Shown: positions 1 through 64,000 of the stretch, in pieces
How positions within the stretch are numbered: the stretch's first letter is position 1
How the letters are laid out: each line of letters begins with the position of its first letter
From: Pontibacillus chungwhensis
Lineage (GTDB): Bacteria; Bacillota; Bacilli; Bacillales; BH030062
Assembly: GCF_030166655.1 (NCBI RefSeq)
Contig: NZ_CP126446.1
Span: 1,364,001-1,428,000, forward strand
Direction: 5' to 3'
Length of the DNA: 64,000 bases
Program-made: the position numbers and the translations under genes
Notes under the pieces: model-generated
What the model was told of the DNA's origin: nothing
Databases searched by the model: none
Seen by the model: the letters and a program-made list of their open reading frames with translations, nothing else

Positions 1-609
1 CGTCTTCTTACCAATGGATTGTGTGGAAATCCAAAGGTTAGGGTCTTTAATTTTACGTCGGAGTAGAGCTGTGTTTGTTCTTAAGGTTTCTGTAAAACCG
101 TCTTTAGGCCCTCGAACAACGGCTTGAGTACTCGGCTCTTCCACGCCTCGGTCTTGCCAGCCACGAGTACTAACACAAAGAGCTTTCGTTTCACCTTCTA
201 AGAAAATCACCGTATCCCCTGAAAGGACGTGAAGGAGTATATCGTCTAACGTATCAAGCTCATCCATCTCTCCAGCAGTTAAGACATGATCCCGTATGGT
301 GTAATACATGCCTTTCTCTGAAGCTTGCTGGCTTAATCTCGTTTGACGAATATCAGACATCAACGTTTCAAGGAGTGATTCATGGACTGTATGTTCATTC
401 ACAAGACCATCTGTATACACGACCGCTATTTTCACGGTACGCTTTTCTCCGATCTTGAACTTACGTATCACAATGTCCGTACTCTCTCCTAAGGAATGCT
501 TAATAAACGTGAGGTTCTTAGGAAGATCAGGATCGATCGGTGTTGGATACTCTTCTTCCGTCTGCTGACTATTCTCTTTTTTCGTAAATAAACGAAATAA
601 CTTTTTCAT
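1..609 (-). CDS. GerA-family spore germination protein, N-terminal part
   Basis: Reading leftward from ATG at 609 gives 203 open codons that continue off the window, so the gene is partial at its 3' end. The visible part is the cytoplasmic N-terminal domain of a GerAA/GerKA-type subunit of the inner-membrane nutrient germinant receptor. It contains the family signature RGVEEPSTQAVVRGPKDGFT at roughly residues 150-170, followed by LRTNTALLRRKIKDPNL. The membrane segments would lie beyond position 1. The start follows a GAGGGATGGTT ribosome site. SpoVAF is the closest alternative but its N-terminus differs. The gene shows the organism forms endospores; which germinant is sensed cannot be told. 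Confidence 0.85.
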   Translation of the reverse strand, partial: MKKLFRLFTKKENSQQTEEEYPTPIDPDLPKNLTFIKHSLGESTDIVIRKFKIGEKRTVKIAVVYTDGLVNEHTVHESLLETLMSDIRQTRLSQQASEKGMYYTIRDHVLTAGEMDELDTLDDILLHVLSGDTVIFLEGETKALCVSTRGWQDRGVEEPSTQAVVRGPKDGFTETLRTNTALLRRKIKDPNLWISTQSIGKKT

Positions 610-668
610 AACCATCCCTCATAAAAAGCCGACGTATCAATCACTTTCCTGTAGTAAAGTATAGAAGC

Positions 669-716
669 GTGTCAGACACCATGTGGTGCTTTAAAAGGTT
701 AAAGGGTGTCAGACAC
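669..716. repeat. 37-bp-phased palindromic repeat, 2 units
   Basis: The 11-bp palindrome GTGTCAGACAC occurs at 669-679 and again at 706-716, exactly 37 bp apart, separated by a GGTGCTTTAAAAGG-like linker. The same motif, spacing and linker recur at four other spacers in this window. Confidence 0.75.
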
Positions 717-751
717 GCTTTAGTCTGTTGAAGTGCGTGTGGAATCTCCCA

Positions 752-1112
752 AGGCGCTTGCGCTTTTCTTGATCTAGCTCCGGCGGCCATCCCCTTGAGC
801 TTAAGTCAACCCTCTACGTGGCAAAGTCGCCACTTCGAGGTTTGTCTTAAGCTTGACGGGGATAAACGGCCGCTTGCGCTTTTCATGTCTAGCTCCAGCG
901 CCCAGATTCTCGCGACATAAGTCAGACCACTCTGTGGCAAAGACCGCCACGCCGTGTTCTGTCTTATGCGTGTCGAATCTCCCGGGGCGCTTGCGCTTTT
1001 CTTGATCTAGCTCCGGCGGCCATCCCCTTGAGCTTAAGTCAACCCTCTACGTGGCAAAGTCGCCACTTCGAGGTTTGTCTTAAGCTTGACGGGGATAAAC
1101 GGGCCGCCTGCG
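752..1112. repeat. Three hairpin repeats of the GCGCTTGCGCTTTTC family
   Basis: Two almost identical ~120-bp copies (about 752-872 and 985-1107) flank a divergent relative (about 873-984). Each begins with GCGCTTGCGCTTTTC, then a CTAGCTCCRGCG box, then a long imperfect hairpin. In the outer copies GAGCTTAAG pairs with CTTAAGCTT and an inner stem GTGGC/GCCAC closes over a short loop. The middle copy keeps the same fold with other bases (CATAAG/CTTATG). This looks like a mobile or structured intergenic repeat; no coding potential is seen. Together with the 37-bp units it fills the gerA-DinB spacer. Confidence 0.7.
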
Positions 1113-1257
1113 CTTTTCTTACTAGCTTCTACATTGTTTGGTAATTCATACACATTTAGGTGGGATTGTCTTAAGTTCGAGATAGTGGGTGGGTTTTTGC
1201 GTGATTGAGGGATGGGTATGTGGTACAGTGAGAGGGAAAAGAGGAAAGGATGATTGG

Positions 1258-1740
1258 ATGTACGGTTTAGAAGAGAAACGTCAGCAAGTGTTGGATTATT
1301 TAAATAGCCTATCAGATGAACAAGCTTCTAAGAAACCAGATGAAGATACATGGTCTGTACTCGAAGTCGCGGAGCACCTTTATTTAATGGAAGGGTTTAT
1401 CATCCAGAAGATCGATAAAACCATCCGTGGTGGGGAGCGTGTAGAGACGTCAAAGAAACCGATTCATCATACACCTGATCGTTCACACAAGGTCGATGCC
1501 CCAGAAGGCTTAAAGCCAAAGGGAGACTTCAAATCGATTCAGGATGCTCTTGAAGGTTTGAAGCGCTCTAGAGAAGCGACGTTGTTCCTTCTTCATAACA
1601 AAGACGAAGAAACGCTTCAAAGCTATTCGTTCCCACATCCCGTATTCGGTGAAATGTCACTGGATCAGTGGGCTGAGTTTATCGGTTGGCATGAGCTTCG
1701 CCACCTTGAACAAATGAAAGAAGTAGCAGAAACCAACTAA
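1258..1740 (+). CDS. DinB-like four-helix protein
   Basis: A 160-residue protein of the DinB/YfiT (DUF664-like) superfamily, which are four-helix-bundle metal proteins; several members transfer bacillithiol to toxic compounds. Histidines fit the usual metal site: AEHLYL near residue 39 and the late WHELRHLEQM (HxxxH). The start at 1258 follows GAGGAAAGGA at 1241-1250; an in-frame start at 1189 has no ribosome site and would add 23 unconserved residues. Single gene with its own terminator. The exact reaction is not known from sequence. Confidence 0.75.
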   Translation: MYGLEEKRQQVLDYLNSLSDEQASKKPDEDTWSVLEVAEHLYLMEGFIIQKIDKTIRGGERVETSKKPIHHTPDRSHKVDAPEGLKPKGDFKSIQDALEGLKRSREATLFLLHNKDEETLQSYSFPHPVFGEMSLDQWAEFIGWHELRHLEQMKEVAETN

Positions 1741-1747
1741 TTAGGAA

Positions 1748-1774
1748 AAACCCGGGGCTATTAGTCCCGGGTTT
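1748..1774 (+). terminator. Terminator after the DinB-like gene
   Basis: AAACCCGGGG and TCCCGGGTTT form a GC-rich stem over a short loop eight bases after the stop codon. The T-tract is short. Confidence 0.6.
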
Positions 1775-1860
1775 ACTAGTGCTATAGGTGGATTTTATAG
1801 CCTGTTGCCCCACAATAAATTGACGATGAAACCTCACTATTTTTATACTTAGCATAGAGG

Positions 1861-1878
1861 GGAATGAATGTTCATTCC
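1861..1878. promoter_or_regulatory. Operator 1 for the TetR repressor (autoregulation)
   Basis: GGAATGAATGTTCATTCC: two perfect 8-bp arms with a 2-bp centre. It matches the BM3R1 operator of Bacillus megaterium almost base for base (established: CGGAATGAACGTTCATTCCG). It sits just upstream of the repressor's start, so autorepression is expected. Confidence 0.8.
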
Positions 1879-1905
1879 GCTCCGGATGTAATGGAGGGTA
1901 CCTTG

Positions 1906-2478
1906 ATGGAAACAGCGACGAATAAACGAAAAGATATTTTAGAAGCGGGGCTTATGCTTTTTGCCGAGCGTGGCTATGATGCAACGACCATTCCTATGAT
2001 TGCCTCAAAAGCAAACGTAGGAGCGGGAACGATTTACCGTTATTTTGTTAACAAAGAAACGTTAATGAACCAGTTATTCAGGGAATATGTAACCCTGTTC
2101 CTTGAAACATTGCGAACCGGTTACCCGAATGAGGGTACATGTAGACAACAGTTCAGCCATATATTTAACAGTATGGTTCGTTTCACACTCGATAACGAGC
2201 ATGCTCTTTACTTTATTAAGACCCACAATCGTCCTCGTGTATTAGACGAAGAAAGTGTGGCTTTATATCAAGAGCTGCTGGACTTTACTCGTGACTATTT
2301 TGAAGCCGGGAAAAAGACTGGAGAGATCCGAAAGATGCCAGCAAATGCGCTGATTGCGATTGTTTTCGGTGCCTTTATTCAACTTCATCAACTTGTAAGA
2401 GAAGGTGCGGTGGATGAAACCCCACAGTTGTTACGAGACTATGAAGAAAGTTGCTGGGATGCAGTTAGAGCTCACTAA
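1906..2478 (+). CDS. TetR-family repressor of the P450 gene (BM3R1/FatR-like)
   Basis: A 190-residue TetR-type repressor. The N-terminal helix-turn-helix covers about residues 10-55 (LFAERGYDATTIPMIA, then VGAGTIYRYFVNKE) and closely resembles BM3R1/FatR, which sense fatty acids and repress a CYP102A gene. I chose ATG 1906 because GGAGGG at 1893-1898 lies at proper distance; an upstream in-frame start at 1864 would fall inside the operator. It lies directly upstream of the P450 gene, and the same operator is found before both genes. Expected behaviour: fatty acids release the repressor and induce the hydroxylase. The ligand is inferred from the family. Confidence 0.85.
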   Translation: METATNKRKDILEAGLMLFAERGYDATTIPMIASKANVGAGTIYRYFVNKETLMNQLFREYVTLFLETLRTGYPNEGTCRQQFSHIFNSMVRFTLDNEHALYFIKTHNRPRVLDEESVALYQELLDFTRDYFEAGKKTGEIRKMPANALIAIVFGAFIQLHQLVREGAVDETPQLLRDYEESCWDAVRAH

Positions 2479-2505
2479 AAGCTCTATATTGCATTATGGT
2501 ATAAG

Positions 2506-2525
2506 CGGAATGAATATTCATTCCG
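2506..2525. promoter_or_regulatory. Operator 2 for the TetR repressor (P450 promoter)
   Basis: CGGAATGAATATTCATTCCG is a perfect 20-bp palindrome, identical to the established BM3R1 operator apart from the central bases. It lies between the repressor stop codon and the P450 start, over a likely promoter (TATGGTATAA just upstream). Confidence 0.85.
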
Positions 2526-2599
2526 GTCAGAACAACAAGCCCCCATACATCTCTTCCGCCGCGTTTCCTATTACATTATACAAAAAGGAATGATCGAGT

Positions 2600-5500
2600 A
2601 TGGCAAATGCTAGACAGATTCCATCCCCGAAGACGTATGGTCCGCTCGGGAGTCTACCTCTAATTGATAAAGATAAAATGATGCAATCCTTAATGAAATT
2701 AGCCGATGAATACGGCCCGATTTTTCAATTTCAGTTTCCGGGTCGACTTAGTACGATTATTTCAAACCATGAACTCATTAAAGAAGTAAGCGATGAGTCA
2801 CGTTTTGATAAAACGGTAGGGCCTGCTTTACAAAATGTAAAAGCTTTTGGCGGGGACGGATTATTCACAAGTGAAACGTCAGAGCCAAACTGGAAGAAAG
2901 CCCACAACATCCTACTCCCAAGCTTCAGCCAGCAGGCGATGAAAGGGTACCATGACAAAATGGCCGATATCGCTGTTCAGCTTGTGCAGAAATGGTCCCG
3001 TCTGAACGACCAGGAAAGCATTCACGTAACCGACGATATGACACGTCTCACGCTTGATACGATCGGGCTATGCGGCTTTAACTATCGTTTTAATAGTTTC
3101 TACCGCGAAGAACTGCACCCGTTTGTTCAGAATATGGTTCGTGGACTAGATGAAGCGATGAGTCAGCTGCAGCGTCTTGGCCTGCAAGATAAATTAATGC
3201 TGAAGAAGAAACGTCAGTTCCAGCAAGACATACAAGGCATGTTCACTCTTGTGGACCAGCTCATTCAAGACCGTAAAGACCAGGGAGACCAGGGGGAAGA
3301 TGACCTTCTTTCTCATATGCTAAAAGGTCATGATCCTGAAACAGGTGAGAAATTAAGTGATGAAAACATTCGCTTCCAGATCATCACGTTCTTAATCGCC
3401 GGACACGAAACAACAAGTGGCCTGCTTTCGTTTGCGCTACATTATCTGATGAAGAATCCAGAGGTGTTAGAGAAAGCCTACGCGGAAGTGGACGAAGTGC
3501 TAGGCGACAGCGGCGTCCCTACTTATAAACAAACGAAACAGCTAAAATACGTGCGCATGATCTTAAATGAAGCCTTGCGCCTATGGCCAACAGCGCCTGC
3601 CTTTGGTCTTCATGCAAAAGAAGATACCGTCATCGGAGGAGATATTCCGATCGAGCAAGGCGAAACGGTTATGGTCTTGCTGCCGCAATTACACCGTGAT
3701 AAATCCGTATGGGGAGACGATGTCGAAGCGTTCAAGCCAGAGCGTTTTGAAGATATGAAATCCATCCCACAGCACGCCTTTAAACCATTCGGCAATGGAC
3801 AGCGTGCGTGTATCGGCCAGCAATTTGCGATGCACGAAGCAACGCTTGTGTTAGGCATGCTGTTGCAAAACTTCAAGTTTATTGATCACACAAACTACCA
3901 ATTAGATGTAAAAGAAACACTAACGCTAAAACCAGAAGGCCTCACGATGCAAGTGAAGCCCCGTCGCGCTCAGATGGCTTTTCAAATGACGGCTCCTAAG
4001 AAAGAGGAGGACCAAAAAGAAAGCAAAAAAGAAGCATCCGTTCCTAAACACGGCACGCCTCTACTTCTTTTATATGGTTCAAACCTCGGAACAGCTAAAG
4101 GCGTAGCCCGTGAACTTGCTGAGATTGGCGAGGCAAAAGGGTTCAGTGCGCACATTGCTTCCCTTGATGAGTATGCAGGCCTGATGCCGCTTGAGGGAGC
4201 GGTTGTCATTGTCTCCGCATCCTATAACGGAAATCCACCTGATAATGCTCACGAATTTGTGGCTTGGCTTGATGCAGCAGGTGAGAATGAGTTAACAGGC
4301 GTTCAGTATTCTGTATTCGGCTGCGGCGACCGCAACTGGGCCAATACCTATCAAAGCGTTCCGAAGTGGATTGACGAAGAAATGGCGAAAAAAGGTGCCA
4401 CTCCTTTTGCTGAACGTGGAGAAGGCGACGCGAGCGACGACTTTGAAGGCCAATATGAAACATGGGAAGAAGGACTCTGGAGTAAACTCGCTGAAACGTT
4501 CGACCTGAACCTTGAGGGAGATACTGGACAAACCGCTAATGCGCTGACGGTTGAATTTGTAGACGGTGTAACAAGTACACCCCTTGCGAAGGATCATAAA
4601 GCCTTCACAGCGCGTGTTGCTGAGAGTGCTGAACTGCAAGGGCAAACAAGTGAACGAAGCACCCGTCATTTAGATATCACACTGCCATCAGGTGTTTCCT
4701 ATAAAGAAGGAGATCACTTAGGCATTATTCCACAAAATAACCAGGACCTTGTCGACCGCGTCCTGCGCCGTTTCTCATTAGACGGCGAACGCTTTATGGT
4801 GTTAAGCGGAAGCAGCGGCAAAACGGCTCACCTTCCACTTGACCATCCGGTGAGCATTAAAGATTTAATGACCCATTATGTAGAACTTCAAGAACCTGCA
4901 ACACGAGCTCAAATTCGTGAACTCGCAGCAAACACAACTTGCCCGCCTCACAAAGTAGAGCTTGAAGATCTTTTACAAGATGAGGTTTACAAAACGGAAG
5001 TGCTAGGCAAACGCACAACCATGCTTCAGCTGCTTGAGAAATACATGGCATGTGAGCTTCCATTTGATCGCTTCGTTGCCCTATTGCCACCACTAAAAGC
5101 TCGCTATTATTCCATCTCGAGCTCACCGAGTGTGCAAGAAGGAAAACCAAGCATTACAGTCAGTATCGTTCGCGGACCATCCTGGAGCGGTGACGGAGAG
5201 TATAAAGGAGTAGCGAGTAACTATCTTGCATCCTTAGAACCTGGAGATGAGGTCGCATGTTTCATTAACACACCTCAATCGAACTTCCAGCTTCCTGAAT
5301 CCAGCGAAACGCCGATGATTCTGATTGGCCCAGGAACAGGAGTGGCTCCGTATCGCGGCTTCTTGCAAGCGCGTCAAGCACTGCGTGAAGCAGGCCACGA
5401 ACTAGGCGAAGCCCATCTTTACTTCGGCTGCCGCCATCCTGAACAGGATTACCTTTACCAGGAAGAGTTCGAATCCTTCCAGGAAAACGGACTCGTCAAG

Positions 5501-5770
5501 CTGCACACGGCTTTCTCCCGTTTAGAAGGCGCGGAGAAAACTTATGTGCAAGACTTACTGCGCGAAGATGCCGAACAAGTGATGGGTCTATTAAACAAAG
5601 GCGCCCGCTTGTACGTATGCGGCGACGGCAGCCAAATGGCCCCGGCCGTCGAAGAAGTATTAATGGAAAGCTACGAAAAAATTCAATCTGCCACACGAGA
5701 AGAAGCAGCCGAGTGGTTAGATGGTTTACAGCAAAAAGGCATTTATGCAAAAGATGTTTGGGCTGGGTAA
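2600..5770 (+). CDS. Self-sufficient cytochrome P450-reductase fusion (CYP102A type)
   Basis: A 1,056-residue NADPH-dependent fatty-acid hydroxylase of the P450 BM3 / CypB class; it oxidises fatty acids near the omega end without a separate redox partner. Domains in order: P450 haem domain (about 1-455) with the I-helix [15 protein letters not shown] (ExxR) and haem loop [13 protein letters not shown] with ligand Cys404; linker rich in K/E; FMN flavodoxin domain from about 490 ([14 protein letters not shown]); then FAD/NADPH reductase domain with RYYSISSSP and [13 protein letters not shown]. The C-terminus DVWAG is typical. Length matches the family (about 1,050). It starts at ATG 2600 and is controlled by the TetR gene upstream. 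Confidence 0.95.
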
Positions 5771-5784
5771 TGATTATGATGATG

Positions 5785-5817
5785 AAAAGCGGAACCTATG
5801 GGGTTCCGCTTTTTTTG
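5785..5817 (+). terminator. Terminator after the P450 gene
   Basis: AAAAGCGGAACC pairs with GGGTTCCGCTTTTTTT across a four-base loop, ending in a T-tract. Confidence 0.9.
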
Positions 5818-5822
5818 TCTGG

Positions 5823-6770
5823 TTGTAGAGATGGTGGGGAGCGCGGTGCGGCGGAGTGTAGAAAGCGGGTTTGCAGTGTTGAATGGAGGTGCGGTCTGTA
5901 GAAAGCCACCCTCCACTGTCTAAAGCCAGAGCGCACTGAAGAAAGAGAGAAGAGCAATGAAGAAAGATTACCGAGCAGTAAAGAAAGAGCCTCTGCTGTG
6001 TCTAAAGCAGGATCGGAATGTTGAAACGGGCGGCGGAGTGAAGAAAGATGGATTACATTGTTGAAAGCTAGGTCGGTCTGTAGAAAGGTTTGTGAGCAGT
6101 GAAGAAAGGTTGGTGTGCAGTGTAGATAAAGGGTTTGGAATGTAGATAGACGGGTTTGACTGTAGAAAGAAAGGGTTGAGTGAAGAAAGCGGGGTCGGAC
6201 TGCCGAAAGCCGCCCTCCACTGTCTAAAGCCAGAGCGCACTGTCTAAAGCGGATAGAGCAATGAAGAAAGATTACCGAGCAGTGAAGAAAGAGCCTCCGC
6301 AGTGTCTAAAGTAAGATCGGAATGTGCAAACAGGCGGCGGAGTGAAGAAAGATAGATTACATTGTTGAAAGCCAAACCGTTCTGTCGAAAAGAGCAGCGC
6401 AGTGTAGAAAGCGGATAGAGCTATGAAGAAAGGTTACCGAGCAGTGAAGAAAGGTTGGTGTGCAGTGTAGAAAAGAGGTTTGGAATGTATATAGAAGGGT
6501 TTGACTGTAGAAAGAGAGGGTTGAGTGTTAAAAGGCGGATGGCACTGAAGAAAGCCGCCCTCCACTGTCTAAAGCCAGAACGCACTGTCGAAAGCAAATA
6601 GAGCAATGAAGAAAGATTACCGAGCAGTGAAGAAAGAGCCTCCGCAGTGTCTAAAGTAGGATCGGAATGTGCAAACAGGCGGCGGAGTGAAGAAAGCTAG
6701 ATTAGATTGTTGAAAACCAAACCGTTCTGTCGAAAGAGAGTGCGCACTGAAGAAAGCCGCCCCTCCCCAC
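5823..6770. repeat. Array A: about 45 degenerate ~20-bp units with higher-order repeats
   Basis: The whole spacer between the convergent P450 and guaC genes is a tandem array of 18-22-bp units. Each has a TG-NNN-AAAG core (TGAAGAAAG, TGTCTAAAG, TGTAGAAAG, TGTTGAAAG) followed by about ten G/A-rich bases. The core recurs every ~20 bp but not in multiples of three, so it does not encode a protein repeat. Groups of 15-17 units are themselves repeated: the unit CAATGAAGAAAGATTACCGA occurs near 5955, 6259 and 6604 with the same ordered neighbours each time. Purine-rich strand is +. Leftward open frames here (6240-5968, 6606-6421, 6850-6617) are by-products. Confidence 0.9.
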
Positions 6771-6793
6771 CCACGCACATAACCTCTCCCAAA

Positions 6794-6824
6794 CAAAAAA
6801 ACGAGCCCCAAAGGGCTCGTTTTC
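6794..6824 (-). terminator. Terminator after guaC
   Basis: Read leftward, AACGAGCCC pairs with GGGCTCGTT across a four-base loop and is followed by seven T; it ends guaC transcription before array A. Confidence 0.9.
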
Positions 6825-6830
6825 ACAAGA

Positions 6831-7814
6831 TTAATAGACTTTATCTCCATTAAAGATCGAGTTCTTCACAACAACATAGTCTACGTGCTTAATGGCATCA
6901 AGGTCCGTGCCGCCTGCGTAGGAGATGGCGGATTGGAGGTCTTGTTGCATTTCGGTAAGGGTGTCCTCAAGGGAGCCTTTGTGTTCAACGAACATTTTCT
7001 TGCCCTCGACGTTTTTCTTTTCGCCTTTTTGGAACTCAGAGGCAGAGCCGAAGTATTCTTTATAAAGCTTTCCTTCGCGTTCGACTGTTTCGCCAGGGGA
7101 CTCTTCGTGGCCGGCGAATAGGGAACCGATCATAACCATTGTTGCTCCGAAGCGGACGGATTTTGCGATGTCTCCGTGGGTGCGGATGCCGCCGTCAGCA
7201 ATGATAGGTTTTGAAGCGGCTTTTGCACACCAGCGAAGGGCCGCTAGCTGCCAGCCTCCTGTGCCGAAGCCGGTTTTGATTTTGGTGATACATACTTTCC
7301 CCGGGCCGATGCCGACCTTGGTTGCGTCAGCGCCTGCGTTTTCTAACTCGCGTACGGCTTCTGGTGTTCCGACGTTTCCTGCGATGACGAATGTGGAAGG
7401 AAGGTGATTTTTGATATGTTGGATCATTTGGATTACGGCGTTGGAATGGCCGTGGGCAATGTCGATTGTGATGTAATCGGGAACAATGCCTTCAGCTGCA
7501 AGCTCCTCAATAAATCCGTATTCTTCTTCCTTCACGCCAACACTAATCGAAGAGATTAGTCCGCGTGTTTTCATATCCTGGATGAAGGCACGGCGCGTAG
7601 CTGGTTCGAAGCGGTGCATCACGTAGAAGTACCCTTTTTCTGCTAAGAAGGTTGCGATTGTTTCATCTATGATCGTCTGCATGTTGGCAGGAACGACTGG
7701 TAATTCAAATGTATGGTTGCCTAACGTTACTTTTGTATCACATTCAGAGCGGCTGTTTACGACACATTTAGCCGGGATTAGTTGAACATCTTCATAATCA
7801 AATACATTTTCCAT
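6831..7814 (-). CDS. guaC: GMP reductase
   Basis: A 327-residue enzyme that reduces GMP to IMP with NADPH in purine salvage (cytoplasmic TIM barrel of the IMPDH/GMPR family). Visible features: start [16 protein letters not shown], the glycine loop and catalytic cysteine in [18 protein letters not shown] phosphate-binding segment, and no CBS domains, which separates it from IMP dehydrogenase. Length equals B. subtilis GuaC. I placed the start at ATG 7814 with GGGAG a few bases upstream; a TTG at 7829 would overlap that ribosome site. A PurR-like pair of boxes lies upstream. Confidence 0.93.
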
Positions 7815-7828
7815 TGTATACACTCCCA

Positions 7829-7869
7829 AAAACCGAACATTAAAATTCGGTTAAACATTATCGTTCGTA
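7829..7869 (-). promoter_or_regulatory. Possible PurR operator at guaC
   Basis: CCGAACATT at 7833-7841 on + and TACGAACGAT on - (7860-7869) form an inverted pair of PurR-like boxes (consensus around CCGAACAWT) about 18 bp apart, as seen in Bacillus PurR operators. The left box also forms a small stem (AACCGAA/TTCGGTT), so a leader hairpin is an alternative reading. Confidence 0.4.
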
Positions 7870-7944
7870 CAATATGTAATATAACGCATTTTCTAAAGTT
7901 TGTCAAAGACATTACTCATTAAAAGTTCGGAAATAAAGAGAAAA

Positions 7945-7984
7945 AGGAGAACCTGAAGCTTGTATATGCCTCGGTTCTCCTTTA
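7945..7984 (-). terminator. Terminator after the zinc-ribbon gene
   Basis: Read leftward, GGAGAACCGA pairs with GGTTCTCC across a long loop and is followed by TTTTTCTC. Confidence 0.65.
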
Positions 7985-7985
7985 T

Positions 7986-8249
7986 TTACGAACTTTTATT
8001 GTATTCTGCTCGTTTAATAAACGATATTTCTTCCTCGATTACACCACAGGCTGCACATTGTACACGGTACTGAGCTCCGCGGTAAGGCATGTGCATGGGC
8101 TGATTGGAGAGATCTTCGTATTCTTCGACGATTTCACCCGTTTGGGGATTCTTCTTCACAGGGGTTACGACCTGTTCAATTAGATTGAAGCGTGTTTTGT
8201 TTGTTTTGCAACTCGGACAAAGATAAGGAGAAGCTTGTTCGGTTGTCAT
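7986..8249 (-). CDS. Small zinc-ribbon protein of unknown function
   Basis: An 87-residue soluble protein with two CxxC pairs, CPSCKTNKTRF near the N-terminus and CAACGVIEEE near residue 65, fitting one zinc-ribbon fold. It has no membrane segment or DNA-binding helix that I recognise. TAAGGAGG lies at good distance before ATG 8249. It is a single leftward gene with its own terminator. Function unknown; a nucleic-acid or redox role would only be a guess. Confidence 0.7.
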   Translation of the reverse strand: MTTEQASPYLCPSCKTNKTRFNLIEQVVTPVKKNPQTGEIVEEYEDLSNQPMHMPYRGAQYRVQCAACGVIEEEISFIKRAEYNKSS

Positions 8250-8716
8250 GACTAAAAACCTCCTTAAAGGATTTTTTATAGTATGTACATCTTGGCAATT
8301 CTTACTCTTTTGAGGAGGTTATGGGCATAAAGATCAGTGATTTTGTAGGTATATGGTTATATGGAATCCTTTCCACAACCTAAAATTCTCCATTTAAGTG
8401 GATTGATTTCCTTTTGTAAGCGCATAGAAAAATTTTCTAATGAAAACCGCCTTTTGGACCCTTTGACGATAGGTAAGGGTGCTCACTGGAAAGGTAGGTT
8501 AGTCTAGTCCATTTGTATTTATTTTTCTTGAAAAGGGCAATCGGTTGCGCTTATTTTTAGTACCGTTTACATTGACGGTCTTATCAGTCGATTAAGCCAT
8601 TAGAACCAATTCTTGTAAGGCTTCTTGCTTCTTTTAAAAAGCTTTGACGAGTGGGGTTTTCGTAGCATACCGTTAAGACGCACCGCAAAAACAACCAAAA
8701 AACGGAGGGATTCATC
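8250..8716. other. 467-bp spacer upstream of the GH68 gene
   Basis: Divergent spacer serving the zinc-ribbon gene (left) and the fructosyltransferase (right). TGTAAGCGCATAGA at 8415-8428 is a weak CcpA-like site. ACCGT and ACGGT (8562-8566, 8575-8579) form a small inverted repeat that could be an operator. I see no SacY-type antiterminator site or terminator hairpin, so sacB-style antitermination is not supported. No gene found. Confidence 0.4.
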
Positions 8717-11275
8717 TTGAGTAAAAAGAAATCGACTTTTACAAGACTGGCGTTGACAACTGCCCTTATTAGTAGTTTATTTGCCACTTCACCTATGCAG
8801 TCTGTAAAAGCAGAAACCACATCAAACACGGTCACTGCAGAATGGACGCGTCAGATGGCGCAGAATTTTGAGCGTACGAGCGAGAACACAGCTCCAGAAA
8901 TCGACGCTGACTTTAAAGTAGTTGCCGAGGACTTATGGATCTGGGACACGTGGCCTTTACGAAACCGTGATGGATCTTTAGCAGAGATTAATGGTTACAA
9001 AGTTCAATTCGCACTAACAGCTTCAAAGGATTACACGTGGGGTGGACGTCACGACCACGCGGTTATCCGTTATTTCATCTCTGAAGATGGAGAGAACTGG
9101 GAAGTCGGCGGCGTAGCGTATGACCCAGAGAAAGCATACGGTTCTCGTCAGTGGGCTGGTTCTGCGATGATGGACGATTCCGGTAAAGTCACATTATTTT
9201 ACACAGCTTCAGGTCGTAAGGAAAACGAAACAGCTCAGAACCACTTTGAACAGCGATTAGCGAAAACAGAGCTTTACATGTTTGAAGACAACGGGGAGTT
9301 CTCAGTAGAAAACACTGGAGAACACCAAATCCTGGCTGAAGCAGATGGTACATATTACGAAACGCAAGATCAGAAGACAGGAAGTATTATTTATTCTTTC
9401 CGTGACCCATGGTTCTTCCAGGACCCGGCTACTGGTGAAGAGTACATTCTTTTCGAAGGAAATACAGCTGGGTACGAAAAATCATTAGACCCAAGTAACA
9501 TTGGAGATGAGGAGTTCCGTGCTACACATGACGTTCCTGAAGGGTCTGAAGACTTTAATGGAAACATCGGGATTGCAAAAGCGACGGATAAAAGTTTAGA
9601 TAACTTCGAACTTCTTCCGCCACTACTTGAAGCAGACGGTGTGAACCAACAGTTAGAGCGACCGCATATTGTCGTGAAAGATGGAAACTATCATTTATTT
9701 ACGATCAGTCACCAGTTCACGTTTGCTCCAGGTCTTGATGATGGGATTGACGGATTGTATGGTTTCGTGAACGATTCCCTTCGCGGCGACTACAAACCAA
9801 TGAACGACAACGGCCTTGTAGTAGCGAACCCTGAAAGTGATCCATTCCAGACTTATTCTTGGGCGGTCCTTCCGAACGAGAACGTGATCAGCTTCATTAA
9901 CGAATTTACGGATAACGGAGAAGCGATTAAAGGTGGTCAGTTCGCACCGACTCTTGAGATCAACCTTGATGGTGAGAACTCTGAAATCACAGGCGTTCTT
10001 AATGAGGGTGAAATTGAGTATCCAGAAACAGAAGAGGACACAACACCTGCTTGGAGTGCTGACGCTCTAGAAGAATACAAACTTACAGAAGAGACTACAG
10101 CGCCGAATTTTGATGTAAAAGAATTAGATCAGATGACTGAAGACTACCATGTATGGGATACGTGGCCTTTACGTAACAAGGACGGTTCAATTGCAAAAGT
10201 AAAAGGACAATACGTTCTATTCTCTCTGACGGCTCCATCAGACGTACTACCAGGGAAGCGTCATGACATTGCAGAAATTCGCTATTTCACGTCTAAAGAC
10301 GGTCAGAATTGGGAGCTTGCTGGGGAAGTATTTGAAGGTGACGACGCGCTCGGTTCTCGTCAGTGGGCAGGATCTGCGATGGTTGAGAACAACGAGATTC
10401 ACATGTTCTACACAGCAACAGGTCGTAAGGGAGAAGAAAACCTTTCTTACGAGCAGCGTTTAGCGACAGCTTCTGCTAAGATGACAGGTCAAAATGGTGT
10501 AACGTTCAAAGACTGGTCAGAGCATCAAGTAATTTTAGAGCCAGAAGGTGAGCTGTACCAGACACAAGAGCAGTCTGAAGCAGGCGACATTGCGTACACG
10601 TTCCGTGATCCATGGTTCTTCCAAGATCCACAAACAAACGAAGAGTACATCTTGTTTGAAGCGAACACACCAGGTACACCACTTGAGCGTGCTCGTGAAA
10701 ATCACAAGCCAAATGAATTCGCAACCATTTTTAACGGTTCGATCGGTATTGCAAAAGCGATGAACGATGACTATACGGAGTTTGAAGCACAAGAACCTCT
10801 TCTTGAAGCAGAGCGTGTGAACCAGGAGTTAGAGCGCCCGCACATTGTGGTAGAAGATGGCGAGTACTACCTGTTCACGAATACGCATAAGCATAAATTC
10901 GGTCCAGGACTTGCTGGTGAGGACGGTCTTTATGGTTTCAACGCAGACTCTCTTAAAGGGGACTATAAGCCTCTAAACGAAAGTGGTCTTGTGATCGCGA
11001 ACCCTGAAGAAGATCCATTCCAGGCGTATTCTTGGATGGTTATACCGAACATGAACGTATTAAGCTTCGCGAACTTCGATAACTTAAACGGTCTTGAGAT
11101 TGGCGATCTTGGCGCTCAATCTGAAGAATATCAGTTCAGCCACTTTGGCGGAACATTAGCTCCAACGCTACAGCTTGATGTAGATGGTATGGAGACTTCG
11201 ATTGAAGGCACACTTGAACAAGGCCAGTTATTCGAATCAAAAAATAACGGGAAAGCAAAAGGGAAAAATAAATAA
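8717..11275 (+). CDS. Secreted double-domain GH68 fructosyltransferase (levansucrase-like)
   Basis: An 852-residue exported protein with two complete GH68 catalytic domains in tandem. GH68 enzymes split sucrose and polymerise fructose into levan or inulin. Signal peptide about 1-32 (basic start, hydrophobic stretch, SVKAE cleavage). Domain 1 (about 45-430): WDTWPLRN with nucleophile Asp77, SRQWAGSA, FRDPWFF Asp230, LERPHIV acid/base Glu314. Domain 2 (about 450-835) repeats them at Asp481, Asp631 and Glu706. Ordinary family members have one domain (about 450-500 residues). The C-terminus is a short Lys/Gly/Asn tail. TTG start at 8717 follows GGAGGG. The fructanase gene follows directly. Confidence 0.92.
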   Translation: MSKKKSTFTRLALTTALISSLFATSPMQSVKAETTSNTVTAEWTRQMAQNFERTSENTAPEIDADFKVVAEDLWIWDTWPLRNRDGSLAEINGYKVQFALTASKDYTWGGRHDHAVIRYFISEDGENWEVGGVAYDPEKAYGSRQWAGSAMMDDSGKVTLFYTASGRKENETAQNHFEQRLAKTELYMFEDNGEFSVENTGEHQILAEADGTYYETQDQKTGSIIYSFRDPWFFQDPATGEEYILFEGNTAGYEKSLDPSNIGDEEFRATHDVPEGSEDFNGNIGIAKATDKSLDNFELLPPLLEADGVNQQLERPHIVVKDGNYHLFTISHQFTFAPGLDDGIDGLYGFVNDSLRGDYKPMNDNGLVVANPESDPFQTYSWAVLPNENVISFINEFTDNGEAIKGGQFAPTLEINLDGENSEITGVLNEGEIEYPETEEDTTPAWSADALEEYKLTEETTAPNFDVKELDQMTEDYHVWDTWPLRNKDGSIAKVKGQYVLFSLTAPSDVLPGKRHDIAEIRYFTSKDGQNWELAGEVFEGDDALGSRQWAGSAMVENNEIHMFYTATGRKGEENLSYEQRLATASAKMTGQNGVTFKDWSEHQVILEPEGELYQTQEQSEAGDIAYTFRDPWFFQDPQTNEEYILFEANTPGTPLERARENHKPNEFATIFNGSIGIAKAMNDDYTEFEAQEPLLEAERVNQELERPHIVVEDGEYYLFTNTHKHKFGPGLAGEDGLYGFNADSLKGDYKPLNESGLVIANPEEDPFQAYSWMVIPNMNVLSFANFDNLNGLEIGDLGAQSEEYQFSHFGGTLAPTLQLDVDGMETSIEGTLEQGQLFESKNNGKAKGKNK

Positions 11276-11332
11276 CCTTTTTCCGTTCTTAAAGAATGAG
11301 CACGACTGGTACAAGTAGAGAAAGAAACACAG

Positions 11333-11366
11333 GGGAGCTAGTCTAGTAGGCTAGCTTCCTTTTATA
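11333..11366 (+). terminator. Hairpin between the GH68 and GH32 genes
   Basis: GGAGCTAG and CTAGCTTCC pair with one bulge, followed by TTTTAT. A weak terminator or processing hairpin that could lower fructanase expression relative to the GH68 gene. Confidence 0.45.
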
Positions 11367-11378
11367 GAGGTGAATGAC

Positions 11379-12953
11379 ATGACGAAAATGAAACAATTGC
11401 TGATTAGCGGTGTGGTTATTTTGGTGCTAATCGTGGCCGTTTCCATCTGGTACGTCCTGCAAAAAGACGAACCAGATACGATCGAGGAAACGAGTAAGGC
11501 AACGAATGCTTCTTATGACGAGCCATGGCGCCCGCAATTTCACTACACACCAGCAGAGAATTGGATGAACGATCCTAATGGAATGGTGTACTATAAAGGA
11601 AAGTACCATCTGTTCTATCAGCACAATCCAAAAGGCGACCAGTTTGGTCATATGAGCTGGGGCCATGCGGTAAGTGAGGACCTTGTCCATTGGAAAGAGC
11701 TCGACGTAGCCATGACACCAGATGAGAACGGGATGATTTTCTCAGGAAGTGTCGTCGTTGATGATGATAATACGAGCGGTCTTTTCCCAGAGGACGAGGG
11801 CGGTCTGATTGCTTATTATACAAATGCGGGTGATGTTCAGGACCAGCGCCTGGCATATAGTACAGACGAAGGGAAGACGTGGACGAAGTATGAGGAAGGG
11901 AATCCCGTTGTACCGAATCCAGGGATAAAAGACTTCCGCGACCCCGTCGTAATGTGGCATGAGGAAACAGAGAAGTGGGTGATGCTTCTCGTTGCGGGAG
12001 ACAAGGTAATGTTTTATGAATCGGAGAATCTTGTGGATTGGTCTTATAGTAGTGAGTTTGGTGCTGAACACGGGGCTCACGGAGGTGTTTGGGAAACGCC
12101 TGAACTGTTTGAACTTGCAGTCGATGGTGATTCTGACAATAAGAAATGGGTGCTTCAGGTGGACATGAACCCAGGAAGCATCGCTGGTGGATCTGGAAGC
12201 CAGTATTTTATCGGTGATTTCGATGGAAAAGAATTTAAACTGGACCCCGATCAAACCGAGACGAAATGGACCGATTACGGGAAAGACTTTTATGCCACCC
12301 AAGCCTTTAACAATATGGACCGTGTCGTTTGGATTGCCTGGATGAGTAATTGGCAGTATGCGGCTGATATCCCGACCTCCCCGTGGCGCGGTGCGATGAG
12401 TATTCCTCGTGAAGTGAGTTTGACGACAAACGACAGAGGCGAAATGCTTCTCACCCAGCAGCCTATCGAAGAATTACAGAACCTGCGCGGTGAGAAATTG
12501 ATGGAGATGGAGAACCGAACGCTTAACGGAACCATGGCGATGCCTGAGTTTGATCAGAGTAGCTATGAAATCGTGGCCACGTTCCGAGTCGATGAGGCGA
12601 ATGAGTTCGGCTTTAAAGTGGCAGAAGGTGAAGGTGAAGAGACGATCGTCGGCTATGACGACCGGAATAACTACCTCTTCACAGACCGGAACAACTCCGG
12701 TAAAACCGATTTCCACCCGGAATTCGGCGGCGTCTACCGCGCCCCGATGGAGGCGATGAATGGGTATACGATTAAGCTTCACATTTATGTCGATGAATCT
12801 TCTGTAGAGGTATTCGGAAATAATGGGCAGAAAGTGTTAACCAATCAGATCTTCCCGACTGAAGGTAGCGATGGCCTGTCGATCTATTCTTACGGAGGAA
12901 CTGTGAAGATTGAGTCTTTAGAGGTTTATGATATGAAATCGATGCATGAATAA
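11379..12953 (+). CDS. Membrane-anchored GH32 fructanase/levanase
   Basis: A 524-residue glycoside hydrolase family 32 enzyme that releases fructose from levan, inulin or sucrose. An N-terminal hydrophobic segment (about 6-28, LLISGVVILVLIVAVSIWYV) without a lipobox or clear cleavage site suggests a membrane anchor. Catalytic motifs: WMNDPNGMVYYKGKYHLFYQ with the nucleophile Asp, FRDPVV, and WETPELF, where the usual Cys of the ECP motif is Thr but the acid/base Glu is kept. A C-terminal beta-sandwich covers about 380-520. ATG 11379 follows AGAGGTG; a GTG at 11370 overlaps that site. It is paired with the GH68 gene, suggesting turnover of self-made levan. Confidence 0.9.
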   Translation: MTKMKQLLISGVVILVLIVAVSIWYVLQKDEPDTIEETSKATNASYDEPWRPQFHYTPAENWMNDPNGMVYYKGKYHLFYQHNPKGDQFGHMSWGHAVSEDLVHWKELDVAMTPDENGMIFSGSVVVDDDNTSGLFPEDEGGLIAYYTNAGDVQDQRLAYSTDEGKTWTKYEEGNPVVPNPGIKDFRDPVVMWHEETEKWVMLLVAGDKVMFYESENLVDWSYSSEFGAEHGAHGGVWETPELFELAVDGDSDNKKWVLQVDMNPGSIAGGSGSQYFIGDFDGKEFKLDPDQTETKWTDYGKDFYATQAFNNMDRVVWIAWMSNWQYAADIPTSPWRGAMSIPREVSLTTNDRGEMLLTQQPIEELQNLRGEKLMEMENRTLNGTMAMPEFDQSSYEIVATFRVDEANEFGFKVAEGEGEETIVGYDDRNNYLFTDRNNSGKTDFHPEFGGVYRAPMEAMNGYTIKLHIYVDESSVEVFGNNGQKVLTNQIFPTEGSDGLSIYSYGGTVKIESLEVYDMKSMHE

Positions 12954-12957
12954 GGGA

Positions 12958-12994
12958 AAGGCCTGGCTGCTTTTATAGTAGCCGGGCTTTTTTT
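12958..12994 (+). terminator. Terminator after the GH32 gene
   Basis: GCCTGGCT pairs with AGCCGGGC (one G-T pair), followed by seven T. Confidence 0.85.
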
Positions 12995-13007
12995 AGGTTT
13001 TGGGATG

Positions 13008-13272
13008 AAGGTGGGGGATGCGAGGTCGAGAAAGTGGCTTTGCGCGGCTAAAAAGAGATACGCGAGGTCGAGAAAACGTTTTGTTACGTCTAGAAAAGAG
13101 GAGGGGATGACGAGTAAGCGGATCGCCACGGCTAGAAAGCTAGATAGGACGACGAGAAAAGAGCGCCCACGGCTAAAAAGAAAGAAACGACGTCTAGATT
13201 CTTTGTCAGAACGTCTAAATATCAGACGCTACGTCTAAATTCCTGGCCAGGACGTCTAAAACCCCCCTCCCT
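13008..13272. repeat. Array B: about 12 degenerate ~20-bp units
   Basis: The spacer between the convergent GH32 and beta-lactamase-like genes holds units of about 20-22 bp with cores such as ACGTCTAGAAAAG, ACGGCTAGAAAG, ACGACGAGAAAAG and GGTCGAGAAAG, each followed by about ten variable bases. The last four units have the core ACGTCTAAA or ACGTCTAGA. Layout (YG-NNN-AAAG-like core, purine-rich strand +) matches array A, but the core bases differ. No higher-order repeat is seen. Confidence 0.8.
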
Positions 13273-13287
13273 CATATAAGATGACAC

Positions 13288-14073
13288 CTAATCCTTCGCG
13301 ATCTCCTCCGCAATCCATTGCCCAACAGAGGCAATCATCTCACGGCCTTCCTGATTTCTACTAAGACCATCCGTTAAAACAGCCGCATAAATGGTTTTAC
13401 CTCTATATTCAAAAATCCCCGCATCATGTTCAGCACCTTCGAGCTCACCGGTTTTATGATAGGTCATAATCTCTTCAGAAGAAGTAAACGAACCGAGCAG
13501 GTCTTTGAACTGCTGGTTTTGTAAGACTTTTTTCATTTTCATTTGATCTTCTTTTATAAAAAGGGGATGGTGTTCATATATCGCCTGCAAACAGGTAACC
13601 ATATCTCTGGCTGTTGTCCAATTTTCTAAACCGTTTTCAATCGCTTCTGAATCCATAAAGAAACGCTCGATCACCGAATGCTCACAGCCGAGCTGCTTCA
13701 ATAGGGCATTCACGTTTTCCATACCGACTGCTTCTAATACTAAGTTTGCAGCGGTGTTATCCGATACGATAATCATCAGTTCGATCAGCTGCCGCAGAGT
13801 ATAGTCTTGTTTCCCGGATAAATAGTGAATCACTCCAGCACCCCCAACGGTTTCAGTGGGATGGATGTTTTGGACGTTATCTAAATTGAGGGTTCCCGCC
13901 TGATGCTGACGAAAGGCTTCCATCATGATGGGAACTTTAATGACGCTTGCCGCACGAAGGGATGTGTCTTCATCGCGGGAAAAGAGGGGCGAGTCTCCTG
14001 CTGTGATGAGGATCGAGGCAGAAGCGTTTATTTGATGAAGTCTACGTTCCATTCTATCTTGTAAGGTGTTCAT
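13288..14073 (-). CDS. Class A beta-lactamase-like serine hydrolase
   Basis: A 261-residue protein of the Beta-lactamase2 type. Catalytic motifs in order: SVIK (SxxK) near residue 43, SDN near 104, a Glu-containing omega-like segment MDSEAIENGLENW near 143, and HKTGELEG (KTG) near 210. There is no signal peptide or lipobox, and no upstream in-frame extension supplies one, so it is predicted cytoplasmic, odd for a beta-lactamase. GAGGAG precedes ATG 14073. It could be a real beta-lactamase or a related hydrolase; resistance should not be assumed. Confidence 0.8.
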   Translation of the reverse strand: MNTLQDRMERRLHQINASASILITAGDSPLFSRDEDTSLRAASVIKVPIMMEAFRQHQAGTLNLDNVQNIHPTETVGGAGVIHYLSGKQDYTLRQLIELMIIVSDNTAANLVLEAVGMENVNALLKQLGCEHSVIERFFMDSEAIENGLENWTTARDMVTCLQAIYEHHPLFIKEDQMKMKKVLQNQQFKDLLGSFTSSEEIMTYHKTGELEGAEHDAGIFEYRGKTIYAAVLTDGLSRNQEGREMIASVGQWIAEEIAKD

Positions 14074-14179
14074 TAAGAGAATTCTCCTCTCGCTTCCATC
14101 TATACGACTTGGAAGGTATTGGGTACCTATTATCCTATCAAAAGATCGCGCATATACAAGCGAAAGAAACGCGCGTTAG

Positions 14180-14285
14180 CACACTAAAGGGATGAAGGGT
14201 GTCAGACACGCAGCGTCACGCTAATGCACTAAAGGGTGTCTGACACCCGGCACTGTGGTAATGCATTAAAGGTTGTGTCGGAATT
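14180..14285. repeat. 37-bp-phased palindromic repeat, 2-3 units
   Basis: GTGTCAGACAC at 14199-14209 and GTGTCTGACAC at 14236-14246 are exactly 37 bp apart; a decayed third copy (TTGTGTCGG) falls at the next step near 14273. Linkers end in ACTAAAGG or ATTAAAGG. Confidence 0.75.
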
Positions 14286-14311
14286 TGTCAAAATCCGTCG
14301 TACGGTTATGG

Positions 14312-14340
14312 TTGCGGTGCAGTTTGGGCTGATATATAAT
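14312..14340 (+). promoter_or_regulatory. Sigma-A promoter for the lacI-sugar operon
   Basis: TTGCGG (14312-14317) and TATAAT (14335-14340) are separated by 17 bp, with a LacI-type operator 12 bp downstream. Confidence 0.7.
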
Positions 14341-14352
14341 CGAGTCAACAAA

Positions 14353-14368
14353 TTGAAAACGGTTTCAA
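14353..14368. promoter_or_regulatory. LacI-type operator 1
   Basis: TTGAAAACGGTTTCAA, a near-perfect palindrome with a central CG as bound by LacI/GalR-family proteins, just after the -10 box. A second copy lies 68 bp downstream. The lacI-type gene that follows is the likely partner; CcpA could also bind. Confidence 0.75.
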
Positions 14369-14420
14369 AAGGAGTTGAGTCCGACTCAGTGGTCTTTTGA
14401 AACTTTTATTCTATGAAATT

Positions 14421-14436
14421 TTGAAATCGGTTTCAA
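14421..14436. promoter_or_regulatory. LacI-type operator 2
   Basis: TTGAAATCGGTTTCAA, same motif as operator 1, between the promoter and the regulator start. Centres are 68 bp apart, compatible with looping or cooperative binding. Confidence 0.72.
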
Positions 14437-14465
14437 AAATCTTTTTCCTCGAAAGGAGGGTGGTT

Positions 14466-15476
14466 ATGGTAACGATTGATGATGTGGCGAAGCGGGCTGG
14501 GTTATCGAAATCGACGGTTTCAAGAGTAATCAACGATTATCCCCACGTCTCCATTAAGAAGAAAGAGAAAGTGTTTGAGGCGATGAAGGAGCTTGGGTAT
14601 GTGCCGAATTCATCTGCGAGGAGTCTTCGGAATAAGAAGACGAAGATGATTGCGGTGCTCGTGCCGCGCATTATGAACCCGTTCTTCGGACAGTTAGCTG
14701 AATCAATGGAAATCCAGGCAGCGAAGCATGGCTATCAGCTACTGATCTGCCAGACGATGTACTCAACGGAAACGGAACTCAAGCACCTCGAGCTTTTGAA
14801 AATGAGGCAAGTTGATGGGATGATCTTAACGTCGCTCGAGAATGACTGGGATGTTGTGAAAGAATACTTATCCTACGGTCCGATGATTCTCTGTAATGAG
14901 TTTGAAGAAGAGGCTACGATTCCGACCGTAAAGTTTGACCAGGTGCACGGAGGCTATGTGGCTACCAAACATTTAATCAGACAAGGACATAAGAAAATCG
15001 CTTATTGCACGGGCGGGCAGAAGAGTAACGTAGGTCAGCACCGGAGAAGAGGCTTTGATCTTGCTTTCGAGGAATTCAATCTCAATTTTGATGAGCGATA
15101 TGGATTCTATGATGCGTTCTCGATTGAAGATGGCATCCGTATTTTCAAACACATTCATCAAATGCCTGATCCACCTACTGCCGTCTTTACGGGAAGTGAT
15201 GAAGTCGCAGCCGGAATCATTACAGGAGCGAAGGAATACGGGGTGAAGGTTCCTGAATCCCTTGCGGTAATCGGGTTTGATAACCAGGTGATCACGAAGG
15301 TGATGGACCCGAAGATCTCAACAGTCGAACAGCCCATCCCTTTTTTAGCGAAACGGGCGGTTGAAGTGATGTTAGACAGGATTCATCACAAAGGGAAAGA
15401 GAAGGAAGTCTATGAGTATCCACTAGAGTTAATTATTAGAGAGTCAACAGTCAGTCCAATCCGGGCTGTTGAATAA
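14466..15476 (+). CDS. LacI-family regulator of the alpha-glucoside operon
   Basis: A 336-residue LacI/GalR regulator. The DNA-binding headpiece is at 1-55 (VTIDDVAKRAGLSKSTVSRVINDY and hinge SARSLRN); the rest is a periplasmic-binding-protein-like sugar domain (about 60-330). I chose ATG 14466 because AAAGGAGGG lies 5-6 bases before it and the headpiece normally begins there; an earlier in-frame start at 14397 crosses operator 2. It heads the operon for a sugar ABC importer and an alpha-glucosidase, so it likely senses an oligosaccharide and represses through the two operators. Confidence 0.9.
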   Translation: MVTIDDVAKRAGLSKSTVSRVINDYPHVSIKKKEKVFEAMKELGYVPNSSARSLRNKKTKMIAVLVPRIMNPFFGQLAESMEIQAAKHGYQLLICQTMYSTETELKHLELLKMRQVDGMILTSLENDWDVVKEYLSYGPMILCNEFEEEATIPTVKFDQVHGGYVATKHLIRQGHKKIAYCTGGQKSNVGQHRRRGFDLAFEEFNLNFDERYGFYDAFSIEDGIRIFKHIHQMPDPPTAVFTGSDEVAAGIITGAKEYGVKVPESLAVIGFDNQVITKVMDPKISTVEQPIPFLAKRAVEVMLDRIHHKGKEKEVYEYPLELIIRESTVSPIRAVE

Positions 15477-15488
15477 ATCGCTTAAATG

Positions 15489-15502
15489 AAAGCGTGTTCA
15501 AA
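15489..15502. promoter_or_regulatory. Possible cre (CcpA) site before the sugar-binding protein
   Basis: TGAAAGCGTGTTCA matches the catabolite-responsive element consensus except one base, and lies 20 bp before the binding-protein start, where it could block transcription during growth on preferred sugars. Confidence 0.4.
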
Positions 15503-15522
15503 AATAAGGGGAGGTCTTTTTA

Positions 15523-16878
15523 ATGAAAATGAAGCACTGGTTGTTGTCGCTTATGTTGGTGTTGGTGTTTGTATTTGCCCTTGCAGCTTGTAGCGGAGAT
15601 GATGATACAACATCGTCTACGGATAACGAAGATGATTCTACAACGGAAGAAACAGATACATCATCAGATAATGGCGGAGAAGAAGCTGAAGGATCTGATG
15701 AAGTGGTCAAACTTGTTTATGCACGTGGGCAAGACTCCACAGAAGGCACGGCTAAGATTGTAGAAGCTTTCAATGAAGAGCATCCGAACATTCAGGTTGA
15801 ATTTCGTGAAATGCCTTCTGACTCAGGTCAACAGCATGACCAATATGTAACGATGCTAAACGCTGAGTCCTCTGAAATTGATGTGATGGACTTAGACGTA
15901 ATCTGGCCGGCTGAGTTTGCTCAAGCTGGTTACGTATTACCGCTTGATCGTTTCCTTCAAAAAGACGGCATCAACACAGATGACTACAACCAGGGAGCCC
16001 TTTCTGCTGCTACCTTCAACGGAAAACAGTGGGCTATGCCGAAGTTTATTGATACAGGACTATTATTCTATCGAACGGATATTATCTCAGAAGACCAAGT
16101 TCCACAGACTTGGGATGAGCTGATTGCCTCTGCTAAAGAAAATAAAGGCGCAGAAGGTACTGAATTTGGTTACTTAATGCAAGCAAAACAGTACGAAGGA
16201 TTAGTTACGAACGCCATTGAATACATCGCTTCTTACGGTGGTGCCATTCTGAACGAAGATGGAGAGGTCGTTGTAAACAGCCCGGAAACAGTCAAAGGGA
16301 TCTCCAAAATGGTTGAAGTCGCAACATCTGATTTCGTACCTGGTAACATTACAACCTTTACGGAAGTGGAATCGCACACAGCCTTTATCGAAGGACAGTC
16401 TCCATTCATTCGTAACTGGCCTTACCAGTGGAACCTAGCAAATGACGAGAACGAATCAAATATCGTTGGAAACATTGGTGTTGCACCACTTCCAGCAGGT
16501 GACGCAGGTTCTGCAGCAGCCCTTGGTGGTTGGATGACAGCGATTAACAAATACTCTGAGCATCCACAGGAAGCATGGGAGTTCGTTAAATTCATGACAG
16601 GCCCAGAAGGTCAGAAGATCTCTGCGATTCACGGTGGCTTAGCGCCAACGCTTCCGGCCCTATTTGAAGACGAAGAAATTCTTGAAGCGAACCCATTCTT
16701 TAAACAAGAAGGTTTCCAAGAAGGGCTTGAAGCAGCTGTTTCACGTCCTGTAGCGCCAAACTATCCAGAAGTTTCAGAGATTATTCAAATCAACATCTCA
16801 AAAGCGATCGCTGGTGAGATGACTCCAGAAGAAGCAGCCGCGAAGATGGAGGAAGAGTTACAAAAAGTTATGCAGTAA
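15523..16878 (+). CDS. Sugar ABC transporter substrate-binding lipoprotein
   Basis: A 451-residue extracellular solute-binding protein (family 1, MalE-like). The signal peptide ends in the lipobox LAAC with lipidated Cys near residue 23, followed by an acidic Ser/Thr/Asp/Glu linker (about 25-65), then the two-lobed binding domain to the end. ATG follows GGGGAGG. It captures a sugar for the two permeases downstream. The neighbouring GH13 enzyme points to isomalto- or malto-oligosaccharides, trehalose or sucrose. The very acidic linker would suit a saline habitat. Confidence 0.9.
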   Translation: MKMKHWLLSLMLVLVFVFALAACSGDDDTTSSTDNEDDSTTEETDTSSDNGGEEAEGSDEVVKLVYARGQDSTEGTAKIVEAFNEEHPNIQVEFREMPSDSGQQHDQYVTMLNAESSEIDVMDLDVIWPAEFAQAGYVLPLDRFLQKDGINTDDYNQGALSAATFNGKQWAMPKFIDTGLLFYRTDIISEDQVPQTWDELIASAKENKGAEGTEFGYLMQAKQYEGLVTNAIEYIASYGGAILNEDGEVVVNSPETVKGISKMVEVATSDFVPGNITTFTEVESHTAFIEGQSPFIRNWPYQWNLANDENESNIVGNIGVAPLPAGDAGSAAALGGWMTAINKYSEHPQEAWEFVKFMTGPEGQKISAIHGGLAPTLPALFEDEEILEANPFFKQEGFQEGLEAAVSRPVAPNYPEVSEIIQINISKAIAGEMTPEEAAAKMEEELQKVMQ

Positions 16879-16891
16879 GTCCATTCAGAGA

Positions 16892-16916
16892 GTAAGGTGA
16901 GGGCGACTCATCCTTC
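16892..16916 (+). other. Stem-loop after the binding-protein gene
   Basis: AAGGTGAG and CTCATCCTT pair over five bases without a T-tract. Such stems often protect the 3' end of binding-protein mRNA; here this is inferred. Confidence 0.35.
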
Positions 16917-17010
16917 CAACTTTATAAATGACATCCGTTTATATTGTCGGGGGGAGGAGTGCCCTTTTCTACTCTTTTGACCCTTTAGGGGAATAAAGGA
17001 GGAGGTTGTC

Positions 17011-18357
17011 GTGTCGACTCGGCTGAAAAGTTCCAAGCAGGACGTCACCACGAAGGTAAATGATGCAAAGAAGAAAGAGAGAAGGACAGGTTTTCTTTTA
17101 GTTGCTCCATCGTTAATCCTCATCTTAATTATTGCAATTTGGCCTGTTTTGCAATCTTTTTATTTTAGTTTATTTGATTACAGGTTAAATGAACCAACGA
17201 AGTCTAGCATTCATTTGGATTATACCCTGGATCTCGAGCGGTACTTAAACAATCAGCCGTTCTTAGTCACGGCGCTCGATCAAGAGATCGATGATGCCCC
17301 GCCAGATGTTCAAGATCAGCTCCAGGAAATCAAAGGTGAACTGACAGAGTTTGATGAGAAGTTAAAAGCCCAGGACGGAGTGGCGGGTCCTTATGAAGAG
17401 GTGGATGAACTTCTGTTCAACTTTGAAGTTCCTAGTGAGGATCTGAAGTTTGTTGAAATCGATCGATCATTTGGTCAAGAGTTTGATGAAGAGTTCGCTT
17501 CGATTAATAAAGAACTGAATACGCTCCAGGATGAAGGCGTTCTTGAGCAAGGTGAGAAGCTCACCGGTCTTTCGAATGCCTTACTGAAAACAGTGGTGGA
17601 GTCGAATTTTATCGGACTTGAACACTATAAAAATAGTTTAACCGAAAAGCGGATGTGGGTTTCTCTAATGAATACAGGGATTTTCACCGTGATCTCTGTA
17701 GGGCTTGAGCTTGTCTTTGGTATGGCCATCGCGCTTCTTATTAATAAAGCGTTCTTCGGGCGCGGGATGGTACGGGCAGCGATTTTGATTCCTTGGGCCA
17801 TTCCAACAGCGGTCTCCGCTAAGATGTGGAGCTTCTTATATGATGGTCAAAACGGGATCATCGCTAAATTCTTCTCGGAGATCGGAATTATTGATCATAT
17901 GAGTACGCTTCTTACAACGCCGGTTGGCTCCATGGCCGCGGTTATATTAACAGACGTATGGAAGACAACGCCGTATATGGCCCTTCTTTTACTAGCCGGG
18001 CTTCAAACGATTCCGAGCTCTTTGTATGAGGCGTCCTCGATTGACGGGGCGAGTAAGTGGAAGCAATTTACGCAAATTACTCTTCCACTCCTAAAATCAA
18101 GTCTTCTTGTCGCATTGCTGTTCCGTACGCTCGATGCCTTCCGTGTCTTTGACTTAATTTTCGTTTTAACAGGCGGAGGACCAGCGAACGCAACGGAAAC
18201 GATCTCGCTCTTCTCGTATAAAGTCATGTTCGGTCAGACGAACTTTGGAGAAGGGTCGGCACTTGCGGTCATTGTGTTTGTGTGTGTAGCGATTATCTCG
18301 ATGATCTACATTAAATTCTTAGGCTCAGACTTACTTGGAGACGGAGCGAAAAAATAA
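17011..18357 (+). CDS. MalF-like sugar ABC permease with large extracytoplasmic insert
   Basis: A 448-residue membrane subunit of the importer. TM1 is at about 30-52; then comes a charged, helix-rich insert of about 145 residues (roughly 60-205), followed by five more membrane segments. The ATPase-contact EAA loop is EASSIDGASKWKQFTQITLP near residue 345. Most MalF-type permeases of Gram-positives are about 290-430 residues; the insert is comparable in position to the P2 loop of E. coli MalF. GTG 17011 follows AAGGAGG at 7 bp. It pairs with the next permease. No ATPase gene is nearby. Confidence 0.9.
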   Translation: MSTRLKSSKQDVTTKVNDAKKKERRTGFLLVAPSLILILIIAIWPVLQSFYFSLFDYRLNEPTKSSIHLDYTLDLERYLNNQPFLVTALDQEIDDAPPDVQDQLQEIKGELTEFDEKLKAQDGVAGPYEEVDELLFNFEVPSEDLKFVEIDRSFGQEFDEEFASINKELNTLQDEGVLEQGEKLTGLSNALLKTVVESNFIGLEHYKNSLTEKRMWVSLMNTGIFTVISVGLELVFGMAIALLINKAFFGRGMVRAAILIPWAIPTAVSAKMWSFLYDGQNGIIAKFFSEIGIIDHMSTLLTTPVGSMAAVILTDVWKTTPYMALLLLAGLQTIPSSLYEASSIDGASKWKQFTQITLPLLKSSLLVALLFRTLDAFRVFDLIFVLTGGGPANATETISLFSYKVMFGQTNFGEGSALAVIVFVCVAIISMIYIKFLGSDLLGDGAKK

Positions 18358-18369
18358 GGAGTGATCAGG

Positions 18370-19197
18370 ATGCAGAAAAAAGCAGGGGTAGGCTTCTACC
18401 TATTCTTAGCGATATTTATTTTCATCATCATGTTCCCGTTTCTGTGGATCTTATTGAGCTCCGTCAAACCGGTAGCTGAATTGTTTGGTGATGAAGCATT
18501 TAATTGGTTTACAAACAATCCGACAGTAGAGAATTATGTATCAGTCTTTGTGAATTATCCGTTCTTGAATTACTTGTGGAACAGTACGGTCGTCGCAACG
18601 ATTACAACAGTTTATACCGTTTTCGTAGCCGCTTTTGCAGCGTATGCGATTGCCCGTCTTGAATTTCCGGGTAAAACGGTCATCTTAGGTCTTGTGCTAT
18701 CGGTGTCGATGTTCCCGCAGATTGCTACGATTTCGCCGATTTATATTTTTATGAAGAACTTGGGTTTAACGAATAGTTACCTCGGGTTAATTATTCCATA
18801 TACCACCTTTGCATTACCTTTATCGATCTGGTTGCTCGTTACGTTTTTCCGTAAGATCCCGTTCGATTTAGAAGAGTCCGCCAAGATGGACGGAGCTTCT
18901 ATGATGCAGACGTATTTCAGAATCATTTTGCCACTGGCTGTACCAGGGATTTTTACAACAGCGATCCTGGTGTTTATTGCAGCGTGGAATGAGTTTCTAT
19001 TTGCTTTAACGATTAATACAGCGGAAAGTCACAAGACGGTTCCGGTCGGAATTGGAATGTTCCAGGGTCAGTACACGATTCCTTGGGGAGAAGTAACAGC
19101 GGCAACGGTTATTGTAACTGTTCCACTCGTTATAATGGTGCTCGTATTCCAACGCCGCATTGTTTCTGGTCTGACTTCAGGTGCTGTAAAAGAATAA
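18370..19197 (+). CDS. MalG-like sugar ABC permease
   Basis: A 275-residue permease with six membrane segments; EAA loop EESAKMDGASMMQTYFRIIL near residue 175. ATG 18370 has AGGAG at 8 bp and lies just after the MalF stop; the GTG at 18361 is inside that ribosome site. It forms the heterodimeric channel with the upstream protein. The energy-supplying ATPase is not encoded here, so a shared MsmX-type ATPase elsewhere is expected, as established in B. subtilis. Confidence 0.9.
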   Translation: MQKKAGVGFYLFLAIFIFIIMFPFLWILLSSVKPVAELFGDEAFNWFTNNPTVENYVSVFVNYPFLNYLWNSTVVATITTVYTVFVAAFAAYAIARLEFPGKTVILGLVLSVSMFPQIATISPIYIFMKNLGLTNSYLGLIIPYTTFALPLSIWLLVTFFRKIPFDLEESAKMDGASMMQTYFRIILPLAVPGIFTTAILVFIAAWNEFLFALTINTAESHKTVPVGIGMFQGQYTIPWGEVTAATVIVTVPLVIMVLVFQRRIVSGLTSGAVKE

Positions 19198-19215
19198 ATG
19201 AGGGGGATTTAGAAC

Positions 19216-20919
19216 ATGGGACAATCAACACAATGGTGGAAAAACTCGGTCGTCTATCAAATTTATCCGAGAAGCTTCAATGACAGTAACGGTGATGGCA
19301 TCGGTGATCTAGAAGGCATTATCGAAAAGCTCGATTACCTTGTTGAGCTTGGAATTGACGTCATCTGGCTCTCTCCGATCTACAAGTCCCCAAATGATGA
19401 TAATGGCTATGATATTAGTGATTATCAGGACATCATGACAGAGTTCGGTGATTTAGAGACGTGGGATCGCTTAATTTCGACAATGCATGAGAAAGGGTTA
19501 AAACTTGTTATGGACCTGGTTGTCAATCACACGTCTGATGAGCATCCGTGGTTCCAAGAAGCGAAGAAGTCAAAAGACAATCCGTATCGAGACTTTTACA
19601 TCTGGCGCCCGCCAAATGAAGACGGGAAGGAGCCGAACAACTGGCTTTCTTTCTTCAGCGGTTCAGCATGGGAATACCATGAGCCGACGGGTGAGTACTT
19701 TCTTCATTTATTTACGAAAAAGCAGCCCGACTTAAACTGGGAGAACCCCGAAGTCCGTCATAAAGTGTACGATATGATGCGCTGGTGGCTAGACCGTGGT
19801 GTAGACGGCTTCCGCATGGACGTGATCAACTTAATTTCAAAAGTAGAAGGACTCCCGGATGCCCCTGTGACAAAACCTGATGACGAGTTCCAGTGGGGCA
19901 GCGATTACTTCGCCAACGGCCCTCGCTTCATGGAATTTATGCAGGAGATGAAAGAAGAAGTGCTTGACCATTACGATATCTTAACGGTTGGGGAGACCGG
20001 ATTTGTTACGCCTGAGGAAGGCAAACAGTTTACGAATGAAGATTCAGGCGTGTTGTCGATGTTATTCCAGTTCCAGCACATGGATGTCGACGCCCAGCCT
20101 GGTGGTCAAATGGGGAAATGGGAAGAGAAGGATTGGAAATTAACAGAACTAAAAGAGATTATGTCGACCTGGCAGGTGGAGCTCTTTAATAAGGGATGGA
20201 ACTCTCTTTATCTTGAAAACCATGACCAGCCACGTTCCGTTTCTCGCTTCGGTGATGACGGGGAGTATCATGACGTGAGCGCGAAGATGCTTGCAACCTG
20301 GCTCCATATGATGCAGGGCACACCTTACGTTTACCAGGGTCAGGAGATCGGGATGACGAACGTGCACTTCCCGTCGATTGACGATTATGAGGATGTTGAG
20401 ATCCGAAATCTTTGGCAGGATATGGTTGTTGAGAAAGGCCATGATCCAGATAAAATTCTAAAAGCGATTCATGAAAAAGGCCGTGACAACGCCCGTACGC
20501 CGATGCAGTGGGATTCATCTGAGAATGCAGGCTTCACTTCAGGTACTCCATGGCTGAAAGTGAATCCGAATTACGATCAGATCAATGTTGAGAAAGAGCG
20601 AGAGAACCCTGATTCGATCTTTCATTACTATAAGAAGCTGATTGCTCTTCGGAAACAACATGAGGTCATCGTAAATGGGGATCACACCCTTATTTGGCCT
20701 GAAGATGAAGAAGTGTATGCGTATAAGCGTGAACATGAAGGGCAAAAGCTAGTCGTTGTAACCAACTGGACAGGCGAAACAATCGAGCGTCCGTGGCCAG
20801 AAGACGTAAACTTTGAAGAAGCCCTTGTCATGATCCACAACTACAACGATGCCCCAGACGCATCGAAAGACGGTATGAAACTCCGCCCCTACGAAGCGGT
20901 TGTCTACCACCAACAATAA
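19216..20919 (+). CDS. GH13 alpha-glucosidase (oligo-1,6-glucosidase type)
   Basis: A 567-residue cytoplasmic GH13 (subfamily 31-like) enzyme. Start WWKNSVVYQIYPRSF, then the (beta/alpha)8 barrel with nucleophile Asp202 in GFRMDVI, acid/base Glu260 in VGETG, and Asp337 in LENHDQPR, then a C-terminal beta domain. The Val after the nucleophile (MDV) is the established marker of alpha-1,6-acting enzymes, where alpha-1,4 enzymes carry Ala or Thr, so isomaltose-type sugars are likely substrates. It is last in the LacI-controlled operon and would hydrolyse what the importer brings in. Sucrose isomerase or trehalulose activity cannot be excluded. Confidence 0.9.
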   Translation: MGQSTQWWKNSVVYQIYPRSFNDSNGDGIGDLEGIIEKLDYLVELGIDVIWLSPIYKSPNDDNGYDISDYQDIMTEFGDLETWDRLISTMHEKGLKLVMDLVVNHTSDEHPWFQEAKKSKDNPYRDFYIWRPPNEDGKEPNNWLSFFSGSAWEYHEPTGEYFLHLFTKKQPDLNWENPEVRHKVYDMMRWWLDRGVDGFRMDVINLISKVEGLPDAPVTKPDDEFQWGSDYFANGPRFMEFMQEMKEEVLDHYDILTVGETGFVTPEEGKQFTNEDSGVLSMLFQFQHMDVDAQPGGQMGKWEEKDWKLTELKEIMSTWQVELFNKGWNSLYLENHDQPRSVSRFGDDGEYHDVSAKMLATWLHMMQGTPYVYQGQEIGMTNVHFPSIDDYEDVEIRNLWQDMVVEKGHDPDKILKAIHEKGRDNARTPMQWDSSENAGFTSGTPWLKVNPNYDQINVEKERENPDSIFHYYKKLIALRKQHEVIVNGDHTLIWPEDEEVYAYKREHEGQKLVVVTNWTGETIERPWPEDVNFEEALVMIHNYNDAPDASKDGMKLRPYEAVVYHQQ

Positions 20920-20926
20920 CCCAAAA

Positions 20927-20957
20927 AGCAAGCACCCTGATGAGGTGCTTGCTTTTT
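20927..20957 (+). terminator. Terminator of the alpha-glucoside operon
   Basis: AAGCAAGCACC pairs with GGTGCTTGCTT, then T6. A nearly identical terminator with the same downstream repeats follows glpT. Confidence 0.92.
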
Positions 20958-20976
20958 TGATTTAGAGCGATGGAGC

Positions 20977-21098
20977 GTGCCAGACACCTGGTCGCGCTTT
21001 AGAGTGTGAAAGGGTGTCAGGCACGTAGTAGTGCTTTAGAGCGATGAAGGGTGTCTGACACCTGGTAGTTTATTAAAGCAGTAAAGGGTGTTTGACAC
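20977..21098. repeat. 37-bp-phased palindromic repeat, 4 units
   Basis: Palindromes start at 20977 (GTGCCAGACAC), 21014 (GTGTCAGGCAC), 21051 (GTGTCTGACAC) and 21088 (GTGTTTGACAC), all exactly 37 bp apart. Linkers share GCTTTAGAGCGATGAAGG. With the preceding terminator, this block is duplicated after glpT. Confidence 0.85.
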
Positions 21099-21181
21099 GC
21101 GTCATTGCTTTATAGGGAGAAAGCAAATGTAGGAAAATGTCGGATTAGGATGAAATATAGGGAAATATTTTCAATATTTTG

Positions 21182-21210
21182 TTGACAGCGTTTTCAAAGG
21201 AGGGTAAACT
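21182..21210 (+). promoter_or_regulatory. glpT promoter with overlapping cre site
   Basis: TTGACA (21182-21187), 17-bp spacer, TAAACT (21205-21210). TGACAGCGTTTTCA at 21183-21196 is a good CcpA site overlapping the -35, so glucose repression is expected. Confidence 0.75.
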
Positions 21211-21233
21211 TGTGCCATACAAGTTAATACTTT

Positions 21234-21313
21234 GAACGGAGAACACGGAGACTCACACTATTTTGGGGCTTTATCGGATGATAAAGTTCTGGAGGAGTGT
21301 GGGCTTTTTTGTT
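21234..21313 (+). promoter_or_regulatory. Leader with terminator, likely GlpP-controlled
   Basis: After the promoter, the leader holds GAACGGAGAACACGGAGACT, then a long hairpin with outer stem CACACT/AGTGTG and inner stem CTTTATC/GATAAAG, then a T6 tract near 21307. Bacillus glp genes are established to use such leader terminators, opened by GlpP with glycerol-3-phosphate. Assignment to GlpP rests on the gene downstream and the layout. Confidence 0.65.
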
Positions 21314-21439
21314 TTCACCTTGGATGAAATTTATTAGAAAGGAGGATCTAAACGTTCCATGGATTTAACTTGGTGGGACGGTTAGAAGGTTCATAGAGAT
21401 TCTATGAAACCAACAAGCTAATAAATTAGGAGGGTTTTC

Positions 21440-22804
21440 ATGTTTGATTTTTTCAAACCAGCTTCTGCTAAAGAGAGATTACCAGATGAACAAGTAGATG
21501 CTGAATATAAGAAGCTCAGGCTTCAGGTTTTCTTAGGAATTTTCATAGGTTATGCGGGTTACTATTTAATTCGCAAGAACTTCTCATTGGCAATTCCTTA
21601 TTTAACAGAAGAAGGATTTTCAAAGGGAGAGCTTGGGTTGGCTCTTTCTGCGATCTCGATTGCGTACGGAATAAGTAAGTTTGTGATGGGGACCGTCTCG
21701 GATAGGAGTAACGCCAGGTATTTCTTAGCTACCGGTTTGATCTTATCCGCGATTATTAATTTGAGTATAGGTTTTATCCCATTTTTCACCTCGTCTATAG
21801 CTATTATGTTTGTCATGCTATTCTTAAATGGGTGGGTGCAAGGTATGGGCTGGCCACCGTCCGGGCGTACGCTTGTTCACTGGTTCAGTGTTAGTGAACG
21901 TGGAGGGAAAACTGCCATATGGAACGTAGCACACAATGTAGGTGGAGGCTTAATGGCTCCTCTTGCGATTGCGGGTGTGTCGATTGTAACCACCTATTTT
22001 GGGGCAAGTTTTGCTGGATATGAAGGGATCTTCATCTTACCAGCCCTCGTTGCTATTGTTGTGGCATTGGTCGCTTTTCTTCTTATGCGAGATACTCCGC
22101 AATCTGTCGGGTTGCCTCCAATTGAGGAATACCGTAATGACTATCCTTCTAAATCGAAGAAGACATTCGAAACAGAACTGACGACGAAAGAGATTTTATT
22201 TAAGTACGTTTTGAACAATAAATGGGTTTGGACGATTGCGATTGCGAACGTCTTCGTCTACTTCGTACGTTATGGTGTGCTGGACTGGGCGCCAACATAC
22301 TTAAGTGAAGAAAAAGGATTTAATATGGAAGAATCAAGTTTGGCTTATTTCCTTTATGAATGGGCGGGAATCCCAGGAACATTACTCTGTGGGTATATAT
22401 CGGACAAAGTATTTAAAGGGCGCCGCGGACCAGCAGGCGTGGTGTTTATGCTAGGTGTTCTTGTCGCAGTTGTTGTGTACTGGTTAAATCCAGCCGGAAA
22501 TCCAATGATTGATAATGCAGCGCTAATTGCAATCGGCTTCCTGATCTATGGACCGGTTATGCTAATTGGATTACAAGCACTAGACTATGTACCGAAAAAA
22601 GCTGCAGGAACAGCAGCTGGCCTGACTGGATTATTCGGTTACCTTGGTGGTGCTGTTATGGCAAATGCTTTACTTGGTTACATTGTACAATTCGCAAGCT
22701 GGGATGCAGGATTCATGCTTCTAACAGGCTCCTGTGTACTAGCCGTCATCCTCTTCGCCTTCACATGGAACGTAAAAGGCCAAGAAGTTGTAAAACATCA
22801 TTAA
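21440..22804 (+). CDS. glpT: Glycerol-3-phosphate transporter
   Basis: A 454-residue MFS antiporter of the organophosphate:Pi family, exchanging glycerol-3-phosphate for phosphate. Features: [18 protein letters not shown] in TM1, DRSNARYFL loop after TM2, [16 protein letters not shown] and the [10 protein letters not shown] stretch in TM4-TM5, typical of GlpT/UhpT; about 12 membrane segments. GlpT is favoured over UhpT by similarity and the glp-type leader. ATG follows AGGAGGG. No glpQ follows, unlike B. subtilis; the gene stands alone between two copies of a terminator-repeat block. Confidence 0.88.
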
Positions 22805-22810
22805 AAAAAT

Positions 22811-22844
22811 CAAGCAAGCACCCTTATGAGGTGCTTGCTTTTTT
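22811..22844 (+). terminator. Terminator after glpT
   Basis: CAAGCAAGCACC pairs with GGTGCTTGCTT, then T6; near-copy of the terminator at 20927. Confidence 0.92.
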
Positions 22845-22862
22845 GCTTTAGAGCGATGGAGC

Positions 22863-22947
22863 GTGCCAGACACCTGGTCGTGCTTTAGAGTGTGAAAGGG
22901 TGTCAGGCACGTAGTAGTGCTTTAGAGCGATAAAGGGTGTCTGACAC
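22863..22947. repeat. 37-bp-phased palindromic repeat, 3 units
   Basis: Palindromes start at 22863, 22900 and 22937, exactly 37 bp apart. The block from about 22811 to 22947 matches 20926-21061 with only a handful of base differences. Confidence 0.85.
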
Positions 22948-23054
22948 GCGTCTGCTCTTTACAGCGTCAAAGGATGGGGGATGTTTCCAGGTTTATAGTG
23001 TGAAGCATTTTGGGAAATTGTAATGGTGTGATACTACTTAAGGAGGTTTTTGAG

Positions 23055-23807
23055 ATGAGTAAAGTTGCAGTTATTACAGGTGCTGGTAGTGGGTTAGGCC
23101 GCTCTACAGCGTTGCGCCTTGCAGAAGATAACGTGAATATTTCTGTTGTAGATATTGATGAAGAAGGCGGAAATGAAACCGTTAAGCAATTAAAAGAAGC
23201 AGGTGTTGATGCGATCTTCATCAAAGCGGATGTCTCAAAACCTGATGAAGTGAAAAACTATGTAGATGAGACGGTTAATCATTTTGGTACAATCGATTAT
23301 TTCTTCAATAACGCTGGAATTTCAGGCAGTGGCGGCTATTTCCTTGATACAGAAGTAAGTGAAATCGAAAAGATAGTAGGAATCAACTTAATGGGCGCCT
23401 TATATGGCGTACGTTATGTGGCTGAAGTGATGGTCAAAAATGGCGGAGGCGCGATTGTGAATACATCTTCAAGTGCAGGTGTAATCGGTCAAGATTCCGT
23501 AGTGACTTATTCCGCAACAAAACATGCTATGGTCGGGTTAACGAAGAGTCTTGTAGCTGAATATGCAAAAGACGGACTACGCGTGAACGCGATTGCTCCA
23601 GGCCCAACAGAAACTCCAATGGTTAAAGAGTTCTTTGAAAACAATCCAAACATGAAAGAAAGTGCAGAAAACGGCATTCCACAAAAACGCTTAGGCACAC
23701 CAGAAGAAGTCGCTGAAACCGTAGCCTTCTTATTAACGTCTAAAGCTCAATATATTAACGGAGACGTTATTCGCATCGACGGTGGCTTTACAAGTACGAA
23801 ATCCTAA
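23055..23807 (+). CDS. Short-chain dehydrogenase/reductase
   Basis: A 250-residue classical SDR. NAD(P)-binding TGAGSGLG near residue 9, VDIDEEGG after beta-2 (Asp suggests NAD(H) preference), NNAG near 87, and the catalytic Ser with YSATK near 153-157; C-terminal INGDVIRIDGG is typical. ATG 23055 follows AAGGAGG; an in-frame start at 23010 adds 15 unconserved residues. Single gene with its own terminator. The substrate cannot be predicted; annotation as FabG would be too specific. Confidence 0.88.
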   Translation: MSKVAVITGAGSGLGRSTALRLAEDNVNISVVDIDEEGGNETVKQLKEAGVDAIFIKADVSKPDEVKNYVDETVNHFGTIDYFFNNAGISGSGGYFLDTEVSEIEKIVGINLMGALYGVRYVAEVMVKNGGGAIVNTSSSAGVIGQDSVVTYSATKHAMVGLTKSLVAEYAKDGLRVNAIAPGPTETPMVKEFFENNPNMKESAENGIPQKRLGTPEEVAETVAFLLTSKAQYINGDVIRIDGGFTSTKS

Positions 23808-23834
23808 TTGTTTCCAAACGATGCATATGATAAG

Positions 23835-23870
23835 AAACGTGAGCGCAAAGTAAAAGCGCTCACGTTTTTT
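23835..23870 (+). terminator. Terminator after the SDR gene
   Basis: AAACGTGAGCGC pairs with GCGCTCACGTTTTTT. Confidence 0.92.
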
Positions 23871-23898
23871 CTGCTTCTTTGCTTTAGTGAAGTGAAGC

Positions 23899-23983
23899 GT
23901 GTCAGACACACACCATTGCGTTAGAGCAGTGAAGCGTGTCAGACACGCGTCAGTGCTTTAACGCAGCACCGGGTGTCTGGCAC
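23899..23983. repeat. 37-bp-phased palindromic repeat, 3 units
   Basis: Palindromes start at 23899, 23936 and 23973 (GTGTCAGACAC twice, GTGTCTGGCAC once), exactly 37 bp apart, directly after a terminator. Confidence 0.85.
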
Positions 23984-24109
23984 GCATTAGTCCTTTAGTG
24001 CGCTAATGAGAAGTCTTAAAATAAGGGTTGCTTTTTGGGGTGAGGAGGAGTTAAATAGGGTAGTATATAGAGATTATTTGGAAGTGTTGCCTGAAGGGGG
24101 AGGGTTAGG

Positions 24110-25435
24110 GTGAAAAAGAGAGACAAGCAGATGGAGTGGAATCCACCCCAGATTTTGATTAGTACGTTTCTTGCACTTATTTTAGTTGGTACATTTATTC
24201 TTTTATTACCGATCTCAACTACGGAGGGGATCTCCTTTGTCGATGCTCTATTTACTTCAACGTCTGCCATGACGGTTACGGGGCTTGTGGTGGTCGATAC
24301 AGGAACAGCTTTTACAACCTTCGGAGAAATCGTCATTATGGCTTTAATCCAGCTTGGCGGGCTCGGGATTATGACATTTGCTGTATTTATCTATCTCGCT
24401 CTTGGGAGAAAGATTGGCATCCGGGAGCGTTTGTTAATTAAACAAGCCCTGAATCAGAATACGCTTGGGGGAGTCATTGCTCTTGCGAAGAGGTTGCTAA
24501 TTTTTAGTTTGGTCGTTGAGGCGATGGCAGTTGTCTTCTTGACTCTTGAATGGGGGGCGGATTTAGGCTGGGGAAGAGCGCTTTATGCGAGTGTCTTTCA
24601 TGCGATCTCGGCTTTTAACAATGCAGGCTTCTCAATCTGGTCCGATAGTTTATCTGGCTACGTCGGAGACCCGGTTGTGAACCTTGTTATCACGATTTTA
24701 TTTATCATCGGTGGGATTGGGTTTACGGTTGTGTTTGACATGTGGAAAAGCAAAGACTTCAGCCAGCTCTCCCTTCATTCAAAGCTTATGATTCTTGGGA
24801 CCATTGGGATTAACGTGATCAGCTTTTTCATGATCTTTGTGCTGGAGTACAACAACCCAAACACGCTCGCATCTATGTCGACTCCGGATCAGATCCAAGC
24901 ATCGTATTTCCAAGCGGTGACGCCAAGAACAGCTGGGTTTAACACGCTTGATATCGGTTCAATGGAACACGCCTCCCTCTTTTATATGATTATCCTTATG
25001 TTTATAGGAGGAGGAAGTGCGTCAACGGCCGGGGGGATCAAGCTTACAACAGCCCTCTTAATCGTGCTCGCTACGTTCACGTTTTATAAGCAGCGCGAGG
25101 AAGTGGTTACGTTTAAACGCAGTCTTCCTTATCCGTTAATTTTACGAGCTCTGTCCCTTGCGATGGGAAGTGTGGTTGTCGTTCTTGTTGCGATTTTTAT
25201 TTTAAATTTAACAGAAGACGCACCGTTTTTGGACATCGTGTTTGAAGGCGTCTCGGCCTTTGGGACCGTAGGGTTATCGATGGGTCTAACGGGCAGCCTG
25301 ACGACTATTGGCAAGGTAACCATCATCCTCACGATGCTTATAGGGAAATTAGGGCCGCTTACGTTCGCTTTTGCTTTCGCGAGGCACCGTACGGACCGGG
25401 TAAAATATCCAAAAGAAGACGTGTTAACAGGGTGA
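24110..25435 (+). CDS. Ktr-type potassium transporter membrane subunit
   Basis: A 441-residue TrkH/KtrB-family K+ channel subunit with about eight or more membrane segments in four channel-like repeats. Filter-like stretches: TSAMTVTGLVVVDTG (first), AFNNAGFS (second), TPRTAGFNTLD (third) and SAFGTVGLSMG (fourth); GGGSASTAGGIK precedes the last repeat. GTG 24110 follows GGGAGGG. It needs a cytoplasmic KtrA/KtrC RCK partner, which is not next to it, as for B. subtilis KtrD. K+ uptake would serve salt stress adaptation. KtrB or KtrD cannot be told apart here. Confidence 0.9.
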   Translation: MKKRDKQMEWNPPQILISTFLALILVGTFILLLPISTTEGISFVDALFTSTSAMTVTGLVVVDTGTAFTTFGEIVIMALIQLGGLGIMTFAVFIYLALGRKIGIRERLLIKQALNQNTLGGVIALAKRLLIFSLVVEAMAVVFLTLEWGADLGWGRALYASVFHAISAFNNAGFSIWSDSLSGYVGDPVVNLVITILFIIGGIGFTVVFDMWKSKDFSQLSLHSKLMILGTIGINVISFFMIFVLEYNNPNTLASMSTPDQIQASYFQAVTPRTAGFNTLDIGSMEHASLFYMIILMFIGGGSASTAGGIKLTTALLIVLATFTFYKQREEVVTFKRSLPYPLILRALSLAMGSVVVVLVAIFILNLTEDAPFLDIVFEGVSAFGTVGLSMGLTGSLTTIGKVTIILTMLIGKLGPLTFAFAFARHRTDRVKYPKEDVLTG

Positions 25436-25449
25436 GAGAAACATAGTCC

Positions 25450-25478
25450 TTGACCAACGATACGCATATTGGTACCAT
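25450..25478 (+). promoter_or_regulatory. Promoter of the glycine riboswitch transcript
   Basis: TTGACC (25450-25455), 17-bp spacer, TACCAT (25473-25478), placed about 60 bp before the aptamer. Confidence 0.5.
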
Positions 25479-25534
25479 TACATTTATTCAAAAGAATAGT
25501 GGCCGTGAAGGTTATGGGTAACACTATAACTGGA

Positions 25535-25670
25535 GCCAATCCTGGAGAGATCGCGTAAAGCGGCGCCGAAGGGTTCATGATCTCAGGCAACCGGACAGGA
25601 ACGAACTTACATACAGAATACATGTATGGGTACGTTTGTCTGAGATCGGCGAGAGCTGATCTCTTTTTTT
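25535..25670 (+). ncRNA. Glycine riboswitch (single aptamer) with terminator
   Basis: The core carries the conserved glycine-aptamer blocks in order: GGAGAG (25544-25549), GCGCCGAAGG (from about 25563), ATCTCAGGCAA (about 25580-25590) and GGACAG (25593-25598). Only one full aptamer is visible; the preceding 40 bases may be the degenerate 'ghost' partner. A terminator AGATC-GGCGAGAGCT-GATCT plus T7 ends at 25670. GATCTCAG (25579-25586) in the aptamer is exactly complementary to CTGAGATC (25640-25647), the 5' arm of the terminator. So glycine binding should free the terminator arm, predicting an OFF switch. It controls the ACT and UPF0210 genes. Confidence 0.85.
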
Positions 25671-25703
25671 GTTCACAGAAAATATAGGTAGAGGTGGATC
25701 ATC

Positions 25704-25979
25704 ATGGAAAAACGTAAAGCAGTAGTAAGCGTCATCGGAAAAGACCAGGTCGGAATTATCGCGAACGTGACAAACGTGCTCGCAGAATATAAATTGAACG
25801 TGCTTGATATCAGCCAAACGATCGTTGAAGAATACTTCACGATGATCATGATTATCGATGTGAAAGAAGCGCATGATTTAGATGCGATCCGAAAAGTACT
25901 ACAAGAAACTGGCGAGAACTTAGGCGTGCAAATTAGTCTGCAGCTAGAAGAAGTCTTCCAGTCTATGCACCGCATTTAA
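25704..25979 (+). CDS. ACT-domain protein, UPF0237 family
   Basis: A 91-residue protein made of one ACT domain, a small ligand-binding fold that usually senses amino acids. Start RKAVVSVIGKDQVGIIANVTNVL carries the characteristic glycine turn (KDQVGI) of GcvR-like ACT domains. It ends 12 bases before the UPF0210 gene, and this pair is commonly conserved in Firmicutes. Position behind a glycine riboswitch suggests that glycine or a related metabolite is its ligand; that part is inference. Confidence 0.88.
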   Translation: MEKRKAVVSVIGKDQVGIIANVTNVLAEYKLNVLDISQTIVEEYFTMIMIIDVKEAHDLDAIRKVLQETGENLGVQISLQLEEVFQSMHRI

Positions 25980-25991
25980 GGAGGTCTCCCC

Positions 25992-27353
25992 GTGAATATT
26001 GCATTTAATGAAATAACAGAAACCATCCGCATGGTCCAAATGGAGAATCTTGATATCCGCACCGTTACAATCGGAATCAGTCTCCGTGACTGTGCTGACT
26101 CAGATATTGAGAAGCTAAAAGAAAATGTCTACAACAAAATTACGACATACGCAAAAGACTTAACAACCGTCGCAGAACAAGTCGAAAAAGAATACGGCGT
26201 ACCGATTATTAACAAACGAATCTCAATCACACCCGTTTCAGAAATCCTTGGGAAAGCAACCGTTTCTGAAGCCGTAGAAGTTGCAAAAACCTTAGACCAG
26301 GCAGCCAAAGACCTCGGCGTTGATTTCATCGGAGGCTATTCCGCTCTCACTCATAAAGGGGTCACAAAAGGCGACCAAACGCTAATCGATTCTCTTCCTG
26401 AAGCGTTAAGCGTCACAGAACGCGTTTGTGGTTCCGTATCCGTTGCGACGACTCGAACTGGCATCAATATGGACGTTGTAAAACAAATGGGCCACGTGAT
26501 TAGTGAAGCAGCAGAACGCACGAAGGATCAAAACGGAATTGCCTGCGCGAAACTTGTTGTGTTCAGTAACCCAGTTGAGGACAATCCGTTTATGGCCGGC
26601 GCTTTCCACGGAACTGGGGAAGGCGAAGCAGTCTTAAACGTTGGCGTAAGTGGACCTGGAGTTGTACTGAGTGCGCTGAAACGTTACCCGGAAGCGGATC
26701 TTGGTGAAGTATCAGAAGTCATTAAGAATACTGTCTTCAAAATTACTCGTGCCGGTGAACTCGTTGGTCGCCAAGTAGCCGAACGAATCGGCGTTCCATT
26801 CGGCATTCTCGACCTATCCCTTGCTCCTACGAACGCGCTGAACGACAGTGTTGCTCGCATTCTAGAAGAAATCGGTGTCGAACGCGTCGGAACCCACGGA
26901 ACAATCGCAGCCCTTGCTCTTATGAACGACGCCGTGAAAAAAGGTGGCGCCATGGCAAGCTCTTATGTAGGTGGATTAAGCGGAGCCTTCATCCCGGTTA
27001 GTGAAGACGAAGGGATGATCGAAGGAGTAATGGAAGGATCCCTTTCCCTATCAAAACTTGAAGCGATGACATGCGTCTGCTCCGTAGGCCTTGATATGAT
27101 CGCACTTACTGGTGACGCTTCCCCTGCAACGTTATCCGGCATCATCGCCGACGAAGCAGCAATCGGCATGATTAATAAGAAAACAACAGCCGTACGTGTC
27201 ATTCCGGTACCAGGAAAAGAAGAAGGCGAAATGGTCGAATTCGGCGGATTACTAGGCCGCGCTCCTGTTATGGGCGTTAATCCATACAGCAGCGAAGGCT
27301 TCGTGAATCGCGGCGGTCGCATTCCTGCTCCTCTTCAGTCGTTGATAAACTAG
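25992..27353 (+). CDS. UPF0210 (DUF711, PFL-like) protein
   Basis: A 453-residue protein of the UPF0210/DUF711 family, with a fold related to pyruvate formate-lyase and ribonucleotide reductase barrels but no glycyl-radical motif that I can see. Conserved stretches include [38 protein letters not shown] and [23 protein letters not shown] 25992 follows AAGGAGG. Cotranscribed with the ACT protein under the glycine riboswitch and followed by a strong terminator. Biochemical role unknown; regulation by glycine points to amino-acid or one-carbon metabolism. Confidence 0.88.
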
Positions 27354-27363
27354 ATTTTTGTGG

Positions 27364-27395
27364 ACTGCCCAGACTTGGTTTGGGCAGTTTTTTTT
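27364..27395 (+). terminator. Terminator after the UPF0210 gene
   Basis: ACTGCCCA pairs with TGGGCAGT, followed by eight T. Confidence 0.92.
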
Positions 27396-27404
27396 GTTTG
27401 AGTG

Positions 27405-28258
27405 GGGGGTGGCTCGAGTGGCGGGGTAGCGGCTCGAGAGCAGGGTAGCGGCTCAAGCTGGCGATAAGAGGCTCGAGGTCCGGGGGCCGAGGCTCAAGTA
27501 GAGAGAAAGCTACTCAAGTGAGGCCCCTGCTGGCTCAAGAAAAGAGAAAACCGACTCAAGCATCAAAAAAATAAGCTCAAGAAAAGAGCGAGCTGACTCG
27601 AGTACAAGAAAAGCGACACGAGAAGCGGACGTAGCGGCTCAAGCTTTCGAAAAGAGGCTCGAGTCCGGGGTAGCGGCTCAAGTAGAGAAAAAGCGACTCA
27701 AGAGAGGCCTCAACTGGCTCAAGAAAAGAGAAAACCGACTCAAGCATCAAAAAAATAAGCTCAAGAAAAGAACGAACTGACTCGAGTACAAGAAAAGCGA
27801 CACGAGAAGCGGACGTAGCGGCTCAAGCTGGCGAAAAGAGGCTCGAGTCCGGGGTAGCGGCTCAAGTAGAGAAAAAGTGACTCAAGCCAGGCTCCCAAAG
27901 GCTCAAGAAAAGTGAAAACCGACTCAAGCATCAAAAAAATAAGCTCAAGAAAAGAACGAACTGACTCGAGTACAAGAAAAGCGACACAAGAAGCGGACGT
28001 AGCGGCTCAAGCTGGCGAAAAGAGGCTCGAGTCCGGGGTAGCGGCTCAAGTAGAGAAAAATCGACTCAAGAGAGGTCTCAACTGGCTCAAGAAAAGAGAA
28101 AATTGACTCACTCATCAAAAAAATAAGCTCAAGTAAAGAACGAACTGACTCGAGTACAAGAAAAGCGACACGAGAAGCGAACGACCCGACTCAAGCTGGC
28201 GAAAAGCGGCTCGAGTCCGAGGTAGCGGCTCAAGCTAGCGAAAACTGGCTCAAGCCCA
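27405..28258. repeat. Array C: about 42 degenerate ~20-bp units in a ~184-bp higher-order repeat
   Basis: The spacer between the convergent UPF0210 and hpaF genes holds about 42 units with the core GGCTCAAG, GGCTCGAG or GACTCAAG, each followed by about twelve mostly A/G bases. Nine successive units make a block of about 184 bp that is repeated: the segment AGAAGCGGAC recurs at about 27621, 27804 and 27989, and as AGAAGCGAAC at 28172. The spacing is not a multiple of three. Purine-rich strand is +, as in arrays A and B. The open frame at 27912-28106 is a by-product. Confidence 0.9.
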
Positions 28259-28306
28259 CCCACTCCACCACACTAAAACCGCCCACAACCCCAACTTCCA
28301 AACCCA

Positions 28307-28337
28307 CAAAAAAACAGGCTGATGCACTCAGCCTGTA
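28307..28337 (-). terminator. Terminator overlapping the hpaF stop codon
   Basis: Read leftward, ACAGGCTGA pairs with TCAGCCTGT, then seven T; the stop codon lies inside the left arm. Confidence 0.85.
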
Positions 28338-28705
28338 TACCGGTTATGAATATTGTTCTTTTTCTGAGTAGGGAAGCGAAACTCGGTCACTTCTAAGGAA
28401 AGAGCGAGGTAGCGGTCTTTGAAGCAGTCGTCCAAGAAGGTTTTGGCGGCTTCAAATAGGGACTCGCTCGTTGCTTTCAATACTTCTTCACTTCGTCCGG
28501 CGCCTACTTTTAGCTCAATATGGACGAAGGCGTCATCTTCCGTTCCGTCGGCGACCACATAGTCGGTTAGCTTCACAGCTCTTGAGCGGATCCCGCCCGT
28601 TGGGAAATGGTCGCTTTCTACGAGGACGTGATTTAGTGATTTCAGCAAGGAACGGAAGTTTAGATCGGCTAAGTTATCGGTGTATTCCACTATGATATGA
28701 GGCAA
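28328..28705 (-). CDS. hpaF: 5-carboxymethyl-2-hydroxymuconate delta-isomerase
   Basis: A 125-residue enzyme of the CHMI family (tautomerase superfamily) acting after ring cleavage and aldehyde oxidation in homoprotocatechuate breakdown. Starts MPHIIVEYTDN; the Pro after the initiator Met is the expected catalytic base. FPTGGIRSRAV and the HIELKVGAGRS stretch also fit the family, and length matches (about 126). It is the last gene of the leftward hpaG1-hpaG2-hpaF operon. Confidence 0.9.
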   Translation of the reverse strand: MPHIIVEYTDNLADLNFRSLLKSLNHVLVESDHFPTGGIRSRAVKLTDYVVADGTEDDAFVHIELKVGAGRSEEVLKATSESLFEAAKTFLDDCFKDRYLALSLEVTEFRFPTQKKNNIHNRYTG

Positions 28706-28720
28706 TGGGTCATTCCTCCT

Positions 28721-29479
28721 TTAGGATACGGGAGCAGGATGCTCTTCGATAATCGTATTGGTTAAGCGTCCGATGCCTTCAATTTCAGTGACGACTTTAT
28801 CGCCAACATTGACCTTCGTCGGGCCTTTAGGCGTGCCTGTTAGAATGATGTCTCCTTCATTTAAGGTCATGAAGCTGCTTAAATACTCAATTAAATAAGG
28901 GACGGAGAAGATCATATCTTTTGTGCTGCCGACTTGCTCGAGCTCTCCATTCACATACGTGCGAAGGGCGAGGTTCATAGGGTCACCGATATCATCTCGG
29001 TCGACGATCCATGGCCCGATTGGCGTACAGTTGTCCCGGTTTTTGACCCGGAAGTTAGGACGATAGTAATTTTCCAAATAATCGCGGAAGGCGTAGTCGT
29101 TTGCGATGGTATAGCCAGCGACATAATCGTACGCTTCTTCTTTCGTAATATGCTTCCCTTGCCGTCCGATGACGACAGCCAGTTCACACTCGTAGTGCAT
29201 GTGGGTCACGTCAGTCGGGCGAGGGGTTTCCCCTTGGTGACCGACGAGTGTATTGGGTCCTTTTAAGAAAACAAGTGGTTCGTCTGGGGCGTTAAAAGCG
29301 AGTTCTGACGCGTGATCGGCGAAATTTAGGCCAAGGGCGAAGATCGTTCCGGCATCAACTGGTGGGAGCCAGACCACTTCTGACTCTTGTGCTGTTTGAC
29401 CGGTTTCTAAAACGAGTTGATCGCCTTCTACGACTGCCTCACATACATTTCCTTTATAGCTTACACGTGCTTTCTTCAT
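28721..29479 (-). CDS. hpaG2: HpaG2: 2-hydroxyhepta-2,4-diene-1,7-dioate isomerase half
   Basis: A 252-residue fumarylacetoacetate-hydrolase-fold protein that corresponds to the C-terminal half of E. coli HpaG/HpcE: IFALGLNFADHASELAF, MHYECELAVVIG (metal ligands), AGYTIANDYAFRDYLENYYRPN and LTGTPKG all match. It should isomerise the decarboxylated intermediate. Its start overlaps the stop of hpaG1 by four bases, showing translational coupling; in enterobacteria both halves are one fused protein. Confidence 0.88.
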   Translation of the reverse strand: MKKARVSYKGNVCEAVVEGDQLVLETGQTAQESEVVWLPPVDAGTIFALGLNFADHASELAFNAPDEPLVFLKGPNTLVGHQGETPRPTDVTHMHYECELAVVIGRQGKHITKEEAYDYVAGYTIANDYAFRDYLENYYRPNFRVKNRDNCTPIGPWIVDRDDIGDPMNLALRTYVNGELEQVGSTKDMIFSVPYLIEYLSSFMTLNEGDIILTGTPKGPTKVNVGDKVVTEIEGIGRLTNTIIEEHPAPVS

Positions 29480-30252
29480 CGATTGCCCTCCTTTACATAC
29501 GAATGCTCAGAAACAAAATGATTCGTCAGTGCGCCGATCTCATCAATTTGAATGCGCACCTCATCCCCGGATTGAACGCGAGGGGCGCCGGGTGGAAGGC
29601 CGACTAGTAATACATCCCCTTTAGAGAAAGTCATAAAGGAGGACACGTCCGCAATCAATTTACCGACAGGGCGGACCAATTCAGATGTAGAGTGTTCCTG
29701 ACGTAGGGCGCCGTTTACATAAATCCGAATGCCGAGGTCATCTGGGTTTATGACGTCATCTTTCGATACAATCCAGGGGCCTGCTGCACAGAAGCCATCT
29801 CTTGATTTCTCTTTTATAGCAGGGCGATGAATGCTTTCGTGTGGAATCGAAATATCGTTTACAATTGTGTATCCGCTTACATAATCGAGTGCATTTTTCT
29901 CTTGTACTTTACTCGTGGTACGGCCGAACACAATCGCAAGGCTCGCTCCAATTTCGACTTCTGTTTCACCATCTGGTATGGCGATGTTTGTTTCTGGGCC
30001 TGTAAATGTATTACGAGGCTTCATATATAAGACCGGTGCTTCTGGTGGTTTTTTGTATGGATCTTCGTGGAGGGATAGGCCAAACTCATCTAGATTCCCT
30101 TTGTAGTTCATCGCTGTCCCGTACACATTTCCAGATAGAGGGAAGTCTAAACGCAGGGCTTCCTCTCCGTCAGAGAGCGTTCCTTTTGCAGGGTCAACCA
30201 TCATTTCTTTAGCCTGCGGAACACCGCTTAACTGAACCATTGCTTTCTTCAT
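29476..30252 (-). CDS. hpaG1: HpaG1: 5-oxopent-3-ene-1,2,5-tricarboxylate decarboxylase half
   Basis: A 258-residue FAH-fold protein matching the N-terminal half of E. coli HpaG: VYGTAMNYKGNLDEF, PVLYMKPRNT, GYTIVNDISIPHESIHRPAI and KSRDGFC. It should decarboxylate 5-oxopent-3-ene-1,2,5-tricarboxylate. AGGAGGAAAT precedes ATG 30252. It lies just downstream of the LysR gene and is the first enzyme gene of the leftward group. Confidence 0.88.
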   Translation of the reverse strand: MKKAMVQLSGVPQAKEMMVDPAKGTLSDGEEALRLDFPLSGNVYGTAMNYKGNLDEFGLSLHEDPYKKPPEAPVLYMKPRNTFTGPETNIAIPDGETEVEIGASLAIVFGRTTSKVQEKNALDYVSGYTIVNDISIPHESIHRPAIKEKSRDGFCAAGPWIVSKDDVINPDDLGIRIYVNGALRQEHSTSELVRPVGKLIADVSSFMTFSKGDVLLVGLPPGAPRVQSGDEVRIQIDEIGALTNHFVSEHSYVKEGNR

Positions 30253-30301
30253 CAGGATTTCCTCCTCTAAACCAGATTCGAATCACGTCTATCATAAACA
30301 T

Positions 30302-30325
30302 AAAGATTCTAAAAATTCAAATCTT
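30302..30325. promoter_or_regulatory. Possible LysR site before hpaG1
   Basis: AGATT-N11-AATCT (AAGATTCTAAAAATTCAAAT...) is an interrupted palindrome of LysR (T-N11-A) type. AGAT-N7-ATCT with the same AAATCT half lies in the LysR-dapA spacer near 31278-31295. Confidence 0.4.
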
Positions 30326-30327
30326 TT

Positions 30328-31224
30328 CTACTGAAGATTTTTTACCGGTTCAAATTGTTCAATAAACTTTCTGGCAGCGACAGATAGGAACCGATCTTTC
30401 ATCCATACAATCGCTGGTTCTGCCTGAATGGTCGCATCATGAATGCCGATCACGCGGATGCCGGGATCGTATCGATCTTTCAGCGAAGCTTCCGGCACGA
30501 TGGTTGCTCCAACCCCTGAAGATACGAGGGAAAGGAGCATCGTGACATCGGGGCATTCGCAGATTACGTCTGCCTCGAATCCGTGGTGCCGGCATTCTTC
30601 TAATATGATCTCGTATTGGCCAATTCCACTCAACCTATGTAGCAAAAGGAGGGGGAGCTCTTCTAAAGCGCCCATCGAGACACTTTCCACTCCAGGTGCA
30701 AAGTGGGACCAGCTCTCTGGAACGACCAGGACGTAAGGTTCAGGAGGCAGGTGAAGAATAGAGAAATCCTCACTATCGACAGGAAGCCGAACGATGGCAA
30801 GCTCAATTTCCCGGTTTCGTAAACTGTCAGATAAGAATGATGTGTCTCCTTCCTGGAGCTTGTAACGGAGCTTGGGGTGTTCGTCACGGAAGGTTTTTAA
30901 TCTTGGCGGGAGGTAGGAGAAACATGATTTCACAGATCCGAGTGAAAGGGTTCCTCGAATGCCTTCACCGGTTTCTTTCACTTCTGTGACAAGGTCGTCC
31001 ATTTCGTGGAGAATTTTTTCGGCTCGTTGATACAGCACGCGTCCAGCCTCTGTTAGTTCAAGGGTTCGGCCGTTTCGCTCGACAAGACTCACTTCAAGCT
31101 CAGCTTCCAATTGTTTTAACTGCTGGCTCAGTGGAGGCTGAGCAATATGAAGACGTTTGGCCGCACGGGTAATCTGTCGTTCCTGGGCGATGACATAAAA
31201 GTAGCGCAGCTGACGAATGTCCAT
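30328..31224 (-). CDS. LysR-family regulator of the hpa cluster
   Basis: A 298-residue LysR regulator. Winged helix-turn-helix at 1-60 (MDIRQLRYFYVIAQERQITR, LHIAQPPLSQQLKQLE), effector domain from about 90 to the end. GGAGTTGG precedes ATG 31224. It is divergent from the dapA-like gene and upstream of hpaG1, so it sits between both halves of the cluster and probably activates them with an aromatic inducer such as 4-hydroxyphenylacetate. This differs from the MarR-type HpaR and AraC-type HpaA used in E. coli. Confidence 0.85.
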   Translation of the reverse strand: MDIRQLRYFYVIAQERQITRAAKRLHIAQPPLSQQLKQLEAELEVSLVERNGRTLELTEAGRVLYQRAEKILHEMDDLVTEVKETGEGIRGTLSLGSVKSCFSYLPPRLKTFRDEHPKLRYKLQEGDTSFLSDSLRNREIELAIVRLPVDSEDFSILHLPPEPYVLVVPESWSHFAPGVESVSMGALEELPLLLLHRLSGIGQYEIILEECRHHGFEADVICECPDVTMLLSLVSSGVGATIVPEASLKDRYDPGIRVIGIHDATIQAEPAIVWMKDRFLSVAARKFIEQFEPVKNLQ

Positions 31225-31371
31225 CGTTCCAACTCCTATTCGCTATATTTTTTCCCTATGAAAGTTAGACTTTTTAGATATTTTAAATCTATCGTAGCAC
31301 ATGCTATCGTTAAAATGACAAATATTTCAGAAAAATATAAATCTTTTTCGGAGCAAGAGAGGAGTTTTTTC
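31225..31371. promoter_or_regulatory. Divergent control region, LysR / aromatic operon
   Basis: AT-rich 147-bp spacer. AGATATTTTAAATCT near 31278 is an inverted repeat sharing its half site with the element before hpaG1. A further AAATCTTTTT lies near 31339. Promoters were not assigned with confidence. Confidence 0.4.
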
Positions 31372-32295
31372 ATGAATATTCAAGAAGCGAAACAGCGACT
31401 AAGAGGGTCAATCGCGCCGATTGTCACTCCTTTTAAGAAAGATCATTCAATTGATTTTGAAGCATTCAGGAAGCTCATTCACTGGCATATTGCAAGTGGG
31501 ACGCACGGAATTTCGGTTACGGGAACGACAGGGGAGCCGAGTTCATTGACGGTGGAAGAACGAGTAGATGTGATGAAAGAAGCACATACAGCCATTAACG
31601 GGCGAGTGCCATTTGTGCCCGGGACAGGATCAACGAATCACCAGGAGACGATGTATCTGACGAAGAAAGCTCAAGAGATTGGAGCGGATGCCGCGCTCGT
31701 TATTGTTCCTTATTACAATAAGCCTTCTCAGCATGCGCTTTATAAACATTTTAAGACGGTTGCAGACGCTGTGGATATTCCGATTATCGTGTACAACATT
31801 CCTGGACGTACGGCGACGAACTTGCATGTTGAAACCCTTGCGAAGCTTAGCCGTGACTGTGAGAACATTATCGGAGTGAAAGAATCAAATAAAGACTTTG
31901 AGCATATTAACCGTGTTTTACTGAACTGCGGTCGTGATTTCCTTCTGTATTCAGGTATTGAACTGCTTTGCTACCCGATGCTTGCGATAGGGGGAGCTGG
32001 CCATATTAGCGCGACGGCGAATGTTGTACCGGATAAAGTCGCTGAAATCTATGATGCGTGGGTAGAAGGGGATGTGAAACGAGCGCAGGATCTTCACTAT
32101 GATCTGATGCCGTTAAATGATGTTCTCTTTAAAGATACGAACCCGGCTCCACTGAAAGCAGCACTTGGAATGATGGGCAAAATCAATCCTGATCTTCGTC
32201 TGCCGATGGACCTGCCAACAGGAACCCTTCAGGATGAGATTCGTTCCGTATTGGCTGACTATGTCGAGATCGCTGATGGAATTGGGTTAAAGTAA
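31372..32295 (+). CDS. DapA/NAL-family aldolase of the hpa cluster
   Basis: A 307-residue TIM-barrel lyase of the dihydrodipicolinate synthase / N-acetylneuraminate lyase superfamily. GTTGEPSSL phosphate-like loop, PYYNKPSQ with VYNIPGRT (Tyr of the relay) and the Schiff-base Lys in IIGVKESNKD. ATG 31372 follows GAGAGGAG; the open frame extending to 31147 is only read-through. It heads the rightward aromatic operon where a 2,4-dihydroxyhept-2-ene-1,7-dioate aldolase (HpaI) is needed but no HpaI is present, so it likely does that pyruvate-releasing cleavage. True DapA in lysine synthesis is the alternative, less likely by context. Confidence 0.82.
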   Translation: MNIQEAKQRLRGSIAPIVTPFKKDHSIDFEAFRKLIHWHIASGTHGISVTGTTGEPSSLTVEERVDVMKEAHTAINGRVPFVPGTGSTNHQETMYLTKKAQEIGADAALVIVPYYNKPSQHALYKHFKTVADAVDIPIIVYNIPGRTATNLHVETLAKLSRDCENIIGVKESNKDFEHINRVLLNCGRDFLLYSGIELLCYPMLAIGGAGHISATANVVPDKVAEIYDAWVEGDVKRAQDLHYDLMPLNDVLFKDTNPAPLKAALGMMGKINPDLRLPMDLPTGTLQDEIRSVLADYVEIADGIGLK

Positions 32296-32343
32296 AAATT
32301 TTTACTAGGTTAAGAAAGCGTTTACAAAAAGGAGGTCTAAACG

Positions 32344-33867
32344 TTGAGTAATCAGTTGCAGGACAAAACAGAAATGGTAAAAGACATCCTGGAAAACGTT
32401 CAGGATGTGAAGTTATATATCAATGGTTCGTTCGTTGAGGCGACGAGTGGGAAAGCATTTGAGAATTTGAATCCCTTTACAAACGAAACGATCAACCAGG
32501 TGGCAGAAGGGGATACGGCCGATATCGATGAAGCGGTAAGAGCTGCGAAGGCGGCGTTTAAAGGGGAATGGGGTCAGATGAAAGTGAAAGAGCGTCTGGC
32601 CTACATTTACAAGATTGCCGACTTGATTGATGAGCATATTCATGAGATTGCCCCGCTTGAGTCTTATGATACAGGGCTTCCGATCAGCCAGACGAAGAAG
32701 ATGGTTGCTCGTGCTGCTCAGAACTTCCGGTTTTATGCTGAAATGGTATCCGCTCGCCTTGTGGGAGATGCGTATCCCGTTGACGATGAATTCTTGAACT
32801 ATACCATTCACAAGCCAGTCGGTGTCGCCGGGCTCATTACGCCCTGGAATGCGCCGTTCATGCTTGAAACGTGGAAGATTGCTCCGGCACTCGCGACAGG
32901 GAACACCGTCATCTTAAAACCTGCTGAGTGGTCACCGCTTACGGCAAACCGATTAGCGGAGATCATTGACCAGGCTGGACTGCCAGATGGCGTGTTCAAT
33001 GTTGTGCACGGATTCGGGGAAACAGCAGGCGCGTCACTCGTCGCTCACCCGGATGTGCAACTTATTTCTTTTACAGGGGAAACGACGACAGGATCTGAAA
33101 TTATGCGAAACGGCGCCGATACGCTTAAGCGCTTTTCCATGGAGCTTGGCGGGAAGTCGCCAATTATTGTTTTTGATGATGCCGATTTTGACCGAGCCTT
33201 AGATGCATGTACGTGGGGCATTTTCTCCTTTAATGGAGAGCGTTGTACTGCGAACTCACGACTTTTTATCCATGAAGCGATCTATGATAAGTTCGTCGCA
33301 GCTCTGAAAGAACGAGTCGACAACATTATCGTCGGCGATCCTCTTGATGAGGGAACCCAGATCGGTCCACTGGCTCATAAGACGCACTACAACAGGGTCT
33401 TAAGTTACCTTGATATCGCGAAAGAAGAAGGCTGTGACGTCTACAGCGGAACCGTTCCTGAAAGTTACAAGAGCGGCAACTACGTAGCACCAACGCTCCT
33501 ATTAGGAGCAGATAATAAAATGAGGATTGCCCAGGAAGAAATATTCGGTCCTGTCATGACGGTTATTCCGTTTAAGGACGAAGAAGAAGTCATTGAAAAA
33601 GCCAACGATATCCGCTACGGCCTAGCTGGTTATGTGTGGACAAAAGACATTAAGCGAGGACACCGCGTCGCCCAGGCAGTCGATGCTGGCATGCTTTGGG
33701 TGAATTCACAAAACGTCCGCGACCTGCGCACACCGTTTGGCGGTTCGAAGCATAGTGGAATTGGTCGTGAAGGTGGCTATTATGCGTTTGAATTTTATAC
33801 AGAGCAACAAGTCATTCACGTAGCACTTGGAGACCATCATATTCCGCAGTTTGGGAAAAAGAAATAA
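32344..33867 (+). CDS. hpaE: 5-carboxymethyl-2-hydroxymuconate semialdehyde dehydrogenase
   Basis: A 507-residue NAD-dependent aldehyde dehydrogenase. Rossmann loop FTGETTTGSEI, Glu in MELGGKSPIIVF and catalytic Cys in FNGERCTANSRLF; C-terminal PFGGSKHSGIGREGG. It oxidises the ring-cleavage aldehyde from HpaD. TTG start at 32344 with AAGGAGG eight bases before. Sits between the aldolase and hpaB, as expected for HpaE. Confidence 0.9.
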   Translation: MSNQLQDKTEMVKDILENVQDVKLYINGSFVEATSGKAFENLNPFTNETINQVAEGDTADIDEAVRAAKAAFKGEWGQMKVKERLAYIYKIADLIDEHIHEIAPLESYDTGLPISQTKKMVARAAQNFRFYAEMVSARLVGDAYPVDDEFLNYTIHKPVGVAGLITPWNAPFMLETWKIAPALATGNTVILKPAEWSPLTANRLAEIIDQAGLPDGVFNVVHGFGETAGASLVAHPDVQLISFTGETTTGSEIMRNGADTLKRFSMELGGKSPIIVFDDADFDRALDACTWGIFSFNGERCTANSRLFIHEAIYDKFVAALKERVDNIIVGDPLDEGTQIGPLAHKTHYNRVLSYLDIAKEEGCDVYSGTVPESYKSGNYVAPTLLLGADNKMRIAQEEIFGPVMTVIPFKDEEEVIEKANDIRYGLAGYVWTKDIKRGHRVAQAVDAGMLWVNSQNVRDLRTPFGGSKHSGIGREGGYYAFEFYTEQQVIHVALGDHHIPQFGKKK

Positions 33868-33879
33868 GGGGGAGATACG

Positions 33880-35355
33880 ATGCCAGCTAAAACAGGCGAT
33901 CAGTATATGGAACGAATTAAAAAAGCGAAGAACAATATCTATATCGGAGGGGAACGGGTCGAGGATCCAACGACCCATCCTTCTTTCAAAAACGTCGTCA
34001 AATCGATGGCGGGCTTGTACGACCTTCAGCACGAAAAAGCAGATAAAATGCTGTACACCTCTCCAACCTCAGGAGATAAGGTCGGCATGACGTTCATGCG
34101 TCCTGAAACGATTGAGGATCTGATTAAACGCCGTGAAGCGATCACAGAATGGGCCAAAGCGACAGGTGGCATGATGGGACGCTCACCAGATTACTTGAAT
34201 GCGGAAGTGATGGCAATGGGGACAGCTTCAGACTTATTCGCTGAAGCGGATCCGATGTTTGCGGAGAATGCCCGTAACTATTACGAGTACTGCCGTGAAA
34301 ATGATATTAGCCTGACCCACACGCTCATTCATCCGCAGGTAAACCGTGCGAAAGCCCAGCACGAGCAGAAGGATGCCAATAACGCCCTTCACCTTGTCGA
34401 GAAGCGTGAAGACGGCATTATTGTCGATGGCATTCGCTTACTCGCGACTCAAGGCGGCATCACAGACGAAATTCTCGTCTTCCCGTCGACTGTGAAGAAA
34501 TCTGGCGAGCTCGATGATCCGTATTCCTTAGCATTTGCCGTTCCTAATAACACAGAAGGCTTGAAATTCATTAGCCGTGAGTCGTTTGATTACGGCAAAA
34601 ACGAGTGGGACCACCCATTATCCTCACGCTTTGAAGAAGGAGACGCGATCGTTTCTTTTGAAAACGTTTTCGTTCCGTGGGAGCGCGTATTCGTTTGTGA
34701 GAACTCGTCGATCTGTAACCGTACATTCGCTGAGACAGGCGCCGTGGTTCATATGTCTCACCAAGTTGTCTCGAAGAATGTTGTGAAAACAGAATTTCTT
34801 CTTGGCATTATCCTGCAGGTAATGGATGCGATCGGCATTGATCAGTTCCAGCACGTGAAGGACAAGGGGACAGAAGTGATGCTGACCCTTGAGACGATGA
34901 AGTCCCATCTTTATAAAGCAGAACACAATGCAAAACTGGATAAATGGGGGACGATGACGCCAGACTTTGAAGCGTTAAATGCAGCCCGCAACTGGTACCC
35001 GCGTGTTTACCCTCGTATCACAGAAATTTTAAGAATCCTCGGCGCATCAGGATTGATGGGAATTCCGACAGAGGCAGACTTCCAGCACGAGGAGATCGGA
35101 CCGATTATTAACCGTGCGATGCAAGGGAAGAACCTTGATGGCTATGAGCGTGTTCAACTGTTCCGTTTAGCCTGGGATGCTACACTTAGTGCCTTCGGAT
35201 CACGTCAGGCTCACTATGAGTACTATTTCTTCGGCGATCCGATTAAGATGGGCATGACCTATTTCGATCAGTACGACAAAGATCCGTACAAAGACTTTGT
35301 ACAGGATTTCCTTAATAAAAGCGGTTCGAAAAAGCCGAATGTTACGAGTGTATAG
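33880..35355 (+). CDS. hpaB: 4-hydroxyphenylacetate 3-monooxygenase, oxygenase subunit
   Basis: A 491-residue FADH2-using monooxygenase of the HpaB family with an acyl-CoA-dehydrogenase-like fold; it makes 3,4-dihydroxyphenylacetate (homoprotocatechuate) from 4-hydroxyphenylacetate. Recognisable stretches: TGGMMGRSPDYLNA, THTLIHPQVNR and GASGLMGIPTEADF; length fits (480-520). Twelve bases after hpaE with a GGGGGAG ribosome site. Reduced flavin comes from HpaC at 38108, several genes away. Confidence 0.93.
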   Translation: MPAKTGDQYMERIKKAKNNIYIGGERVEDPTTHPSFKNVVKSMAGLYDLQHEKADKMLYTSPTSGDKVGMTFMRPETIEDLIKRREAITEWAKATGGMMGRSPDYLNAEVMAMGTASDLFAEADPMFAENARNYYEYCRENDISLTHTLIHPQVNRAKAQHEQKDANNALHLVEKREDGIIVDGIRLLATQGGITDEILVFPSTVKKSGELDDPYSLAFAVPNNTEGLKFISRESFDYGKNEWDHPLSSRFEEGDAIVSFENVFVPWERVFVCENSSICNRTFAETGAVVHMSHQVVSKNVVKTEFLLGIILQVMDAIGIDQFQHVKDKGTEVMLTLETMKSHLYKAEHNAKLDKWGTMTPDFEALNAARNWYPRVYPRITEILRILGASGLMGIPTEADFQHEEIGPIINRAMQGKNLDGYERVQLFRLAWDATLSAFGSRQAHYEYYFFGDPIKMGMTYFDQYDKDPYKDFVQDFLNKSGSKKPNVTSV

Positions 35356-35367
35356 GAGGGATTCTTG

Positions 35368-36348
35368 ATGACGTTTAATATTATTCGTTCAGCCCGTGCC
35401 GTGCTCCATGTGAAAGATTTAGACGCTTCTCGCACCTTTTACGAAGCACTTGGTTTTGTCGAGACAGAATCAGATGACGAGCACATTTACTACAGAGGTC
35501 TAGAAGAACACAATCACCACAGCCTGCTTTTGAAAAAAGGCGACGAAGCCTCTGTTGAAGTCATCAGCTACAAAGTGATGTCAGAAGCTGACCTCGACCA
35601 GCTGGCAAGCTTGTTTGACAGGAAAGGCTACAAGGTCAAGTGGGTGGAAGCAGGCGCTCAAAAAGCAATCGGACGCTCCTTCCGTGTTCAGGATGTTTCC
35701 GGGATTCCGGTTGAATTCTTCTCTAAAATGGACACAGTGGACCGCATGCTCCAGCGCTATGACCAGTACCGCGGAGCCCGTGTGCAGCGCATCGATCACT
35801 TTAACTGTATGGTGTCAGATGTACAAAAAGCCTATGACTTCTATACAGAAGAGCTTGGCTTTAAGTGCTCGGAGTACACCTCTTCAGATGACGAAGCGAT
35901 CTGGGCCGCTTGGCTGCACCGTAAACCAAGTGTGCATGACGTTGCCTTCATGAACGGCGACGGCCCACGTCTTCATCACATCGGGTTCTGGCTTAGTGAT
36001 CAGCTAAGTCTGATTCATGCCTGTGACGTGCTCGCTTCCATGGGATACGTCGACAGCATCGAACGAGGACCTGGACGACACGGATTGTCGAATGCTTTCT
36101 TCCTATATTTGAGGGATCCTGATGGTCACCGGATTGAGTTGTACAATGGAGATTATTTAACAAGTGACCCGGACTTTAAGCCAATTCGCTGGGATATTAA
36201 TGATCCAATGCGGCAGACGTTCTGGGGGCACGAAGCGCCTGATCGTTGGTTTAATGAGGCTTCTCTGGTGCAGAACGTCTACACAGGTAAGACGCTCCCA
36301 CTCCAAGAGCCCACCCTGAAGAAAAAGAAACCAACCTTCATAATCTAG
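35368..36348 (+). CDS. hpaD: Homoprotocatechuate 2,3-dioxygenase
   Basis: A 326-residue extradiol ring-cleavage dioxygenase of the VOC fold with two modules (about 5-130 and 145-280). Metal ligands fit His in RIDHFNCMV, His in RLHHIGFWL and Glu in HRIELYNGDY (2-His-1-carboxylate, Fe or Mn). It opens 3,4-dihydroxyphenylacetate to the semialdehyde used by HpaE. I chose ATG 35368, seven bases after AGGAGGG; a TTG three bases earlier is too close. Confidence 0.92.
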   Translation: MTFNIIRSARAVLHVKDLDASRTFYEALGFVETESDDEHIYYRGLEEHNHHSLLLKKGDEASVEVISYKVMSEADLDQLASLFDRKGYKVKWVEAGAQKAIGRSFRVQDVSGIPVEFFSKMDTVDRMLQRYDQYRGARVQRIDHFNCMVSDVQKAYDFYTEELGFKCSEYTSSDDEAIWAAWLHRKPSVHDVAFMNGDGPRLHHIGFWLSDQLSLIHACDVLASMGYVDSIERGPGRHGLSNAFFLYLRDPDGHRIELYNGDYLTSDPDFKPIRWDINDPMRQTFWGHEAPDRWFNEASLVQNVYTGKTLPLQEPTLKKKKPTFII

Positions 36349-36363
36349 GCTTTATCTAGAGTG

Positions 36364-36536
36364 GGTCCGTTGCCTTAATAGTGCTTGGGCTGGCTGGGGG
36401 ACAACTCGCTTTCCTGCGGGGAGCTGGGAAGCCTCCTCAATCGCTACGCGATCTCCGGGGTCTCCCCTAGGCTCCTTACCCCGCGGGAGTCTCGCAGTCC
36501 CCCAGCCAGCCCTGGCCTAAAGGAAGTGAACGGACC
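36364..36536. repeat. Palindromic element 1 with GGTCCGTT termini
   Basis: Perfect 16-bp arms GGGCTGGCTGGGGGAC (36387-36402) and GTCCCCCAGCCAGCCC (36497-36512) enclose a conserved core with TTTCCTGCGGG near the left and CCGCGGGAGTCTCGCA near the right. Outside them GGTCCGTT (36364-36371) and AACGGACC (36529-36536) form terminal inverted repeats. A related copy in the reverse direction lies at 46056-46229, another at 38626-38750. It splits hpaD from the ALDH-hpaC genes. The rest of the 303-bp gap holds no gene. Confidence 0.85.
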
Positions 36537-36651
36537 ACTATAGAATCAAAAGGCACTATCTACCATATATTGAAGGTTTCCGTTTCCCGGCCCACCTTAC
36601 GCTCATGCTAAAGTTAACGGAAACAGAAAATGACGTAAGGGGGAATGGGAT

Positions 36652-38097
36652 GTGGGGATGTTGAATACGGTTGAGAAGAAACAGTTGTATATAGGTGGCG
36701 AGTGGATGGAAGGGGAGCGTTATGCGCCCCTTTTTTCTCCTTATAACGGCAAAAAACTTGCCGATATTCCTCAAGGAACAGAGGAGGATGTGGACCGGGC
36801 GATTGGGGCGGCGGAGGTTGCGGCTCAGTTGATGCGCGCTCTGCCTTCTCATGAGAGAGCGGGGATTTTGGAACGTCTTGCTGGTTTACTAGAGGAACGC
36901 CAAGAGGAAGCGGCTATGATCATTGCGAATGAAGCCGCGAAGCCGATTAAGGCAGCTCGGGTTGAAGTGAAACGGACGGTTCAGACGTATACATTTGCGG
37001 CGATGGAAGCGCGCAATCGGTACGGAGAGACCATTCCTATGGATGCAGCGCCTGGCGGGGAGAATCGGGTGGGTTATACGGTAAGAGAGCCTCTTGGAGT
37101 AATTGGGGCGATTACACCATTTAATTTTCCTATGAATCTTGTAGCTCATAAAATCGGGCCGGCTATTGCTGCTGGTAATGCGGTTGTGCTGAAGCCAGCG
37201 TCTGGTACTCCTCTTTCTGCGTTTTTCTTGGCTGAGCTTTTAGAAGAAGCAGGACTACCTAAGGGTGCTTGCAATGTGGTAACAGGTAGTGGTCGCGTTG
37301 TAGGTGACCGTCTTGTGAAGGATTCTAGAGTGAAGATGATTACGTTTACGGGAAGTGCTGAAACGGGTGTAGGGATCCGGAACCAGGCAGGACTGAAGCG
37401 GGTGACGCTTGAACTTGGTTCAAATGCAGCGCTTATTGTAGACGAAGGTGTGGATCTTGCAGAAGTTGCAAAGCGTGCCGTTACAGGAGCTTTTGCTTAT
37501 CAGGGGCAGGTTTGTATATCCCTGCAACGGATTTATGTTCACGATGCCGTCTATCAAGCTTTCCTTCGCGCTTTTGTTGCAGAAACAGAGAAGTTGAAGA
37601 CGGGAGATCCTCTTGATCCAGAGACGGATGTTTCCTCTCTTATCACGAAAGAAGATACAGAACGAGCCTTATCATGGGTCGAAGAAGCAATTGAAGGTGG
37701 AGCGGTACTTGAAACAGGTGGTATGATAGAAGGGAATGTCATGCGTCCAACGGTGATCACGAATGCCAGTCGAACGATGAAGGTTTCATGTAAAGAGGTG
37801 TTCGCTCCAGTCGTTGTGATTAACCGGATTCAATCCATAGAAGAAGGGATTGAAGCAGTGAATGATTCTCGTTACGGCCTGCAAGCCGGTATATTCACTC
37901 CAAATATCGGCCACGCCTTTGAGGCAGCAGATCAACTTCAAGTTGGGGGAGTCCTGATTAATGACATTCCAACTTACCGGGTGGATCATATGCCGTATGG
38001 CGGAGTGAAAGAAAGTGGTACCGGACGGGAAGGAATTCGCTACTCAATTGACGAAATGACAGAGATGAAACTTATCATTATTAATAAAAACAAATGA
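36652..38097 (+). CDS. Aldehyde dehydrogenase of the hpa cluster
   Basis: A 481-residue NAD(P)-dependent aldehyde dehydrogenase: FTGSAETGVGI coenzyme loop, TLELGSNAALIV with the general-base Glu, and catalytic Cys in YQGQVCISLQRIYV. The GTG at 36652 stands eight bases from AGGGGG; ATG 36658 is the alternative. Context suggests oxidation of the end product succinic semialdehyde or of 4-hydroxyphenylacetaldehyde feeding the pathway; neither is proven. The sequence resembles lactaldehyde/sulfoacetaldehyde-type enzymes more than HpaE. Confidence 0.85.
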   Translation: MGMLNTVEKKQLYIGGEWMEGERYAPLFSPYNGKKLADIPQGTEEDVDRAIGAAEVAAQLMRALPSHERAGILERLAGLLEERQEEAAMIIANEAAKPIKAARVEVKRTVQTYTFAAMEARNRYGETIPMDAAPGGENRVGYTVREPLGVIGAITPFNFPMNLVAHKIGPAIAAGNAVVLKPASGTPLSAFFLAELLEEAGLPKGACNVVTGSGRVVGDRLVKDSRVKMITFTGSAETGVGIRNQAGLKRVTLELGSNAALIVDEGVDLAEVAKRAVTGAFAYQGQVCISLQRIYVHDAVYQAFLRAFVAETEKLKTGDPLDPETDVSSLITKEDTERALSWVEEAIEGGAVLETGGMIEGNVMRPTVITNASRTMKVSCKEVFAPVVVINRIQSIEEGIEAVNDSRYGLQAGIFTPNIGHAFEAADQLQVGGVLINDIPTYRVDHMPYGGVKESGTGREGIRYSIDEMTEMKLIIINKNK

Positions 38098-38107
38098 GGT
38101 GTTGTAT

Positions 38108-38569
38108 ATGGACGATCGCATGTTTAAAACCGCAATGAGTAAATTCGCAACAGGGGTTACGGTTGTAACGACAGAAACGGATAACGAAGTGCGTGGCATG
38201 ACAGCTAACGCGTTTATGTCTGTTTCCATGGAACCGAAATTAATCGCTGTATCTGTCGCGAAGAAAGCTAGAATGCACGAATATATTAAAGAATCAGGCC
38301 AGTTTGTTGTAAATATCTTATCAAATGAACAAGAAGATATGTCGAACTACTTCGCTGGCATGGTAAAAGAAAAATGGGAGCTTACGTTTGACCGCTTTGA
38401 AGAACAGCCGGCGATTAAAGACTCTATCGTAAACATCGCTTGTAGCCTTTATGGTAGCCACGAAGCAGGTGACCACACGATTTATATCGGTGAAGTGAAG
38501 AACCTAAGTGTTAAGGACGGGGTTCCACTAGGGTATTATCAAGGAAAGTATTGCAAGATTAGTGAATAA
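38108..38569 (+). CDS. hpaC: Flavin reductase of 4-hydroxyphenylacetate hydroxylase
   Basis: A 153-residue flavin:NAD(P)H reductase of the HpaC family that supplies FADH2 to HpaB. MFKTAMSKFATGVTVVTTE, GMTANAFMSVSMEP (flavin site) and the C-terminal PLGYYQGKY are typical. ATG 38108 has TGAGGTG at 6 bp; a GTG at 38099 lies inside that site. It follows the aldehyde dehydrogenase by 10 bases and ends with a terminator. Confidence 0.9.
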   Translation: MDDRMFKTAMSKFATGVTVVTTETDNEVRGMTANAFMSVSMEPKLIAVSVAKKARMHEYIKESGQFVVNILSNEQEDMSNYFAGMVKEKWELTFDRFEEQPAIKDSIVNIACSLYGSHEAGDHTIYIGEVKNLSVKDGVPLGYYQGKYCKISE

Positions 38570-38578
38570 AGACGGTGA

Positions 38579-38608
38579 AACACGCCACGTTACGTGGCGT
38601 GTTTTTTT
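38579..38608 (+). terminator. Terminator after hpaC
   Basis: ACACGCCACG pairs with CGTGGCGTGT, then T7. Confidence 0.93.
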
Positions 38609-38625
38609 ACTGTTGATGAGAGGAT

Positions 38626-38750
38626 GGAGGGGTGGGGAAAAAACTCCCTTTCCTGCGGACGAACTCCCGAGCTTCCTCGTTCGCTGCGCTCTCTGTGGGA
38701 TCTCGGAAGCCCGTTTTTCCGCGGGAGTCTCGCATTTTCCCCACCCCTCC
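38626..38750. repeat. Palindromic element 2
   Basis: Perfect arms GGAGGGGTGGGGAAAA (38626-38641) and TTTTCCCCACCCCTCC (38735-38750) around a core with TTTCCTGCGG and CCGCGGGAGTCTCGCA shared with element 1. Arm bases are largely different from element 1 yet remain fully complementary. The next 300 bases to the following gene hold nothing that I recognise. Confidence 0.82.
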
Positions 38751-39055
38751 TTGCTCTACTAGGCTAAAAAAACACCATATAGGCAGTAGAGATAGCTGCG
38801 ACCAAAGTATTAATCCTTACTCCTCCTTAGTGACTTTACTAGATTCATCCCTATCGTTTGGCACGTTACATCCGTATCATTTTGATGAATTCTACAATAC
38901 TTAAGCCTTTAGCCTCTAATTCTCCTTTCCAATCCCTACCATTAAGCCACCTCCCTAGAAAGGACTATATTCATCTGAAAGATAATCTATTTACAATGGT
39001 TGTATTAAAGAAAATTCTGGATATATAGTCAATTGATGAGAGGGAGGAAATGGTG

Positions 39056-40648
39056 ATGAAGCGTAAAAAGCTTGCTCCAATTATGACAGCAACGGTTTTA
39101 TTAGGAAGCGTGTTTGCATCCGTGCCACAGCAAATCGTATCGGCGGAAGAAGTACATACAGAAGATCTTTTAATCTCGGAATACTTAAATGGGGATGGGA
39201 ATGCTAAAGCGATTGAATTATTTAATGGAACAGGAAGCGATGTTGATCTAGGGGACTATTCCCTTGAGATTTATAAGGATGGCAGCGAAGTGGCGACGGA
39301 TGTGATTCCTCTTGACGATACGCTAGAAGATGGACGAGCAGCAGCGATTGCCAACCCAAGCGACGGAGAGGTGGCGCGTAATGCGCTCTACACTTCTGAA
39401 GTGTTAACTCATGATGGGAATGATACATTCGTGTTAAAGCATGGGGATGAAGTGGTCGATAGTTTTGGTCAGATCGGAAATGAACAGGGGTGGGATACGA
39501 AACACGTTTACCGGGATCGGACCATTTTAAAAGGTGATACGGACCCGACCGATGCATTTGACCTATCAGCAGAATGGGTGCCTTATTGGTACAACTATTA
39601 TGATAATCTAGGTCGCCATCACGTAATAGCAGAAGACGCACCGGCTGAAGATACGATTGAACAAGCGAGAGAAGAAGGGTATTATAACCTGGTGACAATT
39701 GAAGGAGTCATTACGACCACCAATGGGATGACGTTTATTCAAGATAAGACGGGTGGTATTTTACTAGAAGGTCAACTGGGCGGTTATGATGTGTCGGTAG
39801 GAGATTATGTGCGAGTAGAAGGAAGAATAGATAGTTATGGGTATCCGAATATTTACAACTACACGTCTTCCATTGAATCAAAGGACAACCCACTTCCGGA
39901 ACCTGCAGCGATTTATAATTTTGATAAACTCTCTCCCTCATTAGCCGGGGAACGTGTTCATTTGTATAATCTGACGGTGGGTGAAAAAGATGAATATGAT
40001 CGGACCATCCTTAACGATGCATCCGGCTCTACCATTCCCGTTAACGGGGATTCAGCACTTCCGGAACTAGAAGCTGGAGAACGTGTGGATGTAACAGCTA
40101 TTTATAGAAATAACGGTGACTACCAAACCCTTTATATCGACAAAGCAGAAGATGTTGAGCGTCACCTCTTTATTCACGATGTTCAAGGAGAGGAAATGAC
40201 TTCTCCGTATGAAGGTAAGGAAGTTGAAGCGATTAGTGGAATCGTTACGTACCTCGATGGAAAAGGCTTCTATATGGAGGGGGAGAAGGACCGGAACGAA
40301 ATTACATCAGAAGGGCTTTATGTTGAGTCGTCCGTTAATGTCTCCGTTGGAGATCAAGTGTACGTTAATGGCACTGTTCAGGAATCAAAAGTGGAACGAG
40401 TGCAAATGAAACGAACTCAGACAATGACCCAAATCGGAAACTCCGATGTGAAAATCGTATCTCAAGATAACCCATTACCTGAAGCTCTTCAGTTTGGGAA
40501 AGATACCATGGGGAAAGAAGAATTAGAAGAACTAGCTATGGACGATATGAATGGACTTATGAGGCAGCTTGAAAGCGTAGAAGGCATGCGCGTATCGATC
40601 GGGAATGCTAAAGTTGTCATCCTGCCATCTGAAATGTATACAAAATAG
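39056..40648 (+). CDS. Secreted LTD / OB-fold protein, nuclease domain missing
   Basis: A 530-residue exported protein. Signal peptide 1-30 (KRKK start, cleavage near IVSAEE). A lamin-tail-like domain (about 32-170; LLISEYLNGDGNAKAIELFN, GDYSLEIYKDG), then two or more OB-fold repeats (about 190-345 and 350-470; VEGVITTTNGMTFIQD and ISGIVTYLDGKGFYMEG). In extracellular nucleases of the ExeM/YhcR type these precede an endonuclease/exonuclease/phosphatase domain that begins after ...LESVEGMRV. Here the protein stops a few residues later and a terminator follows, so it is probably a truncated, non-catalytic derivative. ATG 39056 has GGGAGG at 8 bp. Confidence 0.82.
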   Translation: MKRKKLAPIMTATVLLGSVFASVPQQIVSAEEVHTEDLLISEYLNGDGNAKAIELFNGTGSDVDLGDYSLEIYKDGSEVATDVIPLDDTLEDGRAAAIANPSDGEVARNALYTSEVLTHDGNDTFVLKHGDEVVDSFGQIGNEQGWDTKHVYRDRTILKGDTDPTDAFDLSAEWVPYWYNYYDNLGRHHVIAEDAPAEDTIEQAREEGYYNLVTIEGVITTTNGMTFIQDKTGGILLEGQLGGYDVSVGDYVRVEGRIDSYGYPNIYNYTSSIESKDNPLPEPAAIYNFDKLSPSLAGERVHLYNLTVGEKDEYDRTILNDASGSTIPVNGDSALPELEAGERVDVTAIYRNNGDYQTLYIDKAEDVERHLFIHDVQGEEMTSPYEGKEVEAISGIVTYLDGKGFYMEGEKDRNEITSEGLYVESSVNVSVGDQVYVNGTVQESKVERVQMKRTQTMTQIGNSDVKIVSQDNPLPEALQFGKDTMGKEELEELAMDDMNGLMRQLESVEGMRVSIGNAKVVILPSEMYTK

Positions 40649-40654
40649 ATTGCG

Positions 40655-40688
40655 AGACCTGAAGCCTATTTGCTTCAGGTCTTTTTTA
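40655..40688 (+). terminator. Terminator after the LTD/OB-fold gene
   Basis: AGACCTGAAGC pairs with GCTTCAGGTCT, then T-rich tract. Confidence 0.92.
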
Positions 40689-40769
40689 TATGGCAAAAGA
40701 AAGTTACATCGATTTGATAAGAAATTTCTCTTCATTAAAAATATTTCCCCACAAAAAAAGGAATTGAAG

Positions 40770-40799
40770 TTGACGTTAACGTAAATGGTAAACTATAAA
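40770..40799. promoter_or_regulatory. MerR-type operator and promoter
   Basis: TTGACGTTAACGTAAA (40770-40785) is an almost perfect palindrome, matching the established LiuR-type MerR motif of branched-chain/fatty acid degradation genes. It overlaps the -35 (TTGACG); TATAAA (40794-40799) is a -10 at 18 bp spacing. Confidence 0.7.
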
Positions 40800-40833
40800 C
40801 AATCAGAAAGTTTAGACAAATGAGGGTGAGATT

Positions 40834-41205
40834 GTGACAACGTACACCATTTCTGAGCTAGCGAACACATTTGGCGTGAGTACGCGAACCATCAGGTACT
40901 ATGAACAGCTTGGGATGCTTGAGCCGGAGAGAACTGAATCGGGTCAGCGGGTTTATGGGAAGAAAGAGAAGACCCGTCTTGTGCTTATTTTTCGCGGGAA
41001 GAAGTTTGGATTTAAACTCGAGGAAATTCGAGAGATGGTCCAGCTGTTTGATCAGGATCCGTCCGGAGCCAGGCAACTGGAGCGGACGATTCAATATGGA
41101 GAGGAGAAGATCAGGGAGGTGACCGAGCGAATCGAAGAGTTAACGGACATGCGTTGTGAAATGGAAGGGATGTTGGATCAGTTTCGTAGGAAGTTACACA
41201 ATTAA
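40834..41205 (+). CDS. MerR-family regulator of the acyl-CoA operon
   Basis: A 123-residue MerR regulator. Winged helix-turn-helix at 1-70 (TISELANTFGVSTRTIRYYEQLGMLEPER), then a coiled-coil dimer helix (about 80-118). It lacks the C-terminal metal-binding cysteine cluster, so it is not a metal sensor. It precedes acyl-CoA ligase and dehydrogenase genes and has a LiuR-like operator upstream, suggesting it senses an acyl-CoA or similar intermediate and regulates its own operon. GTG start at 40834. Confidence 0.88.
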   Translation: MTTYTISELANTFGVSTRTIRYYEQLGMLEPERTESGQRVYGKKEKTRLVLIFRGKKFGFKLEEIREMVQLFDQDPSGARQLERTIQYGEEKIREVTERIEELTDMRCEMEGMLDQFRRKLHN

Positions 41206-41219
41206 AAGGAGGATACGAA

Positions 41220-42737
41220 ATGAATGGATCACAGCTGTTAGCCATGCAAGCACGTAGAAGCCCTCACCACGAAGCGATTGTCTCAAATGGGAAACGAGTG
41301 ACGTACGAGGAATGGGATCAGACGGTGAACCGATTAGCCAATGGACTGGCTTCATTGGGTGTAGGCAAAGGGGACAAGGTTATTCTCCATATGCCGAACA
41401 CTGAAGAATTTCTGTATACGTATTTCGCCACGCAGCGACTTGATGCCATAATCGTTCCCATTAACGCGAAGCTTGTGTATGATGAAATTCTTTATATCGT
41501 CGAGCATAGTGATGCGAAGGCGTTCTTCACCCATGACTTATTATTCCCTCAAGTCGCACCGCTCGCTGATTCGGACTTGCTTTGTGTCAAAACTGGAGGC
41601 GCTGATGACGGATGGCGCTCACTCGATGCGCTGATCAAAGCCTCTCCTGATACACCTCGTGCTTCGACGACAACAGAAGATGACGAGGTTGCACTCCTTT
41701 ATACATCAGGCACCACAGGAAAGCCTAAAGGGGTATTGTTTACGAACCGTAATATTCAAACCGTTGCCACGATGATGGCGATTGAGATGAAAATGGAGCC
41801 CGGAAGCCGCGTGCTCCATATGATGCCACTTAGCCACTCTGCCCCACTTCACTTATTTATGATGTCCACGACGTACGTTGGTGGCACTCATATCCTAGCA
41901 CCAACCTTCACCCCAGAACTACTCCTTGAGCTTGTTTCAAAAGAACACGTCACGCATTTCTTCGGCGCGCCCGTTGCCTATTTGTTAACCGCCAAACATA
42001 AAAGTGTAAAAGAATATGACTTAAGCACCATGCAATACTGGGTCTACGGCGGTGCACCGCTTGGGACAGAAGAAGTGAAGTTTGTGAAAGAACAGTTTCA
42101 GACAGAACGCCTCATGTGTGTGTATGGACTCACAGAAGCCGGTCCAAACGGTACGCTTCTCTTACCAGAGGAACACGACGGGAAAGCTGGAAGTATTGGC
42201 AGACGTCCAGCTTTAAATAGTGAAATTGACATTGTCGATGAAAACGGAGATCCCGTTCCACCTGGTCAAATAGGCGAGATTGTCCTTAGAGGAGAAGGGG
42301 TGATGAAGGGCTACTACAAAGACCCTATAAAGACCCAAGAAGTTCTAAAGGATGGCTGGCTGTATACGGGAGATGTCGGAAAGCGGGATCAGGATGGTTT
42401 CTTTTGGGTGATCGATCGGAAGAAAGACCTCATCATTTCAGGAGGCGTAAACATTTTCCCAAAAGAAATTGAAGAAGCGCTCTTGTCCCATCCTTCGATT
42501 GCTGATGTGGCTGTCGTCGGCATCCCGCATCCCGACTGGGGAGAGACGGTGAAGGCGTTTGTCGTTCCGCAAAATGTTGAAGAGCTTTTATCAGAAGAAC
42601 TGTCCTCGTTCCTGAAAGGGAAAATAGCCGATTATAAAATTCCTAGAGTCTATGAAGTGTTGGGGTCACTCCCAAGAAATGCGACGGGTAAATTGTTGAA
42701 GCATCAGCTGCGACACTCTGAAATGAAGGAGGTATAA
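41220..42737 (+). CDS. Acyl-CoA synthetase (AMP-forming)
   Basis: A 505-residue adenylate-forming ligase that activates a carboxylic acid as acyl-CoA. P-loop YTSGTTGKPKGV near residue 165, YGLTEAGPNG near 300, LYTGDVGKRDQDGFFWVIDRKKD near 385, and the C-terminal catalytic Lys in NATGKLLK. AAAAGGAGGAT precedes ATG. It is followed two bases later by an acyl-CoA dehydrogenase, so both act on the same acid (medium- or branched-chain likely; exact substrate unknown). Confidence 0.9.
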   Translation: MNGSQLLAMQARRSPHHEAIVSNGKRVTYEEWDQTVNRLANGLASLGVGKGDKVILHMPNTEEFLYTYFATQRLDAIIVPINAKLVYDEILYIVEHSDAKAFFTHDLLFPQVAPLADSDLLCVKTGGADDGWRSLDALIKASPDTPRASTTTEDDEVALLYTSGTTGKPKGVLFTNRNIQTVATMMAIEMKMEPGSRVLHMMPLSHSAPLHLFMMSTTYVGGTHILAPTFTPELLLELVSKEHVTHFFGAPVAYLLTAKHKSVKEYDLSTMQYWVYGGAPLGTEEVKFVKEQFQTERLMCVYGLTEAGPNGTLLLPEEHDGKAGSIGRRPALNSEIDIVDENGDPVPPGQIGEIVLRGEGVMKGYYKDPIKTQEVLKDGWLYTGDVGKRDQDGFFWVIDRKKDLIISGGVNIFPKEIEEALLSHPSIADVAVVGIPHPDWGETVKAFVVPQNVEELLSEELSSFLKGKIADYKIPRVYEVLGSLPRNATGKLLKHQLRHSEMKEV

Positions 42738-42739
42738 GA

Positions 42740-44416
42740 ATGAATTATTTTCGTGAAGATCCGAATCTGTCCTTTATTTTAGACCAGTATCTAGACGATG
42801 ATTTTGCAGAATGGGCAAAGCGGGAGCTTGATGAGTACGGAGAGTTATGTGCGTCTGAAATCGATGAGCGCGCTGCTCACACCGACCGGGAAGGGCAGCC
42901 GAAGCTAATCAAGTACGACAAAATGGGCAACGACATTTCCTATGTGTGGGTGAATGATGGGTATAAAAAGACCCTTCAGCAAACGTATGATAGAGGAATT
43001 GTCGGGTATGTGCATAAGCCGATCCCTGAGCTTGGACGAAAGGGAGATTATATTTATTCCTATGCCCAAGGCTATCTTCTTTCCCATACAGAACCTGGGT
43101 TCTACTGCCCGGTGACGTTAACGATGGCGACCGCCTACTTAATCGATCATTACGCCAATGATGCGTTAAAAGAAACGTACTTGCCTCACGTCTTAGCTAC
43201 TGGGGACGTAGAGTTGTATGAAGGTGCAACGTTTCTAACTGAACGGCAAGGCGGCTCAGATGTCGGAGCGAATGAGACAAAAGCTATTCCGGATGGTGAT
43301 TCCTATCGCCTTTATGGAGAGAAGTATTTTGCCAGTAACGCGGGGATGTGCGGGGTAGCGATGGTCCTTGCGAGGATCGAAGGAGCCGGAGGCGGTTCCC
43401 GGGGATTGAGTTTGTTCCTTGTCCCCTGGAAGGATGGATCCCATACGGCAGAAGGGATATCCATTCGTCGGTTAAAAGATAAACTCGGTGTCCGGGCAGT
43501 TCCGTCTGCAGAGGTGGAGTTTGACGGTGCAAAGGCTTATCTCGTTGGAGAATCAGAGCGCGGCATCTACTACATGATGGAAGCTCTCAATCTATCGAGG
43601 GTGTGTAATGCTGTGGCATCGATCGGGATCATGCAGCGAGCCTATCTTGAAGCAAAGCAATACGCCTACGACCGGGTTACATTCGGCAGCGCACTGAAAG
43701 ATTTCCCGATGGTTCAGGATACCCTTGTTTCGTTAAAAGCGAAGCAAGAAGTCGAAACGAGCAGTGTATTCAAGCTCATTTCCCTTTTTGACAAGATTTC
43801 TAATGATCAAGCATCAGCCTCAAAGCGGGATGTTGCCTTACAACGCCTGCTTATAGCGATTTTGAAAAAAGAAACGGCCGAACAAGCTATTCATTTCTGT
43901 CATGAAAGCATTGAGATGCACGGTGGAAATGGGTATATTGAAGACTTCGTTATGCCTCGTTTATTAAGAGACGCACAAGTGCTAACCGTTTGGGAAGGGA
44001 CAGCCAATATTCTTGGCCTTGAGGTATTGAAGCTGATAAAGAAATTCCAGGTTCACACCCTTTTCATGGAAGAAATGAAGGCTTCCTTAGATGCGTTACC
44101 AGAGGATCTGCAACCATTGTCGTCTCTCATTTATGAGAAGACGGATGAACTAGAACAAGAGATTGCAAAACTCGCCTCTTTCAGTGAAGAAGAGCAAACG
44201 TTCTACGCCAAGCACCTCGCTGAAAAAATGGCCGCGATCTACGAGAGCGTGGTGGCCCTTGAAGATGCAGTCAAAGGAGGACCACGCAAAAAAGCCATTG
44301 CTGAAGTGTTCTTGCAGAAGACTTGGAAGAAGGGAGAGCTTGATTTAGAGCGGAAGTCGTTAGCTTATTTTGAGATGATTGTGGAAGGGAAAGAGACGGA
44401 GGTAGGTGTAAAATAA
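42740..44416 (+). CDS. Acyl-CoA dehydrogenase, AidB/isovaleryl-like
   Basis: A 558-residue FAD enzyme of the acyl-CoA dehydrogenase superfamily, longer than the usual 380-390 because of an extended N-terminus and an extra C-terminal helical region, as in AidB-like members. YEGATFLTERQGGSDVGANE is the flavin/substrate loop; SRVCNAVASIGIMQRAYLEA and EMHGGNGYIEDF are typical. It introduces the alpha-beta double bond into the acyl-CoA made by the upstream ligase. Starts two bases after that gene's stop with AAGGAGG upstream. Confidence 0.88.
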   Translation: MNYFREDPNLSFILDQYLDDDFAEWAKRELDEYGELCASEIDERAAHTDREGQPKLIKYDKMGNDISYVWVNDGYKKTLQQTYDRGIVGYVHKPIPELGRKGDYIYSYAQGYLLSHTEPGFYCPVTLTMATAYLIDHYANDALKETYLPHVLATGDVELYEGATFLTERQGGSDVGANETKAIPDGDSYRLYGEKYFASNAGMCGVAMVLARIEGAGGGSRGLSLFLVPWKDGSHTAEGISIRRLKDKLGVRAVPSAEVEFDGAKAYLVGESERGIYYMMEALNLSRVCNAVASIGIMQRAYLEAKQYAYDRVTFGSALKDFPMVQDTLVSLKAKQEVETSSVFKLISLFDKISNDQASASKRDVALQRLLIAILKKETAEQAIHFCHESIEMHGGNGYIEDFVMPRLLRDAQVLTVWEGTANILGLEVLKLIKKFQVHTLFMEEMKASLDALPEDLQPLSSLIYEKTDELEQEIAKLASFSEEEQTFYAKHLAEKMAAIYESVVALEDAVKGGPRKKAIAEVFLQKTWKKGELDLERKSLAYFEMIVEGKETEVGVK

Positions 44417-44477
44417 AAACAGTGAGATAGGAGTGATCCCTAGATAATCGAATCAATCCTTTACTAACGAATAGGTG

Positions 44478-44516
44478 AAAACGGACATGAGGAACGGCTG
44501 AATCATGTCCGTTTTT
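44478..44516 (+). terminator. Terminator of the acyl-CoA operon
   Basis: AAAACGGACATGA pairs with TCATGTCCGTTTT, followed by T. Confidence 0.88.
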
Positions 44517-44632
44517 GCTGTTATTAGAAAAGAAAGAAAAGAATATAAAAAAGGGGAGTTTTACACGCATGAGGATGTGTTTGGTAATTATCCGTAACTC
44601 CTCTTGGTAGTCAGTAGAACGGCAAGTTTCAG

Positions 44633-45025
44633 CTATCGCTCATCCGAAAACTCAACCCCAAGAACGGAAGGAAGAGCAGTAAGAAAGCACCATAGGATAA
44701 TGAAAACATACCCGCTACCCGCGACTGAAAATCGATCCGGAGCTGCGATGAAGAAGTATTGAAATAGAAATGAGAGCACGGTCATGATGAGCGTTAGGAA
44801 AGGAAGGTAGTACGTGGTGGCTTTTTTCAATAAGTAAGTAAACAACATCGTAAGAGGATTCGCAATCAGTAAGTAGATCGGTAAAGTGGCTATAAACGCA
44901 AAAGGAATCGAAAAGACAATCCCTAGCTCTCCATCCAAAGCCATGCCGTAAAAGAAATAAACCCCAATAAAATAGACCGAACTAAGAATAGCCCCTCCAA
45001 TATGTCTTCTTAAATGACCAACCAT
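44633..45025 (-). CDS. Four-TM membrane protein of unknown function
   Basis: A 130-residue integral membrane protein with about four hydrophobic segments (roughly 12-30, 37-62, 72-92, 100-120) and short charged loops. TTAGGAGG stands at proper distance before ATG 45025. Size and the phenylalanine-rich segment SIPFAFIATLPIYLLI resemble the UPF0715 group of Bacillus, but I am not sure. Single leftward gene. Confidence 0.65.
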   Translation of the reverse strand: MVGHLRRHIGGAILSSVYFIGVYFFYGMALDGELGIVFSIPFAFIATLPIYLLIANPLTMLFTYLLKKATTYYLPFLTLIMTVLSFLFQYFFIAAPDRFSVAGSGYVFIILWCFLTALPSVLGVEFSDER

Positions 45026-45135
45026 AGAAACCTCCTAAAATTTAGAATACTAGCTTTTATAAAAAGTATATTCATTTCAGAGGTGAAACTCAACTGTATT
45101 CATGACTTATGTAAAGATTATCTGGACCTTATTGA

Positions 45136-45654
45136 TTAGTACCCTTCCTCATCCAAAAAGCTATCTTCTTTCAAACCCTGATCGTACAAATCAATTCTCT
45201 CTTCCATCGTTTCCTTCTTATCCGTATCGCGCCACTTTACCGTCATGTAAATACGACTCACATCTTTAAGACGAATCGGGTCCCCCTCATCCGTAAGCTC
45301 AGGCCCACCTTCAATAGCTCCTGTAGACTCCTCAGCGATATCAATCCCATTACCAGAAACAGCACCCGAATGAACAATAGAATCCTCACCATTCACAACA
45401 AGGTGAGTATCAAAACTCATCGAACTGGATTCATATTCCTCCACCTGTTTCATCATTAACTTCCCATTCCCAACCTTCAAAGCCTCCGGCGTCATAACTA
45501 CCTCAAAATCACTTAACACCCAGTGCTCACTCTCCCCATCAAGGGGCATATAATAATGATGAACTACTTCTTTCTCCGTTTCATTACAACCGGAAAGGAG
45601 AATGACCGTAACGGACATGAATAAAAACAAAAGGCGTAACGATTGATGTAACAT
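45136..45654 (-). CDS. Lipoprotein of unknown function
   Basis: A 172-residue predicted lipoprotein: hydrophobic signal (about 8-20) with lipobox LLSGC, lipidated Cys near residue 23. The mature part is beta-rich and charged, with no family that I recognise; it mentions no catalytic motif. GGAGGAGAT precedes ATG 45654. Orphan leftward gene next to the membrane protein at 44633, 110 bases away. Confidence 0.65.
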   Translation of the reverse strand: MLHQSLRLLFLFMSVTVILLSGCNETEKEVVHHYYMPLDGESEHWVLSDFEVVMTPEALKVGNGKLMMKQVEEYESSSMSFDTHLVVNGEDSIVHSGAVSGNGIDIAEESTGAIEGGPELTDEGDPIRLKDVSRIYMTVKWRDTDKKETMEERIDLYDQGLKEDSFLDEEGY

Positions 45655-46055
45655 AATCTCCTCCTAATCCATGTATTCAATATGTAACATATTACCACGT
45701 GCCTTACGAATTGAAAATAAACAACCCCACCCGCACCCTCCCTTGAATCCTCATTATATGGTAAGCTAAAAAAAGATCTTTTTTAAAAAACCCATCCTCC
45801 TTTCAAAAAATGAATATCTTTCTTTAGATTAGGCTTAAAATCAGCGGTACATAAAGAATCTTCTAACCAAAAATAAGCCTTAAGACGCTTTTTTCTGAAG
45901 GAGTTTCCATAAAAGAGGTATGAGGTTTATACTTATAGGTGGTTAAAGTTATAATTCGAAAAGTTTTATATTGATATTTTTCTGTTAGCAGTTGTATATA
46001 GGTAGGGAAACACGAAATATATGACCTCAGGACGTTACGGAAAAAAGGGTTTAAG
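45655..46055. other. Spacer without recognisable genes
   Basis: AT-rich stretch between the lipoprotein gene and palindromic element 3. I see no RNA gene or supported ORF; the leftward open frame near 45863-46066 has no ribosome site and runs into the repeat. Confidence 0.5.
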
Positions 46056-46229
46056 GGTCCGTTCATTTCAATAATGTCAGGGCTGGCTGGCGGACTGCGA
46101 GACTCCCGCGGGGAAGAAGCCTAGGGGAGACCCCACAGAGAGCGAAAGCGAACGAGGAGGCTTCCCAGCTTCCCGCAGGAAAGCGAGTGGTCCGCAAGAC
46201 AGCCCAAGCTCTTTTTATCGTAACGGACC
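46056..46229. repeat. Palindromic element 3 with GGTCCGTT termini
   Basis: GGTCCGTT (46056-46063) and AACGGACC (46222-46229) enclose arms GGGCTGGCTGGCGGAC (from 46080) and GGTCCGCAAGACAGCCC (to 46205). The core carries TGCGAGACTCCCGCGG on the left and CCCGCAGGAAAGCGAG on the right, so this copy is the reverse of elements 1 and 2. Confidence 0.83.
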
Positions 46230-46307
46230 TTTGGGCTTGACGATGAACCAAAGAAAAAGCTGGGTCATATGATAAAACAGATTATGGTGATAAAGGATTG
46301 AATATAC

Positions 46308-47219
46308 ATGACTAAACAAAAGTGGTACGACGATCTATCAACATTAGTAAAGAAGGACAACGTGAAAAAAGATGAACCGTTAAAAACGTATACCTTCACA
46401 CATACAGGCGGAGAAGCAGACGTCTTAGTTTCTCCTCAAAGTAACAGAGAAGCAGGCGACGTGCTATCCTACTGTTATGAAAATGAAGTACCCGTAACCA
46501 TTCTTGGAAATGGGTCAAACATGATCGTGAAAGATGGCGGAATCAGAGGGGTTACCCTATTCTTAGGTAAGATGGATGACATCAGTCATTCAGGCAACAA
46601 GATTACAGCTCAAGCAGGCGCGAAGATTATTGATACCTCAAGATATGCGCTAGACCAAACACTGACTGGGTTAGAGTTTGCTTGTGGCATTCCTGGGACA
46701 GTAGGTGGAGCCCTTTATATGAATGCAGGCGCCTATGGCGGTGAGGTATCCGATGTACTTGAAAGTGCCGTTGTCGTGACGGACAAAGGAGAACTTCTTG
46801 CTGTACGCGCAGAGGAGCTTGATTTAGGTTACAGAACAAGTAACATCGCAGAGAAGAACCTTCTTGTCTTAGAAGCCACATTCGCTCTCGAGCCAGGGGA
46901 ATATGATGTGATTAAGGAAAAGATGGACGATTTAACGTTCAAACGTGAGTCGAAGCAGCCTCTTGAGTATCCGTCTTGTGGCAGTGTCTTTAAACGACCA
47001 CCGGGCTATTTTGCTGGAAAACTCATTCAAGATAGTGAATTACAAGGTGTTCAAATTGGTGGCGTTCAGGTTTCTAAGAAACACGCTGGATTTATGGTTA
47101 ACGTTGGCGGCGGAACGGCCACAGACTACGTCAACTTAATTAAGCACGTTCAAGAAACCGTTAAAGGAAAGTTTGGAGTAGACCTCGAAACAGAAGTGAA
47201 GATAATAGGGGAAGATTAA
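46308..47219 (+). CDS. murB: UDP-N-acetylenolpyruvoylglucosamine reductase
   Basis: A 303-residue FAD enzyme making UDP-N-acetylmuramate in peptidoglycan synthesis. FAD domain: [16 protein letters not shown] and [22 protein letters not shown]. Substrate domain: catalytic Ser in SCGSVFKRP and [15 protein letters not shown]; final Glu in the TEVKI tail. Length equals B. subtilis MurB. It stands alone, not in the mur/div cluster. The promoter region overlaps palindromic element 3. Confidence 0.95.
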
Positions 47220-47252
47220 AAGGTAAAGAGCTTAGGCTCTTTACCTTTTTTT
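47220..47252 (+). terminator. Terminator after murB
   Basis: AAGGTAAAGAGC pairs with GCTCTTTACCTT, then T-tract. Confidence 0.93.
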
Positions 47253-47334
47253 GACTCATACCATATAGCATGGCAAGGATGGACCACCATCCCTGTTTTT
47301 ATAATACATAGAAGACATTATGCTCCACTAAAAT

Positions 47335-47493
47335 TTAATCCCTCATCGACCCAGCCTCGCGAGATGTCATATCTCCAATCCCTGCGTCTAAATCCTTCTG
47401 AATATCCTGTTTCACTTTCTGAGGATCCGTCCCTTTTACGCCTTTGTTCATTGTAGAGTTCGAATTCTTTTTAGGTTGTTGATTTGGCTTCAT
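47335..47493 (-). CDS. Small hydrophilic protein, 52 residues
   Basis: Leftward ATG 47493 preceded by GAGGAGGGG at six or so bases gives a 52-residue protein, MKPNQQPKKNSNSTMNKGVK at the start and ending SREAGSMRD. It is rich in Lys, Asn, Gln and Asp without hydrophobic segments, like many small spore or stress proteins of Bacillaceae. I do not recognise a family. The strong ribosome site is the main support. Confidence 0.55.
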   Translation of the reverse strand: MKPNQQPKKNSNSTMNKGVKGTDPQKVKQDIQKDLDAGIGDMTSREAGSMRD

Positions 47494-47737
47494 CGTACCC
47501 CTCCTCTGTAGTTGAATTCGTCTTTTATTATCCGTGGAAACGTCAGAAGGTATACACAGCTATGGGTTTGAACATGGAGAAGACAAGCAAAGTGTGTCAT
47601 TAAGTGGCTGTTTCATCAAAAGACGTTCTAACAAAAGGAGAGTCTTTACATAGCTTAACCCATACTTCTCAATGAAGTTTTCTGTTAAATTATGGTATGA
47701 TGAATGGAGTGACTAACAAACAGTGGAGGGATGGGGA

Positions 47738-48127
47738 ATGATTTTAGAAATGACGACACAGTTTCGGGTTTCTGATATGAAGGAAGGGCAAGAGTGGTAT
47801 GAAACGCTTCTCAATAAGAAGCCAGATTTTATTCCACACGAGGGGTTTGCAGAGTGGGAGCTGATCCCCGGTTGCTGGTTGCAAGTAGCTGAAGGAACGC
47901 TTACAGAAGGAAATGGACCTTTGCGCTTAGGGGTTACAGACATTGAATCTGAAAGAGATCGGCTTGTGGAGCATTTACATATTGATCGTTTTGATATTCA
48001 CTCAAGGTCTGAAGTGCCAGTGAAATGGGGCACGTTCTCGGATCCATGGGGAAATCAACTTGGTTTTTTTGAGTACTTGGATAAGAGTGAAGAGAAAGAA
48101 CGTGCTCACAGCATCCTCGGAAAGTAA
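47738..48127 (+). CDS. VOC-family (glyoxalase-like) protein
   Basis: A 129-residue protein with one VOC (vicinal oxygen chelate) module pair: QFRVSDMKEGQEWYETLLN at the start and KWGTFSDPWGNQLGFFEYLD at the end. ATG 47738 has GGAGGG at 7 bp. Substrate unknown; detoxification or resistance roles are common but not shown here. Confidence 0.8.
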   Translation: MILEMTTQFRVSDMKEGQEWYETLLNKKPDFIPHEGFAEWELIPGCWLQVAEGTLTEGNGPLRLGVTDIESERDRLVEHLHIDRFDIHSRSEVPVKWGTFSDPWGNQLGFFEYLDKSEEKERAHSILGK

Positions 48128-48200
48128 CTTCTCAACTATTTACCTTTTAGAGGACCAATCGGAAATGGATTAACATATCTGTATTTTCATGGCTTAGCAT

Positions 48201-48314
48201 GAAGATTGTGTAATAGGTGTTCCGAACTTCCAACCTTTTAACGGAGGCATACAGGATACGGATCACGTTGAAGAAGATGGAAGCGTAGTGAAGCGTTTCT
48301 GGATTAAGCTTTAA
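48201..48314 (+). pseudogene. Possible gene remnant
   Basis: An open stretch without start codon reads GVPNFQPFNGGIQDTDHVEE then DGSVVKRFWIKL and a stop, looking like the C-terminus of a real protein. An in-frame stop lies just before it. It could be the tail of a deleted gene between the two VOC genes. I do not recognise the parent. Confidence 0.3.
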
Positions 48315-48333
48315 TTAAGGAGGTAGAAACCTT

Positions 48334-48717
48334 ATGAATTTTCAAGAATTTGGACTGATTCTATTCACGGAAAACTACGAGTCTTGCGTTTCCTTTTACC
48401 GAGATACGCTAAACCTACCTGTAAGAAATGTAAAACCTACCCTTGTATCTTTTGATCTTCCACATGGATATTTAATGGTCGAAAAGGGTGGCGCTGGAAA
48501 TGATCAGGAAAAGGCAAGGCACCAAAACCCAACCGTTATTCGCTTTGATGTAGAGGATTTAGATAAAGAAGTGAGACAGCTAGAGGAGAGAGGGGCTGCC
48601 TTTAAAGACAAGAGACTGGTTTTTGATTGGGGAACCATTGCCGTGTTAACAGACCCAGATGGGAACCGGATCGAGCTTGGGGAGCTAAATGAAACAAGTG
48701 CCTCCATGAAAGACTGA
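48334..48717 (+). CDS. VOC-family (glyoxalase-like) protein
   Basis: A 127-residue VOC protein: FGLILFTENYESCVSFYRDT at the start, VIRFDVEDLDKEV in the middle and VLTDPDGNRIELGEL at the end, with the usual metal-ligand Glu. AAGGAGG precedes ATG 48334. Not an operon with its neighbours; substrate unknown. Confidence 0.82.
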   Translation: MNFQEFGLILFTENYESCVSFYRDTLNLPVRNVKPTLVSFDLPHGYLMVEKGGAGNDQEKARHQNPTVIRFDVEDLDKEVRQLEERGAAFKDKRLVFDWGTIAVLTDPDGNRIELGELNETSASMKD

Positions 48718-48895
48718 AGGGACATTTGAAAGAAAAAGTGCTAAAACCTTCGTATAATGTTACGCGTCTTAATCGTCCTACATAATGAGAAACAAATAGG
48801 AGGATTGTGGTTCAGAGGTATAAAAAATGAAACTAGCAAGGTCTATTAATAGGCAACCTAGGGATCTTCGTATTCAAGAGTAAGGGGGGGAAATA

Positions 48896-49096
48896 ATGGA
48901 GGAATTCGAGCTGAGCTTTAAAAATAAATATGTAAGATTGTTTTTTATTTGGGTGCTTCCTTTAATCTTACTATCAGCTATGCTATTTATTCTTTTGCCA
49001 ATAAAACAGCATTGGATACCATCTTTTCTTCCTATGACTACTTTAATTATATTTTTTGGCTGGATTAAATTTGATAAGAACAAAATTAATAGGTAA
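48896..49096 (+). CDS. Small two-TM membrane protein
   Basis: A 66-residue protein with two hydrophobic segments (about 14-36 and 42-58: FFIWVLPLILLSAMLFILLP, FLPMTTLIIFFGWIKF) and a basic tail. AAGGGGGGG lies before ATG 48896. No family recognised. Confidence 0.55.
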   Translation: MEEFELSFKNKYVRLFFIWVLPLILLSAMLFILLPIKQHWIPSFLPMTTLIIFFGWIKFDKNKINR

Positions 49097-49183
49097 CTTT
49101 TGTATTGTTTTAATGAGTGCTGAGTGCGATTATCCAAGAAGAGAATCTCCCTCTATGCTGTAAAAACGAAAGGGGAATAATAC

Positions 49184-49717
49184 ATGTTTAAATATAAAAT
49201 TAACGATGACACGGAGCTTCGTTTACTAGAAGTACGGCACGCTGAAGAATTATTTCAACTCACTGATGCTTCAAGAAATAATCTCCGCAAATGGTTACCA
49301 TGGATTGATCATACAAAGACAGTAGAGAACTCTAAGGGATTTATTGAGGGGACATTAAAGCAATTCTGTAACAATGATGGCTTCCAGGCGGGGATCTGGT
49401 ATAAAGGAGAGTTAGCAGGGATCGTAGGGTTACATACGATTAATTGGTCAAATAAATCTACTTCCATAGGGTATTGGCTTGGGGATTCTTTTCAAGGAAA
49501 AGGGTTAATGACAAAGTCGTGTCAAGAAGTCATAAACTATTGCTTTAATGAGCTTGGGCTTAAGCGTATAGAAATACGAGTAGCAACGGGGAATGAAAAA
49601 AGTTTAGCCATCCCATACAGATTAGGCTTTACAAAAGAAGGATGTCTAGAAAAATCAGAATTATTGTACGACACATATGTAGATCATTATGTTTTTGGTC
49701 TAATTAACGAAAATTAA
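49184..49717 (+). CDS. GNAT acetyltransferase, RimJ/RimL type
   Basis: A 177-residue N-acetyltransferase. LRLLEVRHAEELFQLTDASR at the N-terminus, acetyl-CoA loop SFQGKGLMTKSC (Q/RxxGxG/A) near residue 107, and NEKSLAIPYRLGFTKEG near 145 match RimL-like enzymes that acetylate protein N-termini or small amines. AAAGGGGAA precedes ATG. Substrate unknown. Confidence 0.85.
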   Translation: MFKYKINDDTELRLLEVRHAEELFQLTDASRNNLRKWLPWIDHTKTVENSKGFIEGTLKQFCNNDGFQAGIWYKGELAGIVGLHTINWSNKSTSIGYWLGDSFQGKGLMTKSCQEVINYCFNELGLKRIEIRVATGNEKSLAIPYRLGFTKEGCLEKSELLYDTYVDHYVFGLINEN

Positions 49718-49888
49718 ACCAGATCTCTTAATTTCAACGCTTCTAGTATATAGTGCGATTGCAGAATAAAGCTTCTTTTATTAACAGAGCAGGTTAGTTT
49801 GGTAGGCTCAATTATTTTTCGTGGAAATAATATAGTGATCGGATGTAGAAACATTTAACGGGTTAATAAATACGAGAGGAAGCACCTA

Positions 49889-50197
49889 ATGAACAAATTC
49901 AGTTTGTTTGGAAAATTCATGGTACAAGAAGGCAAACGTGACACAATGGTAGATCTATTGCTAGAAGCAGCAGAATCAATGAAACATCTTGAGGATTGTG
50001 AGATCTACCTTGTAAATATTTCAGAAAGTGAACCAAATTCTGTTTATGTGTATGAAGTTTGGAGTGACGAAAATGCTCATCAAGCGTCTCTAACTCTTGA
50101 AGCTACAAAAACACTAATAGAACGTGCAAAACCCATTATTACTGGAATGGAAAGAATCAGCACCTTAAAAACAAAAGGTGGGAAAGGTCTTTCATAA
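49889..50197 (+). CDS. Antibiotic-biosynthesis-monooxygenase (ABM) domain protein
   Basis: A 102-residue dimeric alpha-beta barrel protein of the ABM superfamily: FGKFMVQEGKRDTMVDLLLE, and VYVYEVWSDENAHQASL near residue 55. Such proteins include quinol monooxygenases and haem-degrading enzymes; the function here is unknown. GAGAGGA precedes ATG 49889; its own terminator follows. Confidence 0.8.
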   Translation: MNKFSLFGKFMVQEGKRDTMVDLLLEAAESMKHLEDCEIYLVNISESEPNSVYVYEVWSDENAHQASLTLEATKTLIERAKPIITGMERISTLKTKGGKGLS

Positions 50198-50213
50198 GTA
50201 AGAAGTCAATAAA

Positions 50214-50254
50214 GCATAGAAAAACGCAGGGGTTGGACCACTGCGTTTTTCTAT
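50214..50254 (+). terminator. Terminator after the ABM gene
   Basis: CATAGAAAAACGCAG and CTGCGTTTTTCTATG are perfect 15-base arms; works on both strands and may also serve the convergent oxygenase gene. Confidence 0.9.
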
Positions 50255-50323
50255 GTGCTTTCGTGTGTCTTGTTCCACAACCGAACTACTCATGAGGGGA
50301 GGTTCATCCTTACCGAGTCTTTT

Positions 50324-50956
50324 CTATCGCACAGGCTTCCGTCTCATCCACTGGGTTGCGACCCATTTCTCTCCTTGAACCACAGGATTGCCGCTATGGA
50401 GTGTCTTTTCATTAAGCAACGCGTCCTGATAAAAGTACTCAAAATACACGGCCATCCCTTTTTTAGGCGTTACAGATAGTCCGAGGTGTGGGAAAAGCGT
50501 TTCGCCACCTTCTTCGACGTCGTTTAGATATAACACAATCGTCGAGATCCGGTTGTTATCTGACTGCTTAAAGTAATCATGATGAGGCTTATACTCTTGG
50601 CCAGGCTGATACCGCAAGACCTGCAGTCCCTCGGCGTGCTCAATGGGAACATTCATAATTGCGGAGAGGCGTCGTTCCATGCGGTGGATCAGTGTGTTCT
50701 CATTTTCTTCAAAAAACATCCCGCTGCTTGTTCTCATTTCATTTGTTTCCCTTGCTTGTCCGATCCTAGAGCGCTCTAACCGGTCCTGGCTTGTAGTAAT
50801 GATGCGATCGCATTCCTTCTCACTTGCCACGTTATCTAGCACTACAATAAGAGGCTCTTCTACTTTTGAGATAACAGAGATCGTGCGGTCCTCCGTAATG
50901 ATGCGGTTTCCTTTATGTGAAAAGATGGTTGCTTCACGTTCAACTTGAGCGGTCAT
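50324..50956 (-). CDS. 2-oxoglutarate/Fe(II) oxygenase, prolyl-4-hydroxylase type
   Basis: A 210-residue dioxygenase of the P4Hc type. Iron and 2OG ligands: HHDYF (HxD) near residue 120, late His in LHSGNPVVQGEKW, and Lys of GEKW. LQVLRYQPGQEYKPHHDYF is very like bacterial (Bacillus anthracis-type) prolyl 4-hydroxylases that act on collagen-like or other proline-containing proteins. AAAGGGGAG precedes ATG 50956. The target protein is unknown. Confidence 0.88.
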   Translation of the reverse strand: MTAQVEREATIFSHKGNRIITEDRTISVISKVEEPLIVVLDNVASEKECDRIITTSQDRLERSRIGQARETNEMRTSSGMFFEENENTLIHRMERRLSAIMNVPIEHAEGLQVLRYQPGQEYKPHHDYFKQSDNNRISTIVLYLNDVEEGGETLFPHLGLSVTPKKGMAVYFEYFYQDALLNEKTLHSGNPVVQGEKWVATQWMRRKPVR

Positions 50957-51035
50957 GATAGACTCCCCTTTCTGTTTGATAGATTATATGGGCGAATCTA
51001 TGGAAATATGAAAGGGGAAGTAAATTCTTGTAAAT

Positions 51036-51078
51036 ACATGACATGTCATTCATACTGAAAAATAGATGACACGCCATG
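51036..51078. promoter_or_regulatory. Double MarR-type operator before the lactonase gene
   Basis: ATGACATGTCAT (51038-51049) is a perfect 12-bp palindrome. TACATGGCGTGTCATCTA, read on the - strand at about 51062-51079, is a diverged second copy. They flank a possible -10 (CATACT, 51051-51056). The MarR gene downstream is the likely binder. Confidence 0.65.
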
Positions 51079-51097
51079 TATTTAGGGGGAGAATGAT

Positions 51098-51907
51098 TTG
51101 GAGACGAAAGTTCATGTTTGGCATACGGGTTCTGTTCGAATTGATCAATCACTAGCTTTTCAAGAGAAGACGCTTCACCCGATGCCATATTCAGGGTGGT
51201 TAAGGGGAAGGAAAAAGAAGCGGTGGGTGCCCGTGTCTGTTTATTTAATCGAACATCCAAAAGGGGATGTGTTAGTGGATACAGGGTGGCATGAAGATAT
51301 CAGAACTCATCAAAGACGCCATTTAGGGTTGCTCTCTCATTCGATGTTTCAAGGAGATCTGCCTCTTGGACAGTCGGTGGGTGAACGGTTACGAGAGCAA
51401 GGGAAGGACCTGAACTCGTTACATACGGTTGTTCTGACCCATATGCATGCAGACCATGTAAGTGGGCTGAAGCATGTAGAAAAAGCCAGGAGAATTATCG
51501 TTTCAGAAGAAGAATGGAAGGCAGCGCATAAAGAAATCGGCTACCGAAAGTCCATGTGGGAGGGAGTAGCTGTAGACCCCTTGCCACTTGAAGTGATTCC
51601 ATACGGTCCATTTTGCAAGGGTATTGATTTATTTAATGATGGAACCGTCTATCTTGTGCACACACCAGGACATAGCCGGGGGCAGTGGTCTGTGTTGGTG
51701 CAGACGGTAAAAGGATGGGTGTTACTAGCAAGTGATGTTGGATATGCGGTGAAATCATGGGAGGAAGGTCACTTACCTGGTTTGATGGTCGATCACGAAG
51801 CAGCTGTTGCTTCACTGGACTGGGTGAAAACATTCTCTAAACGAGAGGATTGTTATGCAGTGCTCGCGAACCATGATGCAGATGTACGAGAAGGGAGGTT
51901 GGTGTAA
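51098..51907 (+). CDS. Metallo-beta-lactamase-fold lactonase-like hydrolase
   Basis: A 269-residue MBL-fold protein with zinc motif THMHADHVSG (HxHxDH) near residue 115, VHTPGHSRGQWS near 188 and ASDVGYA near 212. This set and size resemble AiiA/AhlD N-acyl-homoserine lactonases, which quench quorum signals of Gram-negative neighbours; other lactone or ester hydrolases are possible. TTG 51098 has GGGGGA at 7 bp. The stop is two bases from the MarR gene start, so they form an operon. Confidence 0.82.
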   Translation: METKVHVWHTGSVRIDQSLAFQEKTLHPMPYSGWLRGRKKKRWVPVSVYLIEHPKGDVLVDTGWHEDIRTHQRRHLGLLSHSMFQGDLPLGQSVGERLREQGKDLNSLHTVVLTHMHADHVSGLKHVEKARRIIVSEEEWKAAHKEIGYRKSMWEGVAVDPLPLEVIPYGPFCKGIDLFNDGTVYLVHTPGHSRGQWSVLVQTVKGWVLLASDVGYAVKSWEEGHLPGLMVDHEAAVASLDWVKTFSKREDCYAVLANHDADVREGRLV

Positions 51908-51909
51908 GA

Positions 51910-52380
51910 ATGACCGGGAAAAAGGAAGCGGAGCGTTTACGCTATTTCATTCTTGCTGCCCAGAGGCAGGGGAATCGAATCTACAATGAATCCTTATCCG
52001 AATTAGGCTTAACCTCATCAAAAGCGGAGGTACTAAGTGTATTACAACAAAATGGACCATTATCCCTTAAACAGCTCGGAAGTCTTCTGATCTGTGAAAC
52101 GGGGAGTCCTTCGAGGTTAATTCAGCGTTTGGTGGAAGAAGATTTGATCGAACGAACGCCTAATCCAAATGATAGCCGGTCGACGATTCTGCAATTAACA
52201 GAGATAGGCCGTGAGAAATCAGAACGCGTCACTCTCGTTGAAGATCAAATCCACGAAAAGGTTAGCGATCAGCTTAATGAGAAGGAACTTCAAGAAGCTA
52301 ACGCGTTGATGGGGAAGCTTCTAAAAGGTTTAGGCAATACGGGAGCGATAGAGAAACGGGGATTCTTAGACGAAGAGTAA
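51910..52380 (+). CDS. MarR-family regulator
   Basis: A 156-residue MarR regulator: LSELGLTSSKAEVLSVLQQN, wing and recognition helix LKQLGSLLICETGSPSRLIQ, and DSRSTILQLTEIGRE. Cotranscribed with the lactonase-like gene; the double palindrome upstream is its expected site, giving autoregulation. A small phenolic or lactone ligand would be usual for the family but is not known. Confidence 0.88.
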   Translation: MTGKKEAERLRYFILAAQRQGNRIYNESLSELGLTSSKAEVLSVLQQNGPLSLKQLGSLLICETGSPSRLIQRLVEEDLIERTPNPNDSRSTILQLTEIGREKSERVTLVEDQIHEKVSDQLNEKELQEANALMGKLLKGLGNTGAIEKRGFLDEE

Positions 52381-52421
52381 AGGAATGGAGAAACAGAACC
52401 ACAGAAGGCGTGAAGCCACAC

Positions 52422-52463
52422 AAAAACAGACACAAGGAAAAGACTCCTCATGTCTGTTTTTTT
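52422..52463 (+). terminator. Terminator after the marR-type gene
   Basis: AAAAACAGACA pairs with TGTCTGTTTTT, then T; bidirectional toward the convergent YjcZ-like gene. Confidence 0.85.
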
Positions 52464-52483
52464 CTAACAGATGGCTTTATAGA

Positions 52484-52666
52484 CTAGCAGTTGTAATAGC
52501 AGCAAGCCCCAACGATGATCAAGAGGATGAACAGAACCACAATTAGGACAAACGTGTTGTCATTGCGGCAAGGCATCATCCCGTAAGCAGGTGATACGTA
52601 AGAAGGAGCAACGTTCGCAGGTGCGTTAACATTTGCAGGAGCATTAACATTTGCGTACATATTCAT
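52484..52666 (-). CDS. YjcZ-family small sporulation protein
   Basis: A 60-residue protein with an Asn/Ala/Pro repeat (two NVNAPAN units) at the N-terminus and a C-terminal hydrophobic segment FVLIVVLFILLIIVGACCYY, the hallmark of YjcZ/SscA-type sporulation proteins. AGGAAGAAT precedes ATG 52666. Expression in sporulation is expected from the family, and the adjacent tgl gene is also a spore gene. Confidence 0.82.
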   Translation of the reverse strand: MNMYANVNAPANVNAPANVAPSYVSPAYGMMPCRNDNTFVLIVVLFILLIIVGACCYYNC

Positions 52667-52759
52667 TCTTCCTTTCAGACTAGTTATTTGTCACTACAGT
52701 ATACGCACCTAGCTCCGTTTCGAGCCCGTCTCCTTCCAAAATGGGTTCGTGTCCCGGCT

Positions 52760-53605
52760 TTATCTGCCTTTGTAAAGGTAACGGATATACTGATAAAACG
52801 AGATGGAGATTTTATTATGGTGAATCGTCACCGGCGGTACTCTATGATCTCTGTACAGTCCGGAATGAACCTCAGGTGAGAAGCGGGTGACTAAAGACGT
52901 TAAGTAAGCAGAGCGGTTGCTGTTTGGAAAACGCTTCTTGTTTAGGGCTTCAATCATCTCCTCAGCTGTTACGATTCCAAATCCATGGCCGAAGAACTTC
53001 CCACCGCCCATTGCCACAGCATTTTCTCCTCTATAATTGGCATTGCTTCGGTCGTAATCCGGATTATTGAAATAAACCACATCCCCTGGCAGGTAAAAGT
53101 TCGCATGAAACGTGTAAAGACGAAGTTCAGGGTCTGTATTCCAGCTGTAGAGATAAATATTTTGAAAAGCGGTGTTGAACGTAGTTTGTTCCATACTTTT
53201 ACTCATCGCGTGATACATATTTATGACGCAAGCCGTTGCGCATTCAAACGCATATAAAGAACTGTTTGTAAAGATATCTGAGATCCCACTAGTTGGATAG
53301 ACGTTCGGCTTCTGAAGAAATCCTCCAGCCGGTGTTAAGTACCAGTATTCAGGATTACACGTAGCGGCACTGAAGCCACGAAACGTGGATTCTCCTTCAC
53401 TCATTTCTTTCGCACTAAGGGTCATATTCTTGCGAAGTCTAAGGGCAAACCATAATTGATCCATAGACGGAAAAGAAAAGAGCTCCCCCGCATCCCTCAT
53501 CCCCTCGAGGATTTCAAGATCCACTCCTGAAACGTTTAAGGAAGAAAGGGATTGTATTTGAGTTCCTGCAACTTGTATCACAATGGCATTCCCCATTTCT
53601 GTCAT
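52760..53605 (-). CDS. tgl: Spore-coat protein-glutamine gamma-glutamyltransferase
   Basis: A 281-residue transglutaminase that cross-links coat proteins (for example GerQ in B. subtilis). Catalytic Cys122 in YAFECATACVINMYHA, substrate-side stretches ATCNPEYWYLTPAGGF and GDVVYFNNPDYDR, and a late HGFGIV fit Bacillus Tgl, which is 245 residues; this one is about 35 longer, mostly at the C-terminus. No strong ribosome site is visible; ATG 53605 or 53596 could be used. A mother-cell sigma-K promoter is expected but not clear to me. Confidence 0.9.
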   Translation of the reverse strand: MTEMGNAIVIQVAGTQIQSLSSLNVSGVDLEILEGMRDAGELFSFPSMDQLWFALRLRKNMTLSAKEMSEGESTFRGFSAATCNPEYWYLTPAGGFLQKPNVYPTSGISDIFTNSSLYAFECATACVINMYHAMSKSMEQTTFNTAFQNIYLYSWNTDPELRLYTFHANFYLPGDVVYFNNPDYDRSNANYRGENAVAMGGGKFFGHGFGIVTAEEMIEALNKKRFPNSNRSAYLTSLVTRFSPEVHSGLYRDHRVPPVTIHHNKISISFYQYIRYLYKGR

Positions 53606-53758
53606 TGTTCTGTTAGTTTATTCGGGCAAGGCGCGAAACATGTTTCTAGGACGCTGTTAAGGAAATATGTATAATACTGGATATGGTGAAACGGATTGGT
53701 AAGTGATCCGTATATAAGAATACGAGACTAGGAGATAGTGAGGTGAGGAGTTTAGATT

Positions 53759-54217
53759 ATGGAACAAGTTTGGGACCTGGATAAAGTAAAGCGATCACAA
53801 AGAAGATCATCCATTCAAATTTCTCTTATTTTTTGGGCGTTCATCATAGGTTCTATGATTTATGGGTTCCATTATGAGAATGGAGCTTTCGTCCTTCTTG
53901 CTTCCTTCTGCGTTATAATGACTGCGTTTGCAGGTGGATCGTTATACACGCTCAGGACAGGAAAGATCATTGGCACAAAGGATAAAAGGTATAGCGAATC
54001 TTTTGAACGAGATCGTATAGGGGAGAAAGAGTGGATGGGTAAAAAGAAAATAGAGACGACCATCCTTATTGTCGTAAGTCTAGTCTTCACGGTTTGTTTA
54101 TTTGTAGTAGATTGGAGCGGTATTAGGATGAACGCCTTCCATGATTTTCTTCCTCTTATCGGAGCGGGAGTAGGAACAACGTTAGGGCAGTTCATTCGAA
54201 GTAATAAAGTAGAGTAA
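53759..54217 (+). CDS. Four-TM membrane protein of unknown function
   Basis: A 152-residue membrane protein with hydrophobic segments at about 22-40, 44-64, 98-118 and 128-145, and a basic/acidic cytoplasmic loop between the second and third. No family recognised. GTGAGG lies upstream. A lipoprotein gene follows after 33 bases, so they may be cotranscribed. Confidence 0.6.
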   Translation: MEQVWDLDKVKRSQRRSSIQISLIFWAFIIGSMIYGFHYENGAFVLLASFCVIMTAFAGGSLYTLRTGKIIGTKDKRYSESFERDRIGEKEWMGKKKIETTILIVVSLVFTVCLFVVDWSGIRMNAFHDFLPLIGAGVGTTLGQFIRSNKVE

Positions 54218-54250
54218 AAGTTAATTTATTATAGAAATGAGGCGAACGAG

Positions 54251-55264
54251 ATGAACCGTATCGTGTTAATCATTTTATTGGGGCTCCTCGTTCTGGCTGG
54301 TTGTCAGGGAGAAGAGACGCAAAAGGTGACTTCTCCTACAACACCAGAAGCACCTGAGGATGAGGGGCACGTAAAGGAAACAGAAGGGTACACACTGAAA
54401 CATACCGAGCCGACTTACATAACGATAAGAGATCAAGAGTTTGAGGTTGTGCCTGCTTTTGATTCAACGCTTGATTATATTGAGTTTATGGAAGAGAACC
54501 CATTAGAGAGTAAAACAGAAGCTTACGCGTCAAAGGTCGTTAACCCTTTTCGTCAAGAGGAGTTTGGTGATACACGGGGAGGGGACGTGCGACCTCCGAA
54601 GAATATTGATGCACTCAGGAAGTCAGTGCAAAAGTTGGACTCGAGTTATGAAGAGATCGTCCATTACATTGAAGAATCTTTAGAGAAGTCTGTGGAACGC
54701 TTTCAACTCGATCGTCCTACAAAGATCTATGTGTTCCCCTTTAATCCCGATCAGCTTTCTCTTATAGATGAAATGGACGGTGTCTTAGCTCATACTACGG
54801 ATGCACTGGTTTGGTTCGAGATCGATCCTGAACATTATACAGAGGAAGCCCTCTCTTACACAATGGCCCATGAATACCATCATCTAGCCTATTACGAAAT
54901 GCATCCAGAAAGACCAGTTGATTTGGTCGAGGAAGCCCTTGTAGAAGGGGAAGCCGATGCCTTTGCAGAAGGGATTTACCCCGAAGCTGAGTTTCCTTGG
55001 ACGAGAGAATTGACGAAAGAAGAAGAGACGGAAGTCATAAACTGGGTGAACGAAAGAAGGTATACCTATGAAGGTGAGGATTTAGTAGAGTTCAGAGACG
55101 GCAATGAGAGGATTCCAAAATGGGCGAATTATAAAATAGGCCTTATGATCATTCAGGATTTTATAAAGAATAACCCCGATGTAACGGTAGAAGAGTGGAC
55201 CAAAATGGGACCAGAAGAAATCCTAAAGGGAAGTCGTTTTGCTGATGATTTTGATGGAGTGTAA
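54251..55264 (+). CDS. DUF2268-type zinc-protease lipoprotein
   Basis: A 337-residue lipoprotein with lipobox LAGC (Cys near residue 18) and a Thr/Pro/Glu-rich linker. The C-terminal half carries the HExxH motif MAHEYHHLAYY near residue 207 and a downstream EGEADAFAEG that supplies the third ligand, as in DUF2268 predicted zinc proteases. It would act on the outer face of the membrane. GAGGCGAACG precedes ATG. Substrate unknown. Confidence 0.82.
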   Translation: MNRIVLIILLGLLVLAGCQGEETQKVTSPTTPEAPEDEGHVKETEGYTLKHTEPTYITIRDQEFEVVPAFDSTLDYIEFMEENPLESKTEAYASKVVNPFRQEEFGDTRGGDVRPPKNIDALRKSVQKLDSSYEEIVHYIEESLEKSVERFQLDRPTKIYVFPFNPDQLSLIDEMDGVLAHTTDALVWFEIDPEHYTEEALSYTMAHEYHHLAYYEMHPERPVDLVEEALVEGEADAFAEGIYPEAEFPWTRELTKEEETEVINWVNERRYTYEGEDLVEFRDGNERIPKWANYKIGLMIIQDFIKNNPDVTVEEWTKMGPEEILKGSRFADDFDGV

Positions 55265-55296
55265 GGTGCTATATAGAAATGATAGATAACAAGAAT

Positions 55297-55327
55297 AAAA
55301 GCAGCCTGATCACAGGCTGCTTTTTCT
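55297..55327 (+). terminator. Terminator after the DUF2268 gene
   Basis: AAAAGCAGCCTG pairs with CAGGCTGCTTTTT. Confidence 0.9.
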
Positions 55328-55340
55328 CATGTAATCCCCT

Positions 55341-55502
55341 TTACGGTAACTGAGGGTTACTATTTTTTGCTTCTTGTAATTTTGGTTTGCGGTACCCGCC
55401 AGCGATGTCGGCTTTCTTAAATTCTTTAGAATAGATTACTTCTTTCGCCGCTGATGTATCGTTCTCTCCTCCGACAGGCTGGTATTGTGATCTCTTATAC
55501 AT
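55341..55502 (-). CDS. Small protein, 53 residues
   Basis: Leftward from ATG 55502 (AAAGG at 9 bp; an ATG at 55511 is also in frame) to a stop at 55341. Sequence begins MYKRSQYQPVGGENDTSAAK and ends KLQEAKNSNPQLP; hydrophilic, basic, no membrane segment. It resembles other unclassified small Bacillaceae proteins in composition. The remaining bases to 55730 hold no gene that I can support. Confidence 0.5.
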   Translation of the reverse strand: MYKRSQYQPVGGENDTSAAKEVIYSKEFKKADIAGGYRKPKLQEAKNSNPQLP

Positions 55503-55730
55503 TGATCTCATCCTTTCTGTTGGAATTCGTTGTACATTTATAGCCTTCCCGCTGAATTTTTGGTTGAAACATCTCTTTAATCATTTCTTTTATATGCTGG
55601 TCCATAATTTCAAGAAATACTTCACGATCGCCTTTACAAATCTAAATGGGGTTAGGACCAAACCGGGTAACACAGAGACTTCGTTGTCATTTGATCTCGT
55701 TTCTTCTTCACCGATTACGTAAGCCCTCCC

Positions 55731-56144
55731 TTACATTTTGAGTTCGTAAAATCGTTTCACAATAGGACGAATGATGATTCGTACCATCAATAAAGAAAAG
55801 AGAAGCGTTTGCCCAATTGTTGAAGCATCGAGGGAGACAGAAAGGACAAAGGCAACTGCAATCATGCCATCCATAATCCAATTAACCGCCTCACCAGACT
55901 TAGCATTAATCAGGATATTCCGCTCATCATTCTTCTCAATCTCACTACGCTTTTCACCACTTGCTGTTGTTGTATCTTTTCTGCTTCGTATGTACATTTC
56001 AATGGAGAGGCCCGCTAATGCAAAGCCTAGTCCCGCTACTCCAAAAGGAAGGTCGTCATTCACGATTCCTGTGATAAAGGTACCGATCCCGATTCCTGCT
56101 AATACAATCGTTAGAATTAAATTCCGTACATGCTTAGTGTTCAT
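55731..56144 (-). CDS. DUF2178-like membrane partner of an XRE regulator
   Basis: A 137-residue membrane protein with four hydrophobic segments in two pairs and the central motif EKNDERNILINAKSGEAVNW, typical of the DUF2178 group. ATG 56144 lies inside the end of the regulator gene (11-base overlap) with GAGG at 9 bp; starts further upstream would hide this site. XRE-regulator/membrane pairs of this kind are common in Firmicutes; the role is unknown, perhaps signal input for the regulator. Confidence 0.75.
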   Translation of the reverse strand: MNTKHVRNLILTIVLAGIGIGTFITGIVNDDLPFGVAGLGFALAGLSIEMYIRSRKDTTTASGEKRSEIEKNDERNILINAKSGEAVNWIMDGMIAVAFVLSVSLDASTIGQTLLFSLLMVRIIIRPIVKRFYELKM

Positions 56145-56346
56145 TTTCATCATCCTCTTCAAATATAAATAGATCTTCAATGTGAACATTTAAGACTCTG
56201 GCAATCTTGTAGGCCAGAAGAACAGATGGATTATATCGCCCCTTTTCTAATGAAATGATGGTTCTTGACGAGACAGAAACGATGTCTGCTAATTCTTGTT
56301 GGGTAATGTTCGCCTCTTTTCGAAGGCTTCTAATATGGTTTTTCAA
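56134..56346 (-). CDS. XRE-family small regulator
   Basis: A 70-residue protein that is almost only a Cro/XRE helix-turn-helix: KNHIRSLRKEANITQQELAD, VSSRTIISLEKGRYNPSVLL, and an acidic tail. I favour TTG 56346 (AGGTG at 8 bp) because relatives start at KNHIRSLR; an ATG at 56427 would add 27 unrelated residues. Translation is coupled to the membrane protein downstream. Confidence 0.8.
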   Translation of the reverse strand: MKNHIRSLRKEANITQQELADIVSVSSRTIISLEKGRYNPSVLLAYKIARVLNVHIEDLFIFEEDDENEH

Positions 56347-56541
56347 AAAGTGATCACCTACATAGGATGTGAAGTTTATTTCATGTGAAGCTAACTTCAT
56401 ATTACAACTAGTGGTATTTACAGTCAATAAAAGAAAATAAAGGATTTAAAAAGATTTCCATCTTTATGCACTTCATTGAGTCGACTTTAAAAATATTAAT
56501 AAAGACGTAAATGCAAAAAGATCAGGAAAATTACAACTATA

Positions 56542-56570
56542 TTGACAATTAAATCAAAGACTAGTAGAGT
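56542..56570 (+). promoter_or_regulatory. Promoter of the SAM-riboswitch operon
   Basis: TTGACA (56542-56547), 17-bp spacer, TAGAGT (56565-56570), 12 bp before the riboswitch. Confidence 0.75.
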
Positions 56571-56582
56571 AATAAAAAAATA

Positions 56583-56734
56583 TTCTTATCCAGAGAGGTG
56601 GAGGGACTGGCCCTTTGAAGCCTCAGCAACAGGTCGAAGATGACACTGTGCTAATTCCAGCGGGTGAACCATCCTGATCGATAAGAGCTTTCGTTATTGT
56701 CAGTTAAACGCACTCGCATGAGAGTGCGTTTTTT
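56583..56734 (+). ncRNA. SAM-I riboswitch (S-box) with terminator
   Basis: P1 strands TCTTATC (56583-56589) and GATAAGA (56680-56686) close an S-box aptamer with the conserved blocks CAGAGAGGTGGAGGGACTGG, CCCTTTGAAGCCTCAGCAAC and GTGCTAATTCCAGC. A terminator AACGCACTC/GAGTGCGTT plus T6 follows (56706-56734). Known logic: high S-adenosylmethionine causes termination, so the operon is made in methionine/SAM shortage. Confidence 0.96.
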
Positions 56735-56770
56735 GTATGTTCACCCTACTAAAGTTAGGGGGAATGAAAA

Positions 56771-58177
56771 TTGGAACATCAGTTTAAACGGGAAATGAAA
56801 ACAAGGCATTTGGTTATGCTCTCCCTTGGGGGTGTAATTGGAACAGGGTTGTTCCTAAGTTCTGGCTATACGATTCACCAAGCTGGGCCCCTTGGAACGA
56901 TTCTCGCTTATGGTATTGGAGCTCTTGTAGTGTATTTGGTTATGCTCTGCCTCGGGGAGCTATCGGTTCAAAATCCGGAGACGGGCGCCTTTCATACATA
57001 TGCCCACAACTACATAGGACCAGGAACCGGGTTTACCGTTGCTTGGCTGTACTGGCTGACCTGGACTGTTGCATTAGGCTCTGAGTTTACAGCAGCTGGC
57101 TTATTAATGCAGCGGTGGTTTCCGGATGTTAGCGTCTGGATATGGAGTGCTTTTTTTGCTGCTTTAATTTTCAGTTTGAATGCTTTTAGCGTGAAGTTTT
57201 TTGCAGAGGCTGAGTTTTGGTTCTCTTCTGTAAAAGTTGTAGCCATTGTTCTGTTTATCCTTATTGGATTTGGAGCGATGTTTGGGTGGGTCACGGTGAC
57301 GAATAGCGAACCCACTTCTGTGTTATCAAACTTTACAAGTCAGGGGCTCTTTCCTAACGGGGTGACCGCCATATTGATGACCATGCTAGCGGTAAACTTT
57401 GCCTTTTCCGGAACAGAATTAATTGGAATTGCAGCAGGAGAAACGGTTAATCCGTCCAAAACGATTCCGCTAGCGATCCGCACAACACTTGTCCGTTTAA
57501 TTCTCTTTTTTATCGGGACGATCGTTGTCCTCTCGGCGCTGCTACCAACGGATGTGGCTGGTGTGGTAGAAAGTCCGTTTGTTGCGGTTCTTGACCGGAT
57601 CGGCATCCCGTATGCAGCGGATGTGATGAATTTCGTGATCTTAACAGCAATATTATCCGCTGCGAACTCAGGGCTCTACGCATCTGCGCGCATGCTTTGG
57701 TCACTTGCGGATAAAGAAACAATCTCGCCTGTCTTTGCTAAGTTATCAAGTAGGGGAGTACCTCTGATCGCGATGACCTTTAGTATGATCGGCGGGGGCC
57801 TTGCGTTGTTGTCTAGTGTGATTGCGCCGGACACGGTGTATATTGTTCTGGTATCGATATCAGGCCTGGCTGTTGTAGTGGTGTGGATGAGTATCAGCGC
57901 CTCGCATTTCCAGTTCAGAAGAGCGTATCGAAAAGCAGGGCATAAAGAAACTGACTTAGCCTACAAAGCGCCATTTTATCCAGTAGTTCCGATTGCGGCA
58001 TTTACTCTGTGCTTGGCTTCATGTGTAGGGATTGCCTTTGATCCGACGCAGCGAATTGCCCTTTACTGTGGCATCCCGTTTATTGCCTTATGCTATGGAA
58101 GTTATTATGTGAACCAATTTATGAAGAAAAGGAGAATAAATCATGTCAAAACCTCTCAATCGATTAAATCCCATTGA
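56771..58177 (+). CDS. mmuP: S-methylmethionine permease (APC family)
   Basis: A 468-residue amino-acid permease with about 12 membrane segments; [21 protein letters not shown] in TM1 and the [17 protein letters not shown] loop are typical of the APC family branch that includes MmuP. Assignment rests on the overlapping homocysteine S-methyltransferase gene and the SAM riboswitch. TTG 56771 follows GGGGG at about 8 bp. Imports S-methylmethionine as methyl donor for methionine synthesis. Confidence 0.88.
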
Positions 58178-59096
58178 ATCCTTATTAAGCCGTCAGGATG
58201 TCCTAGTGCTCGATGGAGCCTTGGCGACGGAATTAGAACGGTACGGCTGTGACTTGGATGATCCATTGTGGTCGGCTCGTGTATTGCTCGAACAGCCTGA
58301 GGCGATTAAGCAAGTACACGCTGATTATTACCGTGCAGGTGCGGATTGTTCCATTACGGCAAGCTACCAGGCAACGGTGGACGGCTTCGGGGGAAGAGGT
58401 TTCACAAAAGAGGAAGCCCTGTCGCTGATTCGAAAAACGGTTACGCTGGCTACAGAAGCCCGCGATAAAGTACTAGAAGAAGACCCCGACCGGGAGAGAC
58501 CGCTCGTAGCAGCGTCTGTTGGTCCATACGGTGCCTATCTTGCGGATGGTTCAGAGTACGTCGGACAGTATAGCATTACTGATGAGGAACTGTATGCTTT
58601 TCATAAACCGCGTATGGAAGCTCTTATCGAAGCGGGTGCAGACCTCTTAGCGATCGAGACCATCCCTTCGTTTCGGGAAGCCCGTATTCTTGCTTCGATT
58701 TTAAAAGAAACCCCTGAGGTCTATGCTTGGCTGTCCTTCACGCTTACAGATGGAAGAACGATCAGCGACGGCACGTTACTTAAAGATGTCGCCAATGAAT
58801 TTGAAGGAAATAGTCAATTAGCAGCAATCGGCGTGAATTGCGCTCCGCTAGAAGTTGTCACAGATGCAGTGGAGAACCTGCATAACTATACTACAAAGCC
58901 GATTATCGTCTACCCAAACTCGGGTGAGAGCTATGACCCTGATACGAAAACCTGGCATGGTTCAGAGAGTTGCGAGAGCTTCCCCGCACAATCTGAGGCA
59001 TGGTATAAAGCAGGGGCCCGGGTGATCGGAGGCTGCTGCCGAACGACCCCTGAGCATGTGAAAGAGCTCTCTTTGAAATGGAAGAATAAAGCCTGA
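58143..59096 (+). CDS. mmuM: Homocysteine S-methyltransferase
   Basis: A 317-residue zinc enzyme that makes methionine from homocysteine and S-methylmethionine. [16 protein letters not shown] at the start; zinc Cys residues in GVNCAP near 237 and [11 protein letters not shown] near 300. The start lies 35 bases inside mmuP, behind AGGAGAA, showing translational coupling. Controlled by the SAM riboswitch upstream of mmuP. Confidence 0.93.
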
Positions 59097-59100
59097 TCTT

Positions 59101-59134
59101 AAACCCTGGGCCCAAACATGTGCCCGGGGTTTTT
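59101..59134 (+). terminator. Terminator after mmuM
   Basis: AAACCCTGGGC pairs with GCCCGGGGTTT, then T. Confidence 0.88.
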
Positions 59135-59222
59135 GAATGAGGGAGCCCCCTCCTTTTATCAAGAAACGTTTTAGGGAAGTCTATCTATAAAAGAAGAACG
59201 GGTTCTAGGAAAGAGGGATCGT

Positions 59223-60017
59223 ATGAAAAAACAGGTGTACCGTGGTTTGATAGGCCTATTGAACAACCCTTTGATTGGTCGTGGATTGCAGAGAATCAGT
59301 CAATCTTCATTGAGCAGATGGCTCATTCCAACCTACGTAAAGCTGTTTCATATAATAGAAGACGAGGCTTACAAGGAGCGGAAAGCCTATACCTCTTTAG
59401 AAGATTTCTTTATACGGGAATTAAAAGATGGAGCCAGGCCAATCCACAGTGATGAGAACGTATTAGTCAGTCCGGTCGATGCTCGGGTGGAGCGATTTGG
59501 GCGGATGAATAAAAGTCATATCGAGGTGAAAGGTCTTTCTTACTCTATAGAAGATTTATTGAGCGATGAAGAGATGAGTACGCGCTACAAGGATGGTTTA
59601 TTTATCGTTCTCTACCTAAGCCCGTCAGATTATCATCGCATTCACTCACCAGCCGATGCCGTTGTGACAAAGCAGCATGAGCTTGGAGGAAAGTCCTCAC
59701 CGGTAAACAAACTAGGCCTAACCTTAGGAGAGTCACCTCTATCGACAAACTATAGGATCGTATCCGATTTAAAGCAGAAAGATGGAACTCGTTTTGCGGT
59801 TGTGAAAGTAGGAGCAATGTGGATCAACACCATCGAATTAACCCACCCCGGCTCCCAAGTTGAAAAAGGGGAAGAGATCGGGTATTTCTCCTTTGGATCA
59901 ACGGTAGTTCTTTTATTCGAGAAGGCTCAAGTCGATCTTCATCCTGAATTGGAGGAGAAATCTTTGATTAGAGTTGGAGAACCTGTAGTGGTGAAGAAGT
60001 CTTCTTCAAAAGAATGA
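59223..60017 (+). CDS. psd: Phosphatidylserine decarboxylase
   Basis: A 264-residue precursor of the pyruvoyl enzyme making phosphatidylethanolamine at the membrane. [15 protein letters not shown] with the conserved His, and the self-cleavage site Gly-Ser-Thr in [13 protein letters not shown] near residue 228, where Ser becomes the pyruvoyl group. Length fits the Bacillus form. GAAAGAGGGATCGT precedes ATG. The partner pssA is not beside it, unlike in B. subtilis. Confidence 0.94.
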
Positions 60018-60060
60018 GCATCATGATATAATAAAAGACAAACAAAAAAGGAGGAAGATG

Positions 60061-60411
60061 ATGGCTCCACATAAAGTTTATAAAATGAGTGTCGCAAATG
60101 TATATCCCCATTATGTAAAGAAAGCGGAAAAGAAGGGGCGTACGAAGGAAGAAGTGGATGAAATTATCCGTTGGTTAACAGGGTACAGTCAGGAAGAGCT
60201 GGCGCAAATTTTGGAGGATGGAACAGATTTTGAAACCTTTTTTGAGAAAGCTCCTCACCTCAACCCATCAAGGACCCTTATCAAAGGCGTTATTTGTGGG
60301 GTACGAGTAGAAGAAATCGAGGAACCAACAATGAGAGAAATTCGCTATTTGGATAAGCTGATTGATGAACTAGCAAAGGGGAAGAAGATGGAGAAGATTT
60401 TACGAGGTTAA
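60061..60411 (+). CDS. DUF2200-family protein
   Basis: A 116-residue soluble protein of the DUF2200 family: [33 protein letters not shown] and [20 protein letters not shown]. Function unknown; length and pattern match the family throughout. GGAGG stands six bases before ATG 60061 (a second ATG three bases earlier is too close). Confidence 0.85.
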
Positions 60412-60489
60412 AAGGAAGGCGCTCTTCTGTGTTTTGGTTAAATATGTTAATATAAACTGGAAGAACTTTTACATATTGGGGTGTTTTCA

Positions 60490-60768
60490 ATGAATGATGG
60501 ATTGATCTTGTTGGGTTTATTCTCTATAGCGGCCATTTTAGGTGTGATCGCCTTTCGCATGTTTTCGCGTTATGAGAAGAGGAAGATTGTCACCTGTCTT
60601 GTCGTCAGTTTCGCACTCCCTATAGCTTATCTGTTCGCTATGATTACTAGTGTAGAATTTGCAGCACTGTTAGGAGTACTCGTTACTGCGGCTATGATTT
60701 TTGAAATATTCGCTTATTTGTTGGTTCCTATTATACGGAATATTATGAAAACAAATGAAAGCAGTTGA
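60490..60768 (+). CDS. Three-TM membrane protein of unknown function
   Basis: A 92-residue protein with three hydrophobic segments (about 5-22, 35-52, 57-82) and a KRK loop after the first. ATG 60490 has TTGGGGTG upstream. No family recognised. Confidence 0.6.
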   Translation: MNDGLILLGLFSIAAILGVIAFRMFSRYEKRKIVTCLVVSFALPIAYLFAMITSVEFAALLGVLVTAAMIFEIFAYLLVPIIRNIMKTNESS

Positions 60769-60925
60769 CATTTCGTCTAGTAAAAGAAGCGTATTCTTAG
60801 CTTGAACAAGCTTAGGAAGGGCTTCTTTATTTTTGCCAAATTGGGTGAAACAAACGCTCTTTTTCATCGTAGATAAAGAAGAGAACACTGAAGGTTAGGG
60901 AGGAATTCTTATCGAGAAGATCTTT

Positions 60926-61207
60926 GTGAAGACATGCAACTGGATCGGATTCATTCTTTTACTCTTATCCCTTTCAATGGGCTTTTTCGATTTTTCAGTA
61001 TTTGGTTCGCCTTTCTTAATCTTTTACGGAATCAGTTTTATTGGGTTAATGGTTGGATTTATGGGATGGGTCCTCCTACGGTTTAATAGCGTTTCTGTGA
61101 AGACAAAAAGGATCGGAAAAACAGGATTCTACGGCAATTTAGCGATTATCGTTTTATTCTTTCCGCCATTGTCTCAACTATGGGGGACGTTTTTGTTTGG
61201 ACCTTAG
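60926..61207 (+). CDS. Three-TM membrane protein of unknown function
   Basis: A 93-residue protein with hydrophobic segments at about 6-24, 28-50 and 68-88. The start is uncertain: GTG 60926 is the first usual start, but the strong GGGAGGA site at about 60897-60903 lies 20 bases upstream and would fit an ATT near 60905 instead. No family recognised. Confidence 0.55.
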   Translation: MKTCNWIGFILLLLSLSMGFFDFSVFGSPFLIFYGISFIGLMVGFMGWVLLRFNSVSVKTKRIGKTGFYGNLAIIVLFFPPLSQLWGTFLFGP

Positions 61208-61365
61208 TAGGGATAAGGGGGGGCAGGCCCCTTGTCCCCTCCCTTCGTCTTGGAAAAATAAGGTGGTTGAGCAGGTTTGTGTGCTTTCATAACGAATAGT
61301 AGAAAGAAGAGGATATCACCGACGGAGGGATATCCTTTTCTTTTTTATGTTGATGGAGGGATTGC

Positions 61366-61710
61366 ATGATTGAACGCATTGATACGATCTGTCTGAAGGT
61401 TAGAGACGTTGAGAAATCTAGTAAGTGGTATCAGGATGTATTGGGGTTTCGTGTAGCGTTTAAGGATAAAGGTTATGTTGTGTTAAATGTTGGAGAGGGC
61501 GGCGTGCCTTTAACGATTGAAGAAGGAAAAAGTGAGGGGCACACGAATGGAAGCTATCCGATATTCTTCTCTAACACTATTGAGCAACTACATAAGTCAT
61601 TAGAAGAGCAAGGGGTGCAGGTGGATTCTCTACATGAAGATGGATTCAATCACTATTTTGACTTTTACGATCCAGATGGGAATAGATTGCAAGTTTGTTT
61701 TTTTGAATAA
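61366..61710 (+). CDS. VOC-family (glyoxalase-like) protein
   Basis: A 114-residue single VOC module protein: TICLKVRDVEKSSKWYQDVL, HYFDFYDPDGNRLQVCFFE with the late ligand Gln/Glu. GGAGGG precedes ATG 61366. Resembles fosfomycin-resistance-like and bleomycin-binding folds in outline only; function unknown. Confidence 0.83.
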   Translation: MIERIDTICLKVRDVEKSSKWYQDVLGFRVAFKDKGYVVLNVGEGGVPLTIEEGKSEGHTNGSYPIFFSNTIEQLHKSLEEQGVQVDSLHEDGFNHYFDFYDPDGNRLQVCFFE

Positions 61711-61773
61711 GCAGGAGTCACGGAAATGTAAGCAAATCATGATTGTTGGAATGACGTAAGGAGAAATTCGACC

Positions 61774-61971
61774 ATGAGTTTACGTAGTTGGAGTAAAGTT
61801 TTCCTAATCTTAGCTTTTGTACATTTAGGTACTGTGGTGGTCATGAAACTGATTAATGTAACAGAAAACGACTACTTTCATCATTCTTATTTACTTACCT
61901 TTCTATTATTGTCTGGATATTATCTGTTAGATATTATCCACAACATAAAGTTGAATAGGAATAAGCATTAA
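61774..61971 (+). CDS. Small two-TM membrane protein
   Basis: A 65-residue protein with two hydrophobic segments (about 9-27 and 38-56) and a basic Asn/Lys tail. AAGGAG stands before ATG 61774. No family recognised. Confidence 0.55.
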   Translation: MSLRSWSKVFLILAFVHLGTVVVMKLINVTENDYFHHSYLLTFLLLSGYYLLDIIHNIKLNRNKH

Positions 61972-62010
61972 AAAGCAGAAGGATTAAATCCATAACAAAG
62001 GAGAGGAGAA

Positions 62011-62577
62011 ATGAAACGACTAGCCATTCTAACCGTAGGGAAAACCCACTCAGGGAAGAGCACATTCGCCAGAGCTTTAGAAAGGGAGCTTGATCATTCT
62101 TTTGTGATGGACCAAGATAACCATGCTGAATTTATAAATGCATATTACCAAAAGCTCCAACCAGAAGACGGCCCCAATACGCTCAAGCACTCGATTTCTA
62201 AGTTAATCGTGAATTATGCTAAAGAACATACGAACCTTCACATCATCGCCAGTAGTGCGAATCGCACTAAAGCAGGAAGACAGGAGTTGCTTAAAAACAT
62301 CTATCCTCCGGACGAATTTGTTCGAATAGTGGTTCACTTTGATCTACAGGATGACCTCCTCCGCGCGCGAGTGAAGCGTAGTGAACGAAAGACCACGATC
62401 TTCAGGGGTGATTATTCGAATTTTGATGAGATTCTTGAGCGTCAGCAAGCGGAGTCTTCTTATGAAGGTGTGACCGATCCGAAAGAAGGGGAAGCGGACC
62501 ACCTTTTTGTTATTCAAGACCCTGATGAAGTGGAAGGTGTTATGGAGAGTATCGTGGAGCTTTCCAATCGATTATGA
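62011..62577 (+). CDS. P-loop kinase-like ATPase
   Basis: A 188-residue protein with Walker A GKTHSGKSTFA near residue 11, a following MDQDNHAEF stretch and RVKRSERKTTIFRG near 128, resembling small-molecule kinases of the AAA_33 / zeta-toxin-like type. GGAGAGGAG precedes ATG. Substrate unknown; a kinase for a sugar, nucleoside or nucleic-acid end would be possible. Confidence 0.75.
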   Translation: MKRLAILTVGKTHSGKSTFARALERELDHSFVMDQDNHAEFINAYYQKLQPEDGPNTLKHSISKLIVNYAKEHTNLHIIASSANRTKAGRQELLKNIYPPDEFVRIVVHFDLQDDLLRARVKRSERKTTIFRGDYSNFDEILERQQAESSYEGVTDPKEGEADHLFVIQDPDEVEGVMESIVELSNRL

Positions 62578-62641
62578 AAAGAGTGAATTCTGTCAAATTA
62601 GAATAAGGGTGGGCAACTATTTTTGGAAAGCTGGTGATGTA

Positions 62642-62827
62642 ATGGAAAGGGAAGTAGTGCGGGTTAAAGATATATTGAACCATAGGGAAGAAGAGCAAGT
62701 AGCTGCATTAAAAGTAGAATTAGATGAAGCTCCTAATAGGAAGGAAGCTCGGGGTATCACTGAAGAAATACTAATGATTTATGACAAAGCGAAGCATCGT
62801 TATTTTGAAGATGGTGTGGTTACTTAG
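62642..62827 (+). CDS. Small charged protein, 61 residues
   Basis: ATG 62642 (GGTGATGT upstream) gives MEREVVRVKDILNHREEEQV through FEDGVVT: helical, strongly charged, no membrane segment. The frame is open further upstream, over the kinase gene, but that part is only overlap. No family recognised. Confidence 0.5.
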   Translation: MEREVVRVKDILNHREEEQVAALKVELDEAPNRKEARGITEEILMIYDKAKHRYFEDGVVT

Positions 62828-63035
62828 AGATTATTTAAAGGTACGCGTCATTTCTATCTAATCTTTTGCTAGGTTATCATTTACTTCCAAGTGGTTTCAA
62901 TTTTTTTCATATTATTGAAAAGGATTCTGACGATTTGTATAATCTTAACAAGAGAAAGCATTTGGATTCTCCTAATCTCATTAACCAAATATGAATGAAA
63001 CAAGGTTTTTCCATAATACGAAAGGGATGTCCACC

Positions 63036-63275
63036 ATGAACTTAAAAAAGCTTGAACGATTCACCTACCTGCTCCTTGCTTTATTTATGGTAGCTCTTCC
63101 GTTGATCATTTTAGTGTTTGATTCGCCAAATAATGTAGTGATGATTTACTTCGGTGTAGCGCTATCCATTGTATATCTAAGTAAAGGGATACTATCTTTT
63201 CTGTTAAGAAGACAAATTGACTATGTATACTTTATTGCGTCTATCGCCATTATAGCTATCATTATCTACGTTTAA
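63036..63275 (+). CDS. Small membrane protein, 79 residues
   Basis: Three hydrophobic segments (about 9-28, 33-52, 60-78) with a short RRQ loop. ATG 63036 is preceded by AAAGGGATG; the in-frame ATG 62991 lacks a ribosome site. No family recognised. Confidence 0.55.
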   Translation: MNLKKLERFTYLLLALFMVALPLIILVFDSPNNVVMIYFGVALSIVYLSKGILSFLLRRQIDYVYFIASIAIIAIIIYV

Positions 63276-63298
63276 GTAGGATTTGATAAGGCGTTTTT

Positions 63299-63499
63299 AT
63301 GGTTGGAGCGTACATATATATGAAGAATCGATTATTGCTAGTAGTCGTATTATTTTTTGTTTTAGGTTCTGCTGCGGTAAGTAGTATGGATTCGATTGGT
63401 TACACTTCTAAGTCCATATTTTATGGTGTCGCTATGACTGTCCTAATTGTTATAGGATTGGTAAGCTTATATCATTATTTTATAAAATCGAGACATTAA
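63299..63499 (+). CDS. Small two-TM membrane protein
   Basis: A 66-residue protein with two hydrophobic segments (about 10-27 and 41-60) and a basic end. ATG 63299 has only a weak AAGGCG upstream, and ATG 63320 is an alternative. Probably cotranscribed with the gene 24 bases upstream. Confidence 0.5.
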   Translation: MVGAYIYMKNRLLLVVVLFFVLGSAAVSSMDSIGYTSKSIFYGVAMTVLIVIGLVSLYHYFIKSRH

Positions 63500-63758
63500 T
63501 TTACCGTCTACCTCTTGAGCTAACTCTTTCATCTTTTTATCCATCGCCGCATCGACTTTGATGATGGATAAAAAGGTGAACAGGCTTAAGGAAATTTATA
63601 CGATAAGAATTATCTTACTATTTGCAATTATAGAATAATAAGGTAAACTAATTTACAAAAGTTTACAAAGTATTTTGTCATTAAAGCTAGAGAAGAATTT
63701 ACGCCCGAAGGTAAAACAATAATAGTGGGAGCTTTTCGCATACATAGGAGGTATTTCA
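63500..63758. other. Spacer with a long inverted repeat
   Basis: CTTTTTATCCATC (63533-63545) and GATGGATAAAAAG (63563-63575) are perfect 13-base arms. The stretch could be a terminator-like or gene-remnant structure; the - strand reads MDKKMKELAQEVDGKLM without a full gene. The rest is AT-rich with no supported feature. Confidence 0.4.
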
Positions 63759-63941
63759 ATCAATCGTTCTCAAAAGATCTCATTCATGATTCTAATAGGT
63801 AGTCCACTGTTGTTAGGATTCCTTTCCCTTCTTACTAGAAGATGGGAGTTCTTGATGTGGAGCTTATCGACAACGGCGATCGCTTTAACCGTATGGAAAT
63901 CAAACCGTTTGAAAAAGGGAGATCCTTATGACAAAAAGTAG
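63759..63941 (+). CDS. Small two-TM protein with probable ATC start
   Basis: An open frame of 60 codons: INRSQKISFMILIGSPLLLG, then TRRWEFLMWSLSTTAIALTV and KKGDPYDKK. GGAGG (63747-63751) lies exactly seven bases before an ATC at 63759 and there is no ATG until 63786, far from that site. So ATC initiation, or a shorter product from ATG 63786, is implied. It overlaps the start of the Nudix gene by 13 bases, supporting real translation. Confidence 0.5.
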   Translation: MNRSQKISFMILIGSPLLLGFLSLLTRRWEFLMWSLSTTAIALTVWKSNRLKKGDPYDKK

Positions 63942-64000
63942 TCCAAATGTATACACACCACCCAAACATATCGTTTCAGCTGCAACGATTGTACTTAATG
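63929..64000 (+). CDS. Nudix hydrolase, N-terminal fragment
   Basis: ATG 63929, after AAAGGGAGATCC, begins MTKSSPNVYTPPKHIVSAAT and continues IVLN to the window end (24 codons). The phrase YTPPKHIVSAATIVLN is typical of the first strand of Nudix pyrophosphohydrolases. The Nudix box lies outside the window, so the call rests on the N-terminus and is tentative. Confidence 0.55.

Follow-up and report, generated by a model that had tools for sequence, protein, structure and literature searches.

Phased arrays of 20/21-bp units at gene ends in Pontibacillus and a second genus

Several described kinds of repeat come close to the arrays reported here. The nearest in functional likeness are the REP/BIME repeats of enterobacteria and pseudomonads, which lie at the 3' ends of genes and in convergent gaps and which are cited, in the part of PMC1525189 that treats them, as binding DNA gyrase, Pol I and IHF. 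Whereas REPs are palindromic, the units described below are direct, non-palindromic and phased at two helical turns. Borg tandem repeats, in the sections of PMC9879509 that concern them, are intergenic and fast evolving, with one example made of 20-nt units and a 21-nt unit; their units are described as perfect copies and also occur within genes, whereas ours are diverse units with a conserved core. The TAACTGA repeats of Beggiatoaceae form many intergenic arrays of one short motif with a preferred orientation; by the portion of PMC4679880 that deals with them, they consist of 7-bp units that lie mostly just before start codons, as opposed to the 20/21-bp units at gene ends found here. A search of open-licence PMC literature (titles and abstract openings) returned no recognised description of bacterial phased 20/21-bp arrays with higher-order blocks.

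Bacterial minisatellites, or VNTRs, share with the present arrays a head-to-tail arrangement of units and, with one genome compared per species, a unit number that differs between species; the arrays depart from them in having mostly distinct spacers, a constrained core, a fixed step and higher-order blocks. Plasmid iterons are direct repeats of about two helical turns, and the step of the arrays agrees with this. Unlike iterons, however, the arrays reach 78 units and occupy many chromosomal loci, and no origin or initiator gene was seen beside the array from which this work started. Alpha-satellite higher-order repeats are likewise built of diverged units in recurring multi-unit blocks, but their units measure 171 bp, whereas the arrays have 20-bp units, total hundreds of base pairs and are dispersed. 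We know of no link between the arrays and segregation, unlike centromeric alpha-satellite.

Here we analyse a window of 64,000 nucleotides (C1:1364001–1428000 of the 4.17-Mb genome of a salt-loving Pontibacillus, hereafter the home genome; positions are those of the window unless another sequence is named). Phased arrays of this kind form a dispersed class, characterized by their position, the constraint on their step and core, their turnover and their orientation bias.

Layout and periodicity of array A

Array A (5855–6765, + strand) fills the gap between two convergent genes. The upstream neighbour is a P450–reductase fusion gene (2600–5770, +), which gives only sub-cut-off matches to the NCBIfam models for P450 and reductase and which is presumably CYP102-like; the convergent neighbour is guaC, encoding GMP reductase (6831–7829, −; TIGR01306, 653 bits versus a cut-off of 466). 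The predicted intrinsic terminator of the P450 gene (5785–5816, +) comprises a 12-bp perfect inverted repeat with a 5-nt loop and a T-run (5810–5816), and that of guaC (6795–6823, −) a hairpin with an A-run on the + strand. The first clear core, at 5855, lies 38 bp past the T-run, and the last core ends at 6756, with the A-run starting 38 bp further, at 6795. A previous sequence-only reading had correctly placed the array between the two terminators, but at distances of 6 bp and about 25 bp that need revision. One or more degenerate leading units may occupy 5833–5854 (+), where they appear in a low-threshold chain only. No inverted repeats were reported at 5700–6900 beyond the terminator, the units of array A are not palindromic, and Rfam gave no family at the array.

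A chained profile divides array A into 45 units, matching the earlier estimate of about 45, with steps of 20 bp (n = 33) or 21 bp (n = 11); autocorrelation and TRF support the call. The units are tandem as had been described, whereas the range of 18–22 bp given for them narrows to 20–21 bp. The profile caller is biased to 20/21-bp steps, and an unbiased motif scan and a count of core distances concur with it. The core TG-NNN-AAAG suggested from the letters exists as a motif, and AnTGWMGAAAG describes it better. TG and A.A are kept in 43 of the 45 units, whereas 36 of the 45 spacers are distinct. As tandem direct repeats with units within 10–100 bp, array A has the unit form of minisatellites and VNTRs.

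Autocorrelation over 5823–6770, the check proposed earlier, peaks at lags of 345 (61% identity), 162, 304 and 20 bp (46%). All exceed every shuffled control, the ceiling being 35% at any lag (200 dinucleotide shuffles) and 32% at lags 20/21 (500 shuffles). A 300-nt block is repeated at spacings of 304 and 345, and TRF reports a 345-bp period with 90% matches. Six block pairs are 87–92% identical and the blocks hold 15–17 units, as had been read from the sequence. The block copies, all on the + strand, lie at 5897–6083 (87% identical to 6201–6387), at 6201–6412 (92% identical to 6546–6757) and, by repeat comparison, at 6546–6757. Unit identity reaches 0.79–0.82 at lags of 17 and 32 units, compared with a mean of 0.57, which is higher-order organization of the satellite type. 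The likeness to centromeric satellites drawn earlier holds for structure and goes no further than structure. Elsewhere in the window, TRF listed about three copies of a 117-bp unit (755–1127).

Sister arrays, relatives and polarity

The home genome carries at least 23 arrays of this kind, with three core types, in tandem and convergent gaps: seven with the core of array A (family F1), 15 with AGYGGCTCAAG (F2) and one with ACGNCYAGAAA (F3). The F1 and F2 arrays were found by pattern and DNA searches, and one F2 array, at 3.96 Mb, has four strict cores only. The window holds the F3 array (13023–13262, +; 12 units) and array B of family F2 (27408–28254, +; 42 units, with a 184-bp higher-order period), both in convergent gaps. 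F1 and F2 cores have a common frame, with a first A, G at position 4 and a final AAG. The longest row of all reaches 78 units. A multi-unit lag (8–17 units, at least 72% identity) is best or second-best in 12 of 20 arrays examined, which bears out the stepwise amplification of multi-unit blocks that had been proposed. All pattern pairs lie on C1 (69/69 for F1, 91/91 for F2) and none on C2; on C1 they fall at 0.37–1.56 Mb and 2.73–3.96 Mb, with none near the expected terminus. The terminus was set at half of C1, consistent with GC skew; we take the first ORF of C1, recognized by eye, to be DnaA. An even 400-kb sample of the home genome contained no 20/21-bp arrays except one coding repeat. TRF is weak on such arrays: it returned fragments, together with the 345-bp period of array A, but not the sister array at 13023.

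Units were called with fixed profiles, iterated training having drifted from F1 to F2. The list made by the chain caller also held short irregular chains beside the arrays, and its reversed-sequence null gave 131 chains. Because reversed arrays remain periodic, reversed sequence is useless as a null, and strict core distances were used instead. Rows with fewer than 8 units or less than 70% of 20/21-bp steps were dropped. Three more rows were then removed: L065, which is a coding repeat; L036 at 3843, an artefact of the caller; and L090 of G003 (another Pontibacillus), which has an 18-bp step and lies in an open frame.

Scoring of gene context covered three Pontibacillus genomes plus the second genus, 64 rows in all (66 minus one coding repeat and one artefact), with gene calls from a custom ORF script and with most loci chosen for holding arrays; L096 of P. 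salipaludis, split by an N run, and array B of P. chungwhensis, on two contig ends, are each counted twice. A total of 42 rows lie between genes of the same direction, 17 in convergent gaps and 3 in divergent gaps, and 2 have a side unseen. These figures do not support a convergent spacer as the hallmark of the arrays. What the arrays have in common with REP/BIME is location at 3' ends and avoidance of divergent gaps (3/64). Among array-bearing gene ends, the only ones counted, a predicted sense terminator lies at most 140 bp upstream in 15 of 21 home arrays; when the rows of every genome are counted, 33 of 66 have one upstream. Orientation is biased: of the 23 home arrays, 20 are in sense orientation relative to the preceding gene and 20 (7/7 for F1) run with the fork. 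Because only 6 of the 8 home arrays in convergent gaps follow the fork, fork and gene direction are inseparable here. The second genus shows one polarity in 14 of 17 tandem cases.

A look at related genomes, which the sequence-only reading had called for, found arrays at the same loci. The joined stretches extend over about the first 30 kb of the window, and this part is collinear with C5 of P. salipaludis and, except for missing genes, with C12 of the compared P. chungwhensis; the P450 protein is 92% and 91% identical, respectively. The P450/guaC gap holds an array of core type TGACGAAAG in P. salipaludis (12 units) and of type TTACGAAAG in P. chungwhensis (8 units), with a core related to that of array A and the same step. 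Unit number in the three species, one genome each, is 45, 12 and 8, and unit order aligns no better than shuffled order in any of the three pairings. An ~205-bp repeat adjoins the array in both relatives (L013 8515–8718, L016 8444–8648); its home copy is at L055 17877–18084 and is absent from the home P450/guaC gap. At the array B locus all three species have an F2 array, the P. chungwhensis copy spanning two contig ends, and the arrays of P. salipaludis and P. chungwhensis still show a recognizable common unit order. An array is present at the F3 locus at home and in P. salipaludis; P. chungwhensis, which lacks neighbouring genes there, has an apparent remnant. Of the three array loci in the window, two are occupied in each of the three species and one, the F3 locus, in two of them.

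Beyond the window, a same-family array occupies the orthologous place in at least one relative at L035, L042, L043, L044 (two arrays) and L046; because the relatives' loci were mostly fetched where arrays occur, these shared loci give no rate. The L045 locus carries F2 at home, F4 in P. salipaludis and an apparent two-unit remnant in P. chungwhensis. For a 51-unit array of P. chungwhensis (L169) the corresponding home position is without an array, and for two others (L104, L106) none was found in the P. salipaludis stretches. The relatives' cores ACGGCYTAAT, AGYGRCNGGAC and GTGACGGAAT resemble one theme, YGRC followed by A-rich letters, from which we infer that the core variants may share ancestry.

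F2 pairs occur in 4 of 120 genomes, namely three Pontibacillus and, as one pair, G049. The loose F1 pattern occurs in 45 of 61 genomes, mostly once or twice, like its control; runs like array A are, among the matches listed, in G000, G005 and G006 only, and a few pairs with other letters turned up in G020, G031 and G034. A reversed-pattern control, run with the F2 count, hit by accident runs in G016, G061 and G097 (a second genus of the order) and in G026 (a third genus), with one or two hits in G018, G032 and G098. A direct search identified arrays with the core CCGAACTCRG in G016, G061 and G097, and 11 pairs were counted in G026. Since 125 of 126 strict distances in the fetched stretches of these three are 20/21 bp, the second genus has a different core with the same step. 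In G003, of which 400 kb were sampled, a nearly uniform 21-bp array (L084, core GTGACGGAAT) lies 90% within an open frame and may be a coding repeat; at L088 16071–16394 there is another 21-bp array, a weak one, whose core ends in CAGGCG and is quite unlike this. Samples of 200 kb from G001 and from G017 yielded no 20/21-bp arrays, and ~195 kb of G014 and 200 kb of G026 yielded one hit each, both in open frames.

Constraint on core and step, and explanations for the arrays

Block duplicates were compared in the manner of a codon test, with homologous units chosen by neighbouring units or, in an earlier cut, by their own spacers. With units chosen by neighbours, F1 showed 23 differences in 600 core sites against 109 in 695 spacer sites, and F2 32 in 880 against 119 in 1024; the earlier cut gave 29/688 versus 103/797 for F1 and 31/896 versus 81/1063 for F2. 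Change is thus 3–4 times rarer in cores than in spacers (2–3 times in the earlier cut). The associated p-values (3e-13 to 4e-4) are optimistic because units enter several pairs and because core positions were defined on the arrays tested. None of 75 duplicate pairs in F1 showed a change of unit length (1/87 in the earlier cut), and 10 of 120 in F2 did. When strict core distances were counted without favouring any step, 20/21 bp accounted for 102/102 cases for home F1, 139/155 for home F2, 138/141 for F2 of relatives, 10/10 for F3 and 18/18 for F4; the home F2 exceptions comprise 15 distances of 15–19 bp and one of 29 bp. The two-turn step noticed earlier is thus a real constraint. Between species, 6 of 15 comparisons exceeded all 30 unit-order shuffles. 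All six were F2, and no F1 comparison did so. In the five F2 comparisons counted (a duplicate of locus B was omitted), cores differ at 35/392 sites and spacers at 51/279.

That motif and spacing are kept while the letters between them change suggests a function at the level of protein or DNA shape rather than junk. The step constraint, the conserved cores with drifting spacers, the polarity and the lack of RNA structure together lead us to favour phased DNA sites, and we tentatively read array A as a set of oriented sites at gene ends that would form a protein-coated or wrapped border. Each unit would present a short oriented core acting as a DNA-level site, and a separation of 20 or 21 bp, two helical turns, would bring adjacent sites almost onto a common side of the helix. 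The cores would then probably be occupied next to one another by a nucleoid or DNA-binding protein that coats or wraps several hundred base pairs, and the wrapped array might serve as a border between transcription units, absorbing supercoils or halting read-through polymerase, much like the role thought for BIME/REP clusters in enterics. Duplication and loss of multi-unit blocks would make arrays grow and shrink, so that spacers turn over while core and step stay. An oscillation of A+T content at 10.1–10.5 bp, compatible with wrapping, is present in the second genus as well as in F2, F4 and F7, and the half-unit A+T harmonic is strongest in 35 of 65 arrays, both as raw values with no shuffled baseline; in the family of array A the 10-bp signal is weak and the rhythm is mainly one of 20 bp. 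The diversity of cores among arrays and lineages makes it hard to see a single protein recognizing all of them.

The main rival, which we consider unlikely but serious, is that the arrays are functionless minisatellites, generated by slippage and unequal exchange where they do least harm, behind gene ends. Plain block amplification, the varying unit number at the P450/guaC locus, the arrays missing or reduced at some orthologous places and the rarity of divergent gaps, which leaves most arrays without paired promoters, all fit such a passive origin. It would, however, predict even decay, yet cores change 2–4 times less than spacers, F1 unit length hardly changes and one step is common to different cores in two genera. 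The polarity towards the gene in front, at home and in tandem gaps of the second genus, would equally suit an element in RNA, in which read-through transcripts with many motif copies bind an RNA-binding protein or stabilize 3' ends. We regard this as improbable: the folding of arrays A and B does not surpass that of 20 shuffled sequences apiece (z = +0.85 and +0.62), many arrays sit behind terminators, and it is hard to see what a step of two DNA turns would mean for an RNA. A decayed coding repeat can practically be dismissed for array A. Some periodic repeats elsewhere do lie in open frames (the 21-bp L084 of G003, for example), but the mixed 20/21 steps of array A break any frame, its core often holds TGA and its ORFs of at least 60 amino acids are 61–90 amino acids long and on the other strand. 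This outcome, named beforehand as one that would overturn the sequence-only reading, is thus improbable in the extreme.

Two further proposals are each very improbable. A replication-direction signal of the Chi or KOPS/SRS kind, read by a fork- or repair-associated motor, would account for the alignment of most home arrays, including every F1 array, with the fork, and AGCGG occurs 55 times on the array strand versus twice on the other in 395 home F2 units. But in convergent gaps, in which the direction of the genes cannot settle the matter, the alignment holds for only 6 of 8, one second-genus contig has mixed orientation, and AGCGG is present in a minority of F2 units and SRS in none. Binding by a plasmid- or phage-type protein for replication or partition, as at iterons, would match direct repeats of ~20 bp at a two-turn step, but the F1/F2 pattern pairs are confined to C1, plasmid and phage records contained no DNA similar to array A, and metabolic genes flank it. 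The F2 three-unit pattern matched seven stretches in viral contigs.

The 0A (Spo0A) box, Bacillus Chi and SRS were each rejected as the core, the motif not being general across units. SRS has no occurrence on the array strand of the scanned units. The 0A-box-like TGNCGAA occurs on the array strand 30 times in 242 home F1 units, 18 times in 35 of P. salipaludis, where half of the F1 units hold it, and 6 times in 19 of P. chungwhensis. A CRISPR array was rejected on repeat structure alone, the spacers of ~9–10 bp recurring in blocks and the core being degenerate.

Taken more widely, the reading as phased DNA sites would make the arrays an undescribed element of Bacillales chromosomes, with up to 78 oriented two-turn sites at gene ends, interchangeable lineage-specific cores and a wrapped nucleoprotein border between transcription units. 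They would amount to a bacterial equivalent of satellite DNA, with selection acting on step and core and turnover affecting all the rest. We offer this extension as a possibility held with considerable doubt. If the arrays are protein sites, they point to a new chromosome-organizing or transcription-border protein in spore-formers, and would be a natural experiment in keeping a DNA site and its spacing while the surrounding repeat is rewritten, the same question that centromere satellites pose, here in laboratory-tractable cells.

Other repeats and elements in the window

A second kind of array consists of 37-bp units around the palindrome GTGTCAGACAC and occurs in the window at 20961–21110, 22844–22960 and 23880–23995 (edges partly set by eye), each time beginning right behind a terminator-like hairpin. 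Such arrays also occur at L057, L058 and L068, and were commoner than 20/21-bp arrays in the 400-kb home sample. The stretch at 21053–22881, 1.8 kb with an apparent transporter gene, does not align in P. salipaludis or P. chungwhensis and is flanked on both sides by the same hairpin with its 37-bp array; the layout looks like the gain of a gene through recombination at the hairpin/37-bp repeat. Glycine and SAM riboswitches lie at 25532–25608 and 56583–56687, respectively.
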